This document shows positions 1 to 64,000 of a stretch of DNA of 64,000 bases, piece after piece. The position numbers and the translations under genes were made by a program. Under the pieces are notes generated by a model that searched no databases, was not told the origin of the DNA, and worked only from the letters and a program-made list of their open reading frames with translations. The stretch comes from a bacterium (GTDB lineage Bacteria > Hinthialibacterota > Hinthialibacteria > Hinthialibacterales > Hinthialibacteraceae), in contig WGLV01000002.1 of the NCBI GenBank assembly GCA_016125385.1, positions 62,001-126,000 of the forward strand. The letters run 5' to 3'. Numbering within the stretch: position 1 is the stretch's first letter; each line of letters starts with the position of its first letter.

Positions 1-75
1 TTTCAGTCAACGGGGATGTTTAATCAGTTGATTGAAGAAGAAAAAAAACTGGATGAGGGGTGGAAAGCGCTGTGA
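1..75 (+). CDS. 3' end of an unidentified protein (partial)
   Basis: An open frame runs from the window edge to a TGA at 73-75. It encodes a hydrophilic tail rich in Glu and Lys ending in EGWKAL. Only about 24 residues are visible, so no family can be assigned. It converges on the glycosyltransferase that ends at 100, with only 24 bases between the two stops, which fits a real gene end. The reading could still be chance. Confidence 0.4.
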   Translation, partial: FQSTGMFNQLIEEEKKLDEGWKAL

Positions 76-99
76 TTCACCAGCCATCCACGGTAAAAA

Positions 100-1785
100 T
101 CACCGGGGGATGATTAATCCGAGGAAATCTCCGTCAACCGGGGGATGATCTCCTTCATCTTCCCGGAGCTTGTTCACCGTTCCATAATCGACCTTCAATA
201 CCGCTCCCCGTAATCCGGCTTCTTTCAAGTACTCAAAATCTTCCGGTTCGAAATGACGTTCAATCACGAATACGGGAAAGTATCCATCATTCCGGTTGCT
301 GCTGATGATTGAACTCACGCTTTCTTCGAACTCCTCAGTGGATGGATTGATCAGCGTGTAGAATTCTCCCGTGTAAAATTGCAGCCCATAGGGAAGGTGG
401 CGTCCAATAAAGTAAAAGCGAGGCGGCCGGGTTTGTTTCTGGATCAACTCGATTATAAATTGCGACTGGCTTTTCAGCGATTTGTCGGCTTCTTTATCGG
501 CCACGACGGTTTTACCCACGGCGATCAACATCAGCGCCGCACAGGTAAAGCCAATCAGGCAACGCCTTCTCTTTGAGCACAGCAGATAAAACACTCGGCC
601 TACCGCGAGGCCGACGGGGATGAATACGGGCGTCATGTAGAGGTGCAGGCGCGACTGGCTGCACATGAAGACGATCGTTGGAATGATGATGGAAGTCAGC
701 AGATACGCCCATTCCGGCGTACTCCACCCCTTGCGCCGATACCAGCTTTGAAACTGGCCGATAAACATCCGTGGATGAAAAATCACGATCGACACCCAAG
801 GCAGGGGGCCAAGAAACAACACGGGAAGAAACACGGTGAAAGCGTAATACCATTGTTCGTTTCGATGAAATTCATCGGTAAACACCCTGCCGTATACTTC
901 ATGAAAAACCCAGTATGACACCAGACCGGGGTGGTGAAGAATCTCATAGAGATACCAACCCAGCCCGATCAGAACGAACAGGGCGGCGCCGGTTGGCTGA
1001 AACAGGGAAGGGATCGGTTGGCGCTGGCGTTGAAGAGCGATATACGCGGCGATTACGCCAACCATGATTAACAATCCGGGAGGGCCTTTGGTCAGAAACG
1101 CCGCGCCGAACGCGGCCCACATGCCGATCATGGCGGGGCGGCTTTGCAGACGCACCGCAGCCCAGAAACAGGTGACCGCGAGGGTGTCCCACATGGCCAG
1201 AAATACGTCAGTTGAAACGATTGTGGACGAAACCGCCGTGAACAGCGACGTCGTATACGCCAGTCCGCAGATCAGCGCGTTTTTTTCCCCCCATAGCAGA
1301 TAGGCGATGATGTACGCGCATGCGCTGGTGACCGCGTAGGAGAGAATCAGATAAGCGCGGACCCCATACTCGTTGTAACCAAAAAGCTGGATGCCCGCCG
1401 CGATGGCCCAATAGGTTAACGGGGGTTTCGTCCAGTGTTCTTCGAGGTTCAGGGTAGGATCAAGCCACTCGTGATTGACGATCATCTCACGAGCGCATTC
1501 CGCGTAACGCCCTTCCGTTGGTTCGAGCAGGGGGCGCCAGGCGGAGATCAATGGAATCAATGCTGCAAGGATGAACAGCAGCCAGAATTCACGCTCTCTC
1601 CAGACCGGAGGAAAATGAACGAGTGCCTGGGTGGATGGAGGGATCGAAATGGATTCTGAAGAATCTGTAGAACGCGGGAGCGGGGCATGTTCCGCTACGC
1701 CGGTTTCATCGATATTCAAATCAAACCACTTGCGAGTTTGTGACACTATTCCGAGCCCAACGCGAAGAATGACGTCAAACAGCAA
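100..1785 (-). CDS. GT39/ArnT-type membrane glycosyltransferase
   Basis: This is probably an integral-membrane transferase that moves a sugar from a polyprenyl-phosphate donor to a lipid or protein acceptor on the periplasmic side. After a hydrophilic N-terminus of about 70 residues comes a first membrane helix. It is followed by the family signature with E-RYAE-AREM, LDPTLN and a KPPLTYWA motif, the loop that carries the catalytic acidic residue in PMT/ArnT proteins. Roughly ten more hydrophobic segments and a soluble C-terminal tail follow. The length of 561 residues is normal for the family. The longest frame starts with TTG at 1785 without a good ribosome-binding site; a GTG about 14 codons inside is an alternative. 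The acceptor cannot be told from sequence. Family assignment is firm and substrate is unknown. Confidence 0.85.
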   Translation of the reverse strand: MLFDVILRVGLGIVSQTRKWFDLNIDETGVAEHAPLPRSTDSSESISIPPSTQALVHFPPVWREREFWLLFILAALIPLISAWRPLLEPTEGRYAECAREMIVNHEWLDPTLNLEEHWTKPPLTYWAIAAGIQLFGYNEYGVRAYLILSYAVTSACAYIIAYLLWGEKNALICGLAYTTSLFTAVSSTIVSTDVFLAMWDTLAVTCFWAAVRLQSRPAMIGMWAAFGAAFLTKGPPGLLIMVGVIAAYIALQRQRQPIPSLFQPTGAALFVLIGLGWYLYEILHHPGLVSYWVFHEVYGRVFTDEFHRNEQWYYAFTVFLPVLFLGPLPWVSIVIFHPRMFIGQFQSWYRRKGWSTPEWAYLLTSIIIPTIVFMCSQSRLHLYMTPVFIPVGLAVGRVFYLLCSKRRRCLIGFTCAALMLIAVGKTVVADKEADKSLKSQSQFIIELIQKQTRPPRFYFIGRHLPYGLQFYTGEFYTLINPSTEEFEESVSSIISSNRNDGYFPVFVIERHFEPEDFEYLKEAGLRGAVLKVDYGTVNKLREDEGDHPPVDGDFLGLIIPR

Positions 1786-2027
1786 AACATAGCCATTTTA
1801 GTCACGAAATTGAATCTTGAAAGTTATGAAAAAGGATTGTCCGCTTTTTTTACAATTTTATCGAACATATTCAACATGATCGATTTTCAATTTGATTCGT
1901 TAGTGAGGCGGGTATATTGAATAGATACAGACTCCATTCGGACCGATACTGGAGTTCAGCAATGGAATTTGTTGATCGTAGAGATGAAATTAACCGGGCA
2001 ATCCCTTCCTATAGTCTACTTTGTTGG

Positions 2028-2033
2028 TATAAT
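2028..2033 (+). promoter_or_regulatory. Candidate -10 element for cysH
   Basis: A perfect TATAAT lies 38 bases upstream of the preferred cysH start at 2066. The -35 region 17 bases further upstream does not match consensus. An ATG at 2036 lies almost inside this element and would precede the likely transcript start, which supports translation from 2066. Confidence 0.35.
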
Positions 2034-2065
2034 ACATGACATCCTCTATATGCAGGGTAGAGATT

Positions 2066-2815
2066 ATGGCGCTGACGGCTGATCCCGTGAAACCTGATTT
2101 GGAACTAACTTACGTTAATTCAATGCTTGAAGGTAAATCCGCACTGGAAATCATCCAGTGGGGGTATGACACCTTCGGCGGTGGACTGGCGATGCTTTCC
2201 AGCATGCAGAAAACCGCTTCGGCATTGACGCATATGCTGTATTCGCTGGGATTGACCGATGTGGAGATCATCTTCATTGATACCCAGTATCATTTTCCTG
2301 AAACGCTTCAATTGCGTGACGAACTGATTGAGAAATACGGCGTCAATATCAAGACCTACACTCCTGAACTCAACCCGGAGGAACAGTTCCGTAAATATGG
2401 GCGTGAACTCTACCTGAAAGACGGCGACTATCAGCTCTGCTGCCAGATGAGAAAAGAAGAGCCCTACCTGAAAGCCGCCGAGCCGTTTTATGGCTTTCTC
2501 TCGGGCTTGATGCGCTCTGAGGGCGGCGCGCGTAAAAATATTCCGGTCGTTGCTGAAGATCCCCGTGTAAACGGGTACAAGATTCACCCGCTGCGAGAGA
2601 TGACCGCAACCGACGTGGAAGAGTATCTCAAAAAGAATAACGTTCCCGTTCACCCGCTGCATAGCCGCGGCTACCCTAGTATCGGATGCGCCACCTGCAC
2701 CACGCCTGTCGCTCCGGATGAAGATGAACGCGCGGGGCGCTGGCGTCATATCCGCGAACAGCGCGGTACCAATGAGAAAATCTACTGCGGCATCAATTTC
2801 AGCGACAAACGTTGA
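2066..2815 (+). CDS. cysH: Phosphoadenylyl/adenylyl-sulfate reductase (assimilatory, 4Fe-4S type)
   Basis: This enzyme reduces activated sulfate (APS or PAPS) to sulfite in assimilatory sulfate reduction, in the cytoplasm. It shows the adenine-nucleotide alpha-hydrolase fold with an FGGGLAMLSSM loop (about residues 37-47), where PAPS reductases have their modified P-loop. Cys125-Cys126 in a QLCCQMRK motif and Cys208/Cys211 in SIGCATC form the CC...CxxC set that binds a 4Fe-4S cluster, typical of APS-using enzymes. The C-terminal IYCGIN matches the catalytic-cysteine motif. The start at 2066 has AGGG eight bases upstream; the in-frame ATG at 2036 lies too close to a TATAAT box. A DUF89 gene follows after 26 bases. 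The family is secure; APS rather than PAPS preference is inferred from the cysteines. Confidence 0.93.
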   Translation: MALTADPVKPDLELTYVNSMLEGKSALEIIQWGYDTFGGGLAMLSSMQKTASALTHMLYSLGLTDVEIIFIDTQYHFPETLQLRDELIEKYGVNIKTYTPELNPEEQFRKYGRELYLKDGDYQLCCQMRKEEPYLKAAEPFYGFLSGLMRSEGGARKNIPVVAEDPRVNGYKIHPLREMTATDVEEYLKKNNVPVHPLHSRGYPSIGCATCTTPVAPDEDERAGRWRHIREQRGTNEKIYCGINFSDKR

Positions 2816-2841
2816 CGCCGCGCACGGCGGCTTGATCCATC

Positions 2842-3759
2842 ATGAAATTTCAAAATCCCTGCATCGCTTGTTCAAAGCGGCAAGGCTCCCGTATATTTCA
2901 GATCGCGCTGGGCGGTGAAGTTCTGGATGAAGAGCGTCATGAGGCGCTGCGCGCCGAACTGGATGAACGTCTCGGCGCCGTCGATCCCGCTCTATCTCCC
3001 GCCGATCTTTCGCTGATCGCCATCCGGGCCGCGCAACGCCATGCCAATTGCTACGATCCCTTCGCCGCTCAGAAAAAAAGCAATAACGAGCTCGCTCTAT
3101 CCATGGTGGATGATCTCCGCCAGCGGTTGGATGAATCCTCGGACCGGCTTCATCTGGCGGGGCGTCTGGCCGCATGCGGCAACATCATCGACCTGGGCGT
3201 CGCCGATCAGTTTGACATCCATGCTGCTATTGACCGCGTCGTGCTTGAAGGATTCCGCAAGGATGACTTTGGTGAATTCATTCACGATCTCGATCGTCTC
3301 AACAAGCGTGACGAACCTCCCCGGCTTCTGTATTGCTGTGATAACGCGGGAGAAATCGTGTTCGACCGCCTGTTCATTGAGGAACTCTTGAGCGCGTATC
3401 CTCGACTGGAGATAACCGCTGTGGTTCGCGCCGCGCCCGTTTTGAACGACGCCACGCGCGAAGACGCGCGTATTGCGGGGCTCGATCAGGTTGTGCGGGT
3501 GATTGATAACGGAAACGATAAACTGGGGACTGTTATCGAATCCGCGGGCGATGAACTGCGCGAAGCCTATCGCCATGCCGATATCATTATTTCGAAAGGG
3601 CAGGCGAATTACGAAACACTGGCTTGCCGGCCTGAAAATATCTATTTTATTCTGAAAGCCAAGTGCGATGTGATCGCCTCATCGCTTGGCGTCGGGCTGT
3701 ATGACGCGGTCATGACGCGAGAGCATCGAAAATCGAAAGTATCCACTGAAAAAAATTGA
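2842..3759 (+). CDS. DUF89 / ARMT1-like damage-control phosphatase
   Basis: DUF89 proteins are metal-dependent phosphatases proposed to remove damaged or overflow phosphometabolites. The CDNAGEIVFD motif (about residue 170), the ND-T-EDA stretch (about 210), and KGQANYETL with the KCDVIA motif near the C-terminus are the family's metal and substrate signatures. An N-terminal CIACSKR motif is also typical of the prokaryotic subgroup. The length of 305 residues is normal. The ATG at 2842 starts 26 bases after cysH, so the two may be co-transcribed, although no functional link to sulfate is known. The stop codon lies inside the first arm of a 14-bp inverted repeat. The actual substrate is unknown. 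Confidence 0.85.
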   Translation: MKFQNPCIACSKRQGSRIFQIALGGEVLDEERHEALRAELDERLGAVDPALSPADLSLIAIRAAQRHANCYDPFAAQKKSNNELALSMVDDLRQRLDESSDRLHLAGRLAACGNIIDLGVADQFDIHAAIDRVVLEGFRKDDFGEFIHDLDRLNKRDEPPRLLYCCDNAGEIVFDRLFIEELLSAYPRLEITAVVRAAPVLNDATREDARIAGLDQVVRVIDNGNDKLGTVIESAGDELREAYRHADIIISKGQANYETLACRPENIYFILKAKCDVIASSLGVGLYDAVMTREHRKSKVSTEKN

Positions 3760-3840
3760 GGGAAAAGCGCGTTATGACGGGCACGGGCGGTTTCCGTCTA
3801 CGCCTTAGGGGATGGCGTTTGGTAGACGCGCTTTTCCCTC
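3758..3840 (-). terminator. 14-bp perfect inverted repeat with a minus-strand T run
   Basis: Arms 3758-3771 and 3827-3840 are perfect reverse complements with 55 bases between them. Inside, CGTCTAC (3795-3801) can pair with GTAGACG (3822-3828), so the whole can fold as a branched hairpin. On the minus strand the stem is followed by AA and seven Ts (3755-3749), as in a rho-independent terminator. On the plus strand no T run follows. No minus-strand protein gene lies upstream, which points to an untranslated transcript or a mainly structural role. Confidence 0.45.
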
Positions 3841-4356
3841 GAACGCGTTGAGAGCATCAAGTTTGATGCAAGCTCTATTATACTATGGAAAAATTTTATT
3901 TCAAATCGTAATGTTCGGATGCGATCACGGTATTACCTTGATGAGTTTTGTGTCAAAATAATGTTGCTTGCTTTTATAAGTAAAGCGGATTTTTATTTTT
4001 TTGTCAACGGATTTTTCATCAATAATCCCGACTACGGATAGAATGGCTACCGAGAGGTGACTGATTCTCAGGAAGGTTATCCGCCTTCGTTGCGATGTTC
4101 TGGATGTCAGATATTAGAATCTGCTCGCCTTTCCACCCAGATGGATTTGGGGTATTCATAAGCTCAAAATGGATTTATTCACGATGCCTGCGATTTTGTC
4201 CGCTCAGTGAACAGTTTTTGTCGATGGGTATCTAAAAAGAGCAAATATTGTTTTTTGTATTGGAAATTGTGGCTGATGTAATTATACTTGGGTGGTTAAG
4301 CAAAACGCCTAGCCTGAGAAACGAATCTAGCCTTCAGGGGTAAGGAGATTGGCGGG
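3841..4356. other. AT-rich intergenic region without a visible protein gene
   Basis: No convincing reading frame is seen on either strand between the inverted repeat and the XRE regulator. The stretch is visibly AT-richer than its surroundings, with a run of Ts near 3990-4003. On the minus strand a TATAAT lies at 4286-4281, although without a good -35 box. Together with the minus-strand terminator at 3758-3840 it could bound a transcript of about 530 bases. No tRNA cloverleaf was recognised. Confidence 0.4.
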
Positions 4357-5541
4357 TTGAAAACCTTCGGCGAACAATTGCGCATCTATCGACTCCGGCG
4401 CCGAATGACCCAGCAGGAAATGGCGGACCGCTTGGGGTTGTCGTCTCCGTACATCGCCCAGATGGAAAGCGGTTTCAAGCCGCCTCCCCCGCCGATGCTG
4501 GTTGAAAAACTGTCGGATATTCTCCAGATTCAGCAGGACGAACGCCGCCAGTTCATCGCTGCCGCTGAAAAAGAGCGCGAACTGCAAAGTCTGGTCAAGG
4601 CGACCCGGAAGATCGGATATCTGCTTGCGGGCAATAAAGTCTGCGTCCCGCAAAAATCCGTCTCGTACCGTATTCAGCAGGAAATCGATGAACTGGTTGA
4701 TTCGATACCCCGGAACGTCGCGTTTTCGCTGGAGATCGTTCAGGACCGCGCTCGTGGAATGCGAGGAGGCGATGGCGCCTTGCATCTGCAATCTCACGAC
4801 GACTTGCGCTCCTGGGCGTTGACGCAACTGGGCGACCGTCCCAACGACTGGCTGACGTTTCTCGGGAAACTGTACGAAGTGTTGATTCTCACGCCGGACG
4901 AGCGTCTTCTGACCCGTCATTCCAGCGAGGCGCGTAATGAATTGCTGAAAAAATCGCGCGAAGTCGGTCAATTTTTTCAACGGCTGAATGACCTGATCGA
5001 AGAAGCGCGGCATTTAGCCGAAGAGCAGCAGCTGCCCGACGTCATCGCTCCTCATGAGGCATGGCGTAATATTGATGAAGCGCTCGCCCAGGCGGCGGGA
5101 CAAACCGAAGTCGTCGCTCCCAAGGGACGCACGGAAGACGGCATCCGCAAGGTTCCGGTCATTGCGGTGATCGACAAGGGATCGGAAGATTTTCTCGAAC
5201 AGGAAGATCTCGGATTTATCGGTCTGCCGGCGGAGTGGTTCGACCGCGACAGTGAATATGAAGCCTGTCTCGTGCAGGGCGATTCGTATGTACCGCTGGG
5301 CGTATGGCCGGGCTGCAAGGCGATCTATGAACTTTACGCCCCGGTCAGGAATGAAGACCTCGTTGTCGTACAGATGGGGGACCGGCGTTGCATTCGTAAG
5401 TATTTTGATCTAGGCGAACAGATGATGTTGCAGGGCGGGCCGTTAACCAAGCCCATTCAGGTTGGAAAGAATGAGACGAACGTGCGCGTCGTCGGCGTGG
5501 TTCGTGAATTGATATCGCGTTTTAAGGAAATGAAGTCATAA
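4357..5541 (+). CDS. XRE-family regulator with C-terminal S24/LexA-like domain
   Basis: This is a DNA-binding repressor of the CI type. Residues 3-55 form a helix-turn-helix (MTQQEMADRLGLSSPYIAQM). A middle region of about 200 residues, partly coiled, matches nothing I recognise. From about residue 300 an S24-like fold follows with a VQGDSY motif (expected serine) and a later CIRKYF (expected lysine of the Ser-Lys dyad). An Ala-Gly pair near residue 245 could be a self-cleavage site, but this is speculative. The start is TTG, chosen because AGGAG lies nine bases upstream and the family N-terminus fits. It is followed after 69 bases by a membrane-anchored beta-helix gene on the same strand. 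At 394 residues it is longer than phage CI or LexA. Target genes are unknown. Confidence 0.75.
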   Translation: MKTFGEQLRIYRLRRRMTQQEMADRLGLSSPYIAQMESGFKPPPPPMLVEKLSDILQIQQDERRQFIAAAEKERELQSLVKATRKIGYLLAGNKVCVPQKSVSYRIQQEIDELVDSIPRNVAFSLEIVQDRARGMRGGDGALHLQSHDDLRSWALTQLGDRPNDWLTFLGKLYEVLILTPDERLLTRHSSEARNELLKKSREVGQFFQRLNDLIEEARHLAEEQQLPDVIAPHEAWRNIDEALAQAAGQTEVVAPKGRTEDGIRKVPVIAVIDKGSEDFLEQEDLGFIGLPAEWFDRDSEYEACLVQGDSYVPLGVWPGCKAIYELYAPVRNEDLVVVQMGDRRCIRKYFDLGEQMMLQGGPLTKPIQVGKNETNVRVVGVVRELISRFKEMKS

Positions 5542-5610
5542 TGACATTTCCGCCCTTCGAGCGGGATACGCGACATTATACGAAACGGGCGAACAGGAAG
5601 GATTGAAGCC

Positions 5611-6291
5611 ATGGACCAGTGGTTGAGCGAACCCAACGTGATGTACACACTGCTCATCGTCCTGGCTGTTGAGTTTGTGCTCGGTCTGCTGGTGGTGGTG
5701 GGGTATCTGAACCTTCGCCGCAAACGCAAGACGAACACCAGCGATCTGTTCGCGCGGGTGAATCCCGATGAGGCGCCTCGGCTTCAGGAGTTAATGGATC
5801 AGGCGCGGCATGACAACCTCGCCGATCCCGTTAACGTAGTATTAGGTGAGGGGGCGTATGAGTTGGATGACGTACTCAATATCGAAACTCCCATCAAATT
5901 GTTCGGCAAAGGCGTGCTGGAGACCAAGATCGCGTCGAAAGGCCAGCAACCCGCGTTGCGTATCAAAGACGCCAAGCAATGCTCGGTATCCAATATTCGC
6001 ATCGAAGGCGCTATTCAATGTTTTAATAGTGAACTTTTGCTTGAAAACTGCCACGTGGTCGCAAAAGAAGATGGAATCTGTATCGAAGCCGATCAAGGCG
6101 CCGTGGTGACTTTCAGCGGCGTCATGCGCGGCGACGGCGGCATCGCGATCCGCGCCAAGGGCGAATCGAAAGTGATTCTCAAACCGCCTTACGCCGTGTC
6201 GGGTGAAGACTATATCGTTAAAGACCCCCGCAGTCAGGTTCATGTTTTGCAGAACGAAAGTGATATGAATACTAAAGATTCAAGCCAATAA
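5611..6291 (+). CDS. Membrane-anchored protein with right-handed beta-helix-like repeats
   Basis: A single N-terminal membrane helix (about residues 12-33) is followed by a basic RRKRK stop. The rest is a periodic domain with short hydrophobic strands spaced about 22 residues apart, including LNIETPIKLFGKGVL, IRIEGAIQCF and GICIEADQGAVV. This is the pattern of pectate-lyase-like parallel beta-helices. Charge distribution suggests that the domain stays in the cytoplasm. AGGAAGG precedes the ATG by nine bases. It probably forms an operon with the XRE-S24 regulator upstream. No catalytic residues are recognisable, and the function is unknown. Confidence 0.6.
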   Translation: MDQWLSEPNVMYTLLIVLAVEFVLGLLVVVGYLNLRRKRKTNTSDLFARVNPDEAPRLQELMDQARHDNLADPVNVVLGEGAYELDDVLNIETPIKLFGKGVLETKIASKGQQPALRIKDAKQCSVSNIRIEGAIQCFNSELLLENCHVVAKEDGICIEADQGAVVTFSGVMRGDGGIAIRAKGESKVILKPPYAVSGEDYIVKDPRSQVHVLQNESDMNTKDSSQ

Positions 6292-6431
6292 CTGCAGCAT
6301 GCACCTTTGATTATCCCGCATTTTCCTTCTTTCCTTGCGTCGATTTATTCCCTTTTTTGAAAATAGCGCTATCGATTGAGTGTGTCATTCGATCCAATTT
6401 GATAGATTGGTTTGCTTTGTTAAGAAAGTGC

Positions 6432-6461
6432 TTGCTTTTTTTTATGAATGTGTGATATGCT
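6432..6461 (+). promoter_or_regulatory. Candidate promoter for the secreted protein at 6591
   Basis: TTGCTT (6432-6437) and TATGCT (6456-6461) are spaced by 18 bases in an AT-rich stretch, about 130 bases upstream of the next gene. Both hexamers are imperfect. A perfect TTGACA at 6469-6474 has no suitably placed -10 box. Confidence 0.25.
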
Positions 6462-6519
6462 TAATCGATTGACATCTATGTTCTTCATATTGAGTTGCTT
6501 TACACTGGTCGCCTGAATG

Positions 6520-6553
6520 AAAAAGCATTCGCTTTTCCGGGCGGATGCTTTTT
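6520..6553 (+). terminator. Terminator-like hairpin in the leader of the next gene
   Basis: AAAAAGCAT (6520-6528) and ATGCTTTTT (6545-6553) are perfect complements, extended by further near pairs around a small loop. The A and T runs allow termination in either direction. It lies 229 bases after the beta-helix gene and only 37 bases before the following ATG. It may terminate the upstream operon or attenuate the downstream gene. Confidence 0.5.
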
Positions 6554-6590
6554 ATCATTACAGCCTTTTCCGTGAATGGGAGGAAGTGAA

Positions 6591-7727
6591 ATGATGAAGA
6601 GTAGATATTATTGTTTGCTGGCGGCGGGGCTTGCGATGGCTTTGGCTGCCCCCGTGTCGTATGCGGATCGAGGTGGTTGGGCCGATCCACCGGGAGGATG
6701 GACCTTCGTCGAAGAGTGGCACAACATTCCTCTGCTGGATGGCGATCCAGTCTGGAACAACAACAACGGCAGCGATTCGTGGTCTGGCAACGCCCACACT
6801 CAGGAATTTAACGATTTTGAGGTGTATATTCAGGACGGCGTGTTGCTTGGAGACGTGGTTCGAATTGAAACTCTTCCTGGCGAAGGAGATACGGAAGATG
6901 GTATCACCGCCTCCGCCGACGCGACGGTTATGCGTCTGGTTGACGTGGGCGATCCTCGCAAACTTGGATTCAGCGATCCCAGCGACCGCAAAATTTTCTT
7001 CCTTGGGCCGCTGCACAAACCGGGCGAACTGACGGTGGACCCATTTATCAAAGGGATCACCTATATCGCCCGTTATCGCATCTTCCCGATCAAGCCGGAT
7101 CCGGACATCGGCGTCGGTAACGCCCTTGTCGACCTGGCGTTGGACCCGGATGGTGACGGCGTACCCAACGGCGATGGTCTGCTCCACTTCATCCCTGAAG
7201 CGTCGGATCGAGCGCATGTAGGTATCGGCTACGTGGACCCCAACGATGATCTGGCTCGTACGCTGGTCGGTACAGGGTATTACAACCAGGGCTCGCTAGA
7301 GATTCTTGTCAACGACGCTTCGCAGGTTGCTGGCGATTCAGCGAGCCGCGATGGCGATGAAAACGTGAAAATTCTCGAAAACGCGGACACGAGTTTATTC
7401 CATACGGTCTGGGTAAACGCAAAGGTTGATCCCAATGATCCTGGGGTTATCGATGTTCGCGCGTTCGCCGATGGTTCCACCACAGCGGTTACGGCGCAGA
7501 TCATCCGTGCGAAAGATGGCGCGGCTGGTCCGGACCGGCCAAATCCTGAAAGCCTGAGTGGCAACGCGGAATGGTCGGGTATGATGGAAGCGTCATTTAA
7601 TATCGGCAGCGCGGGTACGGACGCGGCAGGCGGCTTCCAGTACGACTATCTGTGCGCGACGATGGCTGGCGCTTTCGACCCTCAACCGGCCGGCGGCGCG
7701 GGCGTATCCGTCTGGGATCTGTATTGA
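6591..7727 (+). CDS. Secreted protein of unknown function ending in VSVWDLY
   Basis: The N-terminus is a clear Sec signal peptide (MMKSRYYCLLAAGLAMALA then AAPVSYA, likely cut before DRGG). The mature part of about 355 residues is acidic and Asn/Asp/Gly-rich, with a DPDGDGVPNGDG stretch resembling thrombospondin-3-type calcium loops. It is probably an all-beta extracellular or cell-surface protein. No enzyme motif is recognised. The final residues VSVWDLY resemble the VSDWSLF end of the secreted protein at 50543-51862. The start at 6591 is chosen because GGGAGGAAG lies just upstream; an in-frame ATG at 6576 would place this site inside the gene. A strong terminator follows. Confidence 0.75.
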   Translation: MMKSRYYCLLAAGLAMALAAPVSYADRGGWADPPGGWTFVEEWHNIPLLDGDPVWNNNNGSDSWSGNAHTQEFNDFEVYIQDGVLLGDVVRIETLPGEGDTEDGITASADATVMRLVDVGDPRKLGFSDPSDRKIFFLGPLHKPGELTVDPFIKGITYIARYRIFPIKPDPDIGVGNALVDLALDPDGDGVPNGDGLLHFIPEASDRAHVGIGYVDPNDDLARTLVGTGYYNQGSLEILVNDASQVAGDSASRDGDENVKILENADTSLFHTVWVNAKVDPNDPGVIDVRAFADGSTTAVTAQIIRAKDGAAGPDRPNPESLSGNAEWSGMMEASFNIGSAGTDAAGGFQYDYLCATMAGAFDPQPAGGAGVSVWDLY

Positions 7728-7757
7728 TCAATTTTTGATCTCAGTTACATGGAAAGC

Positions 7758-7790
7758 AAAGAGGGTGGAGAAATCTCCACCCTCTTTTTT
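7758..7790 (+). terminator. Rho-independent terminator
   Basis: A perfect 13-bp stem (7758-7770 with 7775-7787, AAAGAGGGTGGAG and its complement) with a 4-base loop ends in a run of Ts to 7790. It lies 31 bases after the secreted-protein stop. The A run on the other side would also let it stop the minus-strand pilT operon. Confidence 0.9.
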
Positions 7791-7820
7791 GCGTTATGTG
7801 AGTATGAAAATGAGGGCGGT

Positions 7821-8894
7821 TCACCCTGCCTGTTTGTCTTTGACCACGGCGTCGAGGAAGGCGTTCGGGTTCCGCATATGCAACTGGCATTCTTCCGCGG
7901 TGATGAGACCGCGACGGTAGAGTTTAATCAGCGAGGCGTCGAGCGTCACCATGCCGTCTTTGGTACCGGTTTCAATGACCGAATACAGCTGATGCGTCTT
8001 GCCCTCACGGATCAGGTTGGCGCAGGAGTGTGTATTACGCAGAATCTCGACCGCAAGAACGCGGCCATCGCCGCTGGCGCGCGGCAACAGGCGCTGAGAC
8101 GCCACCGCCAGCAGGCTGAGCGATAATTGCACGCGTACCTGCTGTTGTTGATGCTCGGGGAAGACGTCGATGATGCGATCGATGGTCTGAACCGCGTCGT
8201 TGGTATGCAGCGTAGCCAGCACCAGGTGGCCGGTTTCGGCGGCGGTTAGTGCGGATGAGATAGTCTCCCAGTCGCGCAGCTCGCCGATCTGAATGATGTC
8301 CGGATCCTGACGCAGAACGAACTTGAGTGCGTTGCGGAACGACTGCGTATCGCCGCCCACTTCGCGTTGGTCGATGATGCTGTTCTTGTTGTGGTGGATG
8401 TATTCGATCGGGTCGTCGACGGTGATGATGTGACACCGCTTGTTCATGTTGATCAGATCGATCATCGACGCGAGAGTGGTCGATTTGCCATGACCGGTGG
8501 GGCCTGTGACGAGAAACAGGCCGTGCGACAGCATGGCGAGATCGTACACGATGGGTGGCAGACCCAGGTCTTTCAACTTGGGAATCTCATTGGGAATGGG
8601 TCGGAACGCCGCCGCCGAGCAACCGCGCTGCCAATAGCAGTTCACGCGGAAGCGGTGTTTGGAGCCGACGCCCAGCGAGAGGTCTAGTTCTTTTTTCTCT
8701 TCGTATTCCAAACGCTGCTTTTCGTTCAGCAAGGAATAGATCACACGTTTGGCTTCGTCCGGCGACATGGTGGGGTACTCAAGCGGGACCAGTTCACCGT
8801 GCAGGCGGATGATGGGCGGCGTCCCCGCCGTGAGCAGCAGGTCTGATGCGCCGCGATCGTATACGATGTGAAACAAATCCGCGATTTCAACCAT
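7821..8894 (-). CDS. pilT: Type IV pilus retraction ATPase PilT
   Basis: A hexameric cytoplasmic ATPase that drives pilus retraction and twitching motility. The N-terminal GASDLLLTAGTPP motif (residues 15-27) and Walker A GPTGHGKST (131-139) are diagnostic. The Asp box VDDPIEYIH, the Walker B region IIQIGELRDWETI and the His box GHLVLATLHTNDA follow in order. GELRDWET differs slightly from the common GEMRDLET. The start at 8894 is preferred because GAGAGGG lies six bases upstream; the longer frame adds ten residues. A second PilT-like ATPase lies 3.3 kb away on the same strand. Assignment to the PilT/PilU group is secure. Confidence 0.92.
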   Translation of the reverse strand: MVEIADLFHIVYDRGASDLLLTAGTPPIIRLHGELVPLEYPTMSPDEAKRVIYSLLNEKQRLEYEEKKELDLSLGVGSKHRFRVNCYWQRGCSAAAFRPIPNEIPKLKDLGLPPIVYDLAMLSHGLFLVTGPTGHGKSTTLASMIDLINMNKRCHIITVDDPIEYIHHNKNSIIDQREVGGDTQSFRNALKFVLRQDPDIIQIGELRDWETISSALTAAETGHLVLATLHTNDAVQTIDRIIDVFPEHQQQQVRVQLSLSLLAVASQRLLPRASGDGRVLAVEILRNTHSCANLIREGKTHQLYSVIETGTKDGMVTLDASLIKLYRRGLITAEECQLHMRNPNAFLDAVVKDKQAG

Positions 8895-8977
8895 TTTCAC
8901 CCTCTCACTGACGTCCGAGTTCATTCATCGTACAAGAATATCGCAAAAACTAAATTATGACCGGCATTGAAAGCAAT

Positions 8978-9595
8978 CTATGGGATGATGACTCCTCCAC
9001 TGAGTTGGAGGATTGTGTTGACAAACGCTTTTAGCTCGGAACACTGTTGAATCGCATCCCAAAGATCGTTCTCTTCCAAGATACGTTTCGCATCGCGAGG
9101 CTTGACGTAGCTGTCACGGCATTTGCCAATCTCAAATATCTCTTTGATCCGGTAAGCGGGCGGCTTGCCGTGATTTACAGTTTCAGGGTTACTCGGAAGC
9201 AATGTTCTGCTGTGTCCAGCAAGCTTCTGAATCGAAGACCAATAGGGAAGTAACCACGCTTCAAAATCATACTGGGCCGCGTGGGGATAAAACCTTGGCT
9301 CAATTCCCACCCACTGCCGCATCTTTTTTTTCGCGTCTGCTGCATCGATAAAATCTGGAGGATTGGTTCCGGTGTATACGTCGGTCAATGCAATTACATG
9401 ATCCGCCTTCACTTTCCCCATGTTCAGCAGAGCATTGACCAGGCGTTTCAAGTTGTCTCCGGTGGGGATTCGCCCGTTTTGTGGAACAGGGTTTAATTTT
9501 GGCATCCTGCCTTGGAGCCGTGTCTCAAGGAATTTCCTTAATGAAGGCATGAATGCTTTTTCGGTTTTTCCCTCAATGATGATGGAGATTTTCAC
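8978..9595 (-). CDS. DUF4276 (TOPRIM-like) protein, partner of the AAA ATPase
   Basis: DUF4276 proteins have a predicted TOPRIM-like nuclease fold. An N-terminal IIIEGKTE (catalytic-type Glu), LTDVYT (Asp) and QYDFEAWLL are visible. They are followed by the family's PETVNHGKPPAYRI motif and a C-terminal segment with KPRDAKRI and WDAIQQCSELKAF. The GTG start at 9595 overlaps the ATPase stop in a GTGA arrangement, so translation is coupled. The longer ATG frame from 9625 would begin inside the ATPase and lacks the family N-terminus. The gene ends in TAG. Paired ATPase and TOPRIM-type nuclease genes are common in phage defence (OLD, PARIS-like systems). That role is inferred here from architecture only. 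Confidence 0.8.
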   Translation of the reverse strand: MKISIIIEGKTEKAFMPSLRKFLETRLQGRMPKLNPVPQNGRIPTGDNLKRLVNALLNMGKVKADHVIALTDVYTGTNPPDFIDAADAKKKMRQWVGIEPRFYPHAAQYDFEAWLLPYWSSIQKLAGHSRTLLPSNPETVNHGKPPAYRIKEIFEIGKCRDSYVKPRDAKRILEENDLWDAIQQCSELKAFVNTILQLSGGVIIP

Positions 9596-10746
9596 GCCCG
9601 GCCCCCCATTTGACCCATCCGCCATGCATCATCAAGACTGTACTCTTTTAGCCATTCATCAAGTTGCATCGTATCCGCCCATTGCATTTGTGCATATCCA
9701 ACTTCACTGATGTCCATAACAACGACTTCGTGAGGCTCCAGAAAACGTATCAATCGATCGGAATGAGTCGCCACGATGATTTGGGTTCTCTTCGAGGCCT
9801 CTCGCATAAGATCAGCCAACAGGCTCAGCAGTTCTGGATGGAGGCTGACTTCCGGTTCATCAATCATGGTGATAGTTGTAAGATTCGGACTTTGCAGGAG
9901 GGAGACCAACCAAAGAAATCGTAAAGTTCCTTCAGAAAGCTGATGGATATAGATTGGATCCCGGAATTGCTTTTCTTTCCATGTCAATGAGAGCATCCCT
10001 GCCGCTGAGGGTGGAAATAGGAGTTTTTCGAAACCGGGAAAAGCGGATTTTAAAGTGTCTTCGATCGCCTCGTACCGGTTCGTATCACTTTCGCGGAGGT
10101 TGTAGAGAAAAGGAACCAAGTCTTCGCCGTCTTCACCTGGCAATCGAGCTGGTTTCATTTGCTGAGGTAATTTAACCGGCGCGTTCCGTCCAACATTTAA
10201 AACATGATATTGTGTTGTTGAACTTAGAGTCCGTCTCAATTCTTCGGGTTGTCTAAACATTTTGGGGACTTGAGACAGAGATGTTTCAAGAAAATTATGT
10301 TCCCAATCCGGTTTTCCCAAATGCCGTTCATTGATGTCATAATATCTTATACTGTTATATGTGGACTCAATATGCTTGAATGGGGCGGCATAGTCTCCTT
10401 CTCGCTTTTGAGATAGGATTTCCAGCGGTATTGCATATCCCTGCCCGCTTGGTTCGATTTTTAATTGGTATTCAAGCGGTTCGTAGCCGGGACAGTTCAT
10501 TTCAGCGCTGAGTGTTAAGTCTGGAATGAGTCCGCGAGTGCAAAGGTCAGACACTCCGCCGAGCAGATTCAATGTTCTGTTCATTGTCCCTGCCGCTGAC
10601 GCTGAGAGAAGCGACATCGCTTCGAGGAAAGAGGTTTTTCCGGCTCCATTAGCGCCAATCAGCACCATAAGCGGTCTCATCTCAATCTCAATTTCGCAAA
10701 GCCGACGAAATCCTTCTATACGAATTTTTTTGAGTTCATTGTACAT
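9592..10746 (-). CDS. AAA ATP-binding protein (AAA_21/OLD-like), defence-type
   Basis: An SMC/ABC-type ATPase without membrane segments. It shows Walker A GANGAGKT (residues 31-38), an ABC-like signature LSEGTLRFLW, Walker B ITMIDEPEVSLHPE and the switch histidine in IVATHSDRL. The C-terminal LDEWLKEYSLDDAWRMG-GG pattern is typical of ATPases paired with DUF4276. The start at 10746 has GAGGAG eight bases upstream; the longer frame lacks one. It overlaps the DUF4276 gene by four bases. The region is visibly AT-richer than its neighbours (22 G/C in the 60 bases from 10201, against 34 in the 60 from 8161), which suggests acquisition by transfer. A defence role is an inference. Confidence 0.85.
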   Translation of the reverse strand: MYNELKKIRIEGFRRLCEIEIEMRPLMVLIGANGAGKTSFLEAMSLLSASAAGTMNRTLNLLGGVSDLCTRGLIPDLTLSAEMNCPGYEPLEYQLKIEPSGQGYAIPLEILSQKREGDYAAPFKHIESTYNSIRYYDINERHLGKPDWEHNFLETSLSQVPKMFRQPEELRRTLSSTTQYHVLNVGRNAPVKLPQQMKPARLPGEDGEDLVPFLYNLRESDTNRYEAIEDTLKSAFPGFEKLLFPPSAAGMLSLTWKEKQFRDPIYIHQLSEGTLRFLWLVSLLQSPNLTTITMIDEPEVSLHPELLSLLADLMREASKRTQIIVATHSDRLIRFLEPHEVVVMDISEVGYAQMQWADTMQLDEWLKEYSLDDAWRMGQMGGRA

Positions 10747-10827
10747 TTCAGATGCTCCTCTAAATCGCATTCATGCGATGGAGGTTCCATTGTAGATGAT
10801 TTTCAATCACTTTTGGGGCGACAAATC

Positions 10828-12075
10828 TTATTTCTCACGGGCTTTCTTTTCTTCTGCCTCGCGTTTTTTGCGGAGTTCTTCCGCTTTTTGCAGCGCCTCT
10901 TTCAGGATTTCCTCCTGACTCCGCGTATCGGGTTTGAACTCCATCGTCGCAGACGCGATATCTGATCCGACGCCCGCGCCGTTTATCGCCCTGACTTTGA
11001 AGATAAATTCGGCGAAACGAGCCGGTTGAGTAAATTCAATCGACGCCTTCGGCTCCGTCGTCATAACCGTATGAGGCGGCATGACGCGAGCGTCTTCCGT
11101 CCAACTGTAAGCATAGCCTGTAATGCCTGATTCCTTATCCTGAGCGGGCTTCCAGTTCCATTCGACGGCGTTGCCAGCTTTTTTGCCTTCGAGACGGGAG
11201 ACGGGAGCGGGAGGCGTCCGGTCGATGGTGGTTTCGGCGATATTACGGGTTTTCCACAAATAGACGGCGTCGAGGCGGAAGGTATACGAGTGGTGAAGCG
11301 CCAGCGCTTTGCAGGGCGTGGTGAACGAAAACTGGGTGATCTGTTTCCGCTTTTCCGGAGGACCCAGAGCCGCGTTGAGGTTGATGACGTATTCGTTCCA
11401 GCGGGCCGTTTCATCACCACTGGTTGAAAACTGTTTCAAGGGCGCTTTCAGCGAGGCGGAGGCGGAAATAATGTTGACGGTCATGCCTTCGGGCGAGTCG
11501 TCCCATGCGAAGAATTCCAGATACCGGTAGTTCGACCAGTCTGTTAGGGGTATCCGGCTGGTGAAGCCAATTCCCACTACGTCATCGTCTTCCGCTTCGT
11601 ATTCACGGATTTTGTAGTCATAGATGTATTCGCCGCAGCGGGAGCCCTGAATCTGATGCTGGTTCACGACTCCCTGCTCAAGCGCGAATCCATTCATCGT
11701 GCAATTCATAAATACCTTGTACTCATCATCAATGCTTTCAAAGTCATTCAACGTGACTCGCTCGCTGTTTCCACCAGACTGGGCCATGTTGCGAAACTGC
11801 ATACGGTCGCCCCGGTCCCCAGCGTGGAAGGTAGGATGATCGAGCCGTGTGGGTTCGGTTCCGCTGATGGGAACCCATGCCATCGCGGATGCGTCCAGCG
11901 CTTCTCGGGCGTACAGGGTTGAAATAGCGTCTGATTCAGGCGGATCAAAACTCAGATAAACCGTGATGTCCGGTGTGGAATATTCGGGCAGATCGGCGAT
12001 GCTGGACGTAACATCCTCGGCATGAGCGCTGATAACGGCGATAAACAGAAAAAAGATAAAGGAGCAGCGTATCAT
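10828..12075 (-). CDS. Secreted protein with carbohydrate-binding-like and fibronectin-III-like domains
   Basis: A short signal peptide (MIRCSFIFFLFIAVISAHA, likely cut before EDV) precedes a beta-rich region to about residue 270. That region has a FAWDDSPEGMTVNI stretch and looks like a jelly-roll binding domain. A fibronectin-III-like domain follows (about 285-385: DRTPPAPVSRLEGKK, then an ITGYAYSWTEDA segment). The tail is a charged Lys/Glu-rich helix. No catalytic motif is seen. GAGAGGG lies seven bases before the ATG. It lies between the AAA/DUF4276 pair and the second PilT gene on the same strand, but its job there is unknown. Confidence 0.65.
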   Translation of the reverse strand: MIRCSFIFFLFIAVISAHAEDVTSSIADLPEYSTPDITVYLSFDPPESDAISTLYAREALDASAMAWVPISGTEPTRLDHPTFHAGDRGDRMQFRNMAQSGGNSERVTLNDFESIDDEYKVFMNCTMNGFALEQGVVNQHQIQGSRCGEYIYDYKIREYEAEDDDVVGIGFTSRIPLTDWSNYRYLEFFAWDDSPEGMTVNIISASASLKAPLKQFSTSGDETARWNEYVINLNAALGPPEKRKQITQFSFTTPCKALALHHSYTFRLDAVYLWKTRNIAETTIDRTPPAPVSRLEGKKAGNAVEWNWKPAQDKESGITGYAYSWTEDARVMPPHTVMTTEPKASIEFTQPARFAEFIFKVRAINGAGVGSDIASATMEFKPDTRSQEEILKEALQKAEELRKKREAEEKKAREK

Positions 12076-12227
12076 TCAGGCCCTCTCATTGTGATGGTGA
12101 ATTGGGTCAATGGTAGCCCTGACGGGGCTGGTTCCACAGACCTCATGGTGATTCTTTGATTTCAAACGCCGTTCGGGCGGGATGGTAACGTGAAAAAAGA
12201 GCCTTCATGGATGAAGAAGAATAAGCG

Positions 12228-13343
12228 TTACGCGGATTCAACTTCATCATCACGATGAAAGAAACTGATCGAGTCAGAGCCAGTGAACATGCCGCGCGCG
12301 TTCATCTTGAATTCCTCGGGGTTTGAACTGGCGGTGATGGCTTCTTCAAAGGTGATCGTTTCCTGACGATAGAGGGCCAGCAGCGATTGATTGAAGGTCT
12401 GCATGCCGAATTCCTTGCCCTTTTGCATGATTTCAGGCAGGTTCCAGTGTTCACCCTGGCGCAGGGTTTTGCGGACCAGCGGCGTGGCGCGAAGAATTTC
12501 GAGCGCGGGGACGCGTCCATTGCCGTCCTTGCGGCGCAACAGGCGCATAGCCACGATGCCCTCCAGTGAAAGCGCGAGTTCTTCACGTACCTGGGCTTTG
12601 AGGTGGTCGGGGAAATAGTTGATGATGCGGTCGAGGGTGTGTACCACGTCGGTTGTGTGCAGGGTAGACAGCACGAGGTGACCGGTTTCAGCGGCGGAGA
12701 TCGCGGTCATCATGGTGTCGGAGTCGCGCATTTCGCCAATGAGGATGATATCGGGGCTTTGGCGTACGACATGTCGCAGGGCGTCGGTAAAACTCTGCGT
12801 GTCATAGCCGACTTCGCGCTGATTGATGACGGACCGCTCGTCTTTGTAGACGAATTCGATCGGGTCTTCGATGGTCATGACGTGTTTAGCGAACTGTTTG
12901 TTAACGTGTGTAATCATCGCCGCCAGCGTTGTTGATTTCCCGCTCCCCGTCGCGCCGGTCAGAAGCACCAGACCGCGCGGCAACTCGGAAAACTCCTGCA
13001 GAATCGGCGGGAGGCCAAGCGTGTTAAAACGAAGGTCCTCGTCAAGAATACAGCGCGCCGCCATACCGATGTGGCCTTGTTGCCGAAAGAGATTGATTCG
13101 AAATCGTTCGCCGCTCTCAATGGTGTAGGCGAAATCAAGATCGGGTCGTTCCTGGAAGATGGATTTCTGATGATCGGTCAACATCACCCGCGAGGCGTCA
13201 TCGATTTCGGCGTCGGTCAGCGAGGGCATATCCAGGCGTTCGATCACGCCATGTATTCGATAACAGGGGGGAATGCCGACTTTCAGATAGAGATCGGAGG
13301 CGTGTGAAGAACGCATATCGCGCAGCAATGTAAAGATATCCAT
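12228..13343 (-). CDS. PilT/PilU-type pilus ATPase (second paralogue)
   Basis: This is a second retraction-type ATPase. HASDLYLKVGIPP (residues 14-26), Walker A GATGSGKST (130-138), IEDPIEFVY, IILIGEMRDSDTM (Walker B region) and GHLVLSTLHTTD are all intact, so it should be active. Its C-terminus is longer and more polar than that of the first copy, ending in FFHRDDEVESA, as PilU-type proteins often do. The start at 13343 is preced by GGGGGAG; the longer frame to 13385 has none. A PilU-like accessory role beside the PilT at 7.8 kb is plausible but not proven. Confidence 0.88.
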   Translation of the reverse strand: MDIFTLLRDMRSSHASDLYLKVGIPPCYRIHGVIERLDMPSLTDAEIDDASRVMLTDHQKSIFQERPDLDFAYTIESGERFRINLFRQQGHIGMAARCILDEDLRFNTLGLPPILQEFSELPRGLVLLTGATGSGKSTTLAAMITHVNKQFAKHVMTIEDPIEFVYKDERSVINQREVGYDTQSFTDALRHVVRQSPDIILIGEMRDSDTMMTAISAAETGHLVLSTLHTTDVVHTLDRIINYFPDHLKAQVREELALSLEGIVAMRLLRRKDGNGRVPALEILRATPLVRKTLRQGEHWNLPEIMQKGKEFGMQTFNQSLLALYRQETITFEEAITASSNPEEFKMNARGMFTGSDSISFFHRDDEVESA

Positions 13344-13466
13344 GACTCCCCCTGTGTTTCCATATTGATCGGATTGGCGAATCAATTGATACGCTATATA
13401 TAGTAGCGAAAATCGCCCTCGATGGCAGGTTATATCCTTAATCCACCGTCAAATATCCTTGAAAAC

Positions 13467-13500
13467 GAAACGCGAGTGGATTGAACTCCACCCGCGTTTC
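13467..13500 (-). terminator. Terminator hairpin downstream of the alkaline phosphatase
   Basis: Arms 13467-13480 and 13487-13500 pair over 14 positions with one mismatch and a 6-base loop. On the minus strand a GTTTTC tract follows. It lies 27 bases after the phosphatase stop. Confidence 0.65.
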
Positions 13501-13526
13501 AGGTCTTACGTAAAGAGAAAAACGAT

Positions 13527-14858
13527 TCAGCGAATCATACCCGAAGCGGTCATGATGATATCGAACACGTCGGTGTTTTCACGCCAACCGCTGCATCCCT
13601 CTGATCCAGGGCCATAGCCGAACAGCGCGACCGGGGTGGCGGAGTGGCCATTGGTGTTGAAATGCACCTGATTGAAGCGGGTGAGAATGTTGCCCCACAC
13701 GCGGTCGGGATGCGCCCAGTTCTTTACCAGCTCCTCTACTTCAGCGTCGTTCAATTCAACGCCCACGTCGGTTCTGAACGCCTGTTTGATCCGATCAGCG
13801 CCGGGGGCGTCGCCAAGTTCTTCCCGAATTACGGAGAGTGGTTTTGATTGCATACCGAGAGTGCGCAATGATTCATCGTTTCCGCCGACGATGGACATAC
13901 CACCGGTTTCATGGTCGGCGGTAACGATAATCAGCGTGTCGGGATTATTGTGCGCGAAGTCCAGTGCAACGGCGATGGTTTTGTCGAATTCCTCCATTTC
14001 GCGCATTACGCTGGCGGCGTCGTTGGGATGGGCGTTTTTGTCAATTTTTGCGCCTTCGATCATCATGAAGAAGCCTTCGTTATCATTGGCGAGCTGGTCA
14101 AGCGCAACGCTGGTGATTTCAGACAATGTGACGGACGTCCTCTCGGACGGGGCGGGGAAGTCGATGTATGGAGTCTGCACGTCCAACACGCCGTAAATCT
14201 TCTTCACGGGATTGGCGGCTTTCAGCTCCGGTATGGTTCGGACGATCTGATAGCCGTTACGTTGAGCCAGCTGATCGATAGGGCCCTGGTTTTTAAACAT
14301 GCTGGACGTCTGGAGTACGCCGCCAGGAAACGCTGTTCCAAGAAGCACATCAGGTTGCGTGACATTAAACGCCATGGGGATGATCGTGTCATAATCATTA
14401 CGCGATTTCGCGTGTGAGAGAAAAGACGATTCGGTGGCGTCGTAAGGAGGAATGTTGGTCACGATACCTGTTTTCTTGCCGTTCTTTTTCGCGATCTCGA
14501 GCAGCGTGGGGTAGGTGTTGCCGTCCGCGTCCATCGCAACGCGGCCGTTGAGTGTTTTGATCCCGCACGAAAACGCGGTGGCGCCGGCCGCCGAATCGGT
14601 AACGAGGCCGCTCGCGGATGAATGTTGCATAAACCCGGTGGAGCCAAGGTCCATAAGTTCCGAAAACGCGGGATAGGTTTTCAGGATGCGGCGGGCGTAC
14701 AGATCGTAGAGCTGCATATGCACGGGACCCATCCCGTCACCGATCATCAGGATGATGTTGCGCGCGGCGAGAGCGTCCGCGTGGACGGGCGCCGTAATCA
14801 CGAATAACGCAATCAGCATGAGCCAGAAGGCGAATCGCAAAGCAGTCTGATTTTTCAT
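13527..14858 (-). CDS. Alkaline phosphatase, secreted
   Basis: A periplasmic or extracellular phosphomonoesterase with two zinc ions and one magnesium ion in known members. A signal peptide (residues 1-27, ending PVHA) is followed by the metal-binding IILMIGDGMG with Asp41. The nucleophile is Ser89 in TDSAAGATAFSCGIKT, and TADHETGGM near residue 315 holds further metal ligands. The length of 443 residues is normal. GGAGA lies upstream of the ATG at slightly long spacing. It is a single-gene unit with its own terminator. Together with the PhoD-like protein at 27.7 kb it suggests phosphate scavenging. No Pho box was recognised. Confidence 0.92.
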   Translation of the reverse strand: MKNQTALRFAFWLMLIALFVITAPVHADALAARNIILMIGDGMGPVHMQLYDLYARRILKTYPAFSELMDLGSTGFMQHSSASGLVTDSAAGATAFSCGIKTLNGRVAMDADGNTYPTLLEIAKKNGKKTGIVTNIPPYDATESSFLSHAKSRNDYDTIIPMAFNVTQPDVLLGTAFPGGVLQTSSMFKNQGPIDQLAQRNGYQIVRTIPELKAANPVKKIYGVLDVQTPYIDFPAPSERTSVTLSEITSVALDQLANDNEGFFMMIEGAKIDKNAHPNDAASVMREMEEFDKTIAVALDFAHNNPDTLIIVTADHETGGMSIVGGNDESLRTLGMQSKPLSVIREELGDAPGADRIKQAFRTDVGVELNDAEVEELVKNWAHPDRVWGNILTRFNQVHFNTNGHSATPVALFGYGPGSEGCSGWRENTDVFDIIMTASGMIR

Positions 14859-15084
14859 CGAGTTTCGTTTCTCCGGTAATCATTTTTTCGTGTTGTAACA
14901 CGACTTCTTATACTATCAGGCGGTTGAATCCGGTTAAAGCGTCGATCGTAGCGTAATGAATTTCTAACAGGAGAGAGAGCGCCATGGGCGTTGTCTCTTT
15001 CGACGAGGAAGCTCGTATGAGACAATTTCGTTAATCCATAGTAAATCATCGCTCATCAAGGAATGCTTCAGGGAGAATACAAAA

Positions 15085-17298
15085 ATGCGCAACGTTTTTC
15101 ATCGGATCGCTTTTCTATTCGTATGTATTCTGCTCACCAGTTTCACTCAATTCACCTGGTGCGAAACGCTTGAAATCAAAAGCGCGGCGATTCAGCTGAG
15201 CGTAGACGATGGCGCCGGTTGGGCGTTATCCGATCTGGACGCCGGCGTACGGTGGCCATCCCAGGGCTGGGAGCGCTTTGGAATCGAAAAGGAGGGCGCC
15301 TCGCTCAAGGCGGAAAGGAAATCATCTAACCGGATCATCGTCTCCAACCCGGAGGGCGGTTCCGTGGAATTTTCGCTGGAAGAGCGAGGCCGGTGCGTCA
15401 CCGTTCGCTACGATGGCGTGGAAGGCGATATCCGCGTTTTGGGTGATGCGTTGCGGGTTTCGCGTGATGAAGACGGCTATCTGATCGTGCCCTGCCGCGA
15501 AGGCCTGTTGATCCCCGCCGACAGCGGCAAGACGTTCAAACACACGTTCGGTGCGTCGGATTATGAAGGCTGCCATATGTTTATGATGGGTTTTCATAAG
15601 AGCGGCGCCTCGCTGTTATTCACCTGGGATGATGCGTATGTGCGGCCTGAAGTCGAAAGCCGGTTGCTTGATAACGATCCACAAAAGCAGGCGATCGACG
15701 CCACGGTGACGTTCAGCCGCACGGCGCGCTCTTTCCAGCTGCGCCCTTTGGGGAAGAGCGATTGGAACCAGATGGCGAGCGCTTACCGGAGAGTCGCTGA
15801 AAAGAAAGGCTACGCGGTAACATTGAAACAGAAAATACGCCGGGATCCGCATCTCGAAAAACTGCTTGGCGCCTGCGACGCCAAGTTGTGGACCTGCCTC
15901 GCGCGGCGCATGAATGACGACAGCACCGCGGAAGAAAGCGTGAAGGTTCACTGGACGTTCGATGAAGCCGCCCGTATCGCCGAACACCTCAGTGAAGACC
16001 TTAAAATCGATCGCTGCCTTTTCATGGTCGGCGGCTGGACGGAGGGCGGCTATGACTGCCGGCATCCTGACAACCTGCCCGCCAATCCCGAGTGCGGCGG
16101 AAACGACGCGCTCGCCGACGCGATGAAACGGATTCAGGATCTCGGTTATGTAGGCTGCCTGCACGATAACTATCAGGATATGTACAAAGACGCGCGCAGC
16201 TGGGATCCGAAGTACATTCAAAAACGGCCGGATGGTACATTGGCGGTTGGCGGACGCTGGCTGGGAGGACGCGCCTATATCGTCTGCGCCAAAGAGCAGG
16301 TCGGTTTGGCGATGAGACCGCAAAACCTGCCTGAAACAAAAAAACTGTTCGATCCGTGGAGTTACTTCATCGATACGACCTATGCCGCTGGTCCGCAGGA
16401 GTGTTTTGATGAGAACCATCCACTGACTAAGAATGATGATATCGAATGGAAAAGCAAACTGAGCGACGCGGCGCGTGACGTGTTTGGAATTTTCGGCAGC
16501 GAATGCGGCAGAGAATGGGCTTTGCCGCACAGCGATTTCTTCGAAGGCCTGGTTGGCGTGTCGGGGACTTACTATCACCAGCTGAAGCCAGAGGAACTGG
16601 GCGCCGTGCCGATTCCGTTCTGGGAAATGGTATATCACGACTGCGAAGTCTGTTATGGAAAATACGGCTATGACTTCGCGAAAGCGGGCGAGTTCGTCGC
16701 GCATCATGCGCTGGCGGCGCGCACGATGTATTACCACTCGTTTCCTGATCATCTCTACTGGACGCGTGACGCGCGGCCTCGTGAGCTTGACGCGGCTGGA
16801 TGTTATGCGCGATCGGACGGGGGCTGGGCGGATGGCATGCATCCCTACGACGCGTTTATCAAGAACACGCAGGAAGCCCTGGGGCCGCTGAATCGCCTGA
16901 CCGCGCATATGAGACTGGAACGTCTTGAATTTCTGACTCCGGATCGTGGTCTCAGAAAAGCAACCTATGGAAACGGACGCGACGCGGTAACGGTTGTCGC
17001 CAACCTGAGCGACGTCGATCGTGAAGTGACTTCACAGTGGGGCGGCGACGTGATTCTTCCCGCGTGGGGGTTCTGTGTCGATGCTCCCCGTTTCACCGCG
17101 TTTTACGCCACGCGCTGGAACGGACGTGAGTATCCCGGCGGCGCGCTGTTTACGATTCAGCCGGAAGGAAGATCCACGCTCGATAAAGCCAAAAAAGTGC
17201 GAATTTTTCATGGATTCGGCGATGCGGTGGTGTCATGGCGTGGCGAAAACTTTTCCGTTCCGAGAGAAGGAGTCGTTGAACCGGGGCGGGAGTATTAA
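15085..17298 (+). CDS. Secreted glycoside hydrolase-like protein (DUF5696/GH101-like)
   Basis: A signal peptide (residues 1-26, ending FTWC) starts a 737-residue exported protein. The N-terminal third looks like the beta-sandwich that precedes catalytic barrels in such enzymes. The middle has TIM-barrel-like motifs: FMVGGWTEGGYDCRHP, the GYVGCLHDNYQDMY segment, YFIDTTYAAGPQECFDENHP and FGSECGREWALP. This set, with acidic residues at strand ends, matches DUF5696 and distantly GH101-like proteins. The C-terminal 130 residues form a second beta domain. AGGGAGAA precedes the ATG. The substrate is probably a glycan. The family call is made from motif memory and is moderate. Confidence 0.6.
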   Translation: MRNVFHRIAFLFVCILLTSFTQFTWCETLEIKSAAIQLSVDDGAGWALSDLDAGVRWPSQGWERFGIEKEGASLKAERKSSNRIIVSNPEGGSVEFSLEERGRCVTVRYDGVEGDIRVLGDALRVSRDEDGYLIVPCREGLLIPADSGKTFKHTFGASDYEGCHMFMMGFHKSGASLLFTWDDAYVRPEVESRLLDNDPQKQAIDATVTFSRTARSFQLRPLGKSDWNQMASAYRRVAEKKGYAVTLKQKIRRDPHLEKLLGACDAKLWTCLARRMNDDSTAEESVKVHWTFDEAARIAEHLSEDLKIDRCLFMVGGWTEGGYDCRHPDNLPANPECGGNDALADAMKRIQDLGYVGCLHDNYQDMYKDARSWDPKYIQKRPDGTLAVGGRWLGGRAYIVCAKEQVGLAMRPQNLPETKKLFDPWSYFIDTTYAAGPQECFDENHPLTKNDDIEWKSKLSDAARDVFGIFGSECGREWALPHSDFFEGLVGVSGTYYHQLKPEELGAVPIPFWEMVYHDCEVCYGKYGYDFAKAGEFVAHHALAARTMYYHSFPDHLYWTRDARPRELDAAGCYARSDGGWADGMHPYDAFIKNTQEALGPLNRLTAHMRLERLEFLTPDRGLRKATYGNGRDAVTVVANLSDVDREVTSQWGGDVILPAWGFCVDAPRFTAFYATRWNGREYPGGALFTIQPEGRSTLDKAKKVRIFHGFGDAVVSWRGENFSVPREGVVEPGREY

Positions 17299-17335
17299 CC
17301 CGACTCGATCAATTCAAAAACCTGTAAACGGAAAA

Positions 17336-17368
17336 AAGACCGGTGCAAGCTCCGCTTTCACCGGTCTT
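17336..17368 (-). terminator. Hairpin AAGACCGGTG/CACCGGTCTT
   Basis: A perfect 10-bp stem (17336-17345 with 17359-17368) has a 13-base loop. The T-rich side appears on the minus strand, because the A run precedes the hairpin on the plus strand. It lies 38 bases after the hydrolase stop. It could act as a second terminator for the converging GrpE-like operon. Confidence 0.45.
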
Positions 17369-17373
17369 CCCCA

Positions 17374-17434
17374 TTCCGAAGGTCGTCAGTCGGCTCCGCC
17401 GTACCGACCTTCTTAGGTCGAAGGCGGCTCGGAA
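17374..17434. other. Structured intergenic element with mutually exclusive stems
   Basis: TTCCGA (17374-17379) pairs with TCGGAA (17429-17434). Inside, CGACCTT (17405-17411) can pair either with AAGGTCG (17379-17385) or, as CGACCT, with AGGTCG (17415-17420). CCGCC (17396-17400) can also pair with GGCGG (17423-17427). Two short units GGTCG-N4/5-CGGCTC are directly repeated. The rest of the 401-base gap 17299-17699 holds two terminator hairpins and no protein gene. Confidence 0.4.
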
Positions 17435-17626
17435 CGCCTTGACAGTTCACTCGAATTGATCCCGTCAAAGCCCTTGTCGCCTTCAATTGTTACAGCACCC
17501 ACTCATAGTTATTACAAACCCCGTGCCAACGCCCTCGCAGGAGGGGATGAACATGTTGCTGGATTTCTAACTGACTGATTTTAATGAGTTAATCGCAGGA
17601 AGTGGTGTCTGCGGCTTTATGGGGAA

Positions 17627-17659
17627 AAAAAATTCCCTCCGGATGAGAGGGAATTTTTT
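17627..17659 (-). terminator. Bidirectional rho-independent terminator
   Basis: A perfect 13-bp stem (17627-17639 with 17647-17659) of AAAAAATTCCCTC and its complement has a 7-base loop. It has A and T runs on both sides. It lies 40 bases after the GrpE-like stop on the minus strand. Confidence 0.8.
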
Positions 17660-17699
17660 GCCGTTCTATACGAAATTATTTCGTGTTCAGCCAGGCCGG

Positions 17700-18395
17700 T
17701 TAAGCAGACTTGCTGGCGATCATGACCACGCCTTCCTGAATCTCGCGGCCTTCTGACTTGTAGCCGGGTTTGAGGATGCGGCAGATGGTTCCCGCTTCGA
17801 ACTCATCGCTGGGTTCGTCACCCGCGATGTGGACATAGGTCGGATCGGGTTTTTCACCATAAATAGTGGTGCGTTCGATGCCGGTTTTTTCCAGCATGGG
17901 CTCAAGGACCTGAGCGGCCTGCTGAAGCGGTTTGTGAATGAACGTGAAGGTATTTTTCAGCGGTCCCAGATTGCCCTCTTCGACCTTCTTTTCCATAAAA
18001 CGCATGGTCTCGCGAAAGAGGTCGTACTGAGTCATCAGTTCAGCCATGCGGTTGTCACGCAGAGAAAGCGCCTCGCCGTCTTTATAATTGAAAACCTGAA
18101 ATTGGAGCTCGCTATTGCCATAAGGGAATGGTTTCAGGCGGCCCAGGCGGCCGGGCGTTTCTCCGGCTTCGCTTTCCACGATTTCCTGCGCCCGGGCAAG
18201 AAAGCGCTCCAGATGATCCTTACAGCGTTGGATGGCGTCGCCGATATCTCCCCGGATCGTCATGGAATAACGCTCGAAGGCGTCTTTGGCGCGAATAAAC
18301 GCCGGGTCCATGCCTCTCGGTTCGGGCGCCAGGACGTCGACAATGACGCGCCAGCTGGCGGCGGGGACGTAGATGTCACGTGGTTGTGTACTCAT
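17700..18395 (-). CDS. Divergent GrpE-like nucleotide exchange factor
   Basis: The C-terminal third reads like the GrpE beta-wing domain. LEPMLEKTGIERTTIYGEKPDP matches the GrpE pattern in which a Gly-Glu and Phe-Asp-Pro precede HEAV, and FEAGTICRILKPGYKSEGREI matches the tV-vl-pGY---gR-lR segment. The upstream part is helical, as in the GrpE stalk, with RETMRFMEKKVEEGNLGPL. The HEAV tetrad is replaced by YVHIAGDE. GrpE releases ADP from DnaK, but no dnaK or dnaJ is near. The gene is joined to a GT39 membrane protein by an ATGA overlap. Length 231 is normal to long for GrpE. It may be a specialised paralogue. Confidence 0.6.
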   Translation of the reverse strand: MSTQPRDIYVPAASWRVIVDVLAPEPRGMDPAFIRAKDAFERYSMTIRGDIGDAIQRCKDHLERFLARAQEIVESEAGETPGRLGRLKPFPYGNSELQFQVFNYKDGEALSLRDNRMAELMTQYDLFRETMRFMEKKVEEGNLGPLKNTFTFIHKPLQQAAQVLEPMLEKTGIERTTIYGEKPDPTYVHIAGDEPSDEFEAGTICRILKPGYKSEGREIQEGVVMIASKSA

Positions 18396-19819
18396 GATGA
18401 TGCATCCTCGGGTTGATCGACGCGCTCAGGCGCCGGGCTTTTGGCGGCTCCGCCGAATAACCAGTTACCATAACCCCAAATAACACCGTCAACAAGCGAT
18501 GCCGCCCCTGTGACCGCGTAGATAAGCAATAACGGATCGAGAGGCATGCGGAATCGCGTTCGAGCGAAATAAACGAGGCAGGCGAAGGTATAGAGTCCGA
18601 TCAGGGTGAGGGGCAATCCCTGCCGCAAACGCAATACCCAAGCGTACGCCATGCCGGTGAGTGCGAGAAGCAGCAGGATGGGACTCCAACCGAAAAGTGG
18701 AAACCAGTTCATCCCGTCGAAATACAGACCCTGACGAGAAACTCCATGCTGAATTGTGTAGTATTCAGCCCAAGGCCAGGGAGGTTCGGGAAGAATGTAT
18801 AGATAAGTCAGTTTCGTAACGGAACGAGGGACGACGGCTATCGGATAATTCCAAAGGGAGTAGAGGCCAAGACGAAAGAAAAAACGGTCTTCGATTACTT
18901 CGTTGACCTCACCTCGCTCGGCGAGGTAACTCCGTACGGCTTCTTTGTCGCCAGTATACCAGTAGCTGTATTGCGGATGCTGGCCAATGTAAAAGTTTAC
19001 GCCCGAGTTGGTCGTGATCAGCACCAGAGCGTGAAGCACGAAAGCGTTGCGTATCGTCCAGGGAAGAATCGGCGCCGCCCAGGCCAGCATGGGCGCCCAT
19101 AAAGATGCACTCCATTTGTCACGTGGGATCGAAGCGAGCGAGATGAAAACCACCACCGGCAGGAAAAAGAGTGAGACCGGACGAATTAACGCCAACGCAC
19201 CCAGTCCGGCTGAAAAAATAGAGAGACGGACCACCGTGGGGCGCCGCGGCAACAGCAAACCGAACACAAGCCAGCCCGTAAGTGCAAACAGGTAAAACGT
19301 TTCAGACATCAGTACGCCGGTAAAAAAAATGGCGTGAGATTGAAACGCATAAGCCAGACCGGCGAGCATGGGAGCGAAATAGGGGTGTTTAAGAATCGAC
19401 GGAGCGGGACGGTGCTGAACTGGAAGCAGGAGAATCCGTGCGATCAGGTACACGTTGACCGCAGTGAGAGCGCCGAGAATCGATTGGGCGAAGCGGATTA
19501 CAATCAAAGCCGATCCTGGTGAGATCAGACTCAGCGCGGCGAGGAAGATCGGATACCCGGGAGCGCGATACGCCAGCCGGTCGGCGGATTGCGCCAGATA
19601 ACCGCCGTTCAAAGCCCCAAGCGCACACCGGTAATAGTCTTCCATGTCAGAAAACGGTGCAGGGTGTGGCGCCAGGCTCCACATCAGCCGGGGTAGAAGG
19701 GCGAGAATGAACAAAACCGCCAGACCGATCAGATCGGTTCGGGTCAACTGGTCCTGAAAAAAACGCTTGTCCGTTGTGTTGTTCAATCGCCTGTTTGAAT
19801 CATGGAAAATGAATATCAA
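18392..19819 (-). CDS. GT39/PMT-like membrane glycosyltransferase
   Basis: A polytopic membrane protein of about ten helices. The first periplasmic loop holds an acidic FSDMEDYYRCALG segment followed by APGYPIFLA, the layout of dolichyl/polyprenyl-phosphate-mannose transferases in which the loop Asp/Glu is catalytic. The C-terminus is a short cytoplasmic tail rich in Pro and Glu. The frame opens with TTG at 19819 without a good ribosome-binding site, so the true start is uncertain; membrane segments begin only at about residue 30. It overlaps the GrpE-like gene by four bases. Donor and acceptor are unknown. Confidence 0.75.
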   Translation of the reverse strand: MIFIFHDSNRRLNNTTDKRFFQDQLTRTDLIGLAVLFILALLPRLMWSLAPHPAPFSDMEDYYRCALGALNGGYLAQSADRLAYRAPGYPIFLAALSLISPGSALIVIRFAQSILGALTAVNVYLIARILLLPVQHRPAPSILKHPYFAPMLAGLAYAFQSHAIFFTGVLMSETFYLFALTGWLVFGLLLPRRPTVVRLSIFSAGLGALALIRPVSLFFLPVVVFISLASIPRDKWSASLWAPMLAWAAPILPWTIRNAFVLHALVLITTNSGVNFYIGQHPQYSYWYTGDKEAVRSYLAERGEVNEVIEDRFFFRLGLYSLWNYPIAVVPRSVTKLTYLYILPEPPWPWAEYYTIQHGVSRQGLYFDGMNWFPLFGWSPILLLLALTGMAYAWVLRLRQGLPLTLIGLYTFACLVYFARTRFRMPLDPLLLIYAVTGAASLVDGVIWGYGNWLFGGAAKSPAPERVDQPEDASS

Positions 19820-19920
19820 TCGGTTGCCACAGGAGTGACAGCGATGGGCGCTATCTAACCATAGATAATCAACAGGGACAAGCTGAATTCAAAGGGTTGT
19901 TATCAGGCAGTAAAAACCGG

Positions 19921-20394
19921 TCAATGCGCTGCGGCGGGCGTATTTTGCGCGGCGTCTTTTTTGGCGGGTGGTGTTGCATCTTCTGATGAGTTGTTGTCAT
20001 GCACTGATTGGGCGAGTTCCTGAAAATAGGTTTTCTGCCTGATGCTATAGATCAGATTGACGAATTTTGATTTTGAATCGGATGACAGGGGGGAGGCCAG
20101 CACCCGTTCGATCTCTTTGACCGCCAGTTCATCGAACAGCCTGACAGAGTATAAAATATCAACCGGCTCGTTCAGCGCATAACGACGCACCAGATTGAAC
20201 AGGGTATCGCTTTCCGTCTGGCCCATCTCCATCGTTTCGAGTTCATCAATGAACTGCCGCTCTTTTTTGTAGCGAACATAACGGCGATGGACGAAAATGA
20301 TCAGGCCGATCAGGCAAACCGCAATCAGAAGCACAGTGACGATGGCTTCGCCGGATACGTCTTGCGTCTTCCACATTGGTTGCAGTTCGTTCAT
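19921..20394 (-). CDS. Small single-helix membrane protein, unknown function
   Basis: One membrane helix (about residues 16-36) is followed by a basic, then helical, soluble domain and a Pro/Ala-rich tail ending PAAAH. The helical part (LFNLVRRYALNEPVDILYSVRLFDELAV, in two blocks) recalls the N-terminal regions of membrane-linked PilZ-type proteins, but no PilZ motif is present. GAGGCGGATC precedes the ATG. It lies alone between the GT39 gene and trmB on the same strand. I do not recognise a specific family. Confidence 0.6.
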   Translation of the reverse strand: MNELQPMWKTQDVSGEAIVTVLLIAVCLIGLIIFVHRRYVRYKKERQFIDELETMEMGQTESDTLFNLVRRYALNEPVDILYSVRLFDELAVKEIERVLASPLSSDSKSKFVNLIYSIRQKTYFQELAQSVHDNNSSEDATPPAKKDAAQNTPAAAH

Positions 20395-20556
20395 GATCCG
20401 CCTCTATATTACGTTATCAACTGTATTATATCTTGCAATAAACAGGGTGACAGTTTAATTTTTAGTTGCAGTTTCCCTTTCTTGTCCCTCAGCCCGATAA
20501 AGACTACTATAAAATGGTAATTTAGAATCCAGCGGATGTCCAGTCTGAATATCGAT

Positions 20557-21225
20557 TCATTTTTCAGACAAATTGCTTTGTGATTTTACCTGGAACTCGG
20601 AAGAAAATATCGTTTTCGCTTCCTTGCGCCATTTGATTTCGTAGTGCGACGCCCCACGATCCGCTTCGTCAAAATCCTCGATCACCTCGTGGGATTGATG
20701 CTCGGAGACTCTTTCAAACAGACCTGAATCAAGGATGCGATCACAAGCGTCATTATAATATTCGGCATGATCTGACTTGAGTTTAAGTTTTCCTTGGGGT
20801 AACAGGGTCTCAGCCATCTTTTGTAATAAGCGTGGGTTAAATAATCTACGCTTGTGATGGCGATCCTTGGGCCATGGATCGGGAAAATAGACATGATAGG
20901 CTGTAACGGAACGTGACTTGATTAATAGCTTTACGGTAAAATCCGCGTCAAGGCAGAGGAAGCGAAGATTTTGAGGACTGAATTTGGCCGCTCGCAAGAG
21001 TGCGATGCGAATTATTTTTAAAGACCGTTCGATCGCGATAAAGTTCACCTCGGGCCGATGCTGACACTCCGCCAGGATGAAGCGGCCTTTTCCACATCCA
21101 ATTTCGATTTCGACCGGCGCGTCATTGCCGAAGATCGCCTGAAAATCCAGCCGTTCATCAATGTCGCCAGGCGAGATCCAGAGATCGTCCATGACGGGGT
21201 CGTATTCATAAATGGTTTTCACCAT
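20557..21225 (-). CDS. trmB: tRNA (guanine-N7-)-methyltransferase TrmB
   Basis: The enzyme makes m7G46 in tRNA using S-adenosylmethionine. The SAM loop VEIEIGCGKGRFI (about residues 36-48), the acidic end of strand 2 in FIAIERS, and the signature VYFPDPWPKDRHHKRRL with the downstream KLKSDHAEYY are all present. The length of 222 residues is standard. GGGAG precedes the ATG by seven bases. It is divergent from the DUF115 gene. Confidence 0.95.
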   Translation of the reverse strand: MVKTIYEYDPVMDDLWISPGDIDERLDFQAIFGNDAPVEIEIGCGKGRFILAECQHRPEVNFIAIERSLKIIRIALLRAAKFSPQNLRFLCLDADFTVKLLIKSRSVTAYHVYFPDPWPKDRHHKRRLFNPRLLQKMAETLLPQGKLKLKSDHAEYYNDACDRILDSGLFERVSEHQSHEVIEDFDEADRGASHYEIKWRKEAKTIFSSEFQVKSQSNLSEK

Positions 21226-21252
21226 GAGGTTGCTCCCTGCTTTAGAGGGTAA

Positions 21253-21281
21253 GATCGCTTCGAGTTGAGCGAAAAGCGATC
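21253..21281. repeat. Inverted repeat GATCGCTT/AAGCGATC
   Basis: Eight-base perfect arms (21253-21260 and 21274-21281) lie in the gap between the divergent trmB and DUF115 genes. No T run follows. It could be an operator or a leader hairpin. Confidence 0.3.
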
Positions 21282-21335
21282 AGGATAGTCACTTACATTC
21301 ACGGGAGGGCGCCTCTATGATCGAAACCAACCTCC

Positions 21336-21370
21336 AGAGCGGCGTGTGAGCTTTACGCAAACGCCGCTCT
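21336..21370. repeat. Inverted repeat AGAGCGGCGT/ACGCCGCTCT
   Basis: Ten-base perfect arms (21336-21345 and 21361-21370) lie 35 bases upstream of the DUF115 start. The hairpin would lie in that gene's 5' leader. No clear T run is present, so a regulatory role is as likely as termination. Confidence 0.4.
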
Positions 21371-21404
21371 TATTGTACGGCGGCGGTGAATTTCAAAAAG
21401 CGGC

Positions 21405-23246
21405 ATGAGAAAGAGGTCCTGGTATTCAATGACCGGTTCGCGGCGTGAAGCTAACCTGAAATTCATACAGAGATTTTTCCCCGCCTTGAGCGCGCGGCTC
21501 GCCACCGCGAATTTTCCTTCGAGCGAATTGATGTACCGGCTGGAGCCCGCCAAAAAGCAGGGCGTTTCACTCGTCGTGGAGGCGCATGGAACCGAGACGC
21601 GATTGCACAGTCAATACGATCCGGTGAATGAAGCCCGGCGCTGGGCAGCCGCGAATCCGCCCCGTTCGCGCGGAGTATACATTCTGATCGGTTGGGGGCT
21701 CGGCTATCACGCGATGGAGTGGGTGCGCATGCATGGCGCCGCGACCGAGGGAGTGGTGGTCTATGAGCCGGAGGCGCGCTGGTTTGTCGAATCACTGCCG
21801 TATTGCGACATGCCGGCGCTTGTGTCGGCGGGGCGGATGGAGATCGCCATCGGCTCGGATGGAGGGACGCTCTATCAGGCCATGTTGCGCATGATGGAAC
21901 CGATCCTCAGTAATGATCTGTTCGCCGTGGCAACGCCTTTCGCGCCTGTGTATCCGCCCCATGCGGTGCAAACTCTGCGGGAGGAAACACAGAAAATACT
22001 CGAGACCAAGCGCAAGATGCTCGAATTCATGAGTGAGGAAGGCGAACGTTGCCAGGAGCATATCTATCAGAATCTCCGGCAGGGAATGAACGCCTGGCTG
22101 CCACGAGACGTCAAAGATATAGCGAAGGGAGAGCCCGCCATCATCATCGCCGCGGGACCGTCGCTGAATCAGAACGTGAAAGAACTCGCCAACGCTCAGA
22201 ACGGCGCCTGGATCATCGCCTGCGACACGAGTCTGCGTGTGTTGAACAAGCATGGCGTCCAGCCGCACGTCGTGGTGACCAAAGATCCGACCGATCTGAA
22301 CAAGCCGCATTTTGAAGACGCCGAGGGGCTGGAAAACATCGTCGCCGCATTCGATCCGCAAGTACATCCCGAGATCGTTCGAAAATTCGGCGAGCGCAAA
22401 ATCTATCTGCCCAATCGAAACAACGCTATTCATCGGTATATTCAGGGATTTGAAATCAGTGATGACGACCGGTTGCCGTTAGCGAGCAACGTGGCGGTGG
22501 CGGCGTTTAATCTCGCGGTTCACTTGGGATGCGATCCCATCTTGCTGGCTGGGCTCGATCTTTGTTTTGACGTGCGGCCGGGACGGTCTCACGCGGATGA
22601 TTCCGCGCTGGTTTCAGAGACGTCGTTCGACGCTGGCGCGGGCAAACTGATCTACCAGCGCGGCCAATGTCGCGATGAGATCGAAGTGATGATGGTGGAA
22701 GGCGTCGATGGTGAAATGCATCCCACGACGCCATCGTTTTACGAAGCCTTGCGCCTTCTCGAAGACCTCATCTCGCGATGCGGCCGGCGTTGCATCGACG
22801 TCAGCGAAGGCGGCGCCCTGATCGCGGGGACGGAGGTCTTGAGGCTGAAGGACGCGATTACACTTTACGCGCAGCAGCCGATTCGAACGGAAGCATTATT
22901 CGCTCAACAACCGCCTTCTCGCGGCGTGGAAGCATTTCAACTCAGTTTAAACGAGATCAAGTCACACCTGCAGCATTGCGGGGAAATCGCGATTGAGGCG
23001 GCTGAATGTATCGATAAAGATGATGTTCCGTTGAATATTTTGCGGGAAGCGCGTGAAAAAATTGAGGACGGTTTCAGGGTGTATCACGAACTTCAATCGG
23101 CGCTTGAATGGTTGATGGTTGAGATTCGCCAACCGGATTATTGGGATGAAGAAAAAAATGAGCGCGACGAACTCATCCGCCGGTACCATAACTATTTCAG
23201 CCAAATTCGAGAAAAATGCGATCGCTTTTCATCCATGCTGGTTTAG
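21405..23246 (+). CDS. DUF115 / motility-accessory-factor family protein
   Basis: Proteins of this family (MAF, with an MptE-like core) are mostly linked to sugar modification of flagellin or other surface molecules. A first Rossmann-like block has VYILIGWGLGYHA. The core DUF115 domain follows with PAIIIAAGPSLNQNV (about residue 245), IACDTSLRVL, VVTKDPTDLN and LASNVAVAAFNLAVHLGCDPILLAG with GLDLCF. A helical tail of about 150 residues ends the protein. Length 613 is normal. No flagellar gene is in the window; the target may be pilin or another surface protein. The start may be ATG 21405 or 21429, and neither has a strong ribosome-binding site. It ends in TAG. Confidence 0.82.
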   Translation: MRKRSWYSMTGSRREANLKFIQRFFPALSARLATANFPSSELMYRLEPAKKQGVSLVVEAHGTETRLHSQYDPVNEARRWAAANPPRSRGVYILIGWGLGYHAMEWVRMHGAATEGVVVYEPEARWFVESLPYCDMPALVSAGRMEIAIGSDGGTLYQAMLRMMEPILSNDLFAVATPFAPVYPPHAVQTLREETQKILETKRKMLEFMSEEGERCQEHIYQNLRQGMNAWLPRDVKDIAKGEPAIIIAAGPSLNQNVKELANAQNGAWIIACDTSLRVLNKHGVQPHVVVTKDPTDLNKPHFEDAEGLENIVAAFDPQVHPEIVRKFGERKIYLPNRNNAIHRYIQGFEISDDDRLPLASNVAVAAFNLAVHLGCDPILLAGLDLCFDVRPGRSHADDSALVSETSFDAGAGKLIYQRGQCRDEIEVMMVEGVDGEMHPTTPSFYEALRLLEDLISRCGRRCIDVSEGGALIAGTEVLRLKDAITLYAQQPIRTEALFAQQPPSRGVEAFQLSLNEIKSHLQHCGEIAIEAAECIDKDDVPLNILREAREKIEDGFRVYHELQSALEWLMVEIRQPDYWDEEKNERDELIRRYHNYFSQIREKCDRFSSMLV

Positions 23247-23279
23247 GTTGGTAAAAATGGTGGTGTTGAACAAAAAGAG

Positions 23280-23310
23280 AAGATAAGAGAAGATGCAATT
23301 CTCTTATCTT
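23280..23310 (+). terminator. Hairpin after the DUF115 gene
   Basis: AAGATAAGAGAA (23280-23291) pairs perfectly with TTCTCTTATCTT (23299-23310) around a 7-base loop. It lies 33 bases after the stop, in a convergent gap. The stem is AT-rich and no T run follows, so strength is doubtful. Confidence 0.5.
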
Positions 23311-23311
23311 C

Positions 23312-23363
23312 ACCCCGCCACGGGGTTGGGTAGGGAAGCATGCCCCATCGGGTATGGCGGGGT
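23312..23363. repeat. Inverted repeat ACCCCGCC/GGCGGGGT
   Basis: Eight-base perfect arms (23312-23319 and 23356-23363) enclose a G-rich loop with a possible inner GGGG/CCCC pairing. It follows directly on the preceding hairpin in the gap between the DUF115 and msrB genes. It may act as a minus-strand 3' structure for msrB. Confidence 0.35.
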
Positions 23364-23393
23364 TGGAACCGGCAATCCAACGCAATGCAGGTT

Positions 23394-23951
23394 CTATTTC
23401 AAATTCCCACGTTCAATAAATCGTAAAGCCACTGAATTCATGCAATACCTCAACCCTGTGGGTTGGGGGCCATCGTCAAACACGTGACCTAAATGACCGC
23501 CGCAACGGGAGCAGACCGTTTCCGTTCTGACCATCCCGAACGTCCTGTCTGAAATCTCCTCCACCGCTTTTTCGTTAATCGGCTTCCAAAAGCTGGGCCA
23601 TCCGGTACCCGATTCAAATTTCGTTTTCGAGTCGAACAGCGGCAGTCCACATGCCGCGCAAACGTACACGCCGTCTTCATGGTTGTCCCAATACTCTCCG
23701 CTGTAGGCGCGTTCCGTCCCTTTTTCACGCAGGACGTCGTATTGCTCCCGCGTGAGGATTCGCTTCCATTCCTCATTGGCGCGGACAATCTTCGCGCCGT
23801 CTGTCGCGGATGCGATCTCGCGATCGAATTCCTGTTTAGCCGCTGCGGTCGCTATCGCGTCGTTTGGTGAATCGTCCTCCCGGCACGACGCAATCAGAAA
23901 CACGATTACGAAAACTGTACAAACTATAGTAAGGAAGTTTTGATTCGTCAT
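23394..23951 (-). CDS. msrB: Peptide-methionine (R)-S-oxide reductase, lipoprotein form
   Basis: MsrB reduces methionine-R-sulfoxide in oxidised proteins. A lipobox LIASC at the end of an N-terminal hydrophobic segment makes this a probable lipoprotein facing the periplasm. The MsrB domain covers about residues 60-180: CAAC and CSRC zinc cysteines, [21 protein letters not shown] and the catalytic cysteine in RYCMNSVAL. No resolving cysteine partner is obvious, and a periplasmic thiol donor would be needed. It is monocistronic and convergent with the DUF115 gene. Confidence 0.93.
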
Positions 23952-24186
23952 CTTTTTCTCACACTTTCAATCGAAAAATTGTTCTTGGACTCTATTGATC
24001 TGTCGTGACAGCGGTGAGATTTCTTACATCGTACCCCAGCAAAGAGTGATTGGGGAAAATGATCAGTCAATTCCAATGGTTTTGATTGCGCGATTGGTTG
24101 CATAACCATATCATGATGGATCGCTCGGCCTGACCGCACGACGCTGGGGAAATGCCGAACATACTTTTGAAAAAGGATGCCGCAGA

Positions 24187-25533
24187 ATGCCTGAATCAAT
24201 ACCCGCATTGTTGAAGACCGTTTCTGGAATCGTCTGGGGCCTTCCGCTTGTCTTTTTGTTGGTAGGTACCGGCGTATTTCTGACGATTCGGTTGGGAGGG
24301 CTTCAGTTTTTCATGTTGCCCGAAGCTCTCCGGCTGGTATTCAGCAAAGATGACGAGGCATCGGAAGGCGATATATCGCATTTTCGTGCGTTGATGACCG
24401 CGCTGGCGGCGACGATTGGTACGGGCAACATCGCCGGTGTGGCGTCGGCGATCGCGGCGGGCGGACCCGGCGCGGTTTTCTGGATGTGGATCACCGCGTT
24501 GTTCGGAATGGCGACCAAGTATGGCGAAGCGATTCTCGCGGTGAAATACCGGGTGGTTGATGAAAACGGCGAGATGGCGGGCGGCCCTATGTACGCGCTG
24601 GAGCGTGGACTGGGGCAGAAATGGCTGGGCGTGTTGTTCGCTCTGTTCGGCGCGTTAGCCGCCTTCGGAATCGGTAATATGGTACAGGCCAATTCAGTGG
24701 CTGAGGCGTTAAATGGATCGTTTCACGCGCCCTTCTGGATCACAGGTGTTGTGCTGGCGATTCTGATCGGGTTGGTGACGCTGGGGGGGATCAAGCGCAT
24801 CGGAGCGGTGACCGCGTACCTGGTTCCCGTGATGGCGGTGATCTACATGGCCGCCGCGTTCGTGTTGCTGGTGATCAACATCCGAGAGGTTCCTCATGCG
24901 TTTGAATTGATCTTTGTTCACGCATTCACGCCAACGGCGGCGGCGGGTGGATTCATCGGCGCGATGGTGAAAGAGACCATCCAGGCGGGCGTGAGGCGCG
25001 GCCTGTTTTCCAATGAGGCAGGGCTCGGCAGTGCGCCCATCGCGGCAGCCGCAGCCAAAACGCGCAATCCAAAACGCCAGGCGCTGGTTTCAATGACGGG
25101 TACGTTTATCGATACCATCATCGTCTGCACGATGACTGGTCTGGCGATCGTCGCCACCGGGGCCTGGTCTGAAACCGGACCGCAGGGAAATGCTCTGGAT
25201 GGCGTCGACATGACGGTCGCCGCATTCCATATGGGGTATCCCGGAGAGTGGGCGGGTTACATCGTTTCAATAGGTATTATCTTTTTCGCGTATTCAACCA
25301 TTTTGGGATGGGGGTATTACGGCGAGAAATGCGTCGAGTATCTGTGTGGTATTCGCCTCGTGTTTCCCTATCGTGTTTTATGGGTAATCGCCGTGTTCAT
25401 TGGAGCAACGCGCAAGCTGGATACGGTATGGGATTTCGCCGATATCATGAACGCCTTGATGGCGGTTCCGAACCTGATCGCGTTGATTTTTCTCTCCAAC
25501 GTCATCGTCGAAGAGTCGCGGGATTCTGATTGA
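24187..25533 (+). CDS. Sodium:alanine symporter family (AGCS) amino acid transporter
   Basis: An inner-membrane carrier importing alanine or glycine with sodium. The signature [25 protein letters not shown] is present in two overlapping blocks near residues 76-100. It is followed by [30 protein letters not shown] and the late WGYYGEKC motif. About ten membrane helices are present and 448 residues is the normal size. AGGA precedes the ATG by about ten bases. It is a single-gene unit. The 235-base upstream gap shows no glycine riboswitch that I can recognise. Substrate choice among small neutral amino acids is inferred. Confidence 0.92.
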
Positions 25534-25559
25534 TATCCGTTTTGCGCCGGTTGCGTAAG

Positions 25560-27647
25560 TTACTTTATTTTATTTGGATATGGAGGACGGTTTCGTACGA
25601 TATCTAACTGGTATGGCTCATCGCGAAACAGGTAGACGTGTCCTGCCGACCAGCGTCCATAGCGAGTGGTCGAGCTGATTCGAAGCCGTTCGATATCTTT
25701 TCCTATGATGGGTGCAGGCAGGGGGAGATAGTGTATAGCCATGCCTTTCGCAAAAGGTTTTGGGACCATCAGGGTATGATGCAGTGGAATCTCAACCGCT
25801 CCTCGCTCGAAAAATTCAATTTCGTATTCTTCACTGGAATCCAGAGAAATATCAATCATGTTTACCCCGGCATCCGGTGGAAAGTATACATCCACGGTTC
25901 CACCGGATTCGCGATCCACAGTTCCTGGAAAATTCCATGGAACGCCCGGCGCCTTGTATAGCGTCAACGGATACGGGTGCGCGGGAAAATATCCAGAACG
26001 GCGCGCCGAATCGTATAGAAAAAACGGGTGGATGAACTGACGGAACGCGAGATCTTCAGGACGATTGTATATCCAGATTTCACAATCCGGCCCGGTTTCA
26101 ACGAATGAGGGGTCGCCAAAGCGCTCCCGGATTTCTTCTCTGGGCAGCCCGTCCATGACGATAAAACCATACTCGGGATATCGCCGAGGGAATCCGGGTT
26201 TGCCGAAATAGGCGTCGGTACTATTGATCCAGAAATACGGGACCATTTTTTCGTGTAACTGATTGATCCGGGTTTCGGTGTGCTTGAGCGCGTTGTAGAG
26301 GTTGGCGACCCAGTACTGACTGTACCCATAGGCTAGCTTGTATTTCGCCGCGATGGAATCGATGAATTGAACCTTGGCTGGGTAGGGCGTATCGAAATCA
26401 TGGCCCCGTACCAATGTCGCGGGGGGGACTATTCGCCAGCAGGCGAAGGAGATGACGATCACAGTGGCTCCGAGTTTGAACCAATGGGGGAGACGGCCAT
26501 TGAGCGCCGTCATGAACAGAAACGGATACATCGCCGCGAAGAGAAAAAAAGGAATCAGATAGCGGACTTCCGGCCATGAAAACCATATCCCCGTCAAAAT
26601 GGGCGCCGCCGCCATGAGACATAGCGATATGATGAAATAACACGATAGAAACAGGAGGCGGGTCGAGATCGGATTATTCTCACCCAGCTCGACGCCTTCT
26701 TCATAAATCTTCCACAACACCCACCCGCAAAGGCTCAGGCTCGCAATCGTCAGAACACCGAAATCAGGTTTGACCCGAATCAGATAAAAGACGATTGAGT
26801 GGATAAATTCATGAAACGACGTCGTGATTCGCGATGGATTGATGAAATCCGCGCCCAATACCAGCGGAGCCGTGATTATGTGATGATCGACCAGGGTGTG
26901 TTCGAGAACAAGACCGGATACGCTTCCGCATCCCAGCACGAGACATGCGATCAGCCAGACGCGGTACGGCGCCGCGCCGATTGCGCAGAGTGTCAGCCAT
27001 GCCAGCAGAATCGGCGCGATGAATTGCGTAGCGAGGCTGACGTCCGACGCGGTCCCCAAAACGGCCAGAAGAAAACTGACGATCGCTTCGCGCGGCTGAA
27101 TTCCACCCAGACTGGCGCGTAATGAGAGATAGAGCAACAGCAATCCGGGCAGGATGATGCCCGCGTGCCGACCGGGGACGAACATGAATTCATCAATGAG
27201 CAGGCCATACGGTGAAATCAGAAACGCGGTGAAAAACAACAAGCCCGTAACGACGTAAACCGCCGCCGTGCGCCGTGACGGCGTCAGCAGCCGCGCGATT
27301 AAATAAAACAGGACGAATAGAGAGGTCAGGTAGGTGAATCCATAGAGCAGCAGCGCGGGCCCCAGACGTCTGACCGCCGCCAGCATGGGAAAGTAAAGCG
27401 CCATATCGGGAAAGAGGCAGGGGGCGGGGGAGAGGGTCCAGTCATGAAACGAATAACCGGTGACGAACACGTCCTGATACAGGCAATACAGATACAGAGA
27501 GTCGCTGTTCAACCCCAGCGCCATGATCTTTTTGACGATGAGCAGCGGCGTGACGGCGAGAAGAGGAATGAATACAAACAGCCAGTTCAGCGACCTGGAC
27601 TGTGAATTAGCCTTGCTGGATTTTGAGGGCATCGTGCCGGTGCGCAA
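25560..27647 (-). CDS. Large polytopic membrane protein, unknown function
   Basis: About eleven hydrophobic helices occupy residues 20-430. They are followed by a soluble part of roughly 250 residues, probably periplasmic, with several Trp, Tyr and Pro-rich stretches. The layout (acidic first loop, helices, C-terminal soluble domain) resembles GT-C-type glycosyltransferases, but the signature motifs are not clear. The frame opens with TTG at 27647 with AGGA close by; an ATG at 27632 is an alternative. It starts 18 bases after the PhoD-like gene ends, so the two are probably one operon. Confidence 0.6.
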   Translation of the reverse strand: MRTGTMPSKSSKANSQSRSLNWLFVFIPLLAVTPLLIVKKIMALGLNSDSLYLYCLYQDVFVTGYSFHDWTLSPAPCLFPDMALYFPMLAAVRRLGPALLLYGFTYLTSLFVLFYLIARLLTPSRRTAAVYVVTGLLFFTAFLISPYGLLIDEFMFVPGRHAGIILPGLLLLYLSLRASLGGIQPREAIVSFLLAVLGTASDVSLATQFIAPILLAWLTLCAIGAAPYRVWLIACLVLGCGSVSGLVLEHTLVDHHIITAPLVLGADFINPSRITTSFHEFIHSIVFYLIRVKPDFGVLTIASLSLCGWVLWKIYEEGVELGENNPISTRLLFLSCYFIISLCLMAAAPILTGIWFSWPEVRYLIPFFLFAAMYPFLFMTALNGRLPHWFKLGATVIVISFACWRIVPPATLVRGHDFDTPYPAKVQFIDSIAAKYKLAYGYSQYWVANLYNALKHTETRINQLHEKMVPYFWINSTDAYFGKPGFPRRYPEYGFIVMDGLPREEIRERFGDPSFVETGPDCEIWIYNRPEDLAFRQFIHPFFLYDSARRSGYFPAHPYPLTLYKAPGVPWNFPGTVDRESGGTVDVYFPPDAGVNMIDISLDSSEEYEIEFFERGAVEIPLHHTLMVPKPFAKGMAIHYLPLPAPIIGKDIERLRISSTTRYGRWSAGHVYLFRDEPYQLDIVRNRPPYPNKIK

Positions 27648-27664
27648 CCATCCTGTGCGGTCGG

Positions 27665-29263
27665 TTATTTTTTGTACTTCAGCTGGTTGAGGTCGACCGT
27701 GATTTTGTGAATCAACTCGTCATCAATGTTGATGATTTCAAACGAGACGGTCGGGTCGGTTCGGGTTGTGTCGAACGTCAACAGTCCGAATGAACATTTT
27801 TCGTTATAGCCGAACATGGCTTCGGGCATCAAGCCATGCGTATGGATATTGGTCAGGCGAGAACTTTCGAACTCGTACAGATCGTAGGCGTTTTTCCGCT
27901 CGATCTTCCATGCGTCCGAACGGTGCCGGTCGGCGGAGAGCAGAACCACGCCTTCGATGCGATTGTCATGAATGAACGAAAAGATTTCGTCTCGTTCCTG
28001 CTGGTATCCCTGCCATGGATCAAGGCTGCCGGGTTTGGCGCCCAGCGACCAGGGAACCGGTGAAGCGATGACTTTGAAGGTCCCCTTGCATTGTTTGAGC
28101 GTATCAAACAGCCATTGCTTTTGCGCGGCGCCCAGCATGGAGGGCGACTCGACGGTTTTGGGATCTTCACGGTAATAGCGGCTGTCGAGCAGGATAAAAT
28201 CAACGTCAGCGATAGAAAATGAAAACCAGCAGCCAGGATGCGCTTCGCCGCCGCCGTAGGCGGGATTCGCCCAGTTCTGTTGAAATAGTTTCCAGACGGG
28301 GATCTTCCAGGGCGGCGTATCGATTTCCGGACCGCCTCCGCTGTCGTTGTCTACGAAGTCATGATCGTCCCACACCGCGAATATCCCGCGCCGGGCGGTG
28401 AAGTTGGAAAACTCGGGGCGCGACTGGCGGCGGTAATAGCAATAGCGTTGAACGTTCGGCTGAGTGGGGCTATCGATGTAGACGTTGTCTCCCATGAAGA
28501 GAAAGGCGAGCGGATCATGCGAGTCGATGGTGTTCCACATGCGCTCGAAGGGCGGCGTATATCCCGCGCCTCCGCCAAAACCGATCTGGAATTTTGAGGG
28601 TTTATCCGGTTCGGGAAAGGTTTTGAATGAGTACACCGGCGTTTTTTGAACTCCATTGACGTAGAGACGATAATAATACCGGGTGTCTGGTTTGAGGCCG
28701 CCAATGTCCAGCGTTGCAGTGTAATCGTTTTCGGCTTTGGTTATCGCCCAGGCGTGTTGACGGGCGGTTTGCATATCGGGAGAGTCGCTCAGGCTGATCG
28801 AGAGCCCGTATTCATCCGCGGTTCGGGCCCAGAAGCGGGCGCTCTCAGAGGTTACGCAACCCAACAGGGGGCCATGCACAAGCAGGTCGTCGTGAAGCTG
28901 GCCGTGCCGCTTGGCGTAATCCTGAAACGCGGGCGCGTTGCACAAGGGCGTCAGCCACTCTCGCGGGCCCGCGAGAAAGCGGCTGAAAGGCAGCCCGGCG
29001 TCAACCGATTTGCTGACATACTCCATCGCCGAGTTGATATCGCCGCTCATCGCGTTGACGATGGCGAGACCGTACATCGATTCAAGATCATCCGGGTGTG
29101 CGGCCAGATAGGACTCCATCTGGTTTCGCGCGGCGGGCATATCGCCCCGGTCCAGCGCGTTAAACATCTGGCGCGTAACGACCTTGTATTGCTCCTGCGA
29201 ATGCACGGCTGGAGCAAATATCAGCAGGGCGGCGAATAGAATCGGCGTCAGTGATCGGATCAT
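27665..29263 (-). CDS. PhoD-like metallophosphatase, secreted, with N-terminal TPR segment
   Basis: A signal peptide (MIRSLTPILFAALLIFAP, then AVHS) is followed by a short TPR-like helical pair (about residues 30-90). A fibronectin-like strand region and a PhoD-type phosphatase/phosphodiesterase domain follow. Metal ligands are expected in FLFMGDNVYID, AVWDDHDFVDND, LLDSRYYR and VLLSADRHRSD. PhoD enzymes cleave phosphate esters using calcium and iron. The start at 29263 has GGGGAG just upstream; the longer frame begins with TTG. PhoD proteins usually carry Tat signals, whereas this one looks Sec-type. It forms a run with the genes on either side. Confidence 0.85.
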   Translation of the reverse strand: MIRSLTPILFAALLIFAPAVHSQEQYKVVTRQMFNALDRGDMPAARNQMESYLAAHPDDLESMYGLAIVNAMSGDINSAMEYVSKSVDAGLPFSRFLAGPREWLTPLCNAPAFQDYAKRHGQLHDDLLVHGPLLGCVTSESARFWARTADEYGLSISLSDSPDMQTARQHAWAITKAENDYTATLDIGGLKPDTRYYYRLYVNGVQKTPVYSFKTFPEPDKPSKFQIGFGGGAGYTPPFERMWNTIDSHDPLAFLFMGDNVYIDSPTQPNVQRYCYYRRQSRPEFSNFTARRGIFAVWDDHDFVDNDSGGGPEIDTPPWKIPVWKLFQQNWANPAYGGGEAHPGCWFSFSIADVDFILLDSRYYREDPKTVESPSMLGAAQKQWLFDTLKQCKGTFKVIASPVPWSLGAKPGSLDPWQGYQQERDEIFSFIHDNRIEGVVLLSADRHRSDAWKIERKNAYDLYEFESSRLTNIHTHGLMPEAMFGYNEKCSFGLLTFDTTRTDPTVSFEIINIDDELIHKITVDLNQLKYKK

Positions 29264-29277
29264 CGTTCTCCCCAAGC

Positions 29278-30081
29278 TTAGAATCGTGCGCGGCTTTTTG
29301 ATAAAAACATCAGCATGATCAACATTAATAACGTCACCGCGGCCACTCCACCGACGATCAAGGCGAGCTGCGTATAGGCTTCCGTTGGAATCTGGTTCAT
29401 CTGACTATTGATTTTGGTCATCTGTGATACCCGGTCGTCCGCCATCAGGCGGACGAAGAGGCCCCAATCGAGTTCCATATTCGTAACTTTGCATAAGATG
29501 CGGTTTACGCCCTGTTTCACGTCGACTTTCATCATGTCGTCGCCGGGACGAGCCTGACGGCCGCCCCGATAATTGTCGACGAGTTCTCCATTCAGCCATA
29601 CTTTGACGCAATCGTCGCTGCCAATGGCAAGCCAGGCGGTCGTCGCTTCGGGGAGAACGACTTCGGCGTACGCATAGGTAACCACCCATTCTTTTTCGCC
29701 GAAAACCGCTTTGAAATCGAGCAGATTTTGCGGGCTGTGATAAATCGCCCATTCAGAATCCGCACCGATGATAGTGTGTTTCATCCCCGGTTTGGGTTTG
29801 ATGTCCACCTCACCGCCGTGTTCCTGAAGGAAATCAAAATCGAGCGCCCTCTCTTTGCGAACATCGCGGCTGCGCGGCGGCGTTTTTCCGAGTTGCTCGG
29901 TGGCGTTGGCGATCAGATCAATGGAAAAAGGCGAGCAGACCAGCCAATCATGAATAAACCGGCCGTCATCCAGTGAATAGACAATGGGTTCATAATTAGA
30001 CGGTTCATCCTGCGCGACGGCGCAAATTGCGCCGGTTCCGAACAGGCATGCCACGAGCAAGAAGATCGATTTTTTTATCAT
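29278..30081 (-). CDS. Exported tail-anchored protein with a beta-sandwich domain
   Basis: The signal peptide (MIKKSIFLLVACLFGTGAICAVA) is followed by an extracytoplasmic region. That region carries a beta-sandwich like those found beside sugar-binding domains (TTAWLAIGSDDCVKVWLNGE, then LVDNYRGGRQARPGDD and VNRILCKVTN). Near the C-terminus one helix (about residues 235-258) and a short basic tail anchor it in the membrane. ATG 30081 is preferred over a longer frame to 30189 that would place the signal peptide 36 residues inside. It is first in a minus-strand run with the PhoD-like and membrane-protein genes. Function unknown. Confidence 0.65.
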   Translation of the reverse strand: MIKKSIFLLVACLFGTGAICAVAQDEPSNYEPIVYSLDDGRFIHDWLVCSPFSIDLIANATEQLGKTPPRSRDVRKERALDFDFLQEHGGEVDIKPKPGMKHTIIGADSEWAIYHSPQNLLDFKAVFGEKEWVVTYAYAEVVLPEATTAWLAIGSDDCVKVWLNGELVDNYRGGRQARPGDDMMKVDVKQGVNRILCKVTNMELDWGLFVRLMADDRVSQMTKINSQMNQIPTEAYTQLALIVGGVAAVTLLMLIMLMFLSKSRARF

Positions 30082-30238
30082 GATTCCGTCGGTTCTCCGG
30101 TTGGACCACTCTACCGCACCCGATGACGGCGGGCAAGTATGGTTTACGTCCTGAACAATGGAATGCGACTGCTGGAAAAGGTAAATCAACGTCCATTAGT
30201 TACTACGAATATTTATTGGAATTCCTTTACATAAAAGC

Positions 30239-30266
30239 GGCGGCTGGCTCCATCGAGCCAGCCGCC
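30239..30266 (-). terminator. Terminator of the ThuA gene
   Basis: A perfect 12-bp stem GGCGGCTGGCTC with its complement (30239-30250 and 30255-30266) has a 4-base loop. On the minus strand GCTTTTATG follows. It lies 31 bases after the ThuA stop. Confidence 0.75.
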
Positions 30267-30297
30267 TGTGCGTTTGCGGATGTTGATCTGGTTTTAT

Positions 30298-31035
30298 TTA
30301 CTCGCTGACTTTGCCCGTGGCGGCCCATTCGACGCCGCGCGTAAACAGCGTCTTCACCGGGACGGTTTTGATCGCTTTCCCGTCGTGACCGTAGGCGTGA
30401 TGGTAAACGCGGCCCTTACCGTATTCGAGTATAAAGGCCAGCGGTTCGGTCTTGCCGCTCCAGTCGGAAGCGGCTTCCACCAATACATGAATATCCGTAT
30501 CGCCCTGCAATTTGGCGTAAAGCTCGTCATCCGTTTCGAAGTCGCTGAGCCCTTTGGTGATGGGATGGTTCTTGTCGGCGATGGTGGACTTGAACACGCT
30601 GCGCGGGCCGTGGCCGGAGGTTCCCATTACCCATTTGCGCCCACAAAGAACGCCGAATTCGTCCCATTCCCCGAACGAGGCGCTGGAGAGATGGGTGGGG
30701 ACGAAGCCCTTGCCGCTTTTTACGTAGTCGAGCAGGTTCTGTTTCGCCTGATCGCTCAAGGTAGGCAGACTCTTGTTGAACATGGCGAGCACGATTACGT
30801 CGTAGCGGCTGATGGCGGCGGCGGAATCGAGAATCATGGGATCTTCGCTGACGACGACGTTGAATTTGCCCGCTTCGTCGAGTACGTCGCGCATGGCGGC
30901 TGAACACTCGCGCCAGTTGTGAGCCGGAGCGACGTCATCGCCGGTGATGAGCAGAACCTGGATGGGCTCGGCGGCGGCCGCGGTCATAACGAATGACGCG
31001 GAGCAGGCGAGCAGAATAAGGCTGAGGTGTTTCAT
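30298..31035 (-). CDS. ThuA-like domain protein, secreted
   Basis: ThuA domains have a glutamine-amidotransferase-like fold and are common in genomes rich in sugar oxidoreductases. A few are tied to trehalose or other sugar metabolism, but the reaction is not settled. A signal peptide (residues 1-22, ending AAAA) is followed by IQVLLITGDDVAPAHNWRE, YDVIVLAMFNKSLP, GKGFVPTHLSSASF and YHHAYGHDGKA, which define the family. At 245 residues it has the usual size. GGGGGG precedes the ATG. It stands alone with its own terminator. Confidence 0.88.
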   Translation of the reverse strand: MKHLSLILLACSASFVMTAAAAEPIQVLLITGDDVAPAHNWRECSAAMRDVLDEAGKFNVVVSEDPMILDSAAAISRYDVIVLAMFNKSLPTLSDQAKQNLLDYVKSGKGFVPTHLSSASFGEWDEFGVLCGRKWVMGTSGHGPRSVFKSTIADKNHPITKGLSDFETDDELYAKLQGDTDIHVLVEAASDWSGKTEPLAFILEYGKGRVYHHAYGHDGKAIKTVPVKTLFTRGVEWAATGKVSE

Positions 31036-31191
31036 GATGTTCCCCCCTGGGACGAAGATGGATACGGCTGCGCCTATTTTATCAAAATCCTCTCGTTTAA
31101 GGTTAGGCCTTTAACCGGTCTGGCTGATAGTGGACTGGAATTGTGTTAACGTTTAACCATTGCATCAAAAACAAACGGGAGAAGATTCGTC

Positions 31192-33927
31192 ATGGTCTGG
31201 ATGCGTACAGGATTATTGGTATTCGTGTTTCTGATTGTTCAATCGGCTCAGGCCGATGGAAGTTATATCTGGTGGGAGGGGGAAGACGCGGTTTCGACGA
31301 ATTTTCCCAGCAACTCGTGGTTCGCGAACGGCGCGGTGAACGGAAAGCGCGACCTGCTCTCAAACGGCGCGTGGCTATGTAATGATGGAAACCGCACCGG
31401 TGATGAGGCGTTCGCGACATACAAGATCGATATTCCTGAAGCGGGCGAATACGATTTCTGGGTTCGCAAATTCTGGAAGCACGGACCATTTAAATATCGC
31501 TTTGGCGACGGTGACTGGAACACGATCGGAAGCGATATATCGCTGGCCGACAGCGTCGAAATTCAGCAATTTCTATCGGTTAACTGGGTGTACGGAGGCG
31601 CGGTGACATTGCCCGAAGGCGAAACGACGTCCGAACTGAGGTTGTTAGCGGGCGTGGGGCAATCGTTGACGGCCTGCTTCGACTGCTTTCTTCTGACGCC
31701 CAGCATTTTCGTACCGCGTGGAAAATTGAAACCCGACGAACGCTCCGGTATGGCGGATGATGGATTTTTCGCGTGGGAGCCCGCCGTCGATGATTTTACC
31801 TCCGAGGCGGCGCTCGACCTGCGCTCGCTGAACGAACCATATGCGGGCATTAATGGATTCGTCAAAACCGACGAGGGTGACTTTATACTCGGAAACGGAG
31901 AGCCGGTGCGATTCTGGGCGGTGAACGCCTCCAGCGGAATCGCGGGACTCGATCATAAATCGGTGAAATATCTGGCGCGTCTGCTGGCGAAACGCGGCGT
32001 TAACATGGTTCGTTATCACAGCCCGCTGTTTAATTCAAATAATGTCGATAAGGTTGACGCGCAAAAGCTGGACGACCTTTTTTACTTCGTAAATGCGTTG
32101 AAACAGCAGGGCATTTATACCGAAATCAGTTTTTACTTTCCCTTGTGGTTCGACGTTAAGTCGAGTTACGGCATTTCAGGGTATGAGAGCATCAACAACA
32201 AAAAACCGTTTGCGCTTTTGTATTTTAACCAACGTATGCAGGAGATTTATAAAAACTGGGCGAAGGATATCTTCACCACGCCCAGTCCATACAGCGGAGT
32301 CCCACTGGCCAATGATCCCGCCGTGGCCATCGTTGAAATTATCAACGAAGACAGTTTCTTCTTCTGGACGTTCACCAAACAGAACGTTCCTTCCGTGCAA
32401 TGGGCGGCGCTGGAAATCCTGTTCGGCGACTGGCTGAAAACACAATACGGCTCACTCGACGCGGCTCGCGCGGCGTGGAGCAACCTGCGTGAAAGCGGTG
32501 ACGACTTCGCCAATGGACGCGTCGCGCTCTATGAAGCCTGGAATATGACGGGCGACGCCATTCGACAGGCGAACGCGGCCCGGAAAAAGCGCGTGGGCGA
32601 TCAGGTGCGTTTTCTGACGGAAACGCAACGCGGATTTTATCAGGAGACCGTACGCTATTTCCACGAAGATCTCGGCATCCAATCGCTGGTCAGCCCCAGT
32701 AACTGGACGGTATCCGATCCAGCCATGCTGGATGCGCTGGAGCGCTATACCTACACCGCCGGTGCCGTCATCGATAAGCATGGCTACTTTAACGGGGGCC
32801 ATACCAGCCCTGATGGAAGCGATTCGTATTCGGTTACGGTGGGGCATACATTCACCAATCGTTCCGCGGTGAAAAATCCGGCGAATCTGCCGTTGCAGTT
32901 CATCCAGCTGGAGAACCATCCCCAGATCATCAGCGAAATCGGCTGGACGAACCCCAATCTGTACCGCGCCGATTTCGATTTCCTCATGGCTGCCTATGGT
33001 TCGCTTCAGGATGTGGACGGCTTTTTCACGTTCGCGCTGGGAGGCGCCTCGTGGGATTCATCCATGGGCAAGTTCGCCGCGTCGTGCCCGGCGATACTCG
33101 GCAATTTCCCCGCCTATGCGCTGATGTACCGGCGCGGCGACGTTCAAAAGGGATCAACCGTGCTGCGCCAGGTTCTTAAACTCGATGATCTGTACGCCAT
33201 GAAAGGCAATGGCGGCGCTGAATCACAGAATTTCGACGGCCTGCGACTTGAAGACGTCCCGCCGGGCGGCGTCGCCACCGGCGAGGTGAGCGCTATCGAT
33301 CCACTTTCATACTATGTGGGCCGGGTAACGCGGACCTTCGGCGATAACCCGAGCGATTCGACCGAGACCAATCTGGAACCATACATCGATCGATCCAAAC
33401 AGACCGTCACCAGTGAAACCGGCGAATTGAATTGGAACTATGGCGCCGGGCTGGCGACGATCGATACGCCCAATGCCCAAGGATGCACCGGCTTTCTCGG
33501 CCAGGCGGGAACGGTCGATCTGAGCGGCGTTCGAGTCGAAATGAAAAACGAATACGGCTCCATTGTGGCGATTTCACTGGACGGCGAACCGCTCGCCGAA
33601 TCGGAAACCATCCTGATTCAGGCGATGACGGTGGAGCGTCCATACGGGTTTCGCGCCGATGGCGGGAAAGAAGGCAAGATCACCAACATGGGTGGGTATC
33701 CATTCGGCGTTGAACTGATCGATGCGGTTGTGACGCTGAAGGGAGCGAAATGCGATTCGGTCGAGGTCATCGCGCTGGATGAAAACGGGTATCCCACAGA
33801 AAAGGAAGTGCGGTCGGATCGCGACTCCGGTGGCGTAACAATCCATCTTGCGCCGGATGCGGCGTATCATGTCATTAAACGGAGTTGCAAACAGGCGATT
33901 TCCAACTGGAGCCTGTGCCGCAATTAA
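31192..33927 (+). CDS. Large secreted clan-A glycoside hydrolase with N-terminal binding domain
   Basis: A signal peptide (residues 1-21, ending QSAQA) is followed by a beta-sandwich of about 150 residues resembling a carbohydrate-binding module (IWWEGEDA, EYDFWVRKFWK). A catalytic barrel follows from about residue 215. NMVRYHSP marks an early strand. Glu386 in IVEIINEDS fits the clan-A acid/base Asn-Glu, and Glu582 in IISEIGWTNP fits the nucleophile. The C-terminal 250 residues are beta-rich. GGGAGAAG precedes the ATG. At 911 residues it is larger than a simple GH5. The substrate (mannan, glucan or galactan) cannot be told. Clan assignment rests on the two glutamate motifs. Confidence 0.7.
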   Translation: MVWMRTGLLVFVFLIVQSAQADGSYIWWEGEDAVSTNFPSNSWFANGAVNGKRDLLSNGAWLCNDGNRTGDEAFATYKIDIPEAGEYDFWVRKFWKHGPFKYRFGDGDWNTIGSDISLADSVEIQQFLSVNWVYGGAVTLPEGETTSELRLLAGVGQSLTACFDCFLLTPSIFVPRGKLKPDERSGMADDGFFAWEPAVDDFTSEAALDLRSLNEPYAGINGFVKTDEGDFILGNGEPVRFWAVNASSGIAGLDHKSVKYLARLLAKRGVNMVRYHSPLFNSNNVDKVDAQKLDDLFYFVNALKQQGIYTEISFYFPLWFDVKSSYGISGYESINNKKPFALLYFNQRMQEIYKNWAKDIFTTPSPYSGVPLANDPAVAIVEIINEDSFFFWTFTKQNVPSVQWAALEILFGDWLKTQYGSLDAARAAWSNLRESGDDFANGRVALYEAWNMTGDAIRQANAARKKRVGDQVRFLTETQRGFYQETVRYFHEDLGIQSLVSPSNWTVSDPAMLDALERYTYTAGAVIDKHGYFNGGHTSPDGSDSYSVTVGHTFTNRSAVKNPANLPLQFIQLENHPQIISEIGWTNPNLYRADFDFLMAAYGSLQDVDGFFTFALGGASWDSSMGKFAASCPAILGNFPAYALMYRRGDVQKGSTVLRQVLKLDDLYAMKGNGGAESQNFDGLRLEDVPPGGVATGEVSAIDPLSYYVGRVTRTFGDNPSDSTETNLEPYIDRSKQTVTSETGELNWNYGAGLATIDTPNAQGCTGFLGQAGTVDLSGVRVEMKNEYGSIVAISLDGEPLAESETILIQAMTVERPYGFRADGGKEGKITNMGGYPFGVELIDAVVTLKGAKCDSVEVIALDENGYPTEKEVRSDRDSGGVTIHLAPDAAYHVIKRSCKQAISNWSLCRN

Positions 33928-33950
33928 TGGATGTGTGATGCTTGAAACCA

Positions 33951-33981
33951 ACAGGCGGGGGGCTTACTCCCGCCTGTTTTT
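33951..33981 (+). terminator. Rho-independent terminator after the glycosidase
   Basis: ACAGGCGGG (33951-33959) pairs perfectly with CCCGCCTGT (33969-33977) and runs into five Ts. It lies 24 bases after the stop of the secreted glycosidase. Confidence 0.8.
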
Positions 33982-34034
33982 CTATGACACAATAAATCAC
34001 TGGCGGGACGATCCGATAAAAGGGGAGAACAATC

Positions 34035-35180
34035 ATGTCTGAACATTCATTGAACCGGCGGCGATTTATCAGCGCGTCCGCCGCCGCGGCGGCGATGAGC
34101 GCGGCGCGCGGCGCGTCGTCCGCGAATGACGAGATTGTACTGGGATTGATCGGCTGCGGCGGACGGGGACAAACCCTGTTGCGCGCCATCACGAATCTGA
34201 AGGGATTTCGCGTGGCGGCGGTATGCGATCTGATCGAAGAACGCGCACAACAGGGCGCCATGATCGGCGAGCAGTACAAACCCGCCGTTCGTACCTACAC
34301 AAACTATCTGCGCATGCTCGACGCCGAAAAAAAACTCGACGCGGTTCTGGTGGCCACCGAAGAGGGCAATCACGCCAAATGCGCCATCCCCGTGCTGGAA
34401 GCCGGCCTGCATTGCTTTTGCGAGAAGCCGGTCGATACAACCGTTGAAAAAGTGAACCAGTTCACGCTCGCCGCGCGCAAAGCGAAAGGCTTGCTGCAAT
34501 TCGGTTTTCAGCGGCACTACGTGCCCGCTTTCGTCGAAGGGATGAAACTGATTCAAACGGGCGCCATCGGCGACGTGACCTTCATGCAGGGCAAATGGCA
34601 CTGGAGCAGCGACGTGGGCGGGCGGTACCTCGACCTGATTCAGTCGGGCGGATGGTTTCTGGCGCAGGCCTGTCACCACGCCGACGTGATGATGTGGGCG
34701 ATGAATTACCAGCCGCCGGTAAAATGCAGCGCGATGGGCGCCATTACCGAGCACGTCGAGGGCGAGCCGAAAGTCAGAGCGGAAAATCATTCGGCGCTGA
34801 TCTTTGAATTCGCCAACAAGGCGTTTTTCTCTTACACCCATATTATGAACTGCTGCGAGCCTTTCACCGGCGAGCAACTATGGGTGCAGGGGCAAAACGG
34901 CGGCATCGATCTGCCCGCCGCCAAACTGTACCCCCGTCCGGGAATGGGAGATACCAACGCTTACGCCGAAGCGGTCACTCATTGGGAAAATGGAACCTAC
35001 GAGGAACTGGAGGCGTTTGGAAATCACATTCGGGAAAATGAAAAGCCGCGCATCGATATAGAAAAAGCGCGGCTATCGACGCTGATGGGCATCATGGGGC
35101 GTCATGCCATGTATAACGAAGACGCGCGTGAATTCGGTATGTCGTCGGTGAAGTGGGATGATCTTGGCGCGATCCTCTGA
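34035..35180 (+). CDS. Tat-exported Gfo/Idh/MocA family oxidoreductase
   Basis: An NAD(P)-dependent sugar or inositol-type dehydrogenase, or a hydrolase relative, exported folded. The Tat signal NRRRFISASAAAAAMSAA is at the N-terminus. The Rossmann motif is VLGLIGCGGRGQ, and the family EKP motif is intact in CFCEKPVDT. HHADVMMWAM provides the downstream histidines. Length 381 is normal. GGGGAGA precedes the ATG. It stands alone between the secreted glycosidase and the Lol permease. Exported members often bind their cofactor tightly; the substrate here is unknown. Confidence 0.9.
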   Translation: MSEHSLNRRRFISASAAAAAMSAARGASSANDEIVLGLIGCGGRGQTLLRAITNLKGFRVAAVCDLIEERAQQGAMIGEQYKPAVRTYTNYLRMLDAEKKLDAVLVATEEGNHAKCAIPVLEAGLHCFCEKPVDTTVEKVNQFTLAARKAKGLLQFGFQRHYVPAFVEGMKLIQTGAIGDVTFMQGKWHWSSDVGGRYLDLIQSGGWFLAQACHHADVMMWAMNYQPPVKCSAMGAITEHVEGEPKVRAENHSALIFEFANKAFFSYTHIMNCCEPFTGEQLWVQGQNGGIDLPAAKLYPRPGMGDTNAYAEAVTHWENGTYEELEAFGNHIRENEKPRIDIEKARLSTLMGIMGRHAMYNEDAREFGMSSVKWDDLGAIL

Positions 35181-35192
35181 TCGCGCCGTGTT

Positions 35193-36563
35193 TCATGAAA
35201 AGCGCAGCGATTCAACGATAATAGCGCGAGAAGCCCGGATGGCGGGGTAGATGGACGCCAGCAGACTGATCACGAATGTGTACACCGTTACCCAGATGAA
35301 ATCGGCTATCTCCGGTTCGCAGGGAATGTAACGCAGGTAGTACACGCTGCCGCCGCCGGGCATCTCGATGGGATACACCTGGAGAAAAACGCAGATGGCG
35401 TAGCCGATGCCAACGCCTAACAGGGCGCCCAGCGCGCCAATATAAATGCCCAGCATGATAAAGACCGACATGACGTTGGCGCGCCCTGCTCCAATGGCGC
35501 GTAACAGTCCGATATCGCGAGTTTTTTCAGTCACCACCATGAAAAGCGTGGCGATGATATTGAAGGTCGCCACCAGAATAATGATGCGCAGGATGATATT
35601 CATGGTGAGTTTTTCAATTTCAAGCGCCTCGAAAAACGTCTTGCGCATATCTCGCCAGCTCTGCACATAACCCCGGCTTGAAACCAGCCGGTTGTTCATT
35701 TTGATGATCTCGTTCATCGTGTCGGTGGTCGCCTGAATGCTGTGATCGCGCAGGCGGAACTGGAGGTTGGTCACTCGGCCATTCATTCCGATCAGGTATT
35801 GCGCTGAAGGAATGGATACGTATACCCAACTTGAATCAAACTCGTAGTTACCGGAGTCGAAAACACCTGTGACGCGGAACTTGACTTCTTTCGCGCCGCC
35901 GCGCGAGGCGTTCATAGAGATGGTTTCAGTCTCGCGGGGCAGGGCCATGACGCTGAGCTGAGCGCCAAGCGCCGCCTTAAAGACCTCCGAATCGGCGACT
36001 CCATCCACCGGATAAATACCAAGCAGGTTGGTTGCGAGTTCTTTTCCGATGATGATGCCAGGCAGAACGGCGTCCTGTTTCTGAACGATGTCTTCAATCG
36101 AGACCATCTTGTTCGAAGGCTGCTGGGCGGGAGCCGTGAGGCTGTCGATGTCACCGGCGATCAGTTTGTCGGCCATCCGGGTCACGCCCGCGTCGTAGGC
36201 GGGATCGATGCCGACGAATGTAACAGGTTCGTGCAGACTCGAAGCGGACTGGCTGACGAATAACACGCCCCAATCGATGATGGCGGGCGAGACCGCCTCG
36301 ACGTTGTCGATTTCGAGAAAATTGGGCATGATCTTTTCATAATCTTCCAGACCCGCCCGGTAGGTAATCACGATGTGAGAGATGCCTTCCAGAATCTTGC
36401 CGCGCAGGTCATTGGCGAAACCGTTCATGACCGACAGCACCACCACCAGCGAGGCGACGCCCAGCGCGACGCCGATCATGCTGATGAGGGTGAGATGAAA
36501 AATGAAGGTCGCTCCGCCCTGGGGTTTCAGATAGCGCTTGGCGATGAACCATTCGTATCGCAT
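35193..36563 (-). CDS. LolC/LolE-type lipoprotein-releasing ABC permease
   Basis: The membrane subunit that extracts lipoproteins from the inner membrane for transfer to LolA. One N-terminal helix with RYLKPQGGATFIF and SMIGVALGVASLVVVLSVMNGF is followed by a large periplasmic domain of about 250 residues. Three C-terminal helices with the FtsX motif (TEKTRDIGLLRAIGAGRA) end it. Length 456 is typical of LolC/LolE. Only one permease gene is visible, so it may act as a homodimer (LolF-like) or have a second copy elsewhere. The matching ATPase LolD lies 7 kb away on the other strand. It is divergent from the GT39 gene at 36629. Confidence 0.9.
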   Translation of the reverse strand: MRYEWFIAKRYLKPQGGATFIFHLTLISMIGVALGVASLVVVLSVMNGFANDLRGKILEGISHIVITYRAGLEDYEKIMPNFLEIDNVEAVSPAIIDWGVLFVSQSASSLHEPVTFVGIDPAYDAGVTRMADKLIAGDIDSLTAPAQQPSNKMVSIEDIVQKQDAVLPGIIIGKELATNLLGIYPVDGVADSEVFKAALGAQLSVMALPRETETISMNASRGGAKEVKFRVTGVFDSGNYEFDSSWVYVSIPSAQYLIGMNGRVTNLQFRLRDHSIQATTDTMNEIIKMNNRLVSSRGYVQSWRDMRKTFFEALEIEKLTMNIILRIIILVATFNIIATLFMVVTEKTRDIGLLRAIGAGRANVMSVFIMLGIYIGALGALLGVGIGYAICVFLQVYPIEMPGGGSVYYLRYIPCEPEIADFIWVTVYTFVISLLASIYPAIRASRAIIVESLRFS

Positions 36564-36628
36564 AAGTCGTTTCTTTGTTAATGCGAGATGCCCGGAACTG
36601 GGGATTTAAGGTAGTAAGAAGGATAACG

Positions 36629-38230
36629 ATGAGCCGTGAAATGCGTAACCCTCGCGTCCTGCTGGCGTTGATTCTATTCGCCGGTCTTATTCCGCGCGTC
36701 GCCGGACTCGGCGTATCGCCGCCCGCGTTGAATTCGGATGAACTGCTGAAAGCCTTCGACGGCGCGTCGGTGTACCTCACCGGCCGCGATCATCATGGCG
36801 CCGCCTGGCCGATGTTTTTCGAGCAATCGGGCGAGTGGAGCCCTCCGTTATACATCTATTTTACTGGATTATTTTCCGCACCGTTTGGAGTGAATCCGTA
36901 CACGAACAGGTTGCCGTCGGCGATTCTTGGAACGCTGTCAATCGGATTAACGTTTCTTTTGATGAGACGGGCGCTGGATGAACGGGCGGGGTTGATCGCG
37001 GCGTTGCTGGTTGCGATTTCGCCGTGGAACTTGTTTTACAGCCGAATCGGCTGGGAAGCGATCTCTCTGATCCCCCTGCAACTCGCTGGATTGTGGTTAT
37101 TTATGCGATGGGCGCAGGAGGGCCGGTTTCGCGATGTGATGCTCTCCGCCGCCGCGTTTGCGCTGACCACCTACGCCTATCCCACCGCGCGTCTCAGCAC
37201 GCCGCTGATGGGCGTGGGGCTGTTGATCTGTTTTTGGGAGGTTTTGGGGAAGAAAGCGCGTCAGGCCGCGTTGGGCGCTGTGTTCTATCTTCTCATTCAA
37301 GCGCCATTCGTATACACGCTGTTGGAGCATCGCGAGGCGATGCAGGCGCGATGGGCGTTTCTGTCTGTGTTTCAGTCGCCTGAATGGCCCACGCTGATCG
37401 TTACGCATTACCTGCAACATCTCTCGCCGATGTTTCTTTTCGTCACGGGCGACGCCAACCCCGCGCATGGGCTGGCGGGCGGGGTGGCGCTGATGGCGCT
37501 GGCGCCGCTGTTCGCGCTGGGGGTGTTTTCAATTCTACGATACCGCACGGCGTTTGGCTGGTTGCTGTTGTACTGGCTGCTGACCTTCGCGATTCCATCC
37601 AGCCTGACCTTCGACCGTTTCGATCCGCGTTCCATGCCGAATGCCCTGCGTTCGGTTGGCGGCATGCCGGTCATCGAGTTGATCTCCACGCTCGGGATCG
37701 TCTGGTTATGGAACCGGCTGGGTGATACCACGGTGCGGAAAGGCGTATTCGCGTGCATTGCTGTGGCGGTGATCGTGAATACAGGTTGGATTGCTTATGA
37801 CGCGGCGGTCAGGTTTCCGGTGTACGCCGCCCCGGCGTTTCAGTATGGGCTGCGCGACGTGGTGGAATACGCCGAAGCGCACAAAGGCGAATACGACCGG
37901 ATCGTGATCTCAGATAAAGTTCGATTGCATCCCGTCGCACTGGCGATTTTTTCAGGCCGCGATCCCGGCCCGTTCAGCGGGAAGGATTTTCCCAAGTATA
38001 TCATTCCGTTTTATCACTACGTTCCGGTATATGGTGATTTTCGGACGAATGTTTATCAGCGGTTCGCTGGATTGGAACTGAACCAGATCGCGCGCTGGTA
38101 CAATCTGGCGCCGGGAAAAAATCTGTTAATCGCCCTGCCGAACGAGATTGATGGCGCCAGTCCGGTATTGAGGGTTGCGTATCCTGACGGTTCAACCGCA
38201 TATGAAGTGTTTGAAAGCAAAAACGGGTGA
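36629..38230 (+). CDS. GT39/PMT-like membrane glycosyltransferase
   Basis: A polytopic membrane protein with about eleven helices and a soluble C-terminal part. The first loop has an acidic PPALNSDELLKAFDG segment, and a later WSPPLYIYFTGLFSAPFG fits the PMT/ArnT pattern of a Pro-Pro-Leu before the next helix. The start at 36629 has an AAGGAT site upstream; the longer frame from 36575 does not. It begins the surface-glycan section and is followed by a minus-strand YggT gene, ending 10 bases from it. Sugar and acceptor are unknown. Confidence 0.8.
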   Translation: MSREMRNPRVLLALILFAGLIPRVAGLGVSPPALNSDELLKAFDGASVYLTGRDHHGAAWPMFFEQSGEWSPPLYIYFTGLFSAPFGVNPYTNRLPSAILGTLSIGLTFLLMRRALDERAGLIAALLVAISPWNLFYSRIGWEAISLIPLQLAGLWLFMRWAQEGRFRDVMLSAAAFALTTYAYPTARLSTPLMGVGLLICFWEVLGKKARQAALGAVFYLLIQAPFVYTLLEHREAMQARWAFLSVFQSPEWPTLIVTHYLQHLSPMFLFVTGDANPAHGLAGGVALMALAPLFALGVFSILRYRTAFGWLLLYWLLTFAIPSSLTFDRFDPRSMPNALRSVGGMPVIELISTLGIVWLWNRLGDTTVRKGVFACIAVAVIVNTGWIAYDAAVRFPVYAAPAFQYGLRDVVEYAEAHKGEYDRIVISDKVRLHPVALAIFSGRDPGPFSGKDFPKYIIPFYHYVPVYGDFRTNVYQRFAGLELNQIARWYNLAPGKNLLIALPNEIDGASPVLRVAYPDGSTAYEVFESKNG

Positions 38231-38239
38231 TGAAGTCTT

Positions 38240-39163
38240 TCAGAACATAACTTGCTGAACCGGCGCGAGGCTCTGCAATACATGCATCTGTATCGTGGTT
38301 ATGAGAAATACAACGCCGGGATTCAGGACCAGAAACGCAAAGATAGGCGACAGATCGATAAAATCGATACGCGCCCACGGCATCAGCCGGCGGAACAGGT
38401 CGAGATACGGATCGGACATCGCGCGGACGATCTGCACCACCACGCTGAGTTGATCGGCGCCGATCCATGAAGTGATAATCGCCATCAGAAGGATGAACCA
38501 GTACAGGTTAAGCAGGGTAAGAATGATGCTGAACATCGTCGTCGCCGCGGCCGTCATGAAAAATTGAGGTCCATATAGAAAAGACAGGTTGAGGGCGGCG
38601 GCGAGAAAACTCGCGCCGATCAGAACGATGGTTGACGCGGTGAAGAATAAGACCGTCAGGTTGCTGCTGGGGACGACGCGCTTCGCCAGTTGAAACAGAG
38701 CGAACGTCCGGTCCTGAAAACACTGAAATCCACCGTTGTAGCCCATGTTGACGCCTCGCCGCGAAATCATCAGGCTGGCGAACAGAAACGCGATGGTCAT
38801 TTCGGCGATCAGCTGCGCACCCATGGCGAAGCTGACCGCGATAGCGGCGGCGGGGCTGAGACCGCCTCCGCCGAATAGATGAATGGCCGCGTAAGGCGTT
38901 GAGGCTCCCGTCTGCAATACCCAGATCAGCAGCCCGCGAATCAGCAAAACCACCGCGATGGCGAAAAGCGGAGTATGGTCGCTCAAGCGGCTGGCGGAGC
39001 GGGGAAGCAGTTGTTTCACCGGCTTGATGATGCGTTCCGTCAGGGTGATCACCGCCACCATGACCGGGCCGAAACCGTAATAGCGGTATCGCTCGACCAG
39101 ATAGCGAATGAGCAGAATGATGATGATGGTTTGAATAAAAAAGTTGAGAATCAGAAATAACAT
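38240..39163 (-). CDS. YggT-family membrane protein with two YggT-like repeats
   Basis: YggT proteins are small inner-membrane proteins of unclear function, in some bacteria linked to cell division or osmotic response. The C-terminal half has the canonical ITSWIGADQLSVVVQI segment with DPYLDLFRRLMPW. The N-terminal half repeats the pattern with ERIIKPVKQLLP, so the protein is a double-length version of about 307 residues. The start is placed at ATG 39163; a longer frame adds 84 residues that look non-coding and would overlap the glycosyltransferase in the other direction. It is convergent with the GT39 gene. Confidence 0.8.
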   Translation of the reverse strand: MLFLILNFFIQTIIIILLIRYLVERYRYYGFGPVMVAVITLTERIIKPVKQLLPRSASRLSDHTPLFAIAVVLLIRGLLIWVLQTGASTPYAAIHLFGGGGLSPAAAIAVSFAMGAQLIAEMTIAFLFASLMISRRGVNMGYNGGFQCFQDRTFALFQLAKRVVPSSNLTVLFFTASTIVLIGASFLAAALNLSFLYGPQFFMTAAATTMFSIILTLLNLYWFILLMAIITSWIGADQLSVVVQIVRAMSDPYLDLFRRLMPWARIDFIDLSPIFAFLVLNPGVVFLITTIQMHVLQSLAPVQQVMF

Positions 39164-39351
39164 ATAGTTTTCGCCAGTGAATGCGGGACTCAGCGCGTTT
39201 GTCTGCTTTTGAAATTCGCACCGGCCGCGTGGATTCGATTTTCTGATGGCATGGTTGAAACTGCTGTTTCGATGATTCCGCGCCGGTCTCTTCCGTATTG
39301 TCTCAGTATCCCCCAAAATGCCTGTGTGGACAACATGAATGGAGAACCCTG

Positions 39352-40464
39352 GTGCGAATCGGCGTTGAATGCACAAATCTGACCCGGCCCCGGGCGGGAA
39401 CCGGGTTTTATACATACCAGTTACTTCGCGCGCTGGCGGCGCTGGAAGGCGATGATGAATATACCCTGCTGTATAACCGCCCCATCGACGGGCTCGCCAT
39501 GCCCAGCCGGCTTCGGCATTCTTTGCATGGGCCGCGTTCGACGCAGGCGTGGGCTCAGTTGAGGCTGCCGTTCATCTGTCAGCGTGAAAAGATCGACGTA
39601 TTGCACAGCCCGGGACAAGGCATTCCGTTTTTTTATGAAGGCCGAAAGATTCTGACGATTCACGATCTTTCGCCGATGCTGTTTCCCGCCACCAAGGAGT
39701 TGAAGTCGCGCTTTGTCTGGAACTGCGCCGCTCCCCTGATGGCGAAGCGATGCGACCACGTCATCACTGTTTCGCACAACACGAAGCGCGATGTGATCGA
39801 TCTGCTCGGCATCGCGGAAGAACGCGTCACTACGATTTATGAAGCCGCCGGTCCGGAGTATTACCCGGAACCCGATGAGGAACGGCTCGCTCGCTTCAGG
39901 CGAGACAAGGCTCTGGAGCCCGGATATATTCTCGCGGTGGGCACGCTGGAGCCGCGCAAGAACTACCCGTTCCAGTTTCGCATGTTCAAACGTTGGCTTG
40001 AGCGATCCGGCGAAAACGCCACGCTGGTCATCGTGGGCAAAAAGGGCTGGGTGTATGACGAAATCTTCCAGACGTTTGAGCGGCTTGGCCTGAGGAAGCA
40101 TGTACGCTTTGAAGGATACATCCAGAGCATGGACGTCATGCGGCTATATTATTCCGCCGCCGAATTCTGCATGATGACGCCGCTGTATGAAGGCTTCTGG
40201 CTGCCAGGTCTGGAATCGCTGGCCTGTGGAACGCCGGTGCTGGCGCCGAACCACTCCTCAATTACCGAAGTCGTGGGCGATGGCGGGTTGCTGGTCGACT
40301 CGTGGGATGAAGAAGAGTGGCTCGCCGGGATGGATCGGCTGTGGAAGGCCCCGGATCGAGCCGAACTCTCGGCGCGCGGCGCCGCGCGCGCGGCGAAATT
40401 TTCATGGGAGCAGGCGGCGAAAGAGACGCTGGAAGTGTATCGCCGGGTGGGAGCGCAATCATGA
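39352..40464 (+). CDS. Glycosyltransferase family 4 (surface glycan)
   Basis: A GT-B-fold transferase acting at the cytoplasmic membrane on nucleotide-sugar donors. The N-terminal domain has RAGTGFYTYQLLRAL and ILTIHDLSPMLFP. The C-terminal domain has ILAVGTLEPRKNY, LVIVGKKGW and the donor-binding EGFWLPGLESLACGTPVLA, with the Glu-x7-Glu spacing of family 4. The start is GTG 39352 with GGAG six bases upstream; the longer frame has no site. It is the first of four genes joined by ATGA overlaps (GT4, GT4, O-antigen ligase/TPR, LolD). Confidence 0.92.
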   Translation: MRIGVECTNLTRPRAGTGFYTYQLLRALAALEGDDEYTLLYNRPIDGLAMPSRLRHSLHGPRSTQAWAQLRLPFICQREKIDVLHSPGQGIPFFYEGRKILTIHDLSPMLFPATKELKSRFVWNCAAPLMAKRCDHVITVSHNTKRDVIDLLGIAEERVTTIYEAAGPEYYPEPDEERLARFRRDKALEPGYILAVGTLEPRKNYPFQFRMFKRWLERSGENATLVIVGKKGWVYDEIFQTFERLGLRKHVRFEGYIQSMDVMRLYYSAAEFCMMTPLYEGFWLPGLESLACGTPVLAPNHSSITEVVGDGGLLVDSWDEEEWLAGMDRLWKAPDRAELSARGAARAAKFSWEQAAKETLEVYRRVGAQS

Positions 40465-41546
40465 ACGTTCTGTTCATTGAACCGTCGGGCGCCGGGGGGA
40501 TGGCGTCGTACACCTACGCGCAAGCCGCCGCTCTGGCGCGGCTCGGCGTCCAATGCCACGTGATCACATCGCAACGATGGACGGATCGCGAGACGCCGCG
40601 CGGTATGACGGTTCACAAGATATTTTCGGGAAAGAGCACCAATCCGCTTGTGCTGTTGTGGCGTTGCTGGCGTCTGCGCAAGGAGATCGATCTCGTGCAT
40701 TGGCATTTCACCGCGCATCCCGGTCTGGCGGAAAAACTCATGCGGGTGATTCCCTTGAGGCGCAAACCCTGGGTTATGACGGTTCACAACGTGTTGCCGC
40801 ATGACGATAACGAAAAAAGCCGCGAGTTATATGAACGGATTTACGACCGGATGACCGGTCTGATTTTTCATACGCAATATTCGCAAAGCGAGTTTCATGG
40901 AATATTTCCCGCGATTCGGAAAAAAGAGGCGGTGATCGCTCACGGCGAGATGGAGTTTCTCGCCAGAAAGCCGGCAAAACCCATCGCAACCGACCCGTGC
41001 CAGATTCTGTTTTTTGGCAACATCCGCCCATACAAGGGGCTTGATACGCTGCTGCAGGCGTTCGCCGTGGTGCGTGAAAAGATACCCCAGGCTCGGCTGC
41101 GCATCGCGGGCCAGCCGCTGCAGCCGTTCGAGCCGTACGAGGAGATCATCCAGTTGTTGCGGATTCATGACCGGGTCGAGTTGCGTCTCGGTTATTTCCC
41201 CGAAGAAGATATCCCTGAGCTGATGAACTCGGCGGGCGTGGTCGCGATGCCCTATCGTCATATCGATCAGAGCGGCGTACTGTTGCTCGCGATGGGATGC
41301 GGACGGCCCGTGGTAGCGACCTGCGTGGGCGGCATTCCTGAAGTCATCCGTCATGAACAGACGGGCTTGCTGGTTCCACCCGATGACGTCGAGTCTCTGT
41401 CTCAGGCGTTGATTCGCTGTCTGAAAGCCCCTGAATGGGCCGCTGAACTGGGCCGTTCCGCTCGGCTCGATGTACGCGGCCGGTTTTCATGGGAGGCCAT
41501 CGCGCGGCAAACGCAGGCGTTTTATGAGGATGTTCTTTCGTCATGA
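40461..41546 (+). CDS. Glycosyltransferase family 4 (second)
   Basis: A second GT-B enzyme. The N-terminal loop PSGAGGMASYTYAQA resembles the glycine-rich acceptor loop. IRPYKGLDTLLQAFAVV and the later QSGVLLLAMGCGRPVVAT hold the donor-binding residues. The common first Glu of family 4 is represented by Asp/Gln here (HIDQSGV). It starts at ATG 40461, overlapping the previous stop (ATGA), and the next gene overlaps it in the same way. The sugar is unknown. Confidence 0.9.
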   Translation: MNVLFIEPSGAGGMASYTYAQAAALARLGVQCHVITSQRWTDRETPRGMTVHKIFSGKSTNPLVLLWRCWRLRKEIDLVHWHFTAHPGLAEKLMRVIPLRRKPWVMTVHNVLPHDDNEKSRELYERIYDRMTGLIFHTQYSQSEFHGIFPAIRKKEAVIAHGEMEFLARKPAKPIATDPCQILFFGNIRPYKGLDTLLQAFAVVREKIPQARLRIAGQPLQPFEPYEEIIQLLRIHDRVELRLGYFPEEDIPELMNSAGVVAMPYRHIDQSGVLLLAMGCGRPVVATCVGGIPEVIRHEQTGLLVPPDDVESLSQALIRCLKAPEWAAELGRSARLDVRGRFSWEAIARQTQAFYEDVLSS

Positions 41547-43804
41547 CGAAGTGGGTGCGCGGGCTCGATCTGATGGGCGTATTGATCGCGGGGACCTTGT
41601 TGGCAACGGTCCCCGCATTAATCGATCCATTTATCAAGGAAGGTTCGGGGCCCGAGACCAAGTTTCGCCTTTTCGAATATGGCGTCCTGCTGCTTTCGCT
41701 TATCGTTTCGCTGCGTTGGTGCGTATCGCGTGAACGACGCTTTGTGATGGGAGCGCCCGGGGCGTCGGCGCTTTTATTCGCGGGGTATTGCCTGCTGCGC
41801 GCCGCGCTTGACGATCATCGCGGATTCGCCTTCGACGAGGGGATGCAGACCGTCGCATGGCTGTTGTTCGCGCCGCTGATCGCGTCGGTTTGCCGCAATC
41901 GCCGCGATTGGATCGTTCTGCTGTCAACCGCCGCGATCTGTCAGTTGTTCCCCGTGATTTACGCGATCGGCGAGACCTTTGGCGTGGATATTTACTTCAC
42001 ATATTACCGGGGCATGCCCGGCGTCAAATGGAAAAACAACCTGATCGGAACCGATCGCGCCATCATCTGGTCGTCGCTGGGGCAGCCAAACTACTTTGCG
42101 ATATACGCGGGGCTGTTGCTGGGCATACTCATCATCCTCCTGACTCAATACCGGTCCCGCGTCGCGCGCGTCCTGTGGGGCATGTTTTCTCTGGCGGTGC
42201 TGTACACCATTTTCTACACTTATTCTCGTGGAATTCTGCTCAGTATGACTGCCGCGGGCGTAATGTGCACTGGGTTCCTCTTTTTGTACGCGGGCGTTCG
42301 TGAGAGTGGATGGCGCGGCGCCTGGTTGAAATACCGCAAACCCGCCGTCATCGTAATGCTTATCGCCGCGATAGGACTATCAGGCCTGTATGGCGCCGAA
42401 AGCCTCGCTGGAGGCGGTCCATTGCATCGAGTCGGCAAGCGATTTTATCATGGCGTCACCATGCGCGACGCCAGCATGCGCGCCCGGCCTCTGATGTGGA
42501 CCGGCGCGCTGAGAATGTGGCGCGACCGCCCCCTGCTCGGCGTTGGGCATGGCCGCTACCAGCCGCTTTATCTCGACAGCCTGTTCACGCTCGCTAACGA
42601 AATGGAATCAAGCGGCGTCAGCGCGAATCGTATCCGCATCATCACGCGCCAACTGAACACCATCCGGTCCGATCGTGCTCATAACGATTACATTCAGTAT
42701 CTCGCCGAAACAGGTCTGATCGGGTTTTCATTGTTTTTACTGGTGCTGGGGGCGTCGTTACTCTCGGCGGCGCGGGTGTTGTGGCGCGCTGGCCTGGAAG
42801 CGCCCGCGTGGCGAATGCTGTTCGGCTTTTCATTCATGACGCTGATTGTATTGTTTCATGCTGCGTATGATTTCCCGCTACGATTGCCCGCCAGCGCTTT
42901 GTTCTTCGGGCTGGCGATCGGCGGGGTGGAGTGGTTCGCCCGCCGATACGACACACGGCTCGAATGGCGAGTTTCCGCCTGGATGAAAATCACCCTCGCC
43001 GCCATCTTGGCGTTTGCCTGGTTCGGGGGGGGAACCGTGATCGTCCGTCATTATTACGCGTCGCACCTGCGGGACAGCGGGACGAAGATTATTCAGGACG
43101 CGGAGCCATACGCCGACGCGAACCCGGATCTTCATTTGCGTAAAATGAGCGCGGCGCGAAGTTACCTGACTCAGGCGAACGAGTTATATCCCGGTGATGG
43201 CCGAATTCTGACTTTGCTGGGCAGCGTATATTCCGCGCTGGTACAACATTACGGCGGCTCGTACCGCGAGCAGGCGTTTACCTTCTTGCAACGGGCGAAG
43301 GAGACGTTCAACTCACCCGGACTGATCGAGTCGATGGGGTATGCAAATCTTGACAAGTCGATGTACGCCGCCGCGCGCGAACAGGCTGACAGATTGCTCA
43401 CCATTAATCCTGAAGAGAAGGGCGTTCATTACCTCGCGGGGCTGGTCGATTATAAAACCGGACGCACGGAAGACGCGCTCAGACAATTTGAAATAGAGAC
43501 AAAAATCGATCCCGATAACGCCAAGGCATGGAACTATATCGGTGCGATATATCAAAATCAGCTAGATAGCCCGGAAGCCGCCGTGCAGGCCTACGAACAA
43601 AGCCTGCGCATCGAACCCAACGTGGTCAATACGCTGTACCAGTTAGGCGAGTTGTATGGATATGCGTTGAATCGGCCTGAAAAAGCGCTTTCCTGTTACG
43701 ACAGAGCGCTTGATCTGGCCCGGCTGGCGAACAGCGACGCCTGGCAGGCGAAAATCCGCGTAAAACTGAATGACGTTAAACGCCGTATGGGATCAAACAC
43801 ATGA
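41543..43804 (+). CDS. O-antigen ligase/polymerase (Wzy/WaaL-like) with C-terminal TPR repeats
   Basis: A membrane protein with about ten helices followed by a periplasmic tail of some 230 residues. The Wzy_C/O-antigen-ligase region shows WRDRPLLGVGHGRYQPLY and the hallmark HNDYIQYLAETGLIGF in the large periplasmic loop. The C-terminal part holds about five TPR motifs (for example GLVDYKTGRTEDALRQF and NAKAWNYIGAIYQNQLD). This fusion is seen in polysaccharide and pilin-type ligases. It may join lipid-linked glycan to lipid A or to protein. Overlaps at both ends indicate tight co-translation with GT4 and LolD. Confidence 0.88.
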   Translation: MTKWVRGLDLMGVLIAGTLLATVPALIDPFIKEGSGPETKFRLFEYGVLLLSLIVSLRWCVSRERRFVMGAPGASALLFAGYCLLRAALDDHRGFAFDEGMQTVAWLLFAPLIASVCRNRRDWIVLLSTAAICQLFPVIYAIGETFGVDIYFTYYRGMPGVKWKNNLIGTDRAIIWSSLGQPNYFAIYAGLLLGILIILLTQYRSRVARVLWGMFSLAVLYTIFYTYSRGILLSMTAAGVMCTGFLFLYAGVRESGWRGAWLKYRKPAVIVMLIAAIGLSGLYGAESLAGGGPLHRVGKRFYHGVTMRDASMRARPLMWTGALRMWRDRPLLGVGHGRYQPLYLDSLFTLANEMESSGVSANRIRIITRQLNTIRSDRAHNDYIQYLAETGLIGFSLFLLVLGASLLSAARVLWRAGLEAPAWRMLFGFSFMTLIVLFHAAYDFPLRLPASALFFGLAIGGVEWFARRYDTRLEWRVSAWMKITLAAILAFAWFGGGTVIVRHYYASHLRDSGTKIIQDAEPYADANPDLHLRKMSAARSYLTQANELYPGDGRILTLLGSVYSALVQHYGGSYREQAFTFLQRAKETFNSPGLIESMGYANLDKSMYAAAREQADRLLTINPEEKGVHYLAGLVDYKTGRTEDALRQFEIETKIDPDNAKAWNYIGAIYQNQLDSPEAAVQAYEQSLRIEPNVVNTLYQLGELYGYALNRPEKALSCYDRALDLARLANSDAWQAKIRVKLNDVKRRMGSNT

Positions 43805-44484
43805 ATCAGACGGTTCTGATGGAATGCCGCCGCCTTCGCAAAACCTATCGCAGCGGCGATGAAGTGCTGGACGTATTAAAAGGCCTCGACCTGACGGTGG
43901 CGCCGGGCGAATTCGTGGCGATTACCGGCGAATCCGGGTCGGGCAAGTCAACGCTGATGCACCTGCTCGGGTGTCTGGACGAACCCAGTGAAGGCGATGT
44001 GTTGTTTGAAAGCCGGTCGTTAAAATCGCTCACCGAGCGAGAGCGTGACCGAGTGAGAAACGAGCGCTTTGGATTCGTGTTTCAATTTCACCACCTTTTG
44101 GCCGAGTTTAACGCGCTTGAAAATGCGGCGTTGCCTGGTCTGATCGGCGGATTATCGCGCAAAGACGCATGGGAGCGGTCGGAGCGGCTATTGACGGACC
44201 TTCGATTGAAAGACCGTCTTCATCACCGGCCGGGAAAACTATCCGGAGGCGAACAACAGCGGGTGGCGGTGGCGCGCGCGATGGTTAATAATCCCGCCGT
44301 GTTGCTGATGGATGAACCGACCGGGAACCTCGACGCCGCGAACAGTCATGAACTGATCTCTCTCGTACGCGAACAACAGAAAAAATACAATCTGACCGTT
44401 ATTCTGGTGACGCACGACACCCACATCGCAAAAACCGCCGATCGCCAGCTGGTGCTGGAGGCGGGGATGCTCGCGCCGGTCTGA
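43801..44484 (+). CDS. lolD: Lipoprotein-releasing ABC ATPase LolD
   Basis: The ATPase subunit that powers lipoprotein release from the inner membrane. Walker [10 protein letters not shown] (43-51), the Q-loop [21 protein letters not shown] with the LolD-typical HHLL-EF sequence, signature [15 protein letters not shown], Walker [12 protein letters not shown] and the switch His in LVTHD are intact. Length 227 is normal. It overlaps the O-antigen ligase gene by ATGA, although its permease lies 7 kb upstream on the other strand. The HHLL-EFNALEN motif separates it from MacB-type ATPases. Confidence 0.92.
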
Positions 44485-44563
44485 GATGTTGATACCCTAT
44501 TGTTATGTGGTGAGGGGAGGAGGCGTGTAGTTCCGGAATACGGAGCCAGACATTGTGCGAAAA

Positions 44564-44593
44564 AAAAGCCCCTCGGATTTCCGAGGGGCTTTT
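44564..44593. terminator. Bidirectional rho-independent terminator
   Basis: A perfect 13-bp stem AAAAGCCCCTCGG with its complement (44564-44576 and 44581-44593) has a 4-base loop. T-rich tails are present on both strands, with the stronger one on the minus strand. It separates the converging lolD operon and the Gfo/Idh/MocA gene. Confidence 0.9.
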
Positions 44594-44617
44594 GTTAAAT
44601 CAATGGTACCCGATCGA

Positions 44618-46006
44618 TCAGACGAGCTGTTCGACCATGATGCGCTTGCCTTCTTTGATCGAATCCTGACCGGCGAGGGCGGCTTGCAGCGCCATCAGGC
44701 CGCGGCGGCCGTCGCACAGGTTGGGCGCGCCGGTCCGAATGGTGTGCGCGAAGCCTTCGAGTTCCCACTTATAGGGATCGACGGGAGACATATCGGATGA
44801 AACCGCGCCGCCGGTGGGCTTTCCGCCGGTAGCGTGAGCGGCGAACGCCGATTCCGATTTGCTTTCCGCCGACTCTTCCACTTCGGTTCCGCCTTCATCC
44901 GCGGCGGCTTCCTTGGCTTTTTCTTCATCCCAGCCGGGTTCCCAGAAGAGGTAGAATTCGTTCTCTTTACTGAGAATGATGGTCGCATAGGTTCCCATGA
45001 ACTGTTCGTAATAATCGTCAAAGCTGTTGCTCTGGATCGCCGAATAAGTCACGGTGCGGCCCTGGGGATATTCGAGGATGCAATAGATGTGATCGCTGAT
45101 GTCGCGGTCGTCTTTTTCGTAGCCCTTCTGTTCGGACGAGGTGAAGCGGTAAAGGTCTTCAAAGTCTTTATCGACCTTGTATTTTCCACCCGAAGCCACG
45201 ACGGAAACCGGAGCGCGGTCATCGAACAGCCAGTTGGTGATGGCGGTCTGGTGGGTGCAGAGTTCAGTCCACAGACCGTGCGAAGTTGAACTGTACCAAC
45301 GCCAGTTGACCAGATGCTGAACGTCGTCATATCCCCACGGGGTCGGGTCGAAGGCGCGCATTTCATCCCAGTACTTGGCTTCGATGTGCTTCCAGTAGTT
45401 CCAGTCCGTGTTGCGGTGCCAGAGGCTGCGGATATGGTAAACGTTGCCCAGCAGACCTTCTTTGATCATGCGGTACATTTTCCAGTACAGCGGGTTGTAG
45501 AAACGCTGGTGACCAACCTGAACGTTCAGATTGTTCTGTTTGGCCAGACGGATCATCTCCTGGCATTCTTCGATGGTGTAAGCCATCGATTTTTCGGTGA
45601 AGACGTGCTTGCCGCGCTTGAGCGCTTCAATGGCCATCGGGCCGTGATACTTCAGCGGAGTGGCGATGCAGACGGCTTCAATGTCGGCGTTATCGAGCAT
45701 CTTGGTGTAGTCGTCATACACCTGAGAGTCGTCGAGATTGGGGTTTTTGCCCCAGCCCTGCTTGACGTAATACGCGCCGATGTTGCGGTTGTCGGGGCGG
45801 ATGTCGCAAACCGCATTGATGTAGATGTACTTGGGGTTCATCACGCTCATCAGAACGCGGCCTTCCATGCCGGTTCCGACGCAACCGACTTTCACCGGTC
45901 CGGCGTTGGTGGCGGCGAGAGAAAACGCGCCGACCGCGGGGAGGGTCGCCGCCGCCTTGATAAAGTTACGACGGCCTATGTCTTTCTGTTCGGGTGTCAA
46001 CTGCAT
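44618..46006 (-). CDS. Tat-exported Gfo/Idh/MocA family oxidoreductase with acidic insert
   Basis: The Tat signal GRRNFIKAAATLPAVGAFSLAA opens the protein, followed by the Rossmann motif VGCVGTGMEGR. The usual EKP is EKS here (HVFTEKSMAYT). The downstream HQTAITNWLF supplies histidine and polar residues of the second domain. About residues 356-404 form a Glu/Ser/Ala-rich low-complexity insert (EEKAKEAAADEGG and following) just before the last conserved helix, absent from the other copy at 34 kb. Length 462 is longer than average because of it. AAAGGAT precedes the ATG. Function: probably sugar or glycan conversion in the periplasm, not known in detail. Confidence 0.88.
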   Translation of the reverse strand: MQLTPEQKDIGRRNFIKAAATLPAVGAFSLAATNAGPVKVGCVGTGMEGRVLMSVMNPKYIYINAVCDIRPDNRNIGAYYVKQGWGKNPNLDDSQVYDDYTKMLDNADIEAVCIATPLKYHGPMAIEALKRGKHVFTEKSMAYTIEECQEMIRLAKQNNLNVQVGHQRFYNPLYWKMYRMIKEGLLGNVYHIRSLWHRNTDWNYWKHIEAKYWDEMRAFDPTPWGYDDVQHLVNWRWYSSTSHGLWTELCTHQTAITNWLFDDRAPVSVVASGGKYKVDKDFEDLYRFTSSEQKGYEKDDRDISDHIYCILEYPQGRTVTYSAIQSNSFDDYYEQFMGTYATIILSKENEFYLFWEPGWDEEKAKEAAADEGGTEVEESAESKSESAFAAHATGGKPTGGAVSSDMSPVDPYKWELEGFAHTIRTGAPNLCDGRRGLMALQAALAGQDSIKEGKRIMVEQLV

Positions 46007-46074
46007 TGTTCTATCCTTTCAAGTATGTTTTTTTTCGATGTCGTAAAATCAGGCAGTTCACGGACGGGCCGCGA

Positions 46075-46644
46075 TTATTGCTGTTTGCCGCCGCCGAACC
46101 ACTGGCTGATCACGGCGTCAAAACCGGCCATCTTACCCGAATCGATCGTCAGCAGCGCGCCGAGCGCGAGTAACTCGATCAGATTCTTATTGACGAGAAC
46201 ATAATTGCCTTCGTTCCCCTTCATCATATTGGCGGCCCACTGGGCTGAATGAAGATGGGTTTCAAAGACGGGCCAGTCGGTCATCGCGCCCATGGCGGGT
46301 TCAATGGGCGGAGCGGCGCAATAGAACATCGCCAGGCAGCCCATCGCAACCACGATGGAAACGCGCGTGAACAAACCGAGCATGAGACCCATGCCCGCCA
46401 GGAACAACGCCCAGGGGATGAACACGTTGATGAAACTCATCATCGCCGCGTTCGCCGCGAAACTGTGGAAAATATCCGAAAATGGCCCATAGGCATTCGC
46501 GAGATAACCGACGGCGGAAAACGAGGGATGGCTGAGTTTCACAAAGCCTTCCCGGGCGAAGTGCCAGCCGATCGCGATTCGCAAGACGACGAACATCGTC
46601 TGTTGAATCGATGAGAATTGAGTTCTAGACGCTGGGTTTAGCAC
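46075..46644 (-). CDS. DoxX family membrane protein
   Basis: A small four-helix inner-membrane protein. RIAIGWHFAREGFVKLSHP in the first helix region and LFTRVSIVVAMGCLAMFY in the middle are typical of DoxX/TQO-subunit-like proteins. Some DoxX proteins take part in thiosulfate or quinone-linked redox chemistry, but most have no known role. It begins with GTG at 46644 and overlaps the ApbE gene by seven bases, suggesting coupled translation. A quinone-linked partnership with the flavin transferase is possible but unproven. Confidence 0.82.
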   Translation of the reverse strand: MLNPASRTQFSSIQQTMFVVLRIAIGWHFAREGFVKLSHPSFSAVGYLANAYGPFSDIFHSFAANAAMMSFINVFIPWALFLAGMGLMLGLFTRVSIVVAMGCLAMFYCAAPPIEPAMGAMTDWPVFETHLHSAQWAANMMKGNEGNYVLVNKNLIELLALGALLTIDSGKMAGFDAVISQWFGGGKQQ

Positions 46645-47720
46645 GATGCGTTTACAACCTCCACACGATTTGGATCCAGATTGGCGGTAATCACTTCGCC
46701 CTGTCCACCTTCATTGGGCAAGGTGAGCATCACCACTCCGATCTGTTTATGATTCTCACAATAATCTAACGTCTTCTCAACCCCCATGACGTAAAACGCC
46801 GTGGAGAGGGCTTCCGCGTGAGCGGCGGTGGGAGCGATGACGTTTACGCTCATCACTTTTTCCGCCGGCCAACCGGTGCGCGGGTCGATGATGTGCCCGT
46901 AGGTTTTTCCTTCATGCGTGAAATGCTGTTCTTCAGCGCCGCTGGAGGAAAACCCCTGATTGTATAATCGTACCCGGGCCGACGCCTGGCTATGATCGAT
47001 TGGATTCCGGATATCGATCTGCCAGCAATCCTTCCATTCAGGCGCGCCCGTAGCGAGAACGCTGCTGAATCCGCCGTTCAGCAGCACGTCTTTTAATCCG
47101 CGTTGATGGGCTAGGTGGATGGCGTGATCGAGGGCGAATCCTTTTCCAATGCTGGCGGGAGTGATCTCAACGCCTTCCCGTGTGAAAAAGACGGTTTGCT
47201 CTTCTTCGTTCAATTCAACATAATTCATACCGCACTTGTCAAGCGCCGCGCTGATTTCATCCGCGTCGGGCATGCGCCCGTTCCGGTAAAAAAATCCCCA
47301 GCAACGGGCGAGCGGCGTGATGGTAATATCAAACGCGCCTTCGGTGTCTTTGTAGAATTTGGCGGATAATTTCAGCATGCGGAACAGCTCTTTGCTGACT
47401 TTGACGGGCTCTTTACATGCGGTTTCGTTGAGTTTTTTGAGCTCGCCCTCGCCTTTCCAGATGTTCAACATGCGGTCGAATCGTTGGATTTCATTGAGGA
47501 CGACATTCGCGGCGCGCCAGGCGTCGACGCCTTCATAGGAGGGAAACATGACCTCCACCTGAGTCGCCATGATGGTACGGCGCATCCGCGTATAGGATTT
47601 GTTCAACCCCAGAAACGCGAGCGGGTGTTCGAGGCCCGCAGTTTGCGCGACCTGTTTCATCAGATTTTGAAAACCGGACGACATAAAATCTCGCCGGTCG
47701 GAAGGAACGGGGGGCGTCAC
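46638..47720 (-). CDS. apbE: FAD:protein FMN transferase
   Basis: ApbE attaches FMN covalently to threonine in target flavoproteins, usually on the periplasmic side. The family features are present: a flat beta strand with EVMFPSYEGV, the RWD-like FDRMLNIWK, ITPASIGKGFALDHA, LLNGGFSSVLATG and the metal-binding HIIDPRTGWPA. The start is placed at GTG 47720 because AGGAG lies nine bases upstream; the longer TTG frame adds ten residues. An RRDF near the N-terminus lacks a hydrophobic stretch, so it is not a convincing Tat signal. Flavin targets such as NqrB/RnfG or FMN-bind proteins are not seen in this window. Confidence 0.9.
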   Translation of the reverse strand: MTPPVPSDRRDFMSSGFQNLMKQVAQTAGLEHPLAFLGLNKSYTRMRRTIMATQVEVMFPSYEGVDAWRAANVVLNEIQRFDRMLNIWKGEGELKKLNETACKEPVKVSKELFRMLKLSAKFYKDTEGAFDITITPLARCWGFFYRNGRMPDADEISAALDKCGMNYVELNEEEQTVFFTREGVEITPASIGKGFALDHAIHLAHQRGLKDVLLNGGFSSVLATGAPEWKDCWQIDIRNPIDHSQASARVRLYNQGFSSSGAEEQHFTHEGKTYGHIIDPRTGWPAEKVMSVNVIAPTAAHAEALSTAFYVMGVEKTLDYCENHKQIGVVMLTLPNEGGQGEVITANLDPNRVEVVNASC

Positions 47721-48173
47721 CGTGATGTACTCCTGTCTAGCCAATGACAAACGTACCGGAGAGGATGAACCTGCGGATCGCGATCCGGTCTATCCGCCCA
47801 TTCATCCCGAGTGAAAAAAACGGGTTGGATGAAAACCAAACGCTTGCCGCCGGGCGGGTTGGCTAGTATTATAATGACGAATTTCCGTTTCTTGGAGGCT
47901 GCGGCGCCGACTCAGGCCAACTCTCGTCACTTTCTCTCCTTGCGCCTCCATTCCAGCAGGTTTTTTGGCTCCGGATTTTCTTATTGTTTACACGAATGGC
48001 TGATCCCGATCCGCCAAACCTTGTTGAGTATTTTTCGGATTCCATTTCAGATTTTGTCTCCATCCGCTTGTCATCCAGAATGGAATTGAGTCGATCGACC
48101 CGTCTATATTAGACATCGAAGAAAATTACTATCGGGCTCAACTTTTTTCAGATTTATGAATGAAAGGTGTTTT
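47721..48173. other. Divergent intergenic region, no gene seen
   Basis: This 453-base gap separates apbE (minus) and heme O synthase (plus). A 92-codon frame at 47811-48089 lacks a ribosome-binding site and has an irregular composition, so I do not call it. No tRNA or riboswitch was recognised. Promoters for both genes must lie here, but no convincing -35/-10 pair stands out. Confidence 0.4.
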
Positions 48174-49193
48174 ATGGCTTCCCGCGTTTTGCCATCGAAT
48201 TCCATCGAGCAGGGTGTCTCCCGTACTTTTTCCTTATACATGGAACTCTCGAAATCCCGTCTGACCGGTTTGGTTCTGGTGACGACGCTGGCGGGATACT
48301 GGGCCGCTTGCGATGGCGTTTTTTCGTTTTGGGTTCTGTTCTGGACGATGGTGGGTACGGCGGGCGCGGCGGCTAGCGCCAATTCGCTGAACCAGTGGCT
48401 TGAGGTTGATCTGGACGGCCTGATGCGCCGGACGCGTAACCGGCCTCTACCCTCGGGGAAACTGAGCGAACGCCGCGCGCTGGCGTGGAGCCTTGGCTCG
48501 GGCGCTTTGGGCGTCACCGTGCTGGCTTTGTTCGTGAACGGACTGACGGCGTTGCTTGGCGCGGCCAACATCGCGATCTATGTACTCATTTACACGCCGC
48601 TGAAACGGCGCAGTTCGCTCTGTACACTGGTGGGCGCCGTGTGTGGCGCGATTCCGCCCATGATGGGTTGGACAGCGGCGCGCGGCGATCTGTCGGCGGG
48701 CGCCTGGGTGCTCGGCGCCATCCTGTTCGTGTGGCAGATCCCTCATTTTCTGTCGCTGGCCTGGATGTATAAAGACGATTACTCTCGCGGCGGGTTCAAG
48801 ATGCTGCCGCTTCATGACGAACGCGGCCTGATGACGACGCGCGTCACCGTGTTGTACAGCCTGGCGCTGGCGCCGGTGGCGGCGGCGGCGTTTTTATGCG
48901 GTCTGGGCGGGTGGCTGTATCTGATCGGGGCATTGTCGCTGGGCGGCGCCATGTTTCTCTATTCGCTTCAATTCGCCCGCGCCTGCTCGTATCAAAGCGC
49001 GCGCAAGGTGTTTTTCGCCAGTTTGCTCTATCTCCCCCTGTTGCTCGGATTGATGGCGATTGACGGTTCTCCCGCGTTTCTATCCAATAAACCGCGCGTG
49101 ATCGTCAACGCGTCGTCAATCGAAAACGAACTTCAGACCGCACTGGCGCCCGATCCGGAGACTTTCCAGACTTCTGCTTCCATAGTTGAATAG
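48174..49193 (+). CDS. ctaB: Protoheme IX farnesyltransferase (heme O synthase)
   Basis: The enzyme adds a farnesyl group to heme b to make heme O, the first step toward the heme a needed by the caa3 oxidase encoded at 54.8-59.6 kb. The UbiA-fold signatures are present: NSLNQWLEVDLDGLMRRTRNRPLP and the second acidic region YKDDYSRGGFKMLP. Nine hydrophobic helices fit. The ATG at 48174 is used because an AAAGGTG lies just upstream; the longer frame adds six residues. No heme A synthase (CtaA) is seen nearby, so it must be elsewhere. Confidence 0.93.
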   Translation: MASRVLPSNSIEQGVSRTFSLYMELSKSRLTGLVLVTTLAGYWAACDGVFSFWVLFWTMVGTAGAAASANSLNQWLEVDLDGLMRRTRNRPLPSGKLSERRALAWSLGSGALGVTVLALFVNGLTALLGAANIAIYVLIYTPLKRRSSLCTLVGAVCGAIPPMMGWTAARGDLSAGAWVLGAILFVWQIPHFLSLAWMYKDDYSRGGFKMLPLHDERGLMTTRVTVLYSLALAPVAAAAFLCGLGGWLYLIGALSLGGAMFLYSLQFARACSYQSARKVFFASLLYLPLLLGLMAIDGSPAFLSNKPRVIVNASSIENELQTALAPDPETFQTSASIVE

Positions 49194-49243
49194 ACGCGGC
49201 TGCCTCTGCTGAACCATGAACAATATGGTTTGACGTTCGCCGC

Positions 49244-49270
49244 GCCGCTGAACCGCAAGGGTTCAGCGGC
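49244..49270 (+). terminator. Hairpin between ctaB and the DUF3179 gene
   Basis: A perfect 11-bp stem GCCGCTGAACC with its complement (49244-49254 and 49260-49270) has a 5-base loop. It lies 50 bases after the ctaB stop and 38 bases before the next ATG. No T run follows, so it may be a weak terminator or a leader structure. Confidence 0.4.
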
Positions 49271-49308
49271 TGTCACCAGTGCATCGTCACTGTGGGAGGA
49301 GAGGGGAC

Positions 49309-50391
49309 ATGCCTTACCAACTATTTCAATCAGAACATCGTGAAAACTCGCGTGGACGTATCACGCTGGGATGGATGATTGCGCTTGCGTTTATTTTGAT
49401 CAGCGCGGCGGTGATCGTTCAAACGCTGCGTATGGTGGCGGAGCGCAATCGCGATGTCGTCGGCGATGGGCTCACGGTGGAATCGTATCGGTTTGACTTG
49501 TCGAATCCTCTGATTCCCGCTGACCGGATTAAAACCACGGGTCTCATCAAAGACGCGGTGAAACCGCTGGATGATCCCGCCGTCATGACGCCTGAAGACG
49601 TTGAACGCTTTAACGAAGAAGAACGGGGTAAATATCTTGTTCCCGGCGACATTGTCTTTGGCGTCGTTATCAATGGCGATGCGCGGGCTTATCCGTTGCG
49701 CGTGCTGGCGTGGCATCAGATCGCGAACGACACGCTGGGCGGCGAGCCCATCGCCGTAACATACGATTATCTGACGGACAGTGCGATTGTGTTCAGCCGC
49801 CGCGTTTCCGAACGGACGTTGTCATTCGGGTTCAGTGGATTGTTGTTTAACTCCAACGCGTTGTTTTACGATCGAGGCGGTGAAACCGGATCGCAAGGGC
49901 TCTGGAGCCAGCTGCTGATGAAGGCGGTGAGCGGTCCTGAAGCCGCGCAGGACATGGCTCTTCATCCGATCGCCTGCCAGCGGGTTCGGTGGGACGTCTG
50001 GAAAGCGCATCAAACGGAAACAACCGTGCTTGGCGTGGATCGCTTCACGGTCAAGCAATACCAGGCGAATCCTGGAGGGAATTATTTCGGTTCGGATGAG
50101 TTGAAATATTCGGTGGATCCGACTCCGTCGCCTGAGTGGAAAAACAAAACGCCCATCGCTGTGATCGAATTCAGAGGAGAGCGGCGAGGGTATCCGATGC
50201 CGGTTGTGAAACGGCATTGCGTTGACTTGAATCCCTGGCTGGATGAATGGAACGGTCTGACGCTGCGATTTCAGTACGATCCCGGCACGGAAAGCGCATA
50301 CATCGAATGCTCTGACGCCGGCGCCGTTATCTGGCATGCCGCGTGGTTCGCCTGGAATTCGTTTTATCCCGATGCGGAAACGGTGGATTAA
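49309..50391 (+). CDS. DUF3179 domain protein, membrane-anchored
   Basis: One N-terminal helix (about residues 17-37) anchors a periplasmic domain of about 320 residues. The DUF3179 pattern is clear: DIVFGVVINGDARAYPLRVLAWHQIANDTLGG, in two parts, then VTYDYLTDSAIVF, SGLLFNSNALFYDRG and LWSQ. The usual TGS-WSQ motif is stretched here by an extra GGE. Function is unknown; DUF3179 proteins are exported and often sit beside respiratory or quinoprotein genes. GAGAGGGG precedes the ATG. It may form an operon with ctaB. Confidence 0.85.
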   Translation: MPYQLFQSEHRENSRGRITLGWMIALAFILISAAVIVQTLRMVAERNRDVVGDGLTVESYRFDLSNPLIPADRIKTTGLIKDAVKPLDDPAVMTPEDVERFNEEERGKYLVPGDIVFGVVINGDARAYPLRVLAWHQIANDTLGGEPIAVTYDYLTDSAIVFSRRVSERTLSFGFSGLLFNSNALFYDRGGETGSQGLWSQLLMKAVSGPEAAQDMALHPIACQRVRWDVWKAHQTETTVLGVDRFTVKQYQANPGGNYFGSDELKYSVDPTPSPEWKNKTPIAVIEFRGERRGYPMPVVKRHCVDLNPWLDEWNGLTLRFQYDPGTESAYIECSDAGAVIWHAAWFAWNSFYPDAETVD

Positions 50392-50447
50392 CCCGGTTGG
50401 GCTGATTTGTCTTGTCTATACATCGATAACACTGCGAACGTAAAAAA

Positions 50448-50472
50448 GAGCGGACGCGATCAGCGTCCGCTC
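50448..50472 (-). terminator. Rho-independent terminator (minus strand)
   Basis: GAGCGGACGC (50448-50457) and GCGTCCGCTC (50463-50472) form a perfect 10-bp stem with a 5-base loop. Six Ts follow on the minus strand. It lies 70 bases after the stop of the secreted propeller-like gene. Confidence 0.8.
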
Positions 50473-50504
50473 AGGTCAGTAGAACAAGGGGAGGAGTACA
50501 ACGT

Positions 50505-50534
50505 AAACCCGGCAAGCGAGCGCTCGCCGGGTTT
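50505..50534 (-). terminator. Hairpin AAACCCGGC/GCCGGGTTT
   Basis: Nine-base perfect arms (50505-50513 and 50526-50534) enclose a loop with a short GAGCGCTC palindrome. It lies directly after the stop of the minus-strand gene at 50543 and probably acts in series with the terminator at 50448. Confidence 0.5.
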
Positions 50535-50542
50535 ATTTCATG

Positions 50543-51862
50543 TTAGAACAAAGACCAGTCAGAAACGTGAGTGTCGATATCACCAACCACGAACCGGCCG
50601 TATCCATAGATACCGCCGCCCCAGATGATCTCAAACGCGCCTTCGGGCGCGCCGTCGGGTACATTGAGTTCAAGCGTACCTTGCGTGCCATACCAGGATG
50701 ATGTGGTTCCATTTGGAAGACGCGGTTCTTCCGAGGTGTAGACAGGGATCATGATTGAGGTCACATAAGCGCCGTCATACCCGCCGAGAGCCGCCTCGGT
50801 CATGTCATGCAGCCCAATAAAGCCCGGTGACGTTTTGATTTCAGTATTCCAGCTGGGGGTGCTGTACGCCGCGACGTACGGGAAATCATCCAGTCCGGCG
50901 ATGGCGCCGATGTATTCGGCCCGGTAATCGAGATCGCCGGCGTCAGGCATTCCTTCCGCTTTGAAGAAATCGCTGTCATCACCGAAAGGCTCGTCCGTGT
51001 TTTCATAATTACGGACCAGACGGTAGAATTTGGAGTCGTTACCGCCGCTGTTGTTGCCATAGCCGCCGGTCATGACGTACTCTTCCTTCAATTCCGTATT
51101 GTGGATGAGGTTCGACTGAGGTCCGCCAATGGGAGGCCAACCGGTGCGGGTGTAAGTAAACGCGATCTTGAAATTATCGCCATCATCGGTCGTCAGATAA
51201 AAACCCGTACCGTTCTGGCCGCCGGTGATGATGGTGTTGACGCCGGAACCCCGGACGCTCAGCGTGTTGGTACCCCAGTCTTCAGGGCCATAGGTCGCGA
51301 CATCGAGGGTAAAGACGGTTTCGGGACCGGTGAAGCCGCCGTTGCCATCCGGCTTGTAACGCAGGATGTACTCGCCGAAGGCCACATAGATATAACCTTC
51401 ATCAGAGACGTCAAACGCCATGAAGAAGGGAATCGAGCCATAGGCGTCAAGATAAGCCTGCGATGGCGCGACCGGCTGAACGCCGATATTCAGCGCAACG
51501 CCGAGCGGTTTTCCATTGCCGGCGTCGATCCAGATCAGCGAACGGTCGGGGAACTGAGCCGCCAGAGCCTGATTGTCGTTGGGATCGTTTTCATTGATCC
51601 CGTTGCCAAATACGCCCAGCAGAAGGCGGGTGTCGTCATAGCGCTTCAAGCCGAAATAACGATCCTGGGTGCGGGTTCCATCCGCCCATGATCCAATCTC
51701 GGTTCCACCCGCGTCAAGCGTGCGGCCTTTCTTGATCAGAATGGGCAAAACTGAACCGTCATCGTTGTGCGTGGTCAGAAAAACCGTTTTGATTTCCTGG
51801 CTGAACCCAACCTGGGCGGCCAGTGCGGCGGCGATCACCGCGATTCCAAATCGTTTGTACAT
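50543..51862 (-). CDS. Secreted protein, propeller-like, ending in VSDWSLF
   Basis: A signal peptide (MYKRFGIAVIAAALAAQVGFS, cut before QEI) is followed by about 418 residues of repeated beta-strand units. Recurrent FGxKR, FDVSDEGYIYVAFG, GFYLTTDDGDNFKIAF and aromatic-glycine motifs suggest a beta-propeller. No catalytic motif is seen. The last residues VSDWSLF resemble the end of the secreted protein at 6591-7727 (VSVWDLY). A strong CAAGGAG site precedes the ATG, and a 19-bp palindrome lies about 30 bases upstream. Monocistronic with two terminators. Function unknown. Confidence 0.7.
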   Translation of the reverse strand: MYKRFGIAVIAAALAAQVGFSQEIKTVFLTTHNDDGSVLPILIKKGRTLDAGGTEIGSWADGTRTQDRYFGLKRYDDTRLLLGVFGNGINENDPNDNQALAAQFPDRSLIWIDAGNGKPLGVALNIGVQPVAPSQAYLDAYGSIPFFMAFDVSDEGYIYVAFGEYILRYKPDGNGGFTGPETVFTLDVATYGPEDWGTNTLSVRGSGVNTIITGGQNGTGFYLTTDDGDNFKIAFTYTRTGWPPIGGPQSNLIHNTELKEEYVMTGGYGNNSGGNDSKFYRLVRNYENTDEPFGDDSDFFKAEGMPDAGDLDYRAEYIGAIAGLDDFPYVAAYSTPSWNTEIKTSPGFIGLHDMTEAALGGYDGAYVTSIMIPVYTSEEPRLPNGTTSSWYGTQGTLELNVPDGAPEGAFEIIWGGGIYGYGRFVVGDIDTHVSDWSLF

Positions 51863-51892
51863 AGGCTTACTCCTTGAGTTGAATTTGTTTTA

Positions 51893-51911
51893 TGACATTT
51901 ACTAAATGCCA
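51893..51911 (-). promoter_or_regulatory. Candidate operator palindrome
   Basis: TGACATTT and AAATGCCA (51893-51900 and 51904-51911) form near-perfect inverted arms around ACT, with one mismatch. It lies 31 bases before the start of the secreted propeller-like gene in an AT-rich gap. A dimeric regulator could bind it, but which one is unknown. Confidence 0.3.
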
Positions 51912-52106
51912 TAAATAAAATAAACTAGCTAGACAATATCGCCTTTTTCAGCCGGAATCAATACTAAATTCTATTTTTTTGCGGTTGTTCATTGAGGCTG
52001 ATTTCCGGTTGAAATTTCGCGCTATGATGGTTGGGTTGCTAAGTCCTTTCAGTTTCGAATTTTATCGATAGAGCTTACCACATTTCCCCTCTGGAGGATC
52101 AGGAAC

Positions 52107-53036
52107 ATGACTCTCAATCGACGGAATTTCGTCGCCTCGGCCGCGCTTGGGGCGGTCGCATCTCCTCTTGCACTCGCACAGAATCAACCCGCCGCTGGCT
52201 ATGGAAAAGGGAGCATCAAACTCAGCATATCAACATATTCGTACTGGCATTTTACCGAAACCAGATACCCTATTGAAAAAGTCATCGATCATGCGGCGGA
52301 ATTGAGCGTGGAAGGCGTGGATATTCTGCAACGCCAGATGGAAAGCGACGACCGGGCGTATATGCAGAAACTCAAACGCCACGCTTTCATCAACGGAATC
52401 GATCTGATCTGCCTGTCGATTCATCAGGATTTCGTTTCGCCTGACCGGGATGAACTGAAGAAACATATCGAACATACCAAGTACTGCATCGAACTGGCGT
52501 ACGAGATGGGCATCCCCTGCATCCGGCTTAACTCGGGACGCTGGGGAACGATCGAATCGTTCGACGATCTGATGGCGCATCGCGGCGAGGAGCCGCCCAT
52601 CGAAGGCTATACCGAAGACGACGCTTTCAAGTGGTGCATCGGGTGCATCGAGGAGTGTCTGCCCAAGGCGGAGGAGTGCGGCGTGTTGCTTGCTCTGGAG
52701 AACCACTGGGGGCTTTCGAGGACGCCCGAGGGGATGTTGCGCATTCGTAACGCCATCGATTCGCCCTGGCTGACGCTGATGATGGATACCGGTAATTTCA
52801 TGGAAGACCCCTACAGCAAACTGGAGCAGGTCGCGCCCTACGTCAGCTTCGTGCAGGCGAAGACTTATTACGGCGGGGGAGAATGGTACTCTCTCGATCT
52901 GGACTACCCGCGTATCGGAAAAATTCTGAAAGCGGTTGATTATCATGGTTACGTTTCGCTCGAATTCGAGGGGAAGGCCCCGGCGGATGAAGGCGTGCCA
53001 AAAAGCATCAAGATGTTGCGTGAAGCATTCGCGTAA
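52107..53036 (+). CDS. Tat-exported sugar phosphate isomerase/epimerase (xylose isomerase-like TIM barrel)
   Basis: A Tat signal (NRRNFVASAALGAVASPLALA) precedes an AP-endonuclease-2/xylose-isomerase-like barrel. Strand and metal motifs are seen in KLSISTYSYWHF, VEGVDILQRQ, CLSIHQDFVSP, LALENHWGLSRTP (Glu ligand and His), LMMDTGNF (Asp) and VSLEFEGKAP (Glu). Such proteins usually work on sugars or inositols, often beside Gfo/Idh/MocA enzymes, two of which lie in this window. GGAGG precedes the ATG. It is divergent from the secreted propeller-like gene and followed by a strong terminator. Confidence 0.88.
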   Translation: MTLNRRNFVASAALGAVASPLALAQNQPAAGYGKGSIKLSISTYSYWHFTETRYPIEKVIDHAAELSVEGVDILQRQMESDDRAYMQKLKRHAFINGIDLICLSIHQDFVSPDRDELKKHIEHTKYCIELAYEMGIPCIRLNSGRWGTIESFDDLMAHRGEEPPIEGYTEDDAFKWCIGCIEECLPKAEECGVLLALENHWGLSRTPEGMLRIRNAIDSPWLTLMMDTGNFMEDPYSKLEQVAPYVSFVQAKTYYGGGEWYSLDLDYPRIGKILKAVDYHGYVSLEFEGKAPADEGVPKSIKMLREAFA

Positions 53037-53060
53037 GGAATTATTGAGGTTGAGAATGAG

Positions 53061-53094
53061 AACCGGGGCGTGAATACACGCTCCGGTTTTTTTT
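53061..53094 (+). terminator. Rho-independent terminator
   Basis: AACCGGGGCGTG (53061-53072) pairs with CACGCTCCGGTT (53077-53088), with one G-T wobble and a 4-base loop. Eight Ts end at 53094. It closes the TIM-barrel gene. Confidence 0.9.
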
Positions 53095-53213
53095 CTGGGA
53101 ATAGATAGAAAGTTTATTAAAATTATCGACAATATCTGAAACAAATGCTATATAAGAAAGATAAGCATATTTAATGATGGTGTGGAATCGAATCAGATCA
53201 AAAGGAGACCGTG

Positions 53214-54329
53214 ATGAGCGGAGTTCGTGTGCTGGTGGGGACGCGCAAAGGCGCATTTATCTTGACGGCGGACGGTAAGCGGGATCATTGGACTGTGGAT
53301 GGTCCTCATTTCGGTGGATGGGAAATCTTCCACTTCGCGGGGTCATCCGCCGACCCAAACCGGCTTTATGTATCGCAGAGCAGCGGTTGGTTCGGCCAGA
53401 CGATGCAGCGATCCAATGACGGCGGCAAAACGTGGGAAACCGTTGGTAATGAGTTTGCCTACGAAGGCGAAGCCGGTACGCATTTATGGTACGACGGTAC
53501 GCCGCACCCGTGGGAATTCAAGCGCGTCTGGCATCTGGAACCTTCGCCATCCGATCCCGACGTGGTTTACGCTGGAGCGGAGGATGCCTCTCTTTTCATC
53601 ACAAAAGATGGCGGAAGAAGCTGGAAAGAGATCTCCGCGTTACGCAGGCATGAGTCCGGATCCCGCTGGCAGCCCGGCGCTGGTGGAATGTGTCTGCATA
53701 CCATCATCCTCGATCCGAACGATCCTGACCGCATTTACATCGCCATCTCGGCGGCGGGCGCCTTTCGAACCGATGACGGTGGCGCGACCTGGCGTCCGAT
53801 CAATCGCGGACTGAAGTCAAATTTTCTGCCCGAACCGGAGGCGGAAGTGGGGCATTGCGTACACCGCATGACGATGCACCCATCCAAACCTGGCGTATTA
53901 TTCATGTAGAAGCATTGGGACGTCATGCGCAGCGACGATAGCGGAGACGTTTGGCGCGAAGTCAGTGGCGATCTCCCGAGTGATTTCGGTTTTCCTATTC
54001 AGGTTCACGCGCACGAACCGGAGACCATTTACGTTGTACCGATCAAGAGCGACTCCGAGCATTACCCGCCTGAAGGTAAGCTGCGCGTTTACCGCAGCCG
54101 TTCTGGCGGCGTCGACTGGGAGCCGCTGGGCGACGGCTTGCCGCAAAGCGACTGCTATGTGAACGTGCTGCGCGACGCAATGGCGGCCGACAAACTCGAT
54201 CCGTGCGGCGTGTATTTCGGGACGACCGGCGGGCAGGTATATGCTTCAGCTGACTCGGGAGACCATTGGGCGCCGATCGTGAGAGATCTCCCGGCGGTGC
54301 TTTCCGTCGAGGTCCAGACATTGCCATGA
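53214..54329 (+). pseudogene. BNR-repeat beta-propeller (exo-sialidase-like) gene with an in-frame amber stop
   Basis: Translation from ATG 53214 (AAGGAG upstream) gives a propeller with Asp-box repeats: [24 protein letters not shown] and [12 protein letters not shown]. It stops at a TAG at 53907-53909 (codon 232). The same frame continues at once with [18 protein letters not shown] and runs to 54329, completing further repeats and ending SVEVQTLP. Family members have a glutamine (CAG) where the TAG stands, so this looks like a C-to-T change, giving 231 of 371 residues. TAG is used as a normal stop at 8978-8980 and 23244-23246, which argues against general recoding. No signal peptide is present, so a cytoplasmic role is likely. 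The MoaD-like gene overlaps its end by ATGA. Whether it is a true mutation, an assembly error or readthrough is open. Confidence 0.75.
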
Positions 54330-54622
54330 TTCGCGTTGTTTTGCCATATCATCTGCACATGATGGCGAAGACCGGCGCGGAGGTGATGCTTGAAGTGGGG
54401 CCGCCGGTTACGCAACGTACGATACTGAACGCATTGGAGGCGCGATATCCTATGTTACGAGGGACGGTGCGCGACCATGCCACGCAGCGGCGCCGGGCGT
54501 TTTTACGCTTCTTTGCCTGCGAGATGGATTTCTCCAATTCGTCGCCGGACGATCCTCTCCCTGAAGAAGTGGTTTCCGGGGAAGAACCGTTTCTCATTAT
54601 TGGCGCCATCGCCGGAGGGTGA
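54326..54622 (+). CDS. MoaD/ThiS-like ubiquitin-fold protein ending in Gly-Gly
   Basis: A 98-residue protein with the beta-grasp layout: [15 protein letters not shown] strand, [15 protein letters not shown] helix, and a C-terminal [13 protein letters not shown]. The terminal Gly-Gly is the hallmark of sulfur-carrier proteins that are activated by adenylation. It is not beside molybdopterin or thiamin genes. Instead it overlaps the BNR propeller gene by ATGA, and its stop lies nine bases from the YdeI/OmdA start. Its length slightly exceeds MoaD or ThiS because of an Arg- and acid-rich loop. The partner that would activate it (an E1-like enzyme) is not seen in this window. Confidence 0.8.
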
Positions 54623-54630
54623 ACGGAGTG

Positions 54631-54816
54631 ATGAACGTTCCTGAGGATTTCATGCTGGCTCTGAAAGAAGGCGAAATGCTGGAGCGATTCGAGGCGATGC
54701 CGCCCTCGCATCGCAAGGAATATCTGGATTGGATTGAACAAGCGAAAAAACCGGAAACGAGAAAGAACCGCATCGCCAAAGCGGTGACCATGATTCGTGA
54801 TAAAGCCGGTTGCTGA
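54631..54816 (+). CDS. YdeI/OmdA-family small protein
   Basis: A short, helical protein (61 residues from ATG 54631) with MNVPEDFMLALKEGEMLERFEAMPPSHRKEYLDWIEQAKKPETRKNRI split over its length. This matches the C-terminal PF13376 (OmdA) motif with the WI--AK-PETR-RRI signature. In E. coli, YdeI-type proteins are linked to peptide resistance; single-domain forms like this are uncharacterised. A GTG-start version at 54619 overlaps the MoaD-like stop; ATG 54631 is preferred, with GGAGGGTGA upstream. It is third in a compact cassette with the BNR and MoaD-like genes. Confidence 0.75.
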   Translation: MNVPEDFMLALKEGEMLERFEAMPPSHRKEYLDWIEQAKKPETRKNRIAKAVTMIRDKAGC

Positions 54817-54846
54817 CAATGGGGTCAGGACGATGGCGGTAAATAG

Positions 54847-55455
54847 TTAGCCGGCGACGATCAGCAGCAAGAACATGATGACCCATACGCCGTCGAGAAA
54901 ATGCCAGTAAATTGCGCTGTATTCAACGCCCGGGTGGTTCGCGCGCGAATAACGTCCGGCGTATGCGTTTTTCAATACAACTCCATGTAGAATCAACCCG
55001 CCGATGACGTGGGCCGCGTGCAGACCGGTCAGCATGTAGAACGTAAATGCATACAGATTGGCGGTCGCGACGAGTTCTAATGAAACCATCCAGAACCAGT
55101 TGATGGCTTGAGCGGTCAGAAACAGCACGGCCAGCGCGAACGCAGTGACCAGTGCGGTTTTCATTCTCTCCATCTCGCCGGACCGCGCGGCTTTCAGCGC
55201 GACGTGCATCGCCACGCTGCAAAGCAGAATAAACGCCGTGCTGATCCATAAACCTTGAGGAAGACTGGGCATTCCCTCCGGCGGCCATGAGTCCGCTTTA
55301 AACCGGACGACGAGGTATCCGACGATACTGGCGGCGAACAACATGGATAACGATCCCAGAAAAATATAAAGCCCCATCCGGCCTGCGCCCGGGATGGGGC
55401 TCGATTTTGGATCGCTGTTATAAGACTGGTTCAGTTCAGTATGAGTTTGGGTCAT
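54847..55455 (-). CDS. Heme-copper oxidase subunit III (second copy)
   Basis: A membrane subunit of about 202 residues with five helices (the short form of subunit III). GLYIFLGSLSMLFAASIVGYLVVRF opens the first helix, and the pattern HAAHVIGGLILHGVV with YWHFLDGVWVIMFLLLIV at the end matches CoxC/CyoC. It is the last gene of the oxidase cluster and differs clearly from the CoxC at 55948. AGGA precedes ATG 55455; the longer frame adds 18 residues. It could form part of the same oxidase or an alternative assembly. Confidence 0.88.
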   Translation of the reverse strand: MTQTHTELNQSYNSDPKSSPIPGAGRMGLYIFLGSLSMLFAASIVGYLVVRFKADSWPPEGMPSLPQGLWISTAFILLCSVAMHVALKAARSGEMERMKTALVTAFALAVLFLTAQAINWFWMVSLELVATANLYAFTFYMLTGLHAAHVIGGLILHGVVLKNAYAGRYSRANHPGVEYSAIYWHFLDGVWVIMFLLLIVAG

Positions 55456-55576
55456 GGCATCCGATCCTTGGATCATTGATTGGAGCGCCTCGTCCCGGAA
55501 ACTCCCCATCGGGATTCATCCCATTACGTCGTATGGTACAACCGAGCGCCGATCACCAACATGACGCTCTGTATTC

Positions 55577-55924
55577 TTATTTATTGATCAGTGGCGCGTA
55601 CCCTTTGATGAGGTTGGGCTGGTACTGATAACTGTCCATCAATGACAGCATGATGAACAGCGCGACGAAAATCAGCGTCCCGATAAAGATCATCGCGTGC
55701 AGTTTTTTGTCCCAGTAGAGGTGCATGAAGAACAGGATGACGAACGACGCCTTCACTGTTGCGATGCCCATTGCGATCGCAAGGTTGGCGTCGTCGCCGA
55801 AATTGACGTGAGTGGCGGCTACGGTGAGCCAGGTCATGAAAATCAGAAAGAGACAGACGGCGGCGAGCACCCATAAGGGAGCGACGTGACCGACGCCGGC
55901 ATGGTTTGAATCGTGATTATTCAT
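55577..55924 (-). CDS. ctaF: Cytochrome c oxidase subunit IV (caa3-type, prokaryotic)
   Basis: A 115-residue protein with three helices. APLWVLAAVCLFLIFMTWLTV, ATVKASFVILFFMHLYWDKKLH and the terminal MIFIGTLIFVALFIMLSL match the prokaryotic subunit IV family of caa3/bo3 oxidases. The conserved KASFVILFFMHL motif is intact. The start is at 55924 with GAGGA upstream; the longer frame overlaps the CoxC gene. It helps assemble the oxidase core. Confidence 0.88.
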   Translation of the reverse strand: MNNHDSNHAGVGHVAPLWVLAAVCLFLIFMTWLTVAATHVNFGDDANLAIAMGIATVKASFVILFFMHLYWDKKLHAMIFIGTLIFVALFIMLSLMDSYQYQPNLIKGYAPLINK

Positions 55925-55947
55925 CGTGTCGTCCTCGTTCGCCTGAA

Positions 55948-56919
55948 TTAGTGAATGAGATAGAGCAGCGGGAACAGATATATCCACACCAGGTCGACGA
56001 CGTGCCAGTACAGGCCGACGCAATCGACCGCGACGAAGTTCCGTTCATTGAACTCACCCCGAATCGCCCGGAAGAGCAGCCAACTGATAGCGCACATGCC
56101 ACCGATGACGTGCAAACCGTGCAGGCCGGTCATGGTGAAATAGATGCCGAAAAAGATCCAGATATTCTGCGGAGCGGGGCCGTAATCATGGCCTTCAACC
56201 GGCTTCGCGAGGCCGGCCGGCCCTTCCGCCGCTTCAGGAATTTTCGACGTCTCTATTTTTAAGGCTCCATTTTCGGTTGTCTCGGTTGATGAGAGGTCGG
56301 TCGCCTGAGCTGTATCGGGTGTTGGAGCCGATTCAGCGCCCGTGGCCGCTTCCGCTGATGTTGTCTGTTCCGATTGATCCGCGACAGCGCCGGCTTCCGA
56401 GTGTCCTTCGCTGGCCTCGACTGCTTCGGCGCCGTGTTCCGCTCCGTGTTCGCCGGGTTGATAACTGTACATCTGGCCCCATAACAGGCCTTCATGCCAC
56501 TTATGAGAATACTCGATGTACTTTACGCCAAGAAAGCACGCCGCGCAGATCAGAGTGACGGTTAAGTTGATGATTAACAGCTTTTTCTGATTGAGCTGCG
56601 CGTTGCGCACCGCCCACGCCATGGTGAAACTGCTGAAAATCAGGATGACGGTATTCAGTCCGCCCCAGAACTTATCAAGAAACTGGTGGGCGTAGATGAA
56701 AATCTCCGGGTGATTGGCGCGGTATACCGAATAGGCGCAGAAGAGCCCGCTGAACAGCAACACTTCGGTGGCCAGAAAGAGCCACATGCCCAGTTTATTT
56801 GAATCGTACTGCTGTTCTTCGGTATCGAAGTGATGCGCCAGGTATGGATTGTGTCCATGCTCGTCATGATGGGCGTCATGACCGGCGGCTTGTTCAGCGA
56901 TGGTTTGCGTCTCACTCAT
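55948..56919 (-). CDS. coxC: Cytochrome c oxidase subunit III with a long acidic insert
   Basis: Subunit III supports proton uptake and core stability. After a His-rich N-terminus (HDAHHDEHGH) come NKLGMWLFLATEVLLFSGLF (helix 1), helices to residue 140, then IYFTMTGLHGLHVIGGM and VDLVWIYLFPLLYL at the end. Residues about 152-245 form an insert rich in Glu, Ala, Thr and Ser between two helices. Normal subunit III has no such loop; it probably lies in the periplasm. Clear GGGG site before the ATG. It sits between CoxA and subunit IV. Confidence 0.92.
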   Translation of the reverse strand: MSETQTIAEQAAGHDAHHDEHGHNPYLAHHFDTEEQQYDSNKLGMWLFLATEVLLFSGLFCAYSVYRANHPEIFIYAHQFLDKFWGGLNTVILIFSSFTMAWAVRNAQLNQKKLLIINLTVTLICAACFLGVKYIEYSHKWHEGLLWGQMYSYQPGEHGAEHGAEAVEASEGHSEAGAVADQSEQTTSAEAATGAESAPTPDTAQATDLSSTETTENGALKIETSKIPEAAEGPAGLAKPVEGHDYGPAPQNIWIFFGIYFTMTGLHGLHVIGGMCAISWLLFRAIRGEFNERNFVAVDCVGLYWHVVDLVWIYLFPLLYLIH

Positions 56920-56939
56920 AATGGTTCCCCAAAACTGAT

Positions 56940-58649
56940 TTACGCGGATGCGCCCGCGGATTGCGCGCTTTTGTGAACGAAGCCTTCGATGGTTTTGTCA
57001 TAGACCAGATCGCTGTAGTCGTACGGATCGGTCACGGCTGGGATGGTTTTGAAATTGTCATGAACAGGAGGCGAACTGGTTTCCCATTCCAAGGTGGCGG
57101 CGCCCCACGGATTCTGAGGAGCGGGTTTTCCACGGAAAAGGGAATGGAGCAGGCAACCGGCGTCGACGAAGAAGCCTACAGCCAGCGTGTACGATCCGAT
57201 GCTGGATAGTACGTGCCAGAAGGTGAAGACCTCTTTGTAATTGAAATAACGGCGCGGCATGCCATGCGCGCCCATGACGAACTGAGGGAAGAAAGTCAGG
57301 TTGAAGCCAATGAAGATCAGCAGAGCGGCCAACTGCCCCATGCGTTCGTTATACATCTTGCCGAACATCTTGGGCCACCAGTAATGCAGGCCGCCGAGAA
57401 AGGCGATCATAGTTCCGCCCATCATAACATAGTGAAAATGGGCGACGATGAAGTAGGTATCGTGAAGGTGAATGTCGGTTGCCAGCGCGCCCAGAAACAG
57501 ACCGGTCAGGCCGCCGATGCCGAACAGAAAGATAAACGATAACGCGAAGCACATCGGCGTATCGAGACTGATCGAACCCTTGTACATGGTCGCGAGCCAG
57601 TTGAAGACCTTGATCGCGGATGGGATGGAAACGCTGAAGGTCAACAGACTGAAAACGGTGATCGCCAGGTCTGACATGCCGCTGGTGAACATGTGATGTC
57701 CCCAGACAAGAAAGCCAAGAATGGCGATGGCGATCGAACTGTACGCGATGAACGTATAGCCGAAAATGTGTTTGCGGCTGAAAACGGGGATCAGTTCGGA
57801 AATGATTCCCATGCCCGGCAGAATCATGATGTACACCGCCGGGTGAGAGTAAAACCAGAAGAAATGCTGATAGAGAATCGGATCGCCGCCCAACCTCGGG
57901 TTGAAGATGCCGACTCCCAACAGGTTTTCAATGATCAGCAACAATACGGTGATGCCCAGTACGGGCGTCGCCAGAACCTGAATCAAGGCGGTGCCGTAAA
58001 TCGACCACAGAAACAGGGGCATCTTGAACCAATCCATTCCGGGGGGACGGAGTTTGTGGATGGTGACGATGAAGTTCAGCCCCGTGAAGATTGAACTGAA
58101 GCCGAGAATGAACACAGCGAAGGTGATCAATACAACGTTCAGATAGCCGCTGACGTTTTCGCCTGTGCTATAAGGCGTGTAAAACGTCCACCCGGTTTCA
58201 ACGCCGCCCAGCACGATGGTCAGAAGAGCGAAGATCGCGCCCGCGACGTAAAAATACCAGCTGGCCAGGTTGAGGCGGGGAAACGCCACGTCTTTGGCGC
58301 CCAGCATCAGGGGTAATACGAAGTTGCCCAGCGCGGCGGGAATGCCTGGAATGATGACGAGGAAGACCATGATGGCGCCGTGCAGAGTAAACAGTTTGTT
58401 GTACTGGTCGGGCGTCATGCCGGTGGTCGGGCCGGGCGTCAGCAGCTCGGTTCGAATGAGCAACGCGATCAGCCCTCCAACGAAAAAGAACAACAGAATG
58501 CACGCCAGATACATCACGCCGATCCGCTTGTGATCGAGCGTGGTCAGCCATGACATAATGCCCTTTTCATGCGTCAGATAGTTATCGCCCTGGACGGAAT
58601 CGTGGCCGCCGGATTGACCGACTGCTCCGGGCGCGGTGGTGGTAACCAT
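56940..58649 (-). CDS. coxA: Cytochrome c oxidase subunit I (A2-type)
   Basis: The catalytic subunit reduces oxygen to water and pumps protons. Ligand motifs for low-spin heme ([13 protein letters not shown]), CuB ([10 protein letters not shown]) and heme a3 ([17 protein letters not shown]) are intact. The helix VI motif is [15 protein letters not shown], where a Tyr-Ser replaces the usual A1-type glutamate (GHPEVY), so this is an A2-type enzyme. About 12 helices and 569 residues are standard. AGAGGAG precedes the ATG, three bases from the CoxB stop, so translation is probably coupled. Heme type (a) is inferred from the CtaB and caa3 context. Confidence 0.97.
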
Positions 58650-58651
58650 AA

Positions 58652-59644
58652 TTACTGCTCCTCTGTGTTATCGCTGAGGGTTTTGATGAATTCGATGATG
58701 GCGGTGATTTCCTTGTCGCGCAGTTTGCCTTTGAAGGTGGGCATAATGGCGTCGAAGCCTTTCACGACTTTCGCCGTTGGGTCCATCAGCGATTCGCGGA
58801 CGTAGTTTTCATCCACAACGCCTTCGGAGCCGTCGCGGAACACGACCTTGTGTCCCCAGATTCCCTTGAAGGTAGGGCCGTCGCCCGCGCTGCCGTCGGT
58901 TGAGTGACATTGCGCGCATCCGCGAATCTTGTAGAGCTTCTGGCCCGCCTCGGGCAGCGGCATGGTTTCCACAAAATTGGACGCTTTTTCAAGCCAGGCT
59001 TCGAAATCGCCTTTTTCATGCACGATCGCCTGCGCGGTCATGTTGGAGTGATTCGTTCCGCAATATTCGGCGCAGAACAGGGGATACTCGCCCGCATGAA
59101 CCGCCTTGAACCAGACTTTGTTGTAGCGCCCGGGTACGGCGTCCATCTTCAGGCGAAACGCGGGCACGAACAGGCTGTGCGTCACGTCGTCCGACGTGAT
59201 GACCAGCTCAACCGGCGTGTCGATCGGCGCGTGAAGGTCGCCGTCAATATAGCCGTTGGGGTATTGAAATCCCCATGTCCATTTCTGGCCGATAACGTTG
59301 ATACGGTATGAATTGGCGGGCGGCACCTTCATATCGATGAAGGTTTTAAAGCCCATGTAGAAGATCACAAAGACCAGCAGCAGTGGGATGCCCGTCCAGG
59401 TGACTTCGAGAATCGTGCTGTGAGTCGGCGTCTTTTGCGCTTCATGACCTTCGCGGCGCCGGTACATGAACACGAACGCCGTCATCAGCCCCACGATGAG
59501 CACAAAGAAAAACACGCTCAACCAGTAAATGAAATAAAACACCACGTCGACGTGACTCGACGCAGAGGACGCCTGAGGTGGCATCCAGAACGTACTTTGC
59601 TGCATGTGAGCTGGTAGAGTTGTCGTCAGCCAATCCATCATCAT
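58652..59644 (-). CDS. coxB: Cytochrome c oxidase subunit II with fused cytochrome c (caa3-type)
   Basis: Two N-terminal helices lead to the CuA domain with the ligand set in [13 protein letters not shown], preceded by the [16 protein letters not shown] segment. A C-terminal monoheme cytochrome c follows with CAQCH and the distal methionine in AIMPTFKG. This fusion defines the caa3 type and takes electrons straight from a c-type donor such as ActE. The ATG overlaps the SCO stop (ATGA), so metal insertion and subunit synthesis are coupled. No lipobox is seen at the N-terminus. Confidence 0.96.
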
Positions 59645-60546
59645 GTGTTTCCTTCAATCGGTTGTGCCGTTTGACTTGTTTTTTTCTTCCGCATTTCACG
59701 AATCCAGAATACGGTCAGCAAGGATCCGAGGAGAAGCATCGTCAGAACGCCGCCGATCCGCATGACGCCCATCGCAAAAGGAACATAACTGCCCGCGCTG
59801 GGGTCGTATTGAAAGCAGGTCAGGACGAAATGATCCACCGCCGTGCCGATTTTGCCCTCCGAGGCCTCAACCAGTGAAAGCCGGACGGTTTTGGGATCAT
59901 ATTGAATGCCGGACAGGTACCGGGAGACGTGACCTTCCGGCGTAAGAATCATGATGGCTGAACCGTGGGCGAATTCCTTGCGGCTTTCGATCCACTTATA
60001 TCCATAGCCGACCGAATCTGCCAGTTTTTTGAAGTTTTCTTCTTTACCGGTGAGAAAGTGCCAGCCGTTCGCCGCTTCGGGAACGCCCAGTTCCTTAATG
60101 AAACTCTGTTTCTTCACCGTGGCGAGCTGCGGCGTTTCCAATGGATCAATGCTGACGGTGACGATCTGAAACTCATCGCCTGGCGTCATGCCCACTTCTT
60201 TAGTCGCTTCGGTCAAGCCATTCAGAATCAGACCGCACAGCATGGGGCAGCGATAATAAACCAGCGTCAGGATGACCGGATTTTTCCCGTTGAAATACTG
60301 CTCCAGTTTGACCGTGTTCCCGCGTTCGTCCTTGAAATCTAGCCCGAGAGGAACCTGATTATCGAGTTTTTCCGTGATGCCGACGCCTTCAAGTTCGTCC
60401 GGCAGCGGCTCCATGCGGCCCTGGTCGTCCGAAGTTGAACTGGACGGAACGTTCGATACCGCTTCAGCGGATGGCGCGGCCATCCAGCCAATCAGGCAAA
60501 CCAGAACGAACAATGGGAATGCGAGTTGAACGAGTAATCTTTTCAT
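59641..60546 (-). CDS. SCO1/SenC copper chaperone
   Basis: A thioredoxin-fold protein that delivers copper to CuA. The CPMLC copper motif in LVYYRCPMLCGLIL and a downstream histidine in FAHGSAIMIL are intact. It is anchored at both ends: an N-terminal signal or helix (MKRLLVQLAFPLFVLVCLI) and a C-terminal helix (GGVLTMLLLGSLLTVFWI), which is unusual but seen in some SCO proteins. The start is ATG 60546 with GGGGGCG upstream; the longer frame adds 24 residues. It overlaps coxB by ATGA. Confidence 0.92.
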   Translation of the reverse strand: MKRLLVQLAFPLFVLVCLIGWMAAPSAEAVSNVPSSSTSDDQGRMEPLPDELEGVGITEKLDNQVPLGLDFKDERGNTVKLEQYFNGKNPVILTLVYYRCPMLCGLILNGLTEATKEVGMTPGDEFQIVTVSIDPLETPQLATVKKQSFIKELGVPEAANGWHFLTGKEENFKKLADSVGYGYKWIESRKEFAHGSAIMILTPEGHVSRYLSGIQYDPKTVRLSLVEASEGKIGTAVDHFVLTCFQYDPSAGSYVPFAMGVMRIGGVLTMLLLGSLLTVFWIREMRKKKTSQTAQPIEGNT

Positions 60547-60730
60547 TTTCGCCCCCGTAAAATTTGTATTCCCCCCTGACGGCCTCGCTGAGAGGCTCGC
60601 CTGTATACCACTTGTCATGTCCGCCGGGTGTGTTTGAGTTGGTTCCGATCGGGCGTCAGGGTTGAATGCGTTGCTTTCCCGCGATCAGCGGGGGCGTTCG
60701 TATCAAGCCAGCCGTTGTTCGAAAACCGCT

Positions 60731-61039
60731 CTAGTTCGTGGATGAATTGACCGAAGGCGCGGAGATGGATTCACGGACGATGATTTTCATGGCGTCGTCG
60801 ATCGGAATCTTGGCGGTGTTGTTCTTCTTGTCGACGGTGTACCCGTTTAATTGCGCCAACTGCTCGGCCTTTACCGAATCGAACTCGGCGAAGGGCTGGG
60901 AAATCACTTTCGCATCGAACAGCTGATTGTGGAAATTGAAATAAAACACTTCCGTCAGCAGTATGATCAGAAATACGATCAAAGCGGATACGAAGCCTAC
61001 CAGCGCGACCTTTGGCGTATTGACGTCATCTCTGGTCAT
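60731..61039 (-). CDS. Small single-helix membrane protein in the ACIII-caa3 cluster
   Basis: A 102-residue protein with one membrane helix (VALVGFVSALIVFLIILLTEVFYF, residues 11-34, in two parts) and a periplasmic tail of about 65 residues. NNTAKIPIDDAMKIIVRE resembles the short conserved stretch of small hypothetical proteins seen between alternative complex III and caa3 genes in other phyla. It may help link the two complexes; this is inference. GGGA precedes the ATG. Confidence 0.7.
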   Translation of the reverse strand: MTRDDVNTPKVALVGFVSALIVFLIILLTEVFYFNFHNQLFDAKVISQPFAEFDSVKAEQLAQLNGYTVDKKNNTAKIPIDDAMKIIVRESISAPSVNSSTN

Positions 61040-61161
61040 GTCAAATTTCCCGTTCGAATATACCGTCTTGTTTCGCTCCCCGCCGGACTTGTCTGGCGAG
61101 GCTTTTACTCATCGAATGAAAAAACGCGCGGCGGAACGCTCACGCCAGCCACGCGCATATA

Positions 61162-62391
61162 TTATGCGTTTTCAAAGGTCAGCGATTCAGCCAGACGCGG
61201 ATCCTTCATCGGAATCAATGACCGTCCACGCGCCCACATGGCGAATCCAGCCGCGTATAATCCACCAAAGCCGATCAGACAGAAGATATCCATCAGACCA
61301 AAGGGCGCCGCGCCGATCTCTCCATACTGATGAACGTATTCAGGCATCACTAACCAGTAAATGTCGACCCAGTGCATCACCAGCATCCAGATCGCCCAGA
61401 AGAAAAGCAGGCTTTTGTTACGTTTGATATGGCGTGACAGCAAACCGAAGAAGGGCAGGAAGAAATGACAGAAGATGAGGCTCAGCGAAACCCACAGCAT
61501 GGGAGCCGTCTGCCGCCGCAGAATCCATCCGGTGGTTTCTGGTTTGTTGGCGTACCAGTACAGCATGTACTGAGAGAATGCGATGTAGGCCCAGAAGATC
61601 GTGAAGGCGAAAAGAAACTTGCCCAGATCATGGTAATGTTCGGTTGTAATGGCGCGCGTCAGGCGGCCCGATTTCTGCAGGCCGATGCACAGCGCGCTGA
61701 GGGTGGCGAACAGCGCCACCGCCGACCCGGCGAAGAAATACACGCCGTAGATCGTGCTGTACCAGTGGGGATCGAGCGACATCAGCCAGTCGAACGAGGC
61801 GTAGGTCGTGGTCATGGCGTACAGGAAAAGCCCCCAGGATGAGACCTTTTCGAGACGAATGGAAATCTTGTAGTCGCCCGACTCATCCTGTTCAGTCGAT
61901 TTACGAAGAAAGAAAAGAGCAAGGCCGATCCAGACGGCGAAGAAGATCACCGCGCGGAACAGAAAGAACGCCGTGTTCAGATAGGGCGCTTTATGCTGAA
62001 GAATGGGGTCATGCGCGACGGCTTCGGCGTGGGTCCAGTGGTAGAGCGAGTGAAGGCCGAAAATGATGGGAATGAACAGAATCGCCATCAACACGACGTT
62101 GGCGGCGAGCAGTTCCATCAGACGCCGCACCACGATGCTCCAGCCAGCACGCGTCACATGCTGAATGCCCGTAAAGCAGAGTGCGCCCAGCGAGATGCTG
62201 AGGAAGAAAATGAAATTGGTCAGATAGACGAAGAAAAAGCGGTCCATGCCGTTTTCCTGAATGAAACCCATCAGGCAAGCCAGCACGAGGCCGATCAGGC
62301 CAATCGCGCCGCCGTAACGGGTCACGCTGAGACCGAGGCCTTCGAGGCGCCGGCGTTCGTCCATCAATTGGGCTGGATCGTGGAGAGACAA
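61162..62391 (-). CDS. actF: Alternative complex III membrane subunit ActF
   Basis: ActF is a polytopic membrane subunit of the quinol:cytochrome c oxidoreductase that replaces the bc1 complex. It has about ten helices, with WTHAEAVAHDP, FVYLTNFIFFLSISLGALCF and VTRAGWSIVVRRLMELLAAN typical of the ActF/ActC-like branch. It starts with TTG at 62391, supported by AAGGAG nine bases upstream; an ATG nine codons inside is less likely. The length of 409 residues is normal. It is cotranscribed between ActE and the small membrane gene. Confidence 0.9.
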   Translation of the reverse strand: MSLHDPAQLMDERRRLEGLGLSVTRYGGAIGLIGLVLACLMGFIQENGMDRFFFVYLTNFIFFLSISLGALCFTGIQHVTRAGWSIVVRRLMELLAANVVLMAILFIPIIFGLHSLYHWTHAEAVAHDPILQHKAPYLNTAFFLFRAVIFFAVWIGLALFFLRKSTEQDESGDYKISIRLEKVSSWGLFLYAMTTTYASFDWLMSLDPHWYSTIYGVYFFAGSAVALFATLSALCIGLQKSGRLTRAITTEHYHDLGKFLFAFTIFWAYIAFSQYMLYWYANKPETTGWILRRQTAPMLWVSLSLIFCHFFLPFFGLLSRHIKRNKSLLFFWAIWMLVMHWVDIYWLVMPEYVHQYGEIGAAPFGLMDIFCLIGFGGLYAAGFAMWARGRSLIPMKDPRLAESLTFENA

Positions 62392-62424
62392 GGTTCTTCG
62401 CTCCTTCGGCTCAATCGCCGTGAA

Positions 62425-63072
62425 TTAAGGCTGACTGTTCAGGTATTCGGCCGGCACATCGTCCAGGGTGGCGTGCTGGCTGCGCTGCAGGGCGCGGACG
62501 TACGCCACCACCGCCCAGCGGTCGTGCGGGGTCAACTTGTCGCCATACCCGGGCATATTGCGAATGCCGTTGGTGATCGTGTTGAAGATATGGCCGTTGG
62601 GCCGGTTTCTGATGTCGTCGGTGTGATACGACGTGGGCTGAATCCACGTGGGTTGCTGCAATTCTTCGGCGCGTTTGTTGACCATGCCGTCGCCGTAACC
62701 CGACTGGCCGTGGCAGGGCGCACAGTTGATCGTATAGCGCTCGCGGCCACGCTGAATCAGCGCATCGGTGACGGGCAGGGGATACCCCGTGACCCATTCG
62801 CCATTTTCAACGCCGGTATGAAACGCGTCATCGACCACCATCTCGCCGCGCGCCACTGTGCCGGGAACCGGGGGGCGCATGACGCGCCGGTCGGCGAACA
62901 TGGCGGTATACATCTGCGATTTGAATCGGGGCTGATTGTCCATATTCTGGATGGGATGGACTCGCGGTTTGGGCGATTTGGTCACGCGCGACTTGGCGAT
63001 CAGCGCCACGGGAATCGCGGCGACGATCAACACAATGATGATGGCGAACGTGATCTTGGTGCGGACGCTCAT
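62425..63072 (-). CDS. actE: Alternative complex III monoheme cytochrome c, ActE
   Basis: An N-terminal helix (residues 5-25) anchors a periplasmic cytochrome. CAPCH in NCAPCHGQSGYGDG binds heme c, and a methionine in RNMPGYG is a likely distal ligand. The spacing NM-GYGDKLTPHDRWAVVAYVRAL is the usual class I end. ActE passes electrons to the oxidase. GAGGA precedes the ATG. It lies three bases from the ActD stop. Confidence 0.92.
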   Translation of the reverse strand: MSVRTKITFAIIIVLIVAAIPVALIAKSRVTKSPKPRVHPIQNMDNQPRFKSQMYTAMFADRRVMRPPVPGTVARGEMVVDDAFHTGVENGEWVTGYPLPVTDALIQRGRERYTINCAPCHGQSGYGDGMVNKRAEELQQPTWIQPTSYHTDDIRNRPNGHIFNTITNGIRNMPGYGDKLTPHDRWAVVAYVRALQRSQHATLDDVPAEYLNSQP

Positions 63073-63075
63073 CCG

Positions 63076-63618
63076 TCAGTCCTCTACTTTCTCAACGGAA
63101 AGCCCGTTGCACGACTCGAGCAGCTGGCGCGTCTTCTCCAGATCGAACCTGGGATCGGACGCCTCAATGACCAGAAAGAACCGGTCGTCGGTCGCGCGGG
63201 CGAATTTTTCGACGGTGAATAGCGGATGGTAGAGTTGAGGCAACCCGTTCAGGGCGAACAACGACCCGACCGCGGTCAGCGCGCTGAAAAGCACGGTGAG
63301 TTCAAAAATAATCGGAATATTGGCGGGCAGGCTGAAAAACGGCTTGCCGCTGATGATGGTCGGGTAATCGATGGCGTTCATCCACCACTGCATCGCCAGC
63401 GCGGCGGTGCAACCGGTGATGCCCGCGCACAACACGATCCATGGAATCACCGTGGGTTTGATGCCCATGGCGTCGTCCATGCCGTGAATGGGGAAGGGCG
63501 AATGGCAGTCCCAGTCACTGTATCCGGCGTCGCGAACCTTTTCGGCGGCGTTGACCAGGCCGTCGACATTGTCGAATTCGACCAGATAGCCATAGAGTTG
63601 TTTGTTCGTTTCACTCAT
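63076..63618 (-). CDS. actD: Alternative complex III subunit ActD (DUF3341)
   Basis: DUF3341 is the ActD family: two membrane helices in a short protein. The start YGYLVEFDNVDGLVNAAEKVRDAGY, the PFPIHGMDDAMGI motif and the closing HPLFTVEKFARATDDRFFLVIEA match. ActD holds the complex together at the membrane. 180 residues is standard. It overlaps neither neighbour but lies 22 bases after ActC. Confidence 0.95.
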   Translation of the reverse strand: MSETNKQLYGYLVEFDNVDGLVNAAEKVRDAGYSDWDCHSPFPIHGMDDAMGIKPTVIPWIVLCAGITGCTAALAMQWWMNAIDYPTIISGKPFFSLPANIPIIFELTVLFSALTAVGSLFALNGLPQLYHPLFTVEKFARATDDRFFLVIEASDPRFDLEKTRQLLESCNGLSVEKVED

Positions 63619-63640
63619 CGTGTACGATCCACTCTCGTCG

Positions 63641-64000
63641 TTAAACTTCGGCTTTCACTTCGACTTTGTGAGCGCCCGGAATGTCGCCGTGATAGTCGCC
63701 CGCGCCGCGATGGTGGCCGCGGTCGAGGTGAGCCTGCGGCATGACGGTCTTCACTTCCGCCATCGCGATGGCGGGCAGAAATCGCAGAAAGAGGAGGAAG
63801 CAGGTGAAGAAGAGTCCGAAGCTGCCCATCAGGGTCAGGATGTCGATCAAGGTCGGGTAGTACATGCCCCAGCTGGAGGGCAGGAAATCTCGGCTCAGCG
63901 ACGTGACGACAATTACGAAGCGCTCGAACCACATCCCGACGTTGACGCACATTGCGACGAACATGGTCACGTAGAGATTGGTCCGGTTTTTCTTCGACCA
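63641..64000 (-). CDS. actC: ActC (NrfD-like) C-terminal part, cut by the window edge
   Basis: Only the last 119 residues are inside the window. Two membrane helices ([21 protein letters not shown] and [24 protein letters not shown], in parts) with WFERF-IV and a C-terminal tail ending VKAEV fit the NrfD/PsrC-like quinone-binding subunit of alternative complex III. The frame is open to the edge. ActA and ActB should lie beyond position 64000. Confidence 0.85.

Follow-up and report, generated by a model that had tools for sequence, protein, structure and literature searches.

Here, I show that two adjacent genes at positions 8978 to 10746 of the window, by which is meant the whole 64,000-nucleotide stretch of DNA analysed, form a real, conserved and mobile pair, which belongs to a divergent and mostly solitary subfamily of the listed candidate HEC-01. 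The pair probably acts as a small anti-virus system. The explanation that I favour, with reasonable though not high confidence, is that the two genes make up a small, mobile defence unit of HEC-01 type, a PARIS/OLD-like, ATPase-gated TOPRIM nuclease directed against phages or mobile elements. HEC-01 is the Hma-embedded candidate 01 of PADLOC-DB v2.0.0, and the HEC candidates stem from a preprint by Payne et al. (10.1101/2024.01.29.577857). Several of these candidates, HEC-06 included, are reported to be active in assays (2026 paper on archaeal systems).

Both open reading frames lie on the minus strand, exactly where the first-pass annotation had placed them. The upstream gene (9592..10746) encodes an OLD/PtuA-like ABC ATPase of the HEC-01A type, 384 aa long, recognised by Pfam, PADLOC, AlphaFold2/Foldseek and its motifs; it starts at the ATG at 10746, just 5' of which stands an AGAGGAG ribosome site (likely ribosome binding site region, 10749..10760, minus strand), and it stops at 9592-9594. 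An in-frame ATG at 10770, giving an ATPase of 392 aa, is less likely as the start. The downstream gene (8978..9595; PF14103, HEC-01B, AlphaFold2/Foldseek) encodes a DUF4276 protein of the HEC-01B type, a predicted TOPRIM nuclease of 205 aa, whose GTG start at 9595 creates the 4-nt GTGA stop/start overlap with the ATPase gene (9592..9595, minus strand) already read from the sequence at first pass, an arrangement indicative of translational coupling. The other possible DUF4276 start, an ATG at 9625 that would give a 34-nt overlap, seems to be there only because the ATPase ends in the conserved residues WRMG. Outside the module, and likewise on the minus strand, are two host operon genes, one for a PilT-like ATPase (7821..8924; homologues 71-86% identical in the same family) and one for the secreted protein P0003 (10828..12075; homologues in 4 other family genomes). 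PilT-like ATPase genes stand on both sides of P0003 (7821-8924 and 12228-13385), an order which is kept in related genomes. The lower G+C remarked upon earlier is real, the pair having 46-48% versus 54-58% in the flanking genes, and the gap is strongest at third codon positions (0.44 and 0.53 for the two genes versus 0.61-0.75 in the neighbours).

The pair is mobile and travels between bacterial phyla, and the mobility that had been surmised from base composition is borne out by cross-phylum relatives, differing flanks and an empty site. A truncated copy aside, the closest ATPase is found in an Acidobacteriota genome, i.e. in another phylum, with 75% identity, above the 65% shared with a genome of the same family (G003) and the 55% shared with one of the same class (G011), and copies within the phylum have differing flanks. 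In three related genomes (G002, G003 and G004) homologues of pilT and P0003 are directly adjacent and the pair is missing, the gap between them in G002 being of ~4 nt; the pair was therefore inserted, as a segment of ~1.9 kb (8925..10827) between P0003 and pilT, into a tight operon and in the same orientation. No transposase is present in the inserted segment, and a repeat scan returned no terminal, flanking or target repeats. The DUF4276 subfamily of the window was not found in the phage records, viral contigs or plasmids searched. As the empty site shows, nothing but the two genes moves, so that most copies would be missed by searches based on defence islands.

This mode of spread bears on two other explanations. 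A cellular, non-defence function of the OLD type, e.g. in DNA repair or the cell cycle, has a precedent in the archaeal OLD-family ATPase Cran1, which acts in the cell cycle and not in defence (PMC12796447), and some cyanobacterial copies of the pair have conserved neighbours and seem to be vertically retained; yet the insert in the window is patchy, transferred and low in G+C, and close relatives have the site unoccupied, which makes such a function highly improbable. A selfish pair of the toxin-antitoxin sort, kept by addiction and devoid of a dedicated antiviral role, would be in keeping with a lone, compact and overlapping two-gene cassette sitting within a host operon and spread across phyla, and one distant copy does lie beside VapBC on a small plasmid. 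Against it, the conserved ATPase of 384 aa is large for an antitoxin and the repeated insertion into restriction and BREX operons (see below) fits defence better, so that I regard it as distinctly unlikely.

The ATPase and the DUF4276 protein are an obligate pair. Four related DUF4276 sequences served as queries against genome contigs and brought up 180 relatives, of which 80 were kept; these are 59-72% identical and hosted by Desulfobacterota, Acidobacteriota, Cyanobacteria, Nitrospirota, Planctomycetota, Chloroflexi, Magnetococcales and others. Wherever the ATPase was callable it was directly upstream (79/79), and an NTGA overlap was present in 76 of these 79 relatives (ATGA 53, GTGA 17, TTGA 5, other tetramers 4), so that translational coupling is conserved. 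The more alike two of the ATPases are, the more alike their partners tend to be (pairwise identity, r=0.78). One copy (L086, 10001-10609) has a stop codon within the DUF4276 frame and is possibly decayed or misassembled. The genome from which the window comes also carries a second, different ATPase-DUF4276 pair (G000:C25:15612-17317; L002, L042), again a lone two-gene unit, whose DUF4276 matches HEC-01B at 2.2e-76. In the phylum set of 14 genomes (G000-G013), DUF4276 occurs in 12, with up to 6 matches per genome, OLD-like TOPRIM in 2, and DUF4435, the PARIS AriB, in none.

The ATPase matches AAA_21 (3e-36) and AAA_15 (3e-24) in Pfam, and the core motifs pointed out at first pass are all there, namely Walker A (GANGAGKT), signature (LSEGTLRF), Walker B (MIDEPE) and H-loop (THS), nearly invariant among 70 ATPase relatives save for the Walker A position A43, which varies. 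Its AlphaFold2 model (pLDDT 92.1) has as best Foldseek matches in the PDB the PtuA of retron/Septu, Rad50 and OLD. Among PADLOC models, HEC-01A is matched at 3e-72 over 381 residues, better than AriA (1e-31), Foldseek too preferring PtuA/OLD, and AbiLi is matched at 6e-22.

As for the partner, the DUF4276 assignment rests on PF14103 (Pfam, 1.9e-26), and HEC-01B is matched over nearly the full length (PADLOC, 8.4e-12). The AlphaFold2 model, built on 60 aligned DUF4276 sequences, has a pLDDT of 89.8 and a pTM of 0.88 and displays the parallel beta-sheet of a TOPRIM fold. Its top Foldseek match in the PDB is the C-terminal TOPRIM of OLD (6nk8; 2.1e-5, probability 1.00, TM 0.52-0.55), followed by the Xanthomonas (Xcc) OLD, GajA being weaker; the best viral fold match, an RloB-like protein, is not significant (E 0.013). 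A sequence search against the PDB gave no match, and in a profile comparison with two OLD TOPRIMs the VEGxTEK motif was the sole part aligned.

The motifs to which the first-pass annotation had drawn attention are located at residues 8-12 (EGKTE), 72 (D) and 111-116 (FEAWLL); 36 diverse DUF4276 proteins all have E8, D72 and E112, K165 being near-invariant among them, and Gly41, after beta-2, is at least 90% conserved within the window's subfamily. E8 and Gly41 thus supply the conserved Glu behind beta-1 and Gly behind beta-2 of a TOPRIM. In published OLD sites beta-1 is followed by a Glu, with a second acidic residue at +4; then come a DxD, a T/S/D-x-E where the helical region begins, and a Lys. 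In BpOLD the residues are E400/E404/D455/D457/T506/E508/K562, and in P2 OLD D541/E543 are known. The order E8, E12 (+4), D72 after beta-3, D110-x-E112 at a helix start and K165 matches that of the OLD site. Likewise, E12, D110-x-E112 and K165 are spaced like E404, T506-x-E508 and K562 of BpOLD (the metal-B acids and the catalytic Lys), with 53 residues from E112 to K165 and 54 from E508 to K562; the assignment of the OLD active site to DUF4276 is by order and spacing, not by superposition. The prediction of a TOPRIM-like site thus stands as regards the fold and E8, D72, E112 and K165, and falls short at the second Asp: the DxD motif after beta-3 is incomplete, D72 being followed by Tyr74 in the window's subfamily, whilst DxD is retained in some other DUF4276 subfamilies. 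As the motif is altered to DxY, the substrate chemistry may differ. With good structural support, DUF4276 may be regarded as a predicted TOPRIM nuclease, and the AlphaFold2 fold, the OLD match and the conserved catalytic positions together sustain the proposed logic of an ATPase coupled to a TOPRIM-like nuclease.

That the best fold match is an OLD TOPRIM, a DNA nuclease, and that the ATPase resembles OLD, Rad50 and PtuA point to a split class 1 OLD nuclease which would degrade phage or plasmid DNA directly, ATP serving for regulation or for sensing DNA ends; the alteration of DxD to DxY and the fact that the related split pair PARIS cuts tRNA argue the other way, and I hold direct DNA targeting to be possible but somewhat doubtful.

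The defence context of the pair is mixed. Of the role in defence initially put forward, what stands is that pairs of this type occur in BREX and restriction operons and match HEC-01, and what does not is a setting in defence islands, outside which most copies of the window's subfamily lie; for this subfamily that is largely the outcome which the first-pass annotation had named as refuting it. The nearest same-family relative (L037/L066) is situated within a BREX operon in the order BrxC, PglX, ATPase, DUF4276, PglZ and BrxL. More distant pairs, carried by plasmids, separate Mod from Res in type III-like systems (two Aeromonas plasmids), precede HsdR in a type I operon of a Meiothermus plasmid (HsdM...HsdS...pair-HsdR), or are flanked by a methylase and Mrr or by SNF2 and a methylase; in restriction operons they are often placed right after the methylase gene. 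The same type I operon of Meiothermus (L152, 1-10843; pMtWR-220) also contains DUF4433 and macro-domain genes, possibly a DarTG-like pair. Acinetobacter pTR11_2 (L145, 4114-6639) is a small mobilizable tet(39) plasmid with VapBC beside an ATPase-DUF4276 pair. At another locus (L065, 195-6662), proteins of 1350 and 803 aa with no Pfam match are encoded upstream of BrxL and the pair and are possibly divergent BREX parts.

The majority of copies of the window's subfamily are solitary, two genes between unrelated neighbours. PADLOC-type genes are not enriched near the pair (about 8/110 near versus about 6/118 far, as estimated from the matches listed). The window copy has no defence neighbours, the genes nearby being pilT and those of the secreted protein, an alkaline phosphatase, a PAPS reductase and TrmB; these neighbours rule out a defence island in the window, and a BrxP match at 2036-2815 reflects similarity of the PAPS-reductase domain only.

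The embedding beside methylases suggests that some members of the family guard modification-based defence. In a fuller form, which is a special case of the favoured explanation, the ATPase would sense anti-restriction DNA mimics (e.g. Ocr) and free the nuclease once a methylation-based defence is disabled. Independent embedding in operons of type I BREX and of type III and type I restriction systems, where the methylase gene often comes directly before the pair, speaks for such a guard, as do the presence of PARIS in a Salmonella BREX locus and the backup-effector model discussed below; nevertheless, the window's subfamily mostly occurs as lone pairs away from restriction genes, and BREX genes adjoin only 3 of the 64 independent loci (L065, L066 and L083) versus none in a small far control set, a difference which is not significant, so that the guard of restriction or BREX can be held only tentatively.

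Returning to the ATPase-gated defence module, I infer complex formation, activation, trigger, substrate and protection from phage as follows. The ATPase, with its ABC/OLD-type head, would assemble as a sensor and hold the DUF4276 TOPRIM protein, a two-metal nuclease; upon infection, or upon an attack on the DNA-modification defences of the host, it would activate or release the nuclease, which might then cut nucleic acid, either host tRNA or phage/host DNA, and phage growth would be stopped, probably by abortive infection. PARIS and the OLD nucleases, by analogy, make it probable that the DUF4276 nuclease is gated by the ATPase. Points against a defence module are the solitary copies, the lack of enrichment in PADLOC-type genes near the pair, Tyr74, the lack of phage, viral or plasmid carriage, the vertical-looking cyanobacterial copies and Cran1. 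A more specific proposal, namely that the window's subfamily represents a separate, solitary version of HEC-01 whose TOPRIM site is altered to DxY, moving as a bare two-gene cassette across many phyla and working as a PARIS-like guard by means of a different nuclease family, seems rather unlikely.

Among known systems, PARIS (AriA and AriB) likewise comprises separate genes for an OLD-type ABC ATPase and a TOPRIM nuclease, and some of its copies, like those of DUF4276 pairs, are in BREX loci, one of them in Salmonella; in PARIS the AriA hexamer retains AriB until a phage trigger, whereupon AriB cuts tRNA. The PARIS nuclease, however, is DUF4435 whereas that of the window pair is DUF4276, and membership of PARIS is rejected, for only PF14103 was matched and DUF4435 was found neither in the Pfam scan nor in the 14 phylum genomes. 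OLD nucleases cut DNA by a two-metal mechanism; OLD and GajA share with the window pair the ABC ATPase, the TOPRIM fold and the catalytic positions, but they are fused and carry DxD, whereas the window pair consists of two polypeptides and carries DxY. Gabija is likewise rejected, the window ATPase (392 aa) having no TOPRIM domain and no GajB helicase/UvrD gene being found beside the pair. The AbiL (AbiLi/AbiLii) and RloB-type pairs, too, combine an ATPase with a small TOPRIM-like protein, yet of a different TOPRIM family (DUF4276 versus AbiLii 0.047, not significant).

A 2026 BREX survey (PMC12839542) describes TOPRIM-linked OLD-ABC modules in BREX loci and proposes for them a backup-effector/guard model; as there described, their architecture and position in the BREX operon are the same as those of the embedded DUF4276 pairs. 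The repeated occurrence of pairs inside BREX and restriction operons suggests that methylation-based defences may be backed up or guarded by adjacent TOPRIM proteins of more than one family. These modules, and the listing of HEC-01 by PADLOC, take away the novelty that the first-pass annotation had implied. The literature searched yielded no paper naming DUF4276 or giving its function, and none describing HEC-01. With DUF4276 tied to the OLD/PARIS TOPRIM fold and its catalytic residues named, the HEC-01 candidate can be put to a direct test.

To sum up, HEC-01 and the window pair are both two-gene units, a HEC-01A ATPase (3e-72) with an adjacent HEC-01B protein (8.4e-12), membership being judged from profile E-values. 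Seven DUF4276 proteins of other subfamilies all match HEC-01B, five at 1e-70 or better (best 1e-89) and the other two at 4e-21 and 3.5e-15, so that HEC-01B and DUF4276 are one and the same family. Unlike HEC-01, the window's DUF4276 comes from a divergent subfamily with a weak HEC-01B score, and whilst HEC-01 is named for its embedding in Hma, the window's subfamily is mostly solitary and the window copy is not embedded, a close relative being situated within BREX and distant ones within restriction operons. Being already listed as the defence candidate HEC-01, the pair is a clear new example of it and not a new kind.
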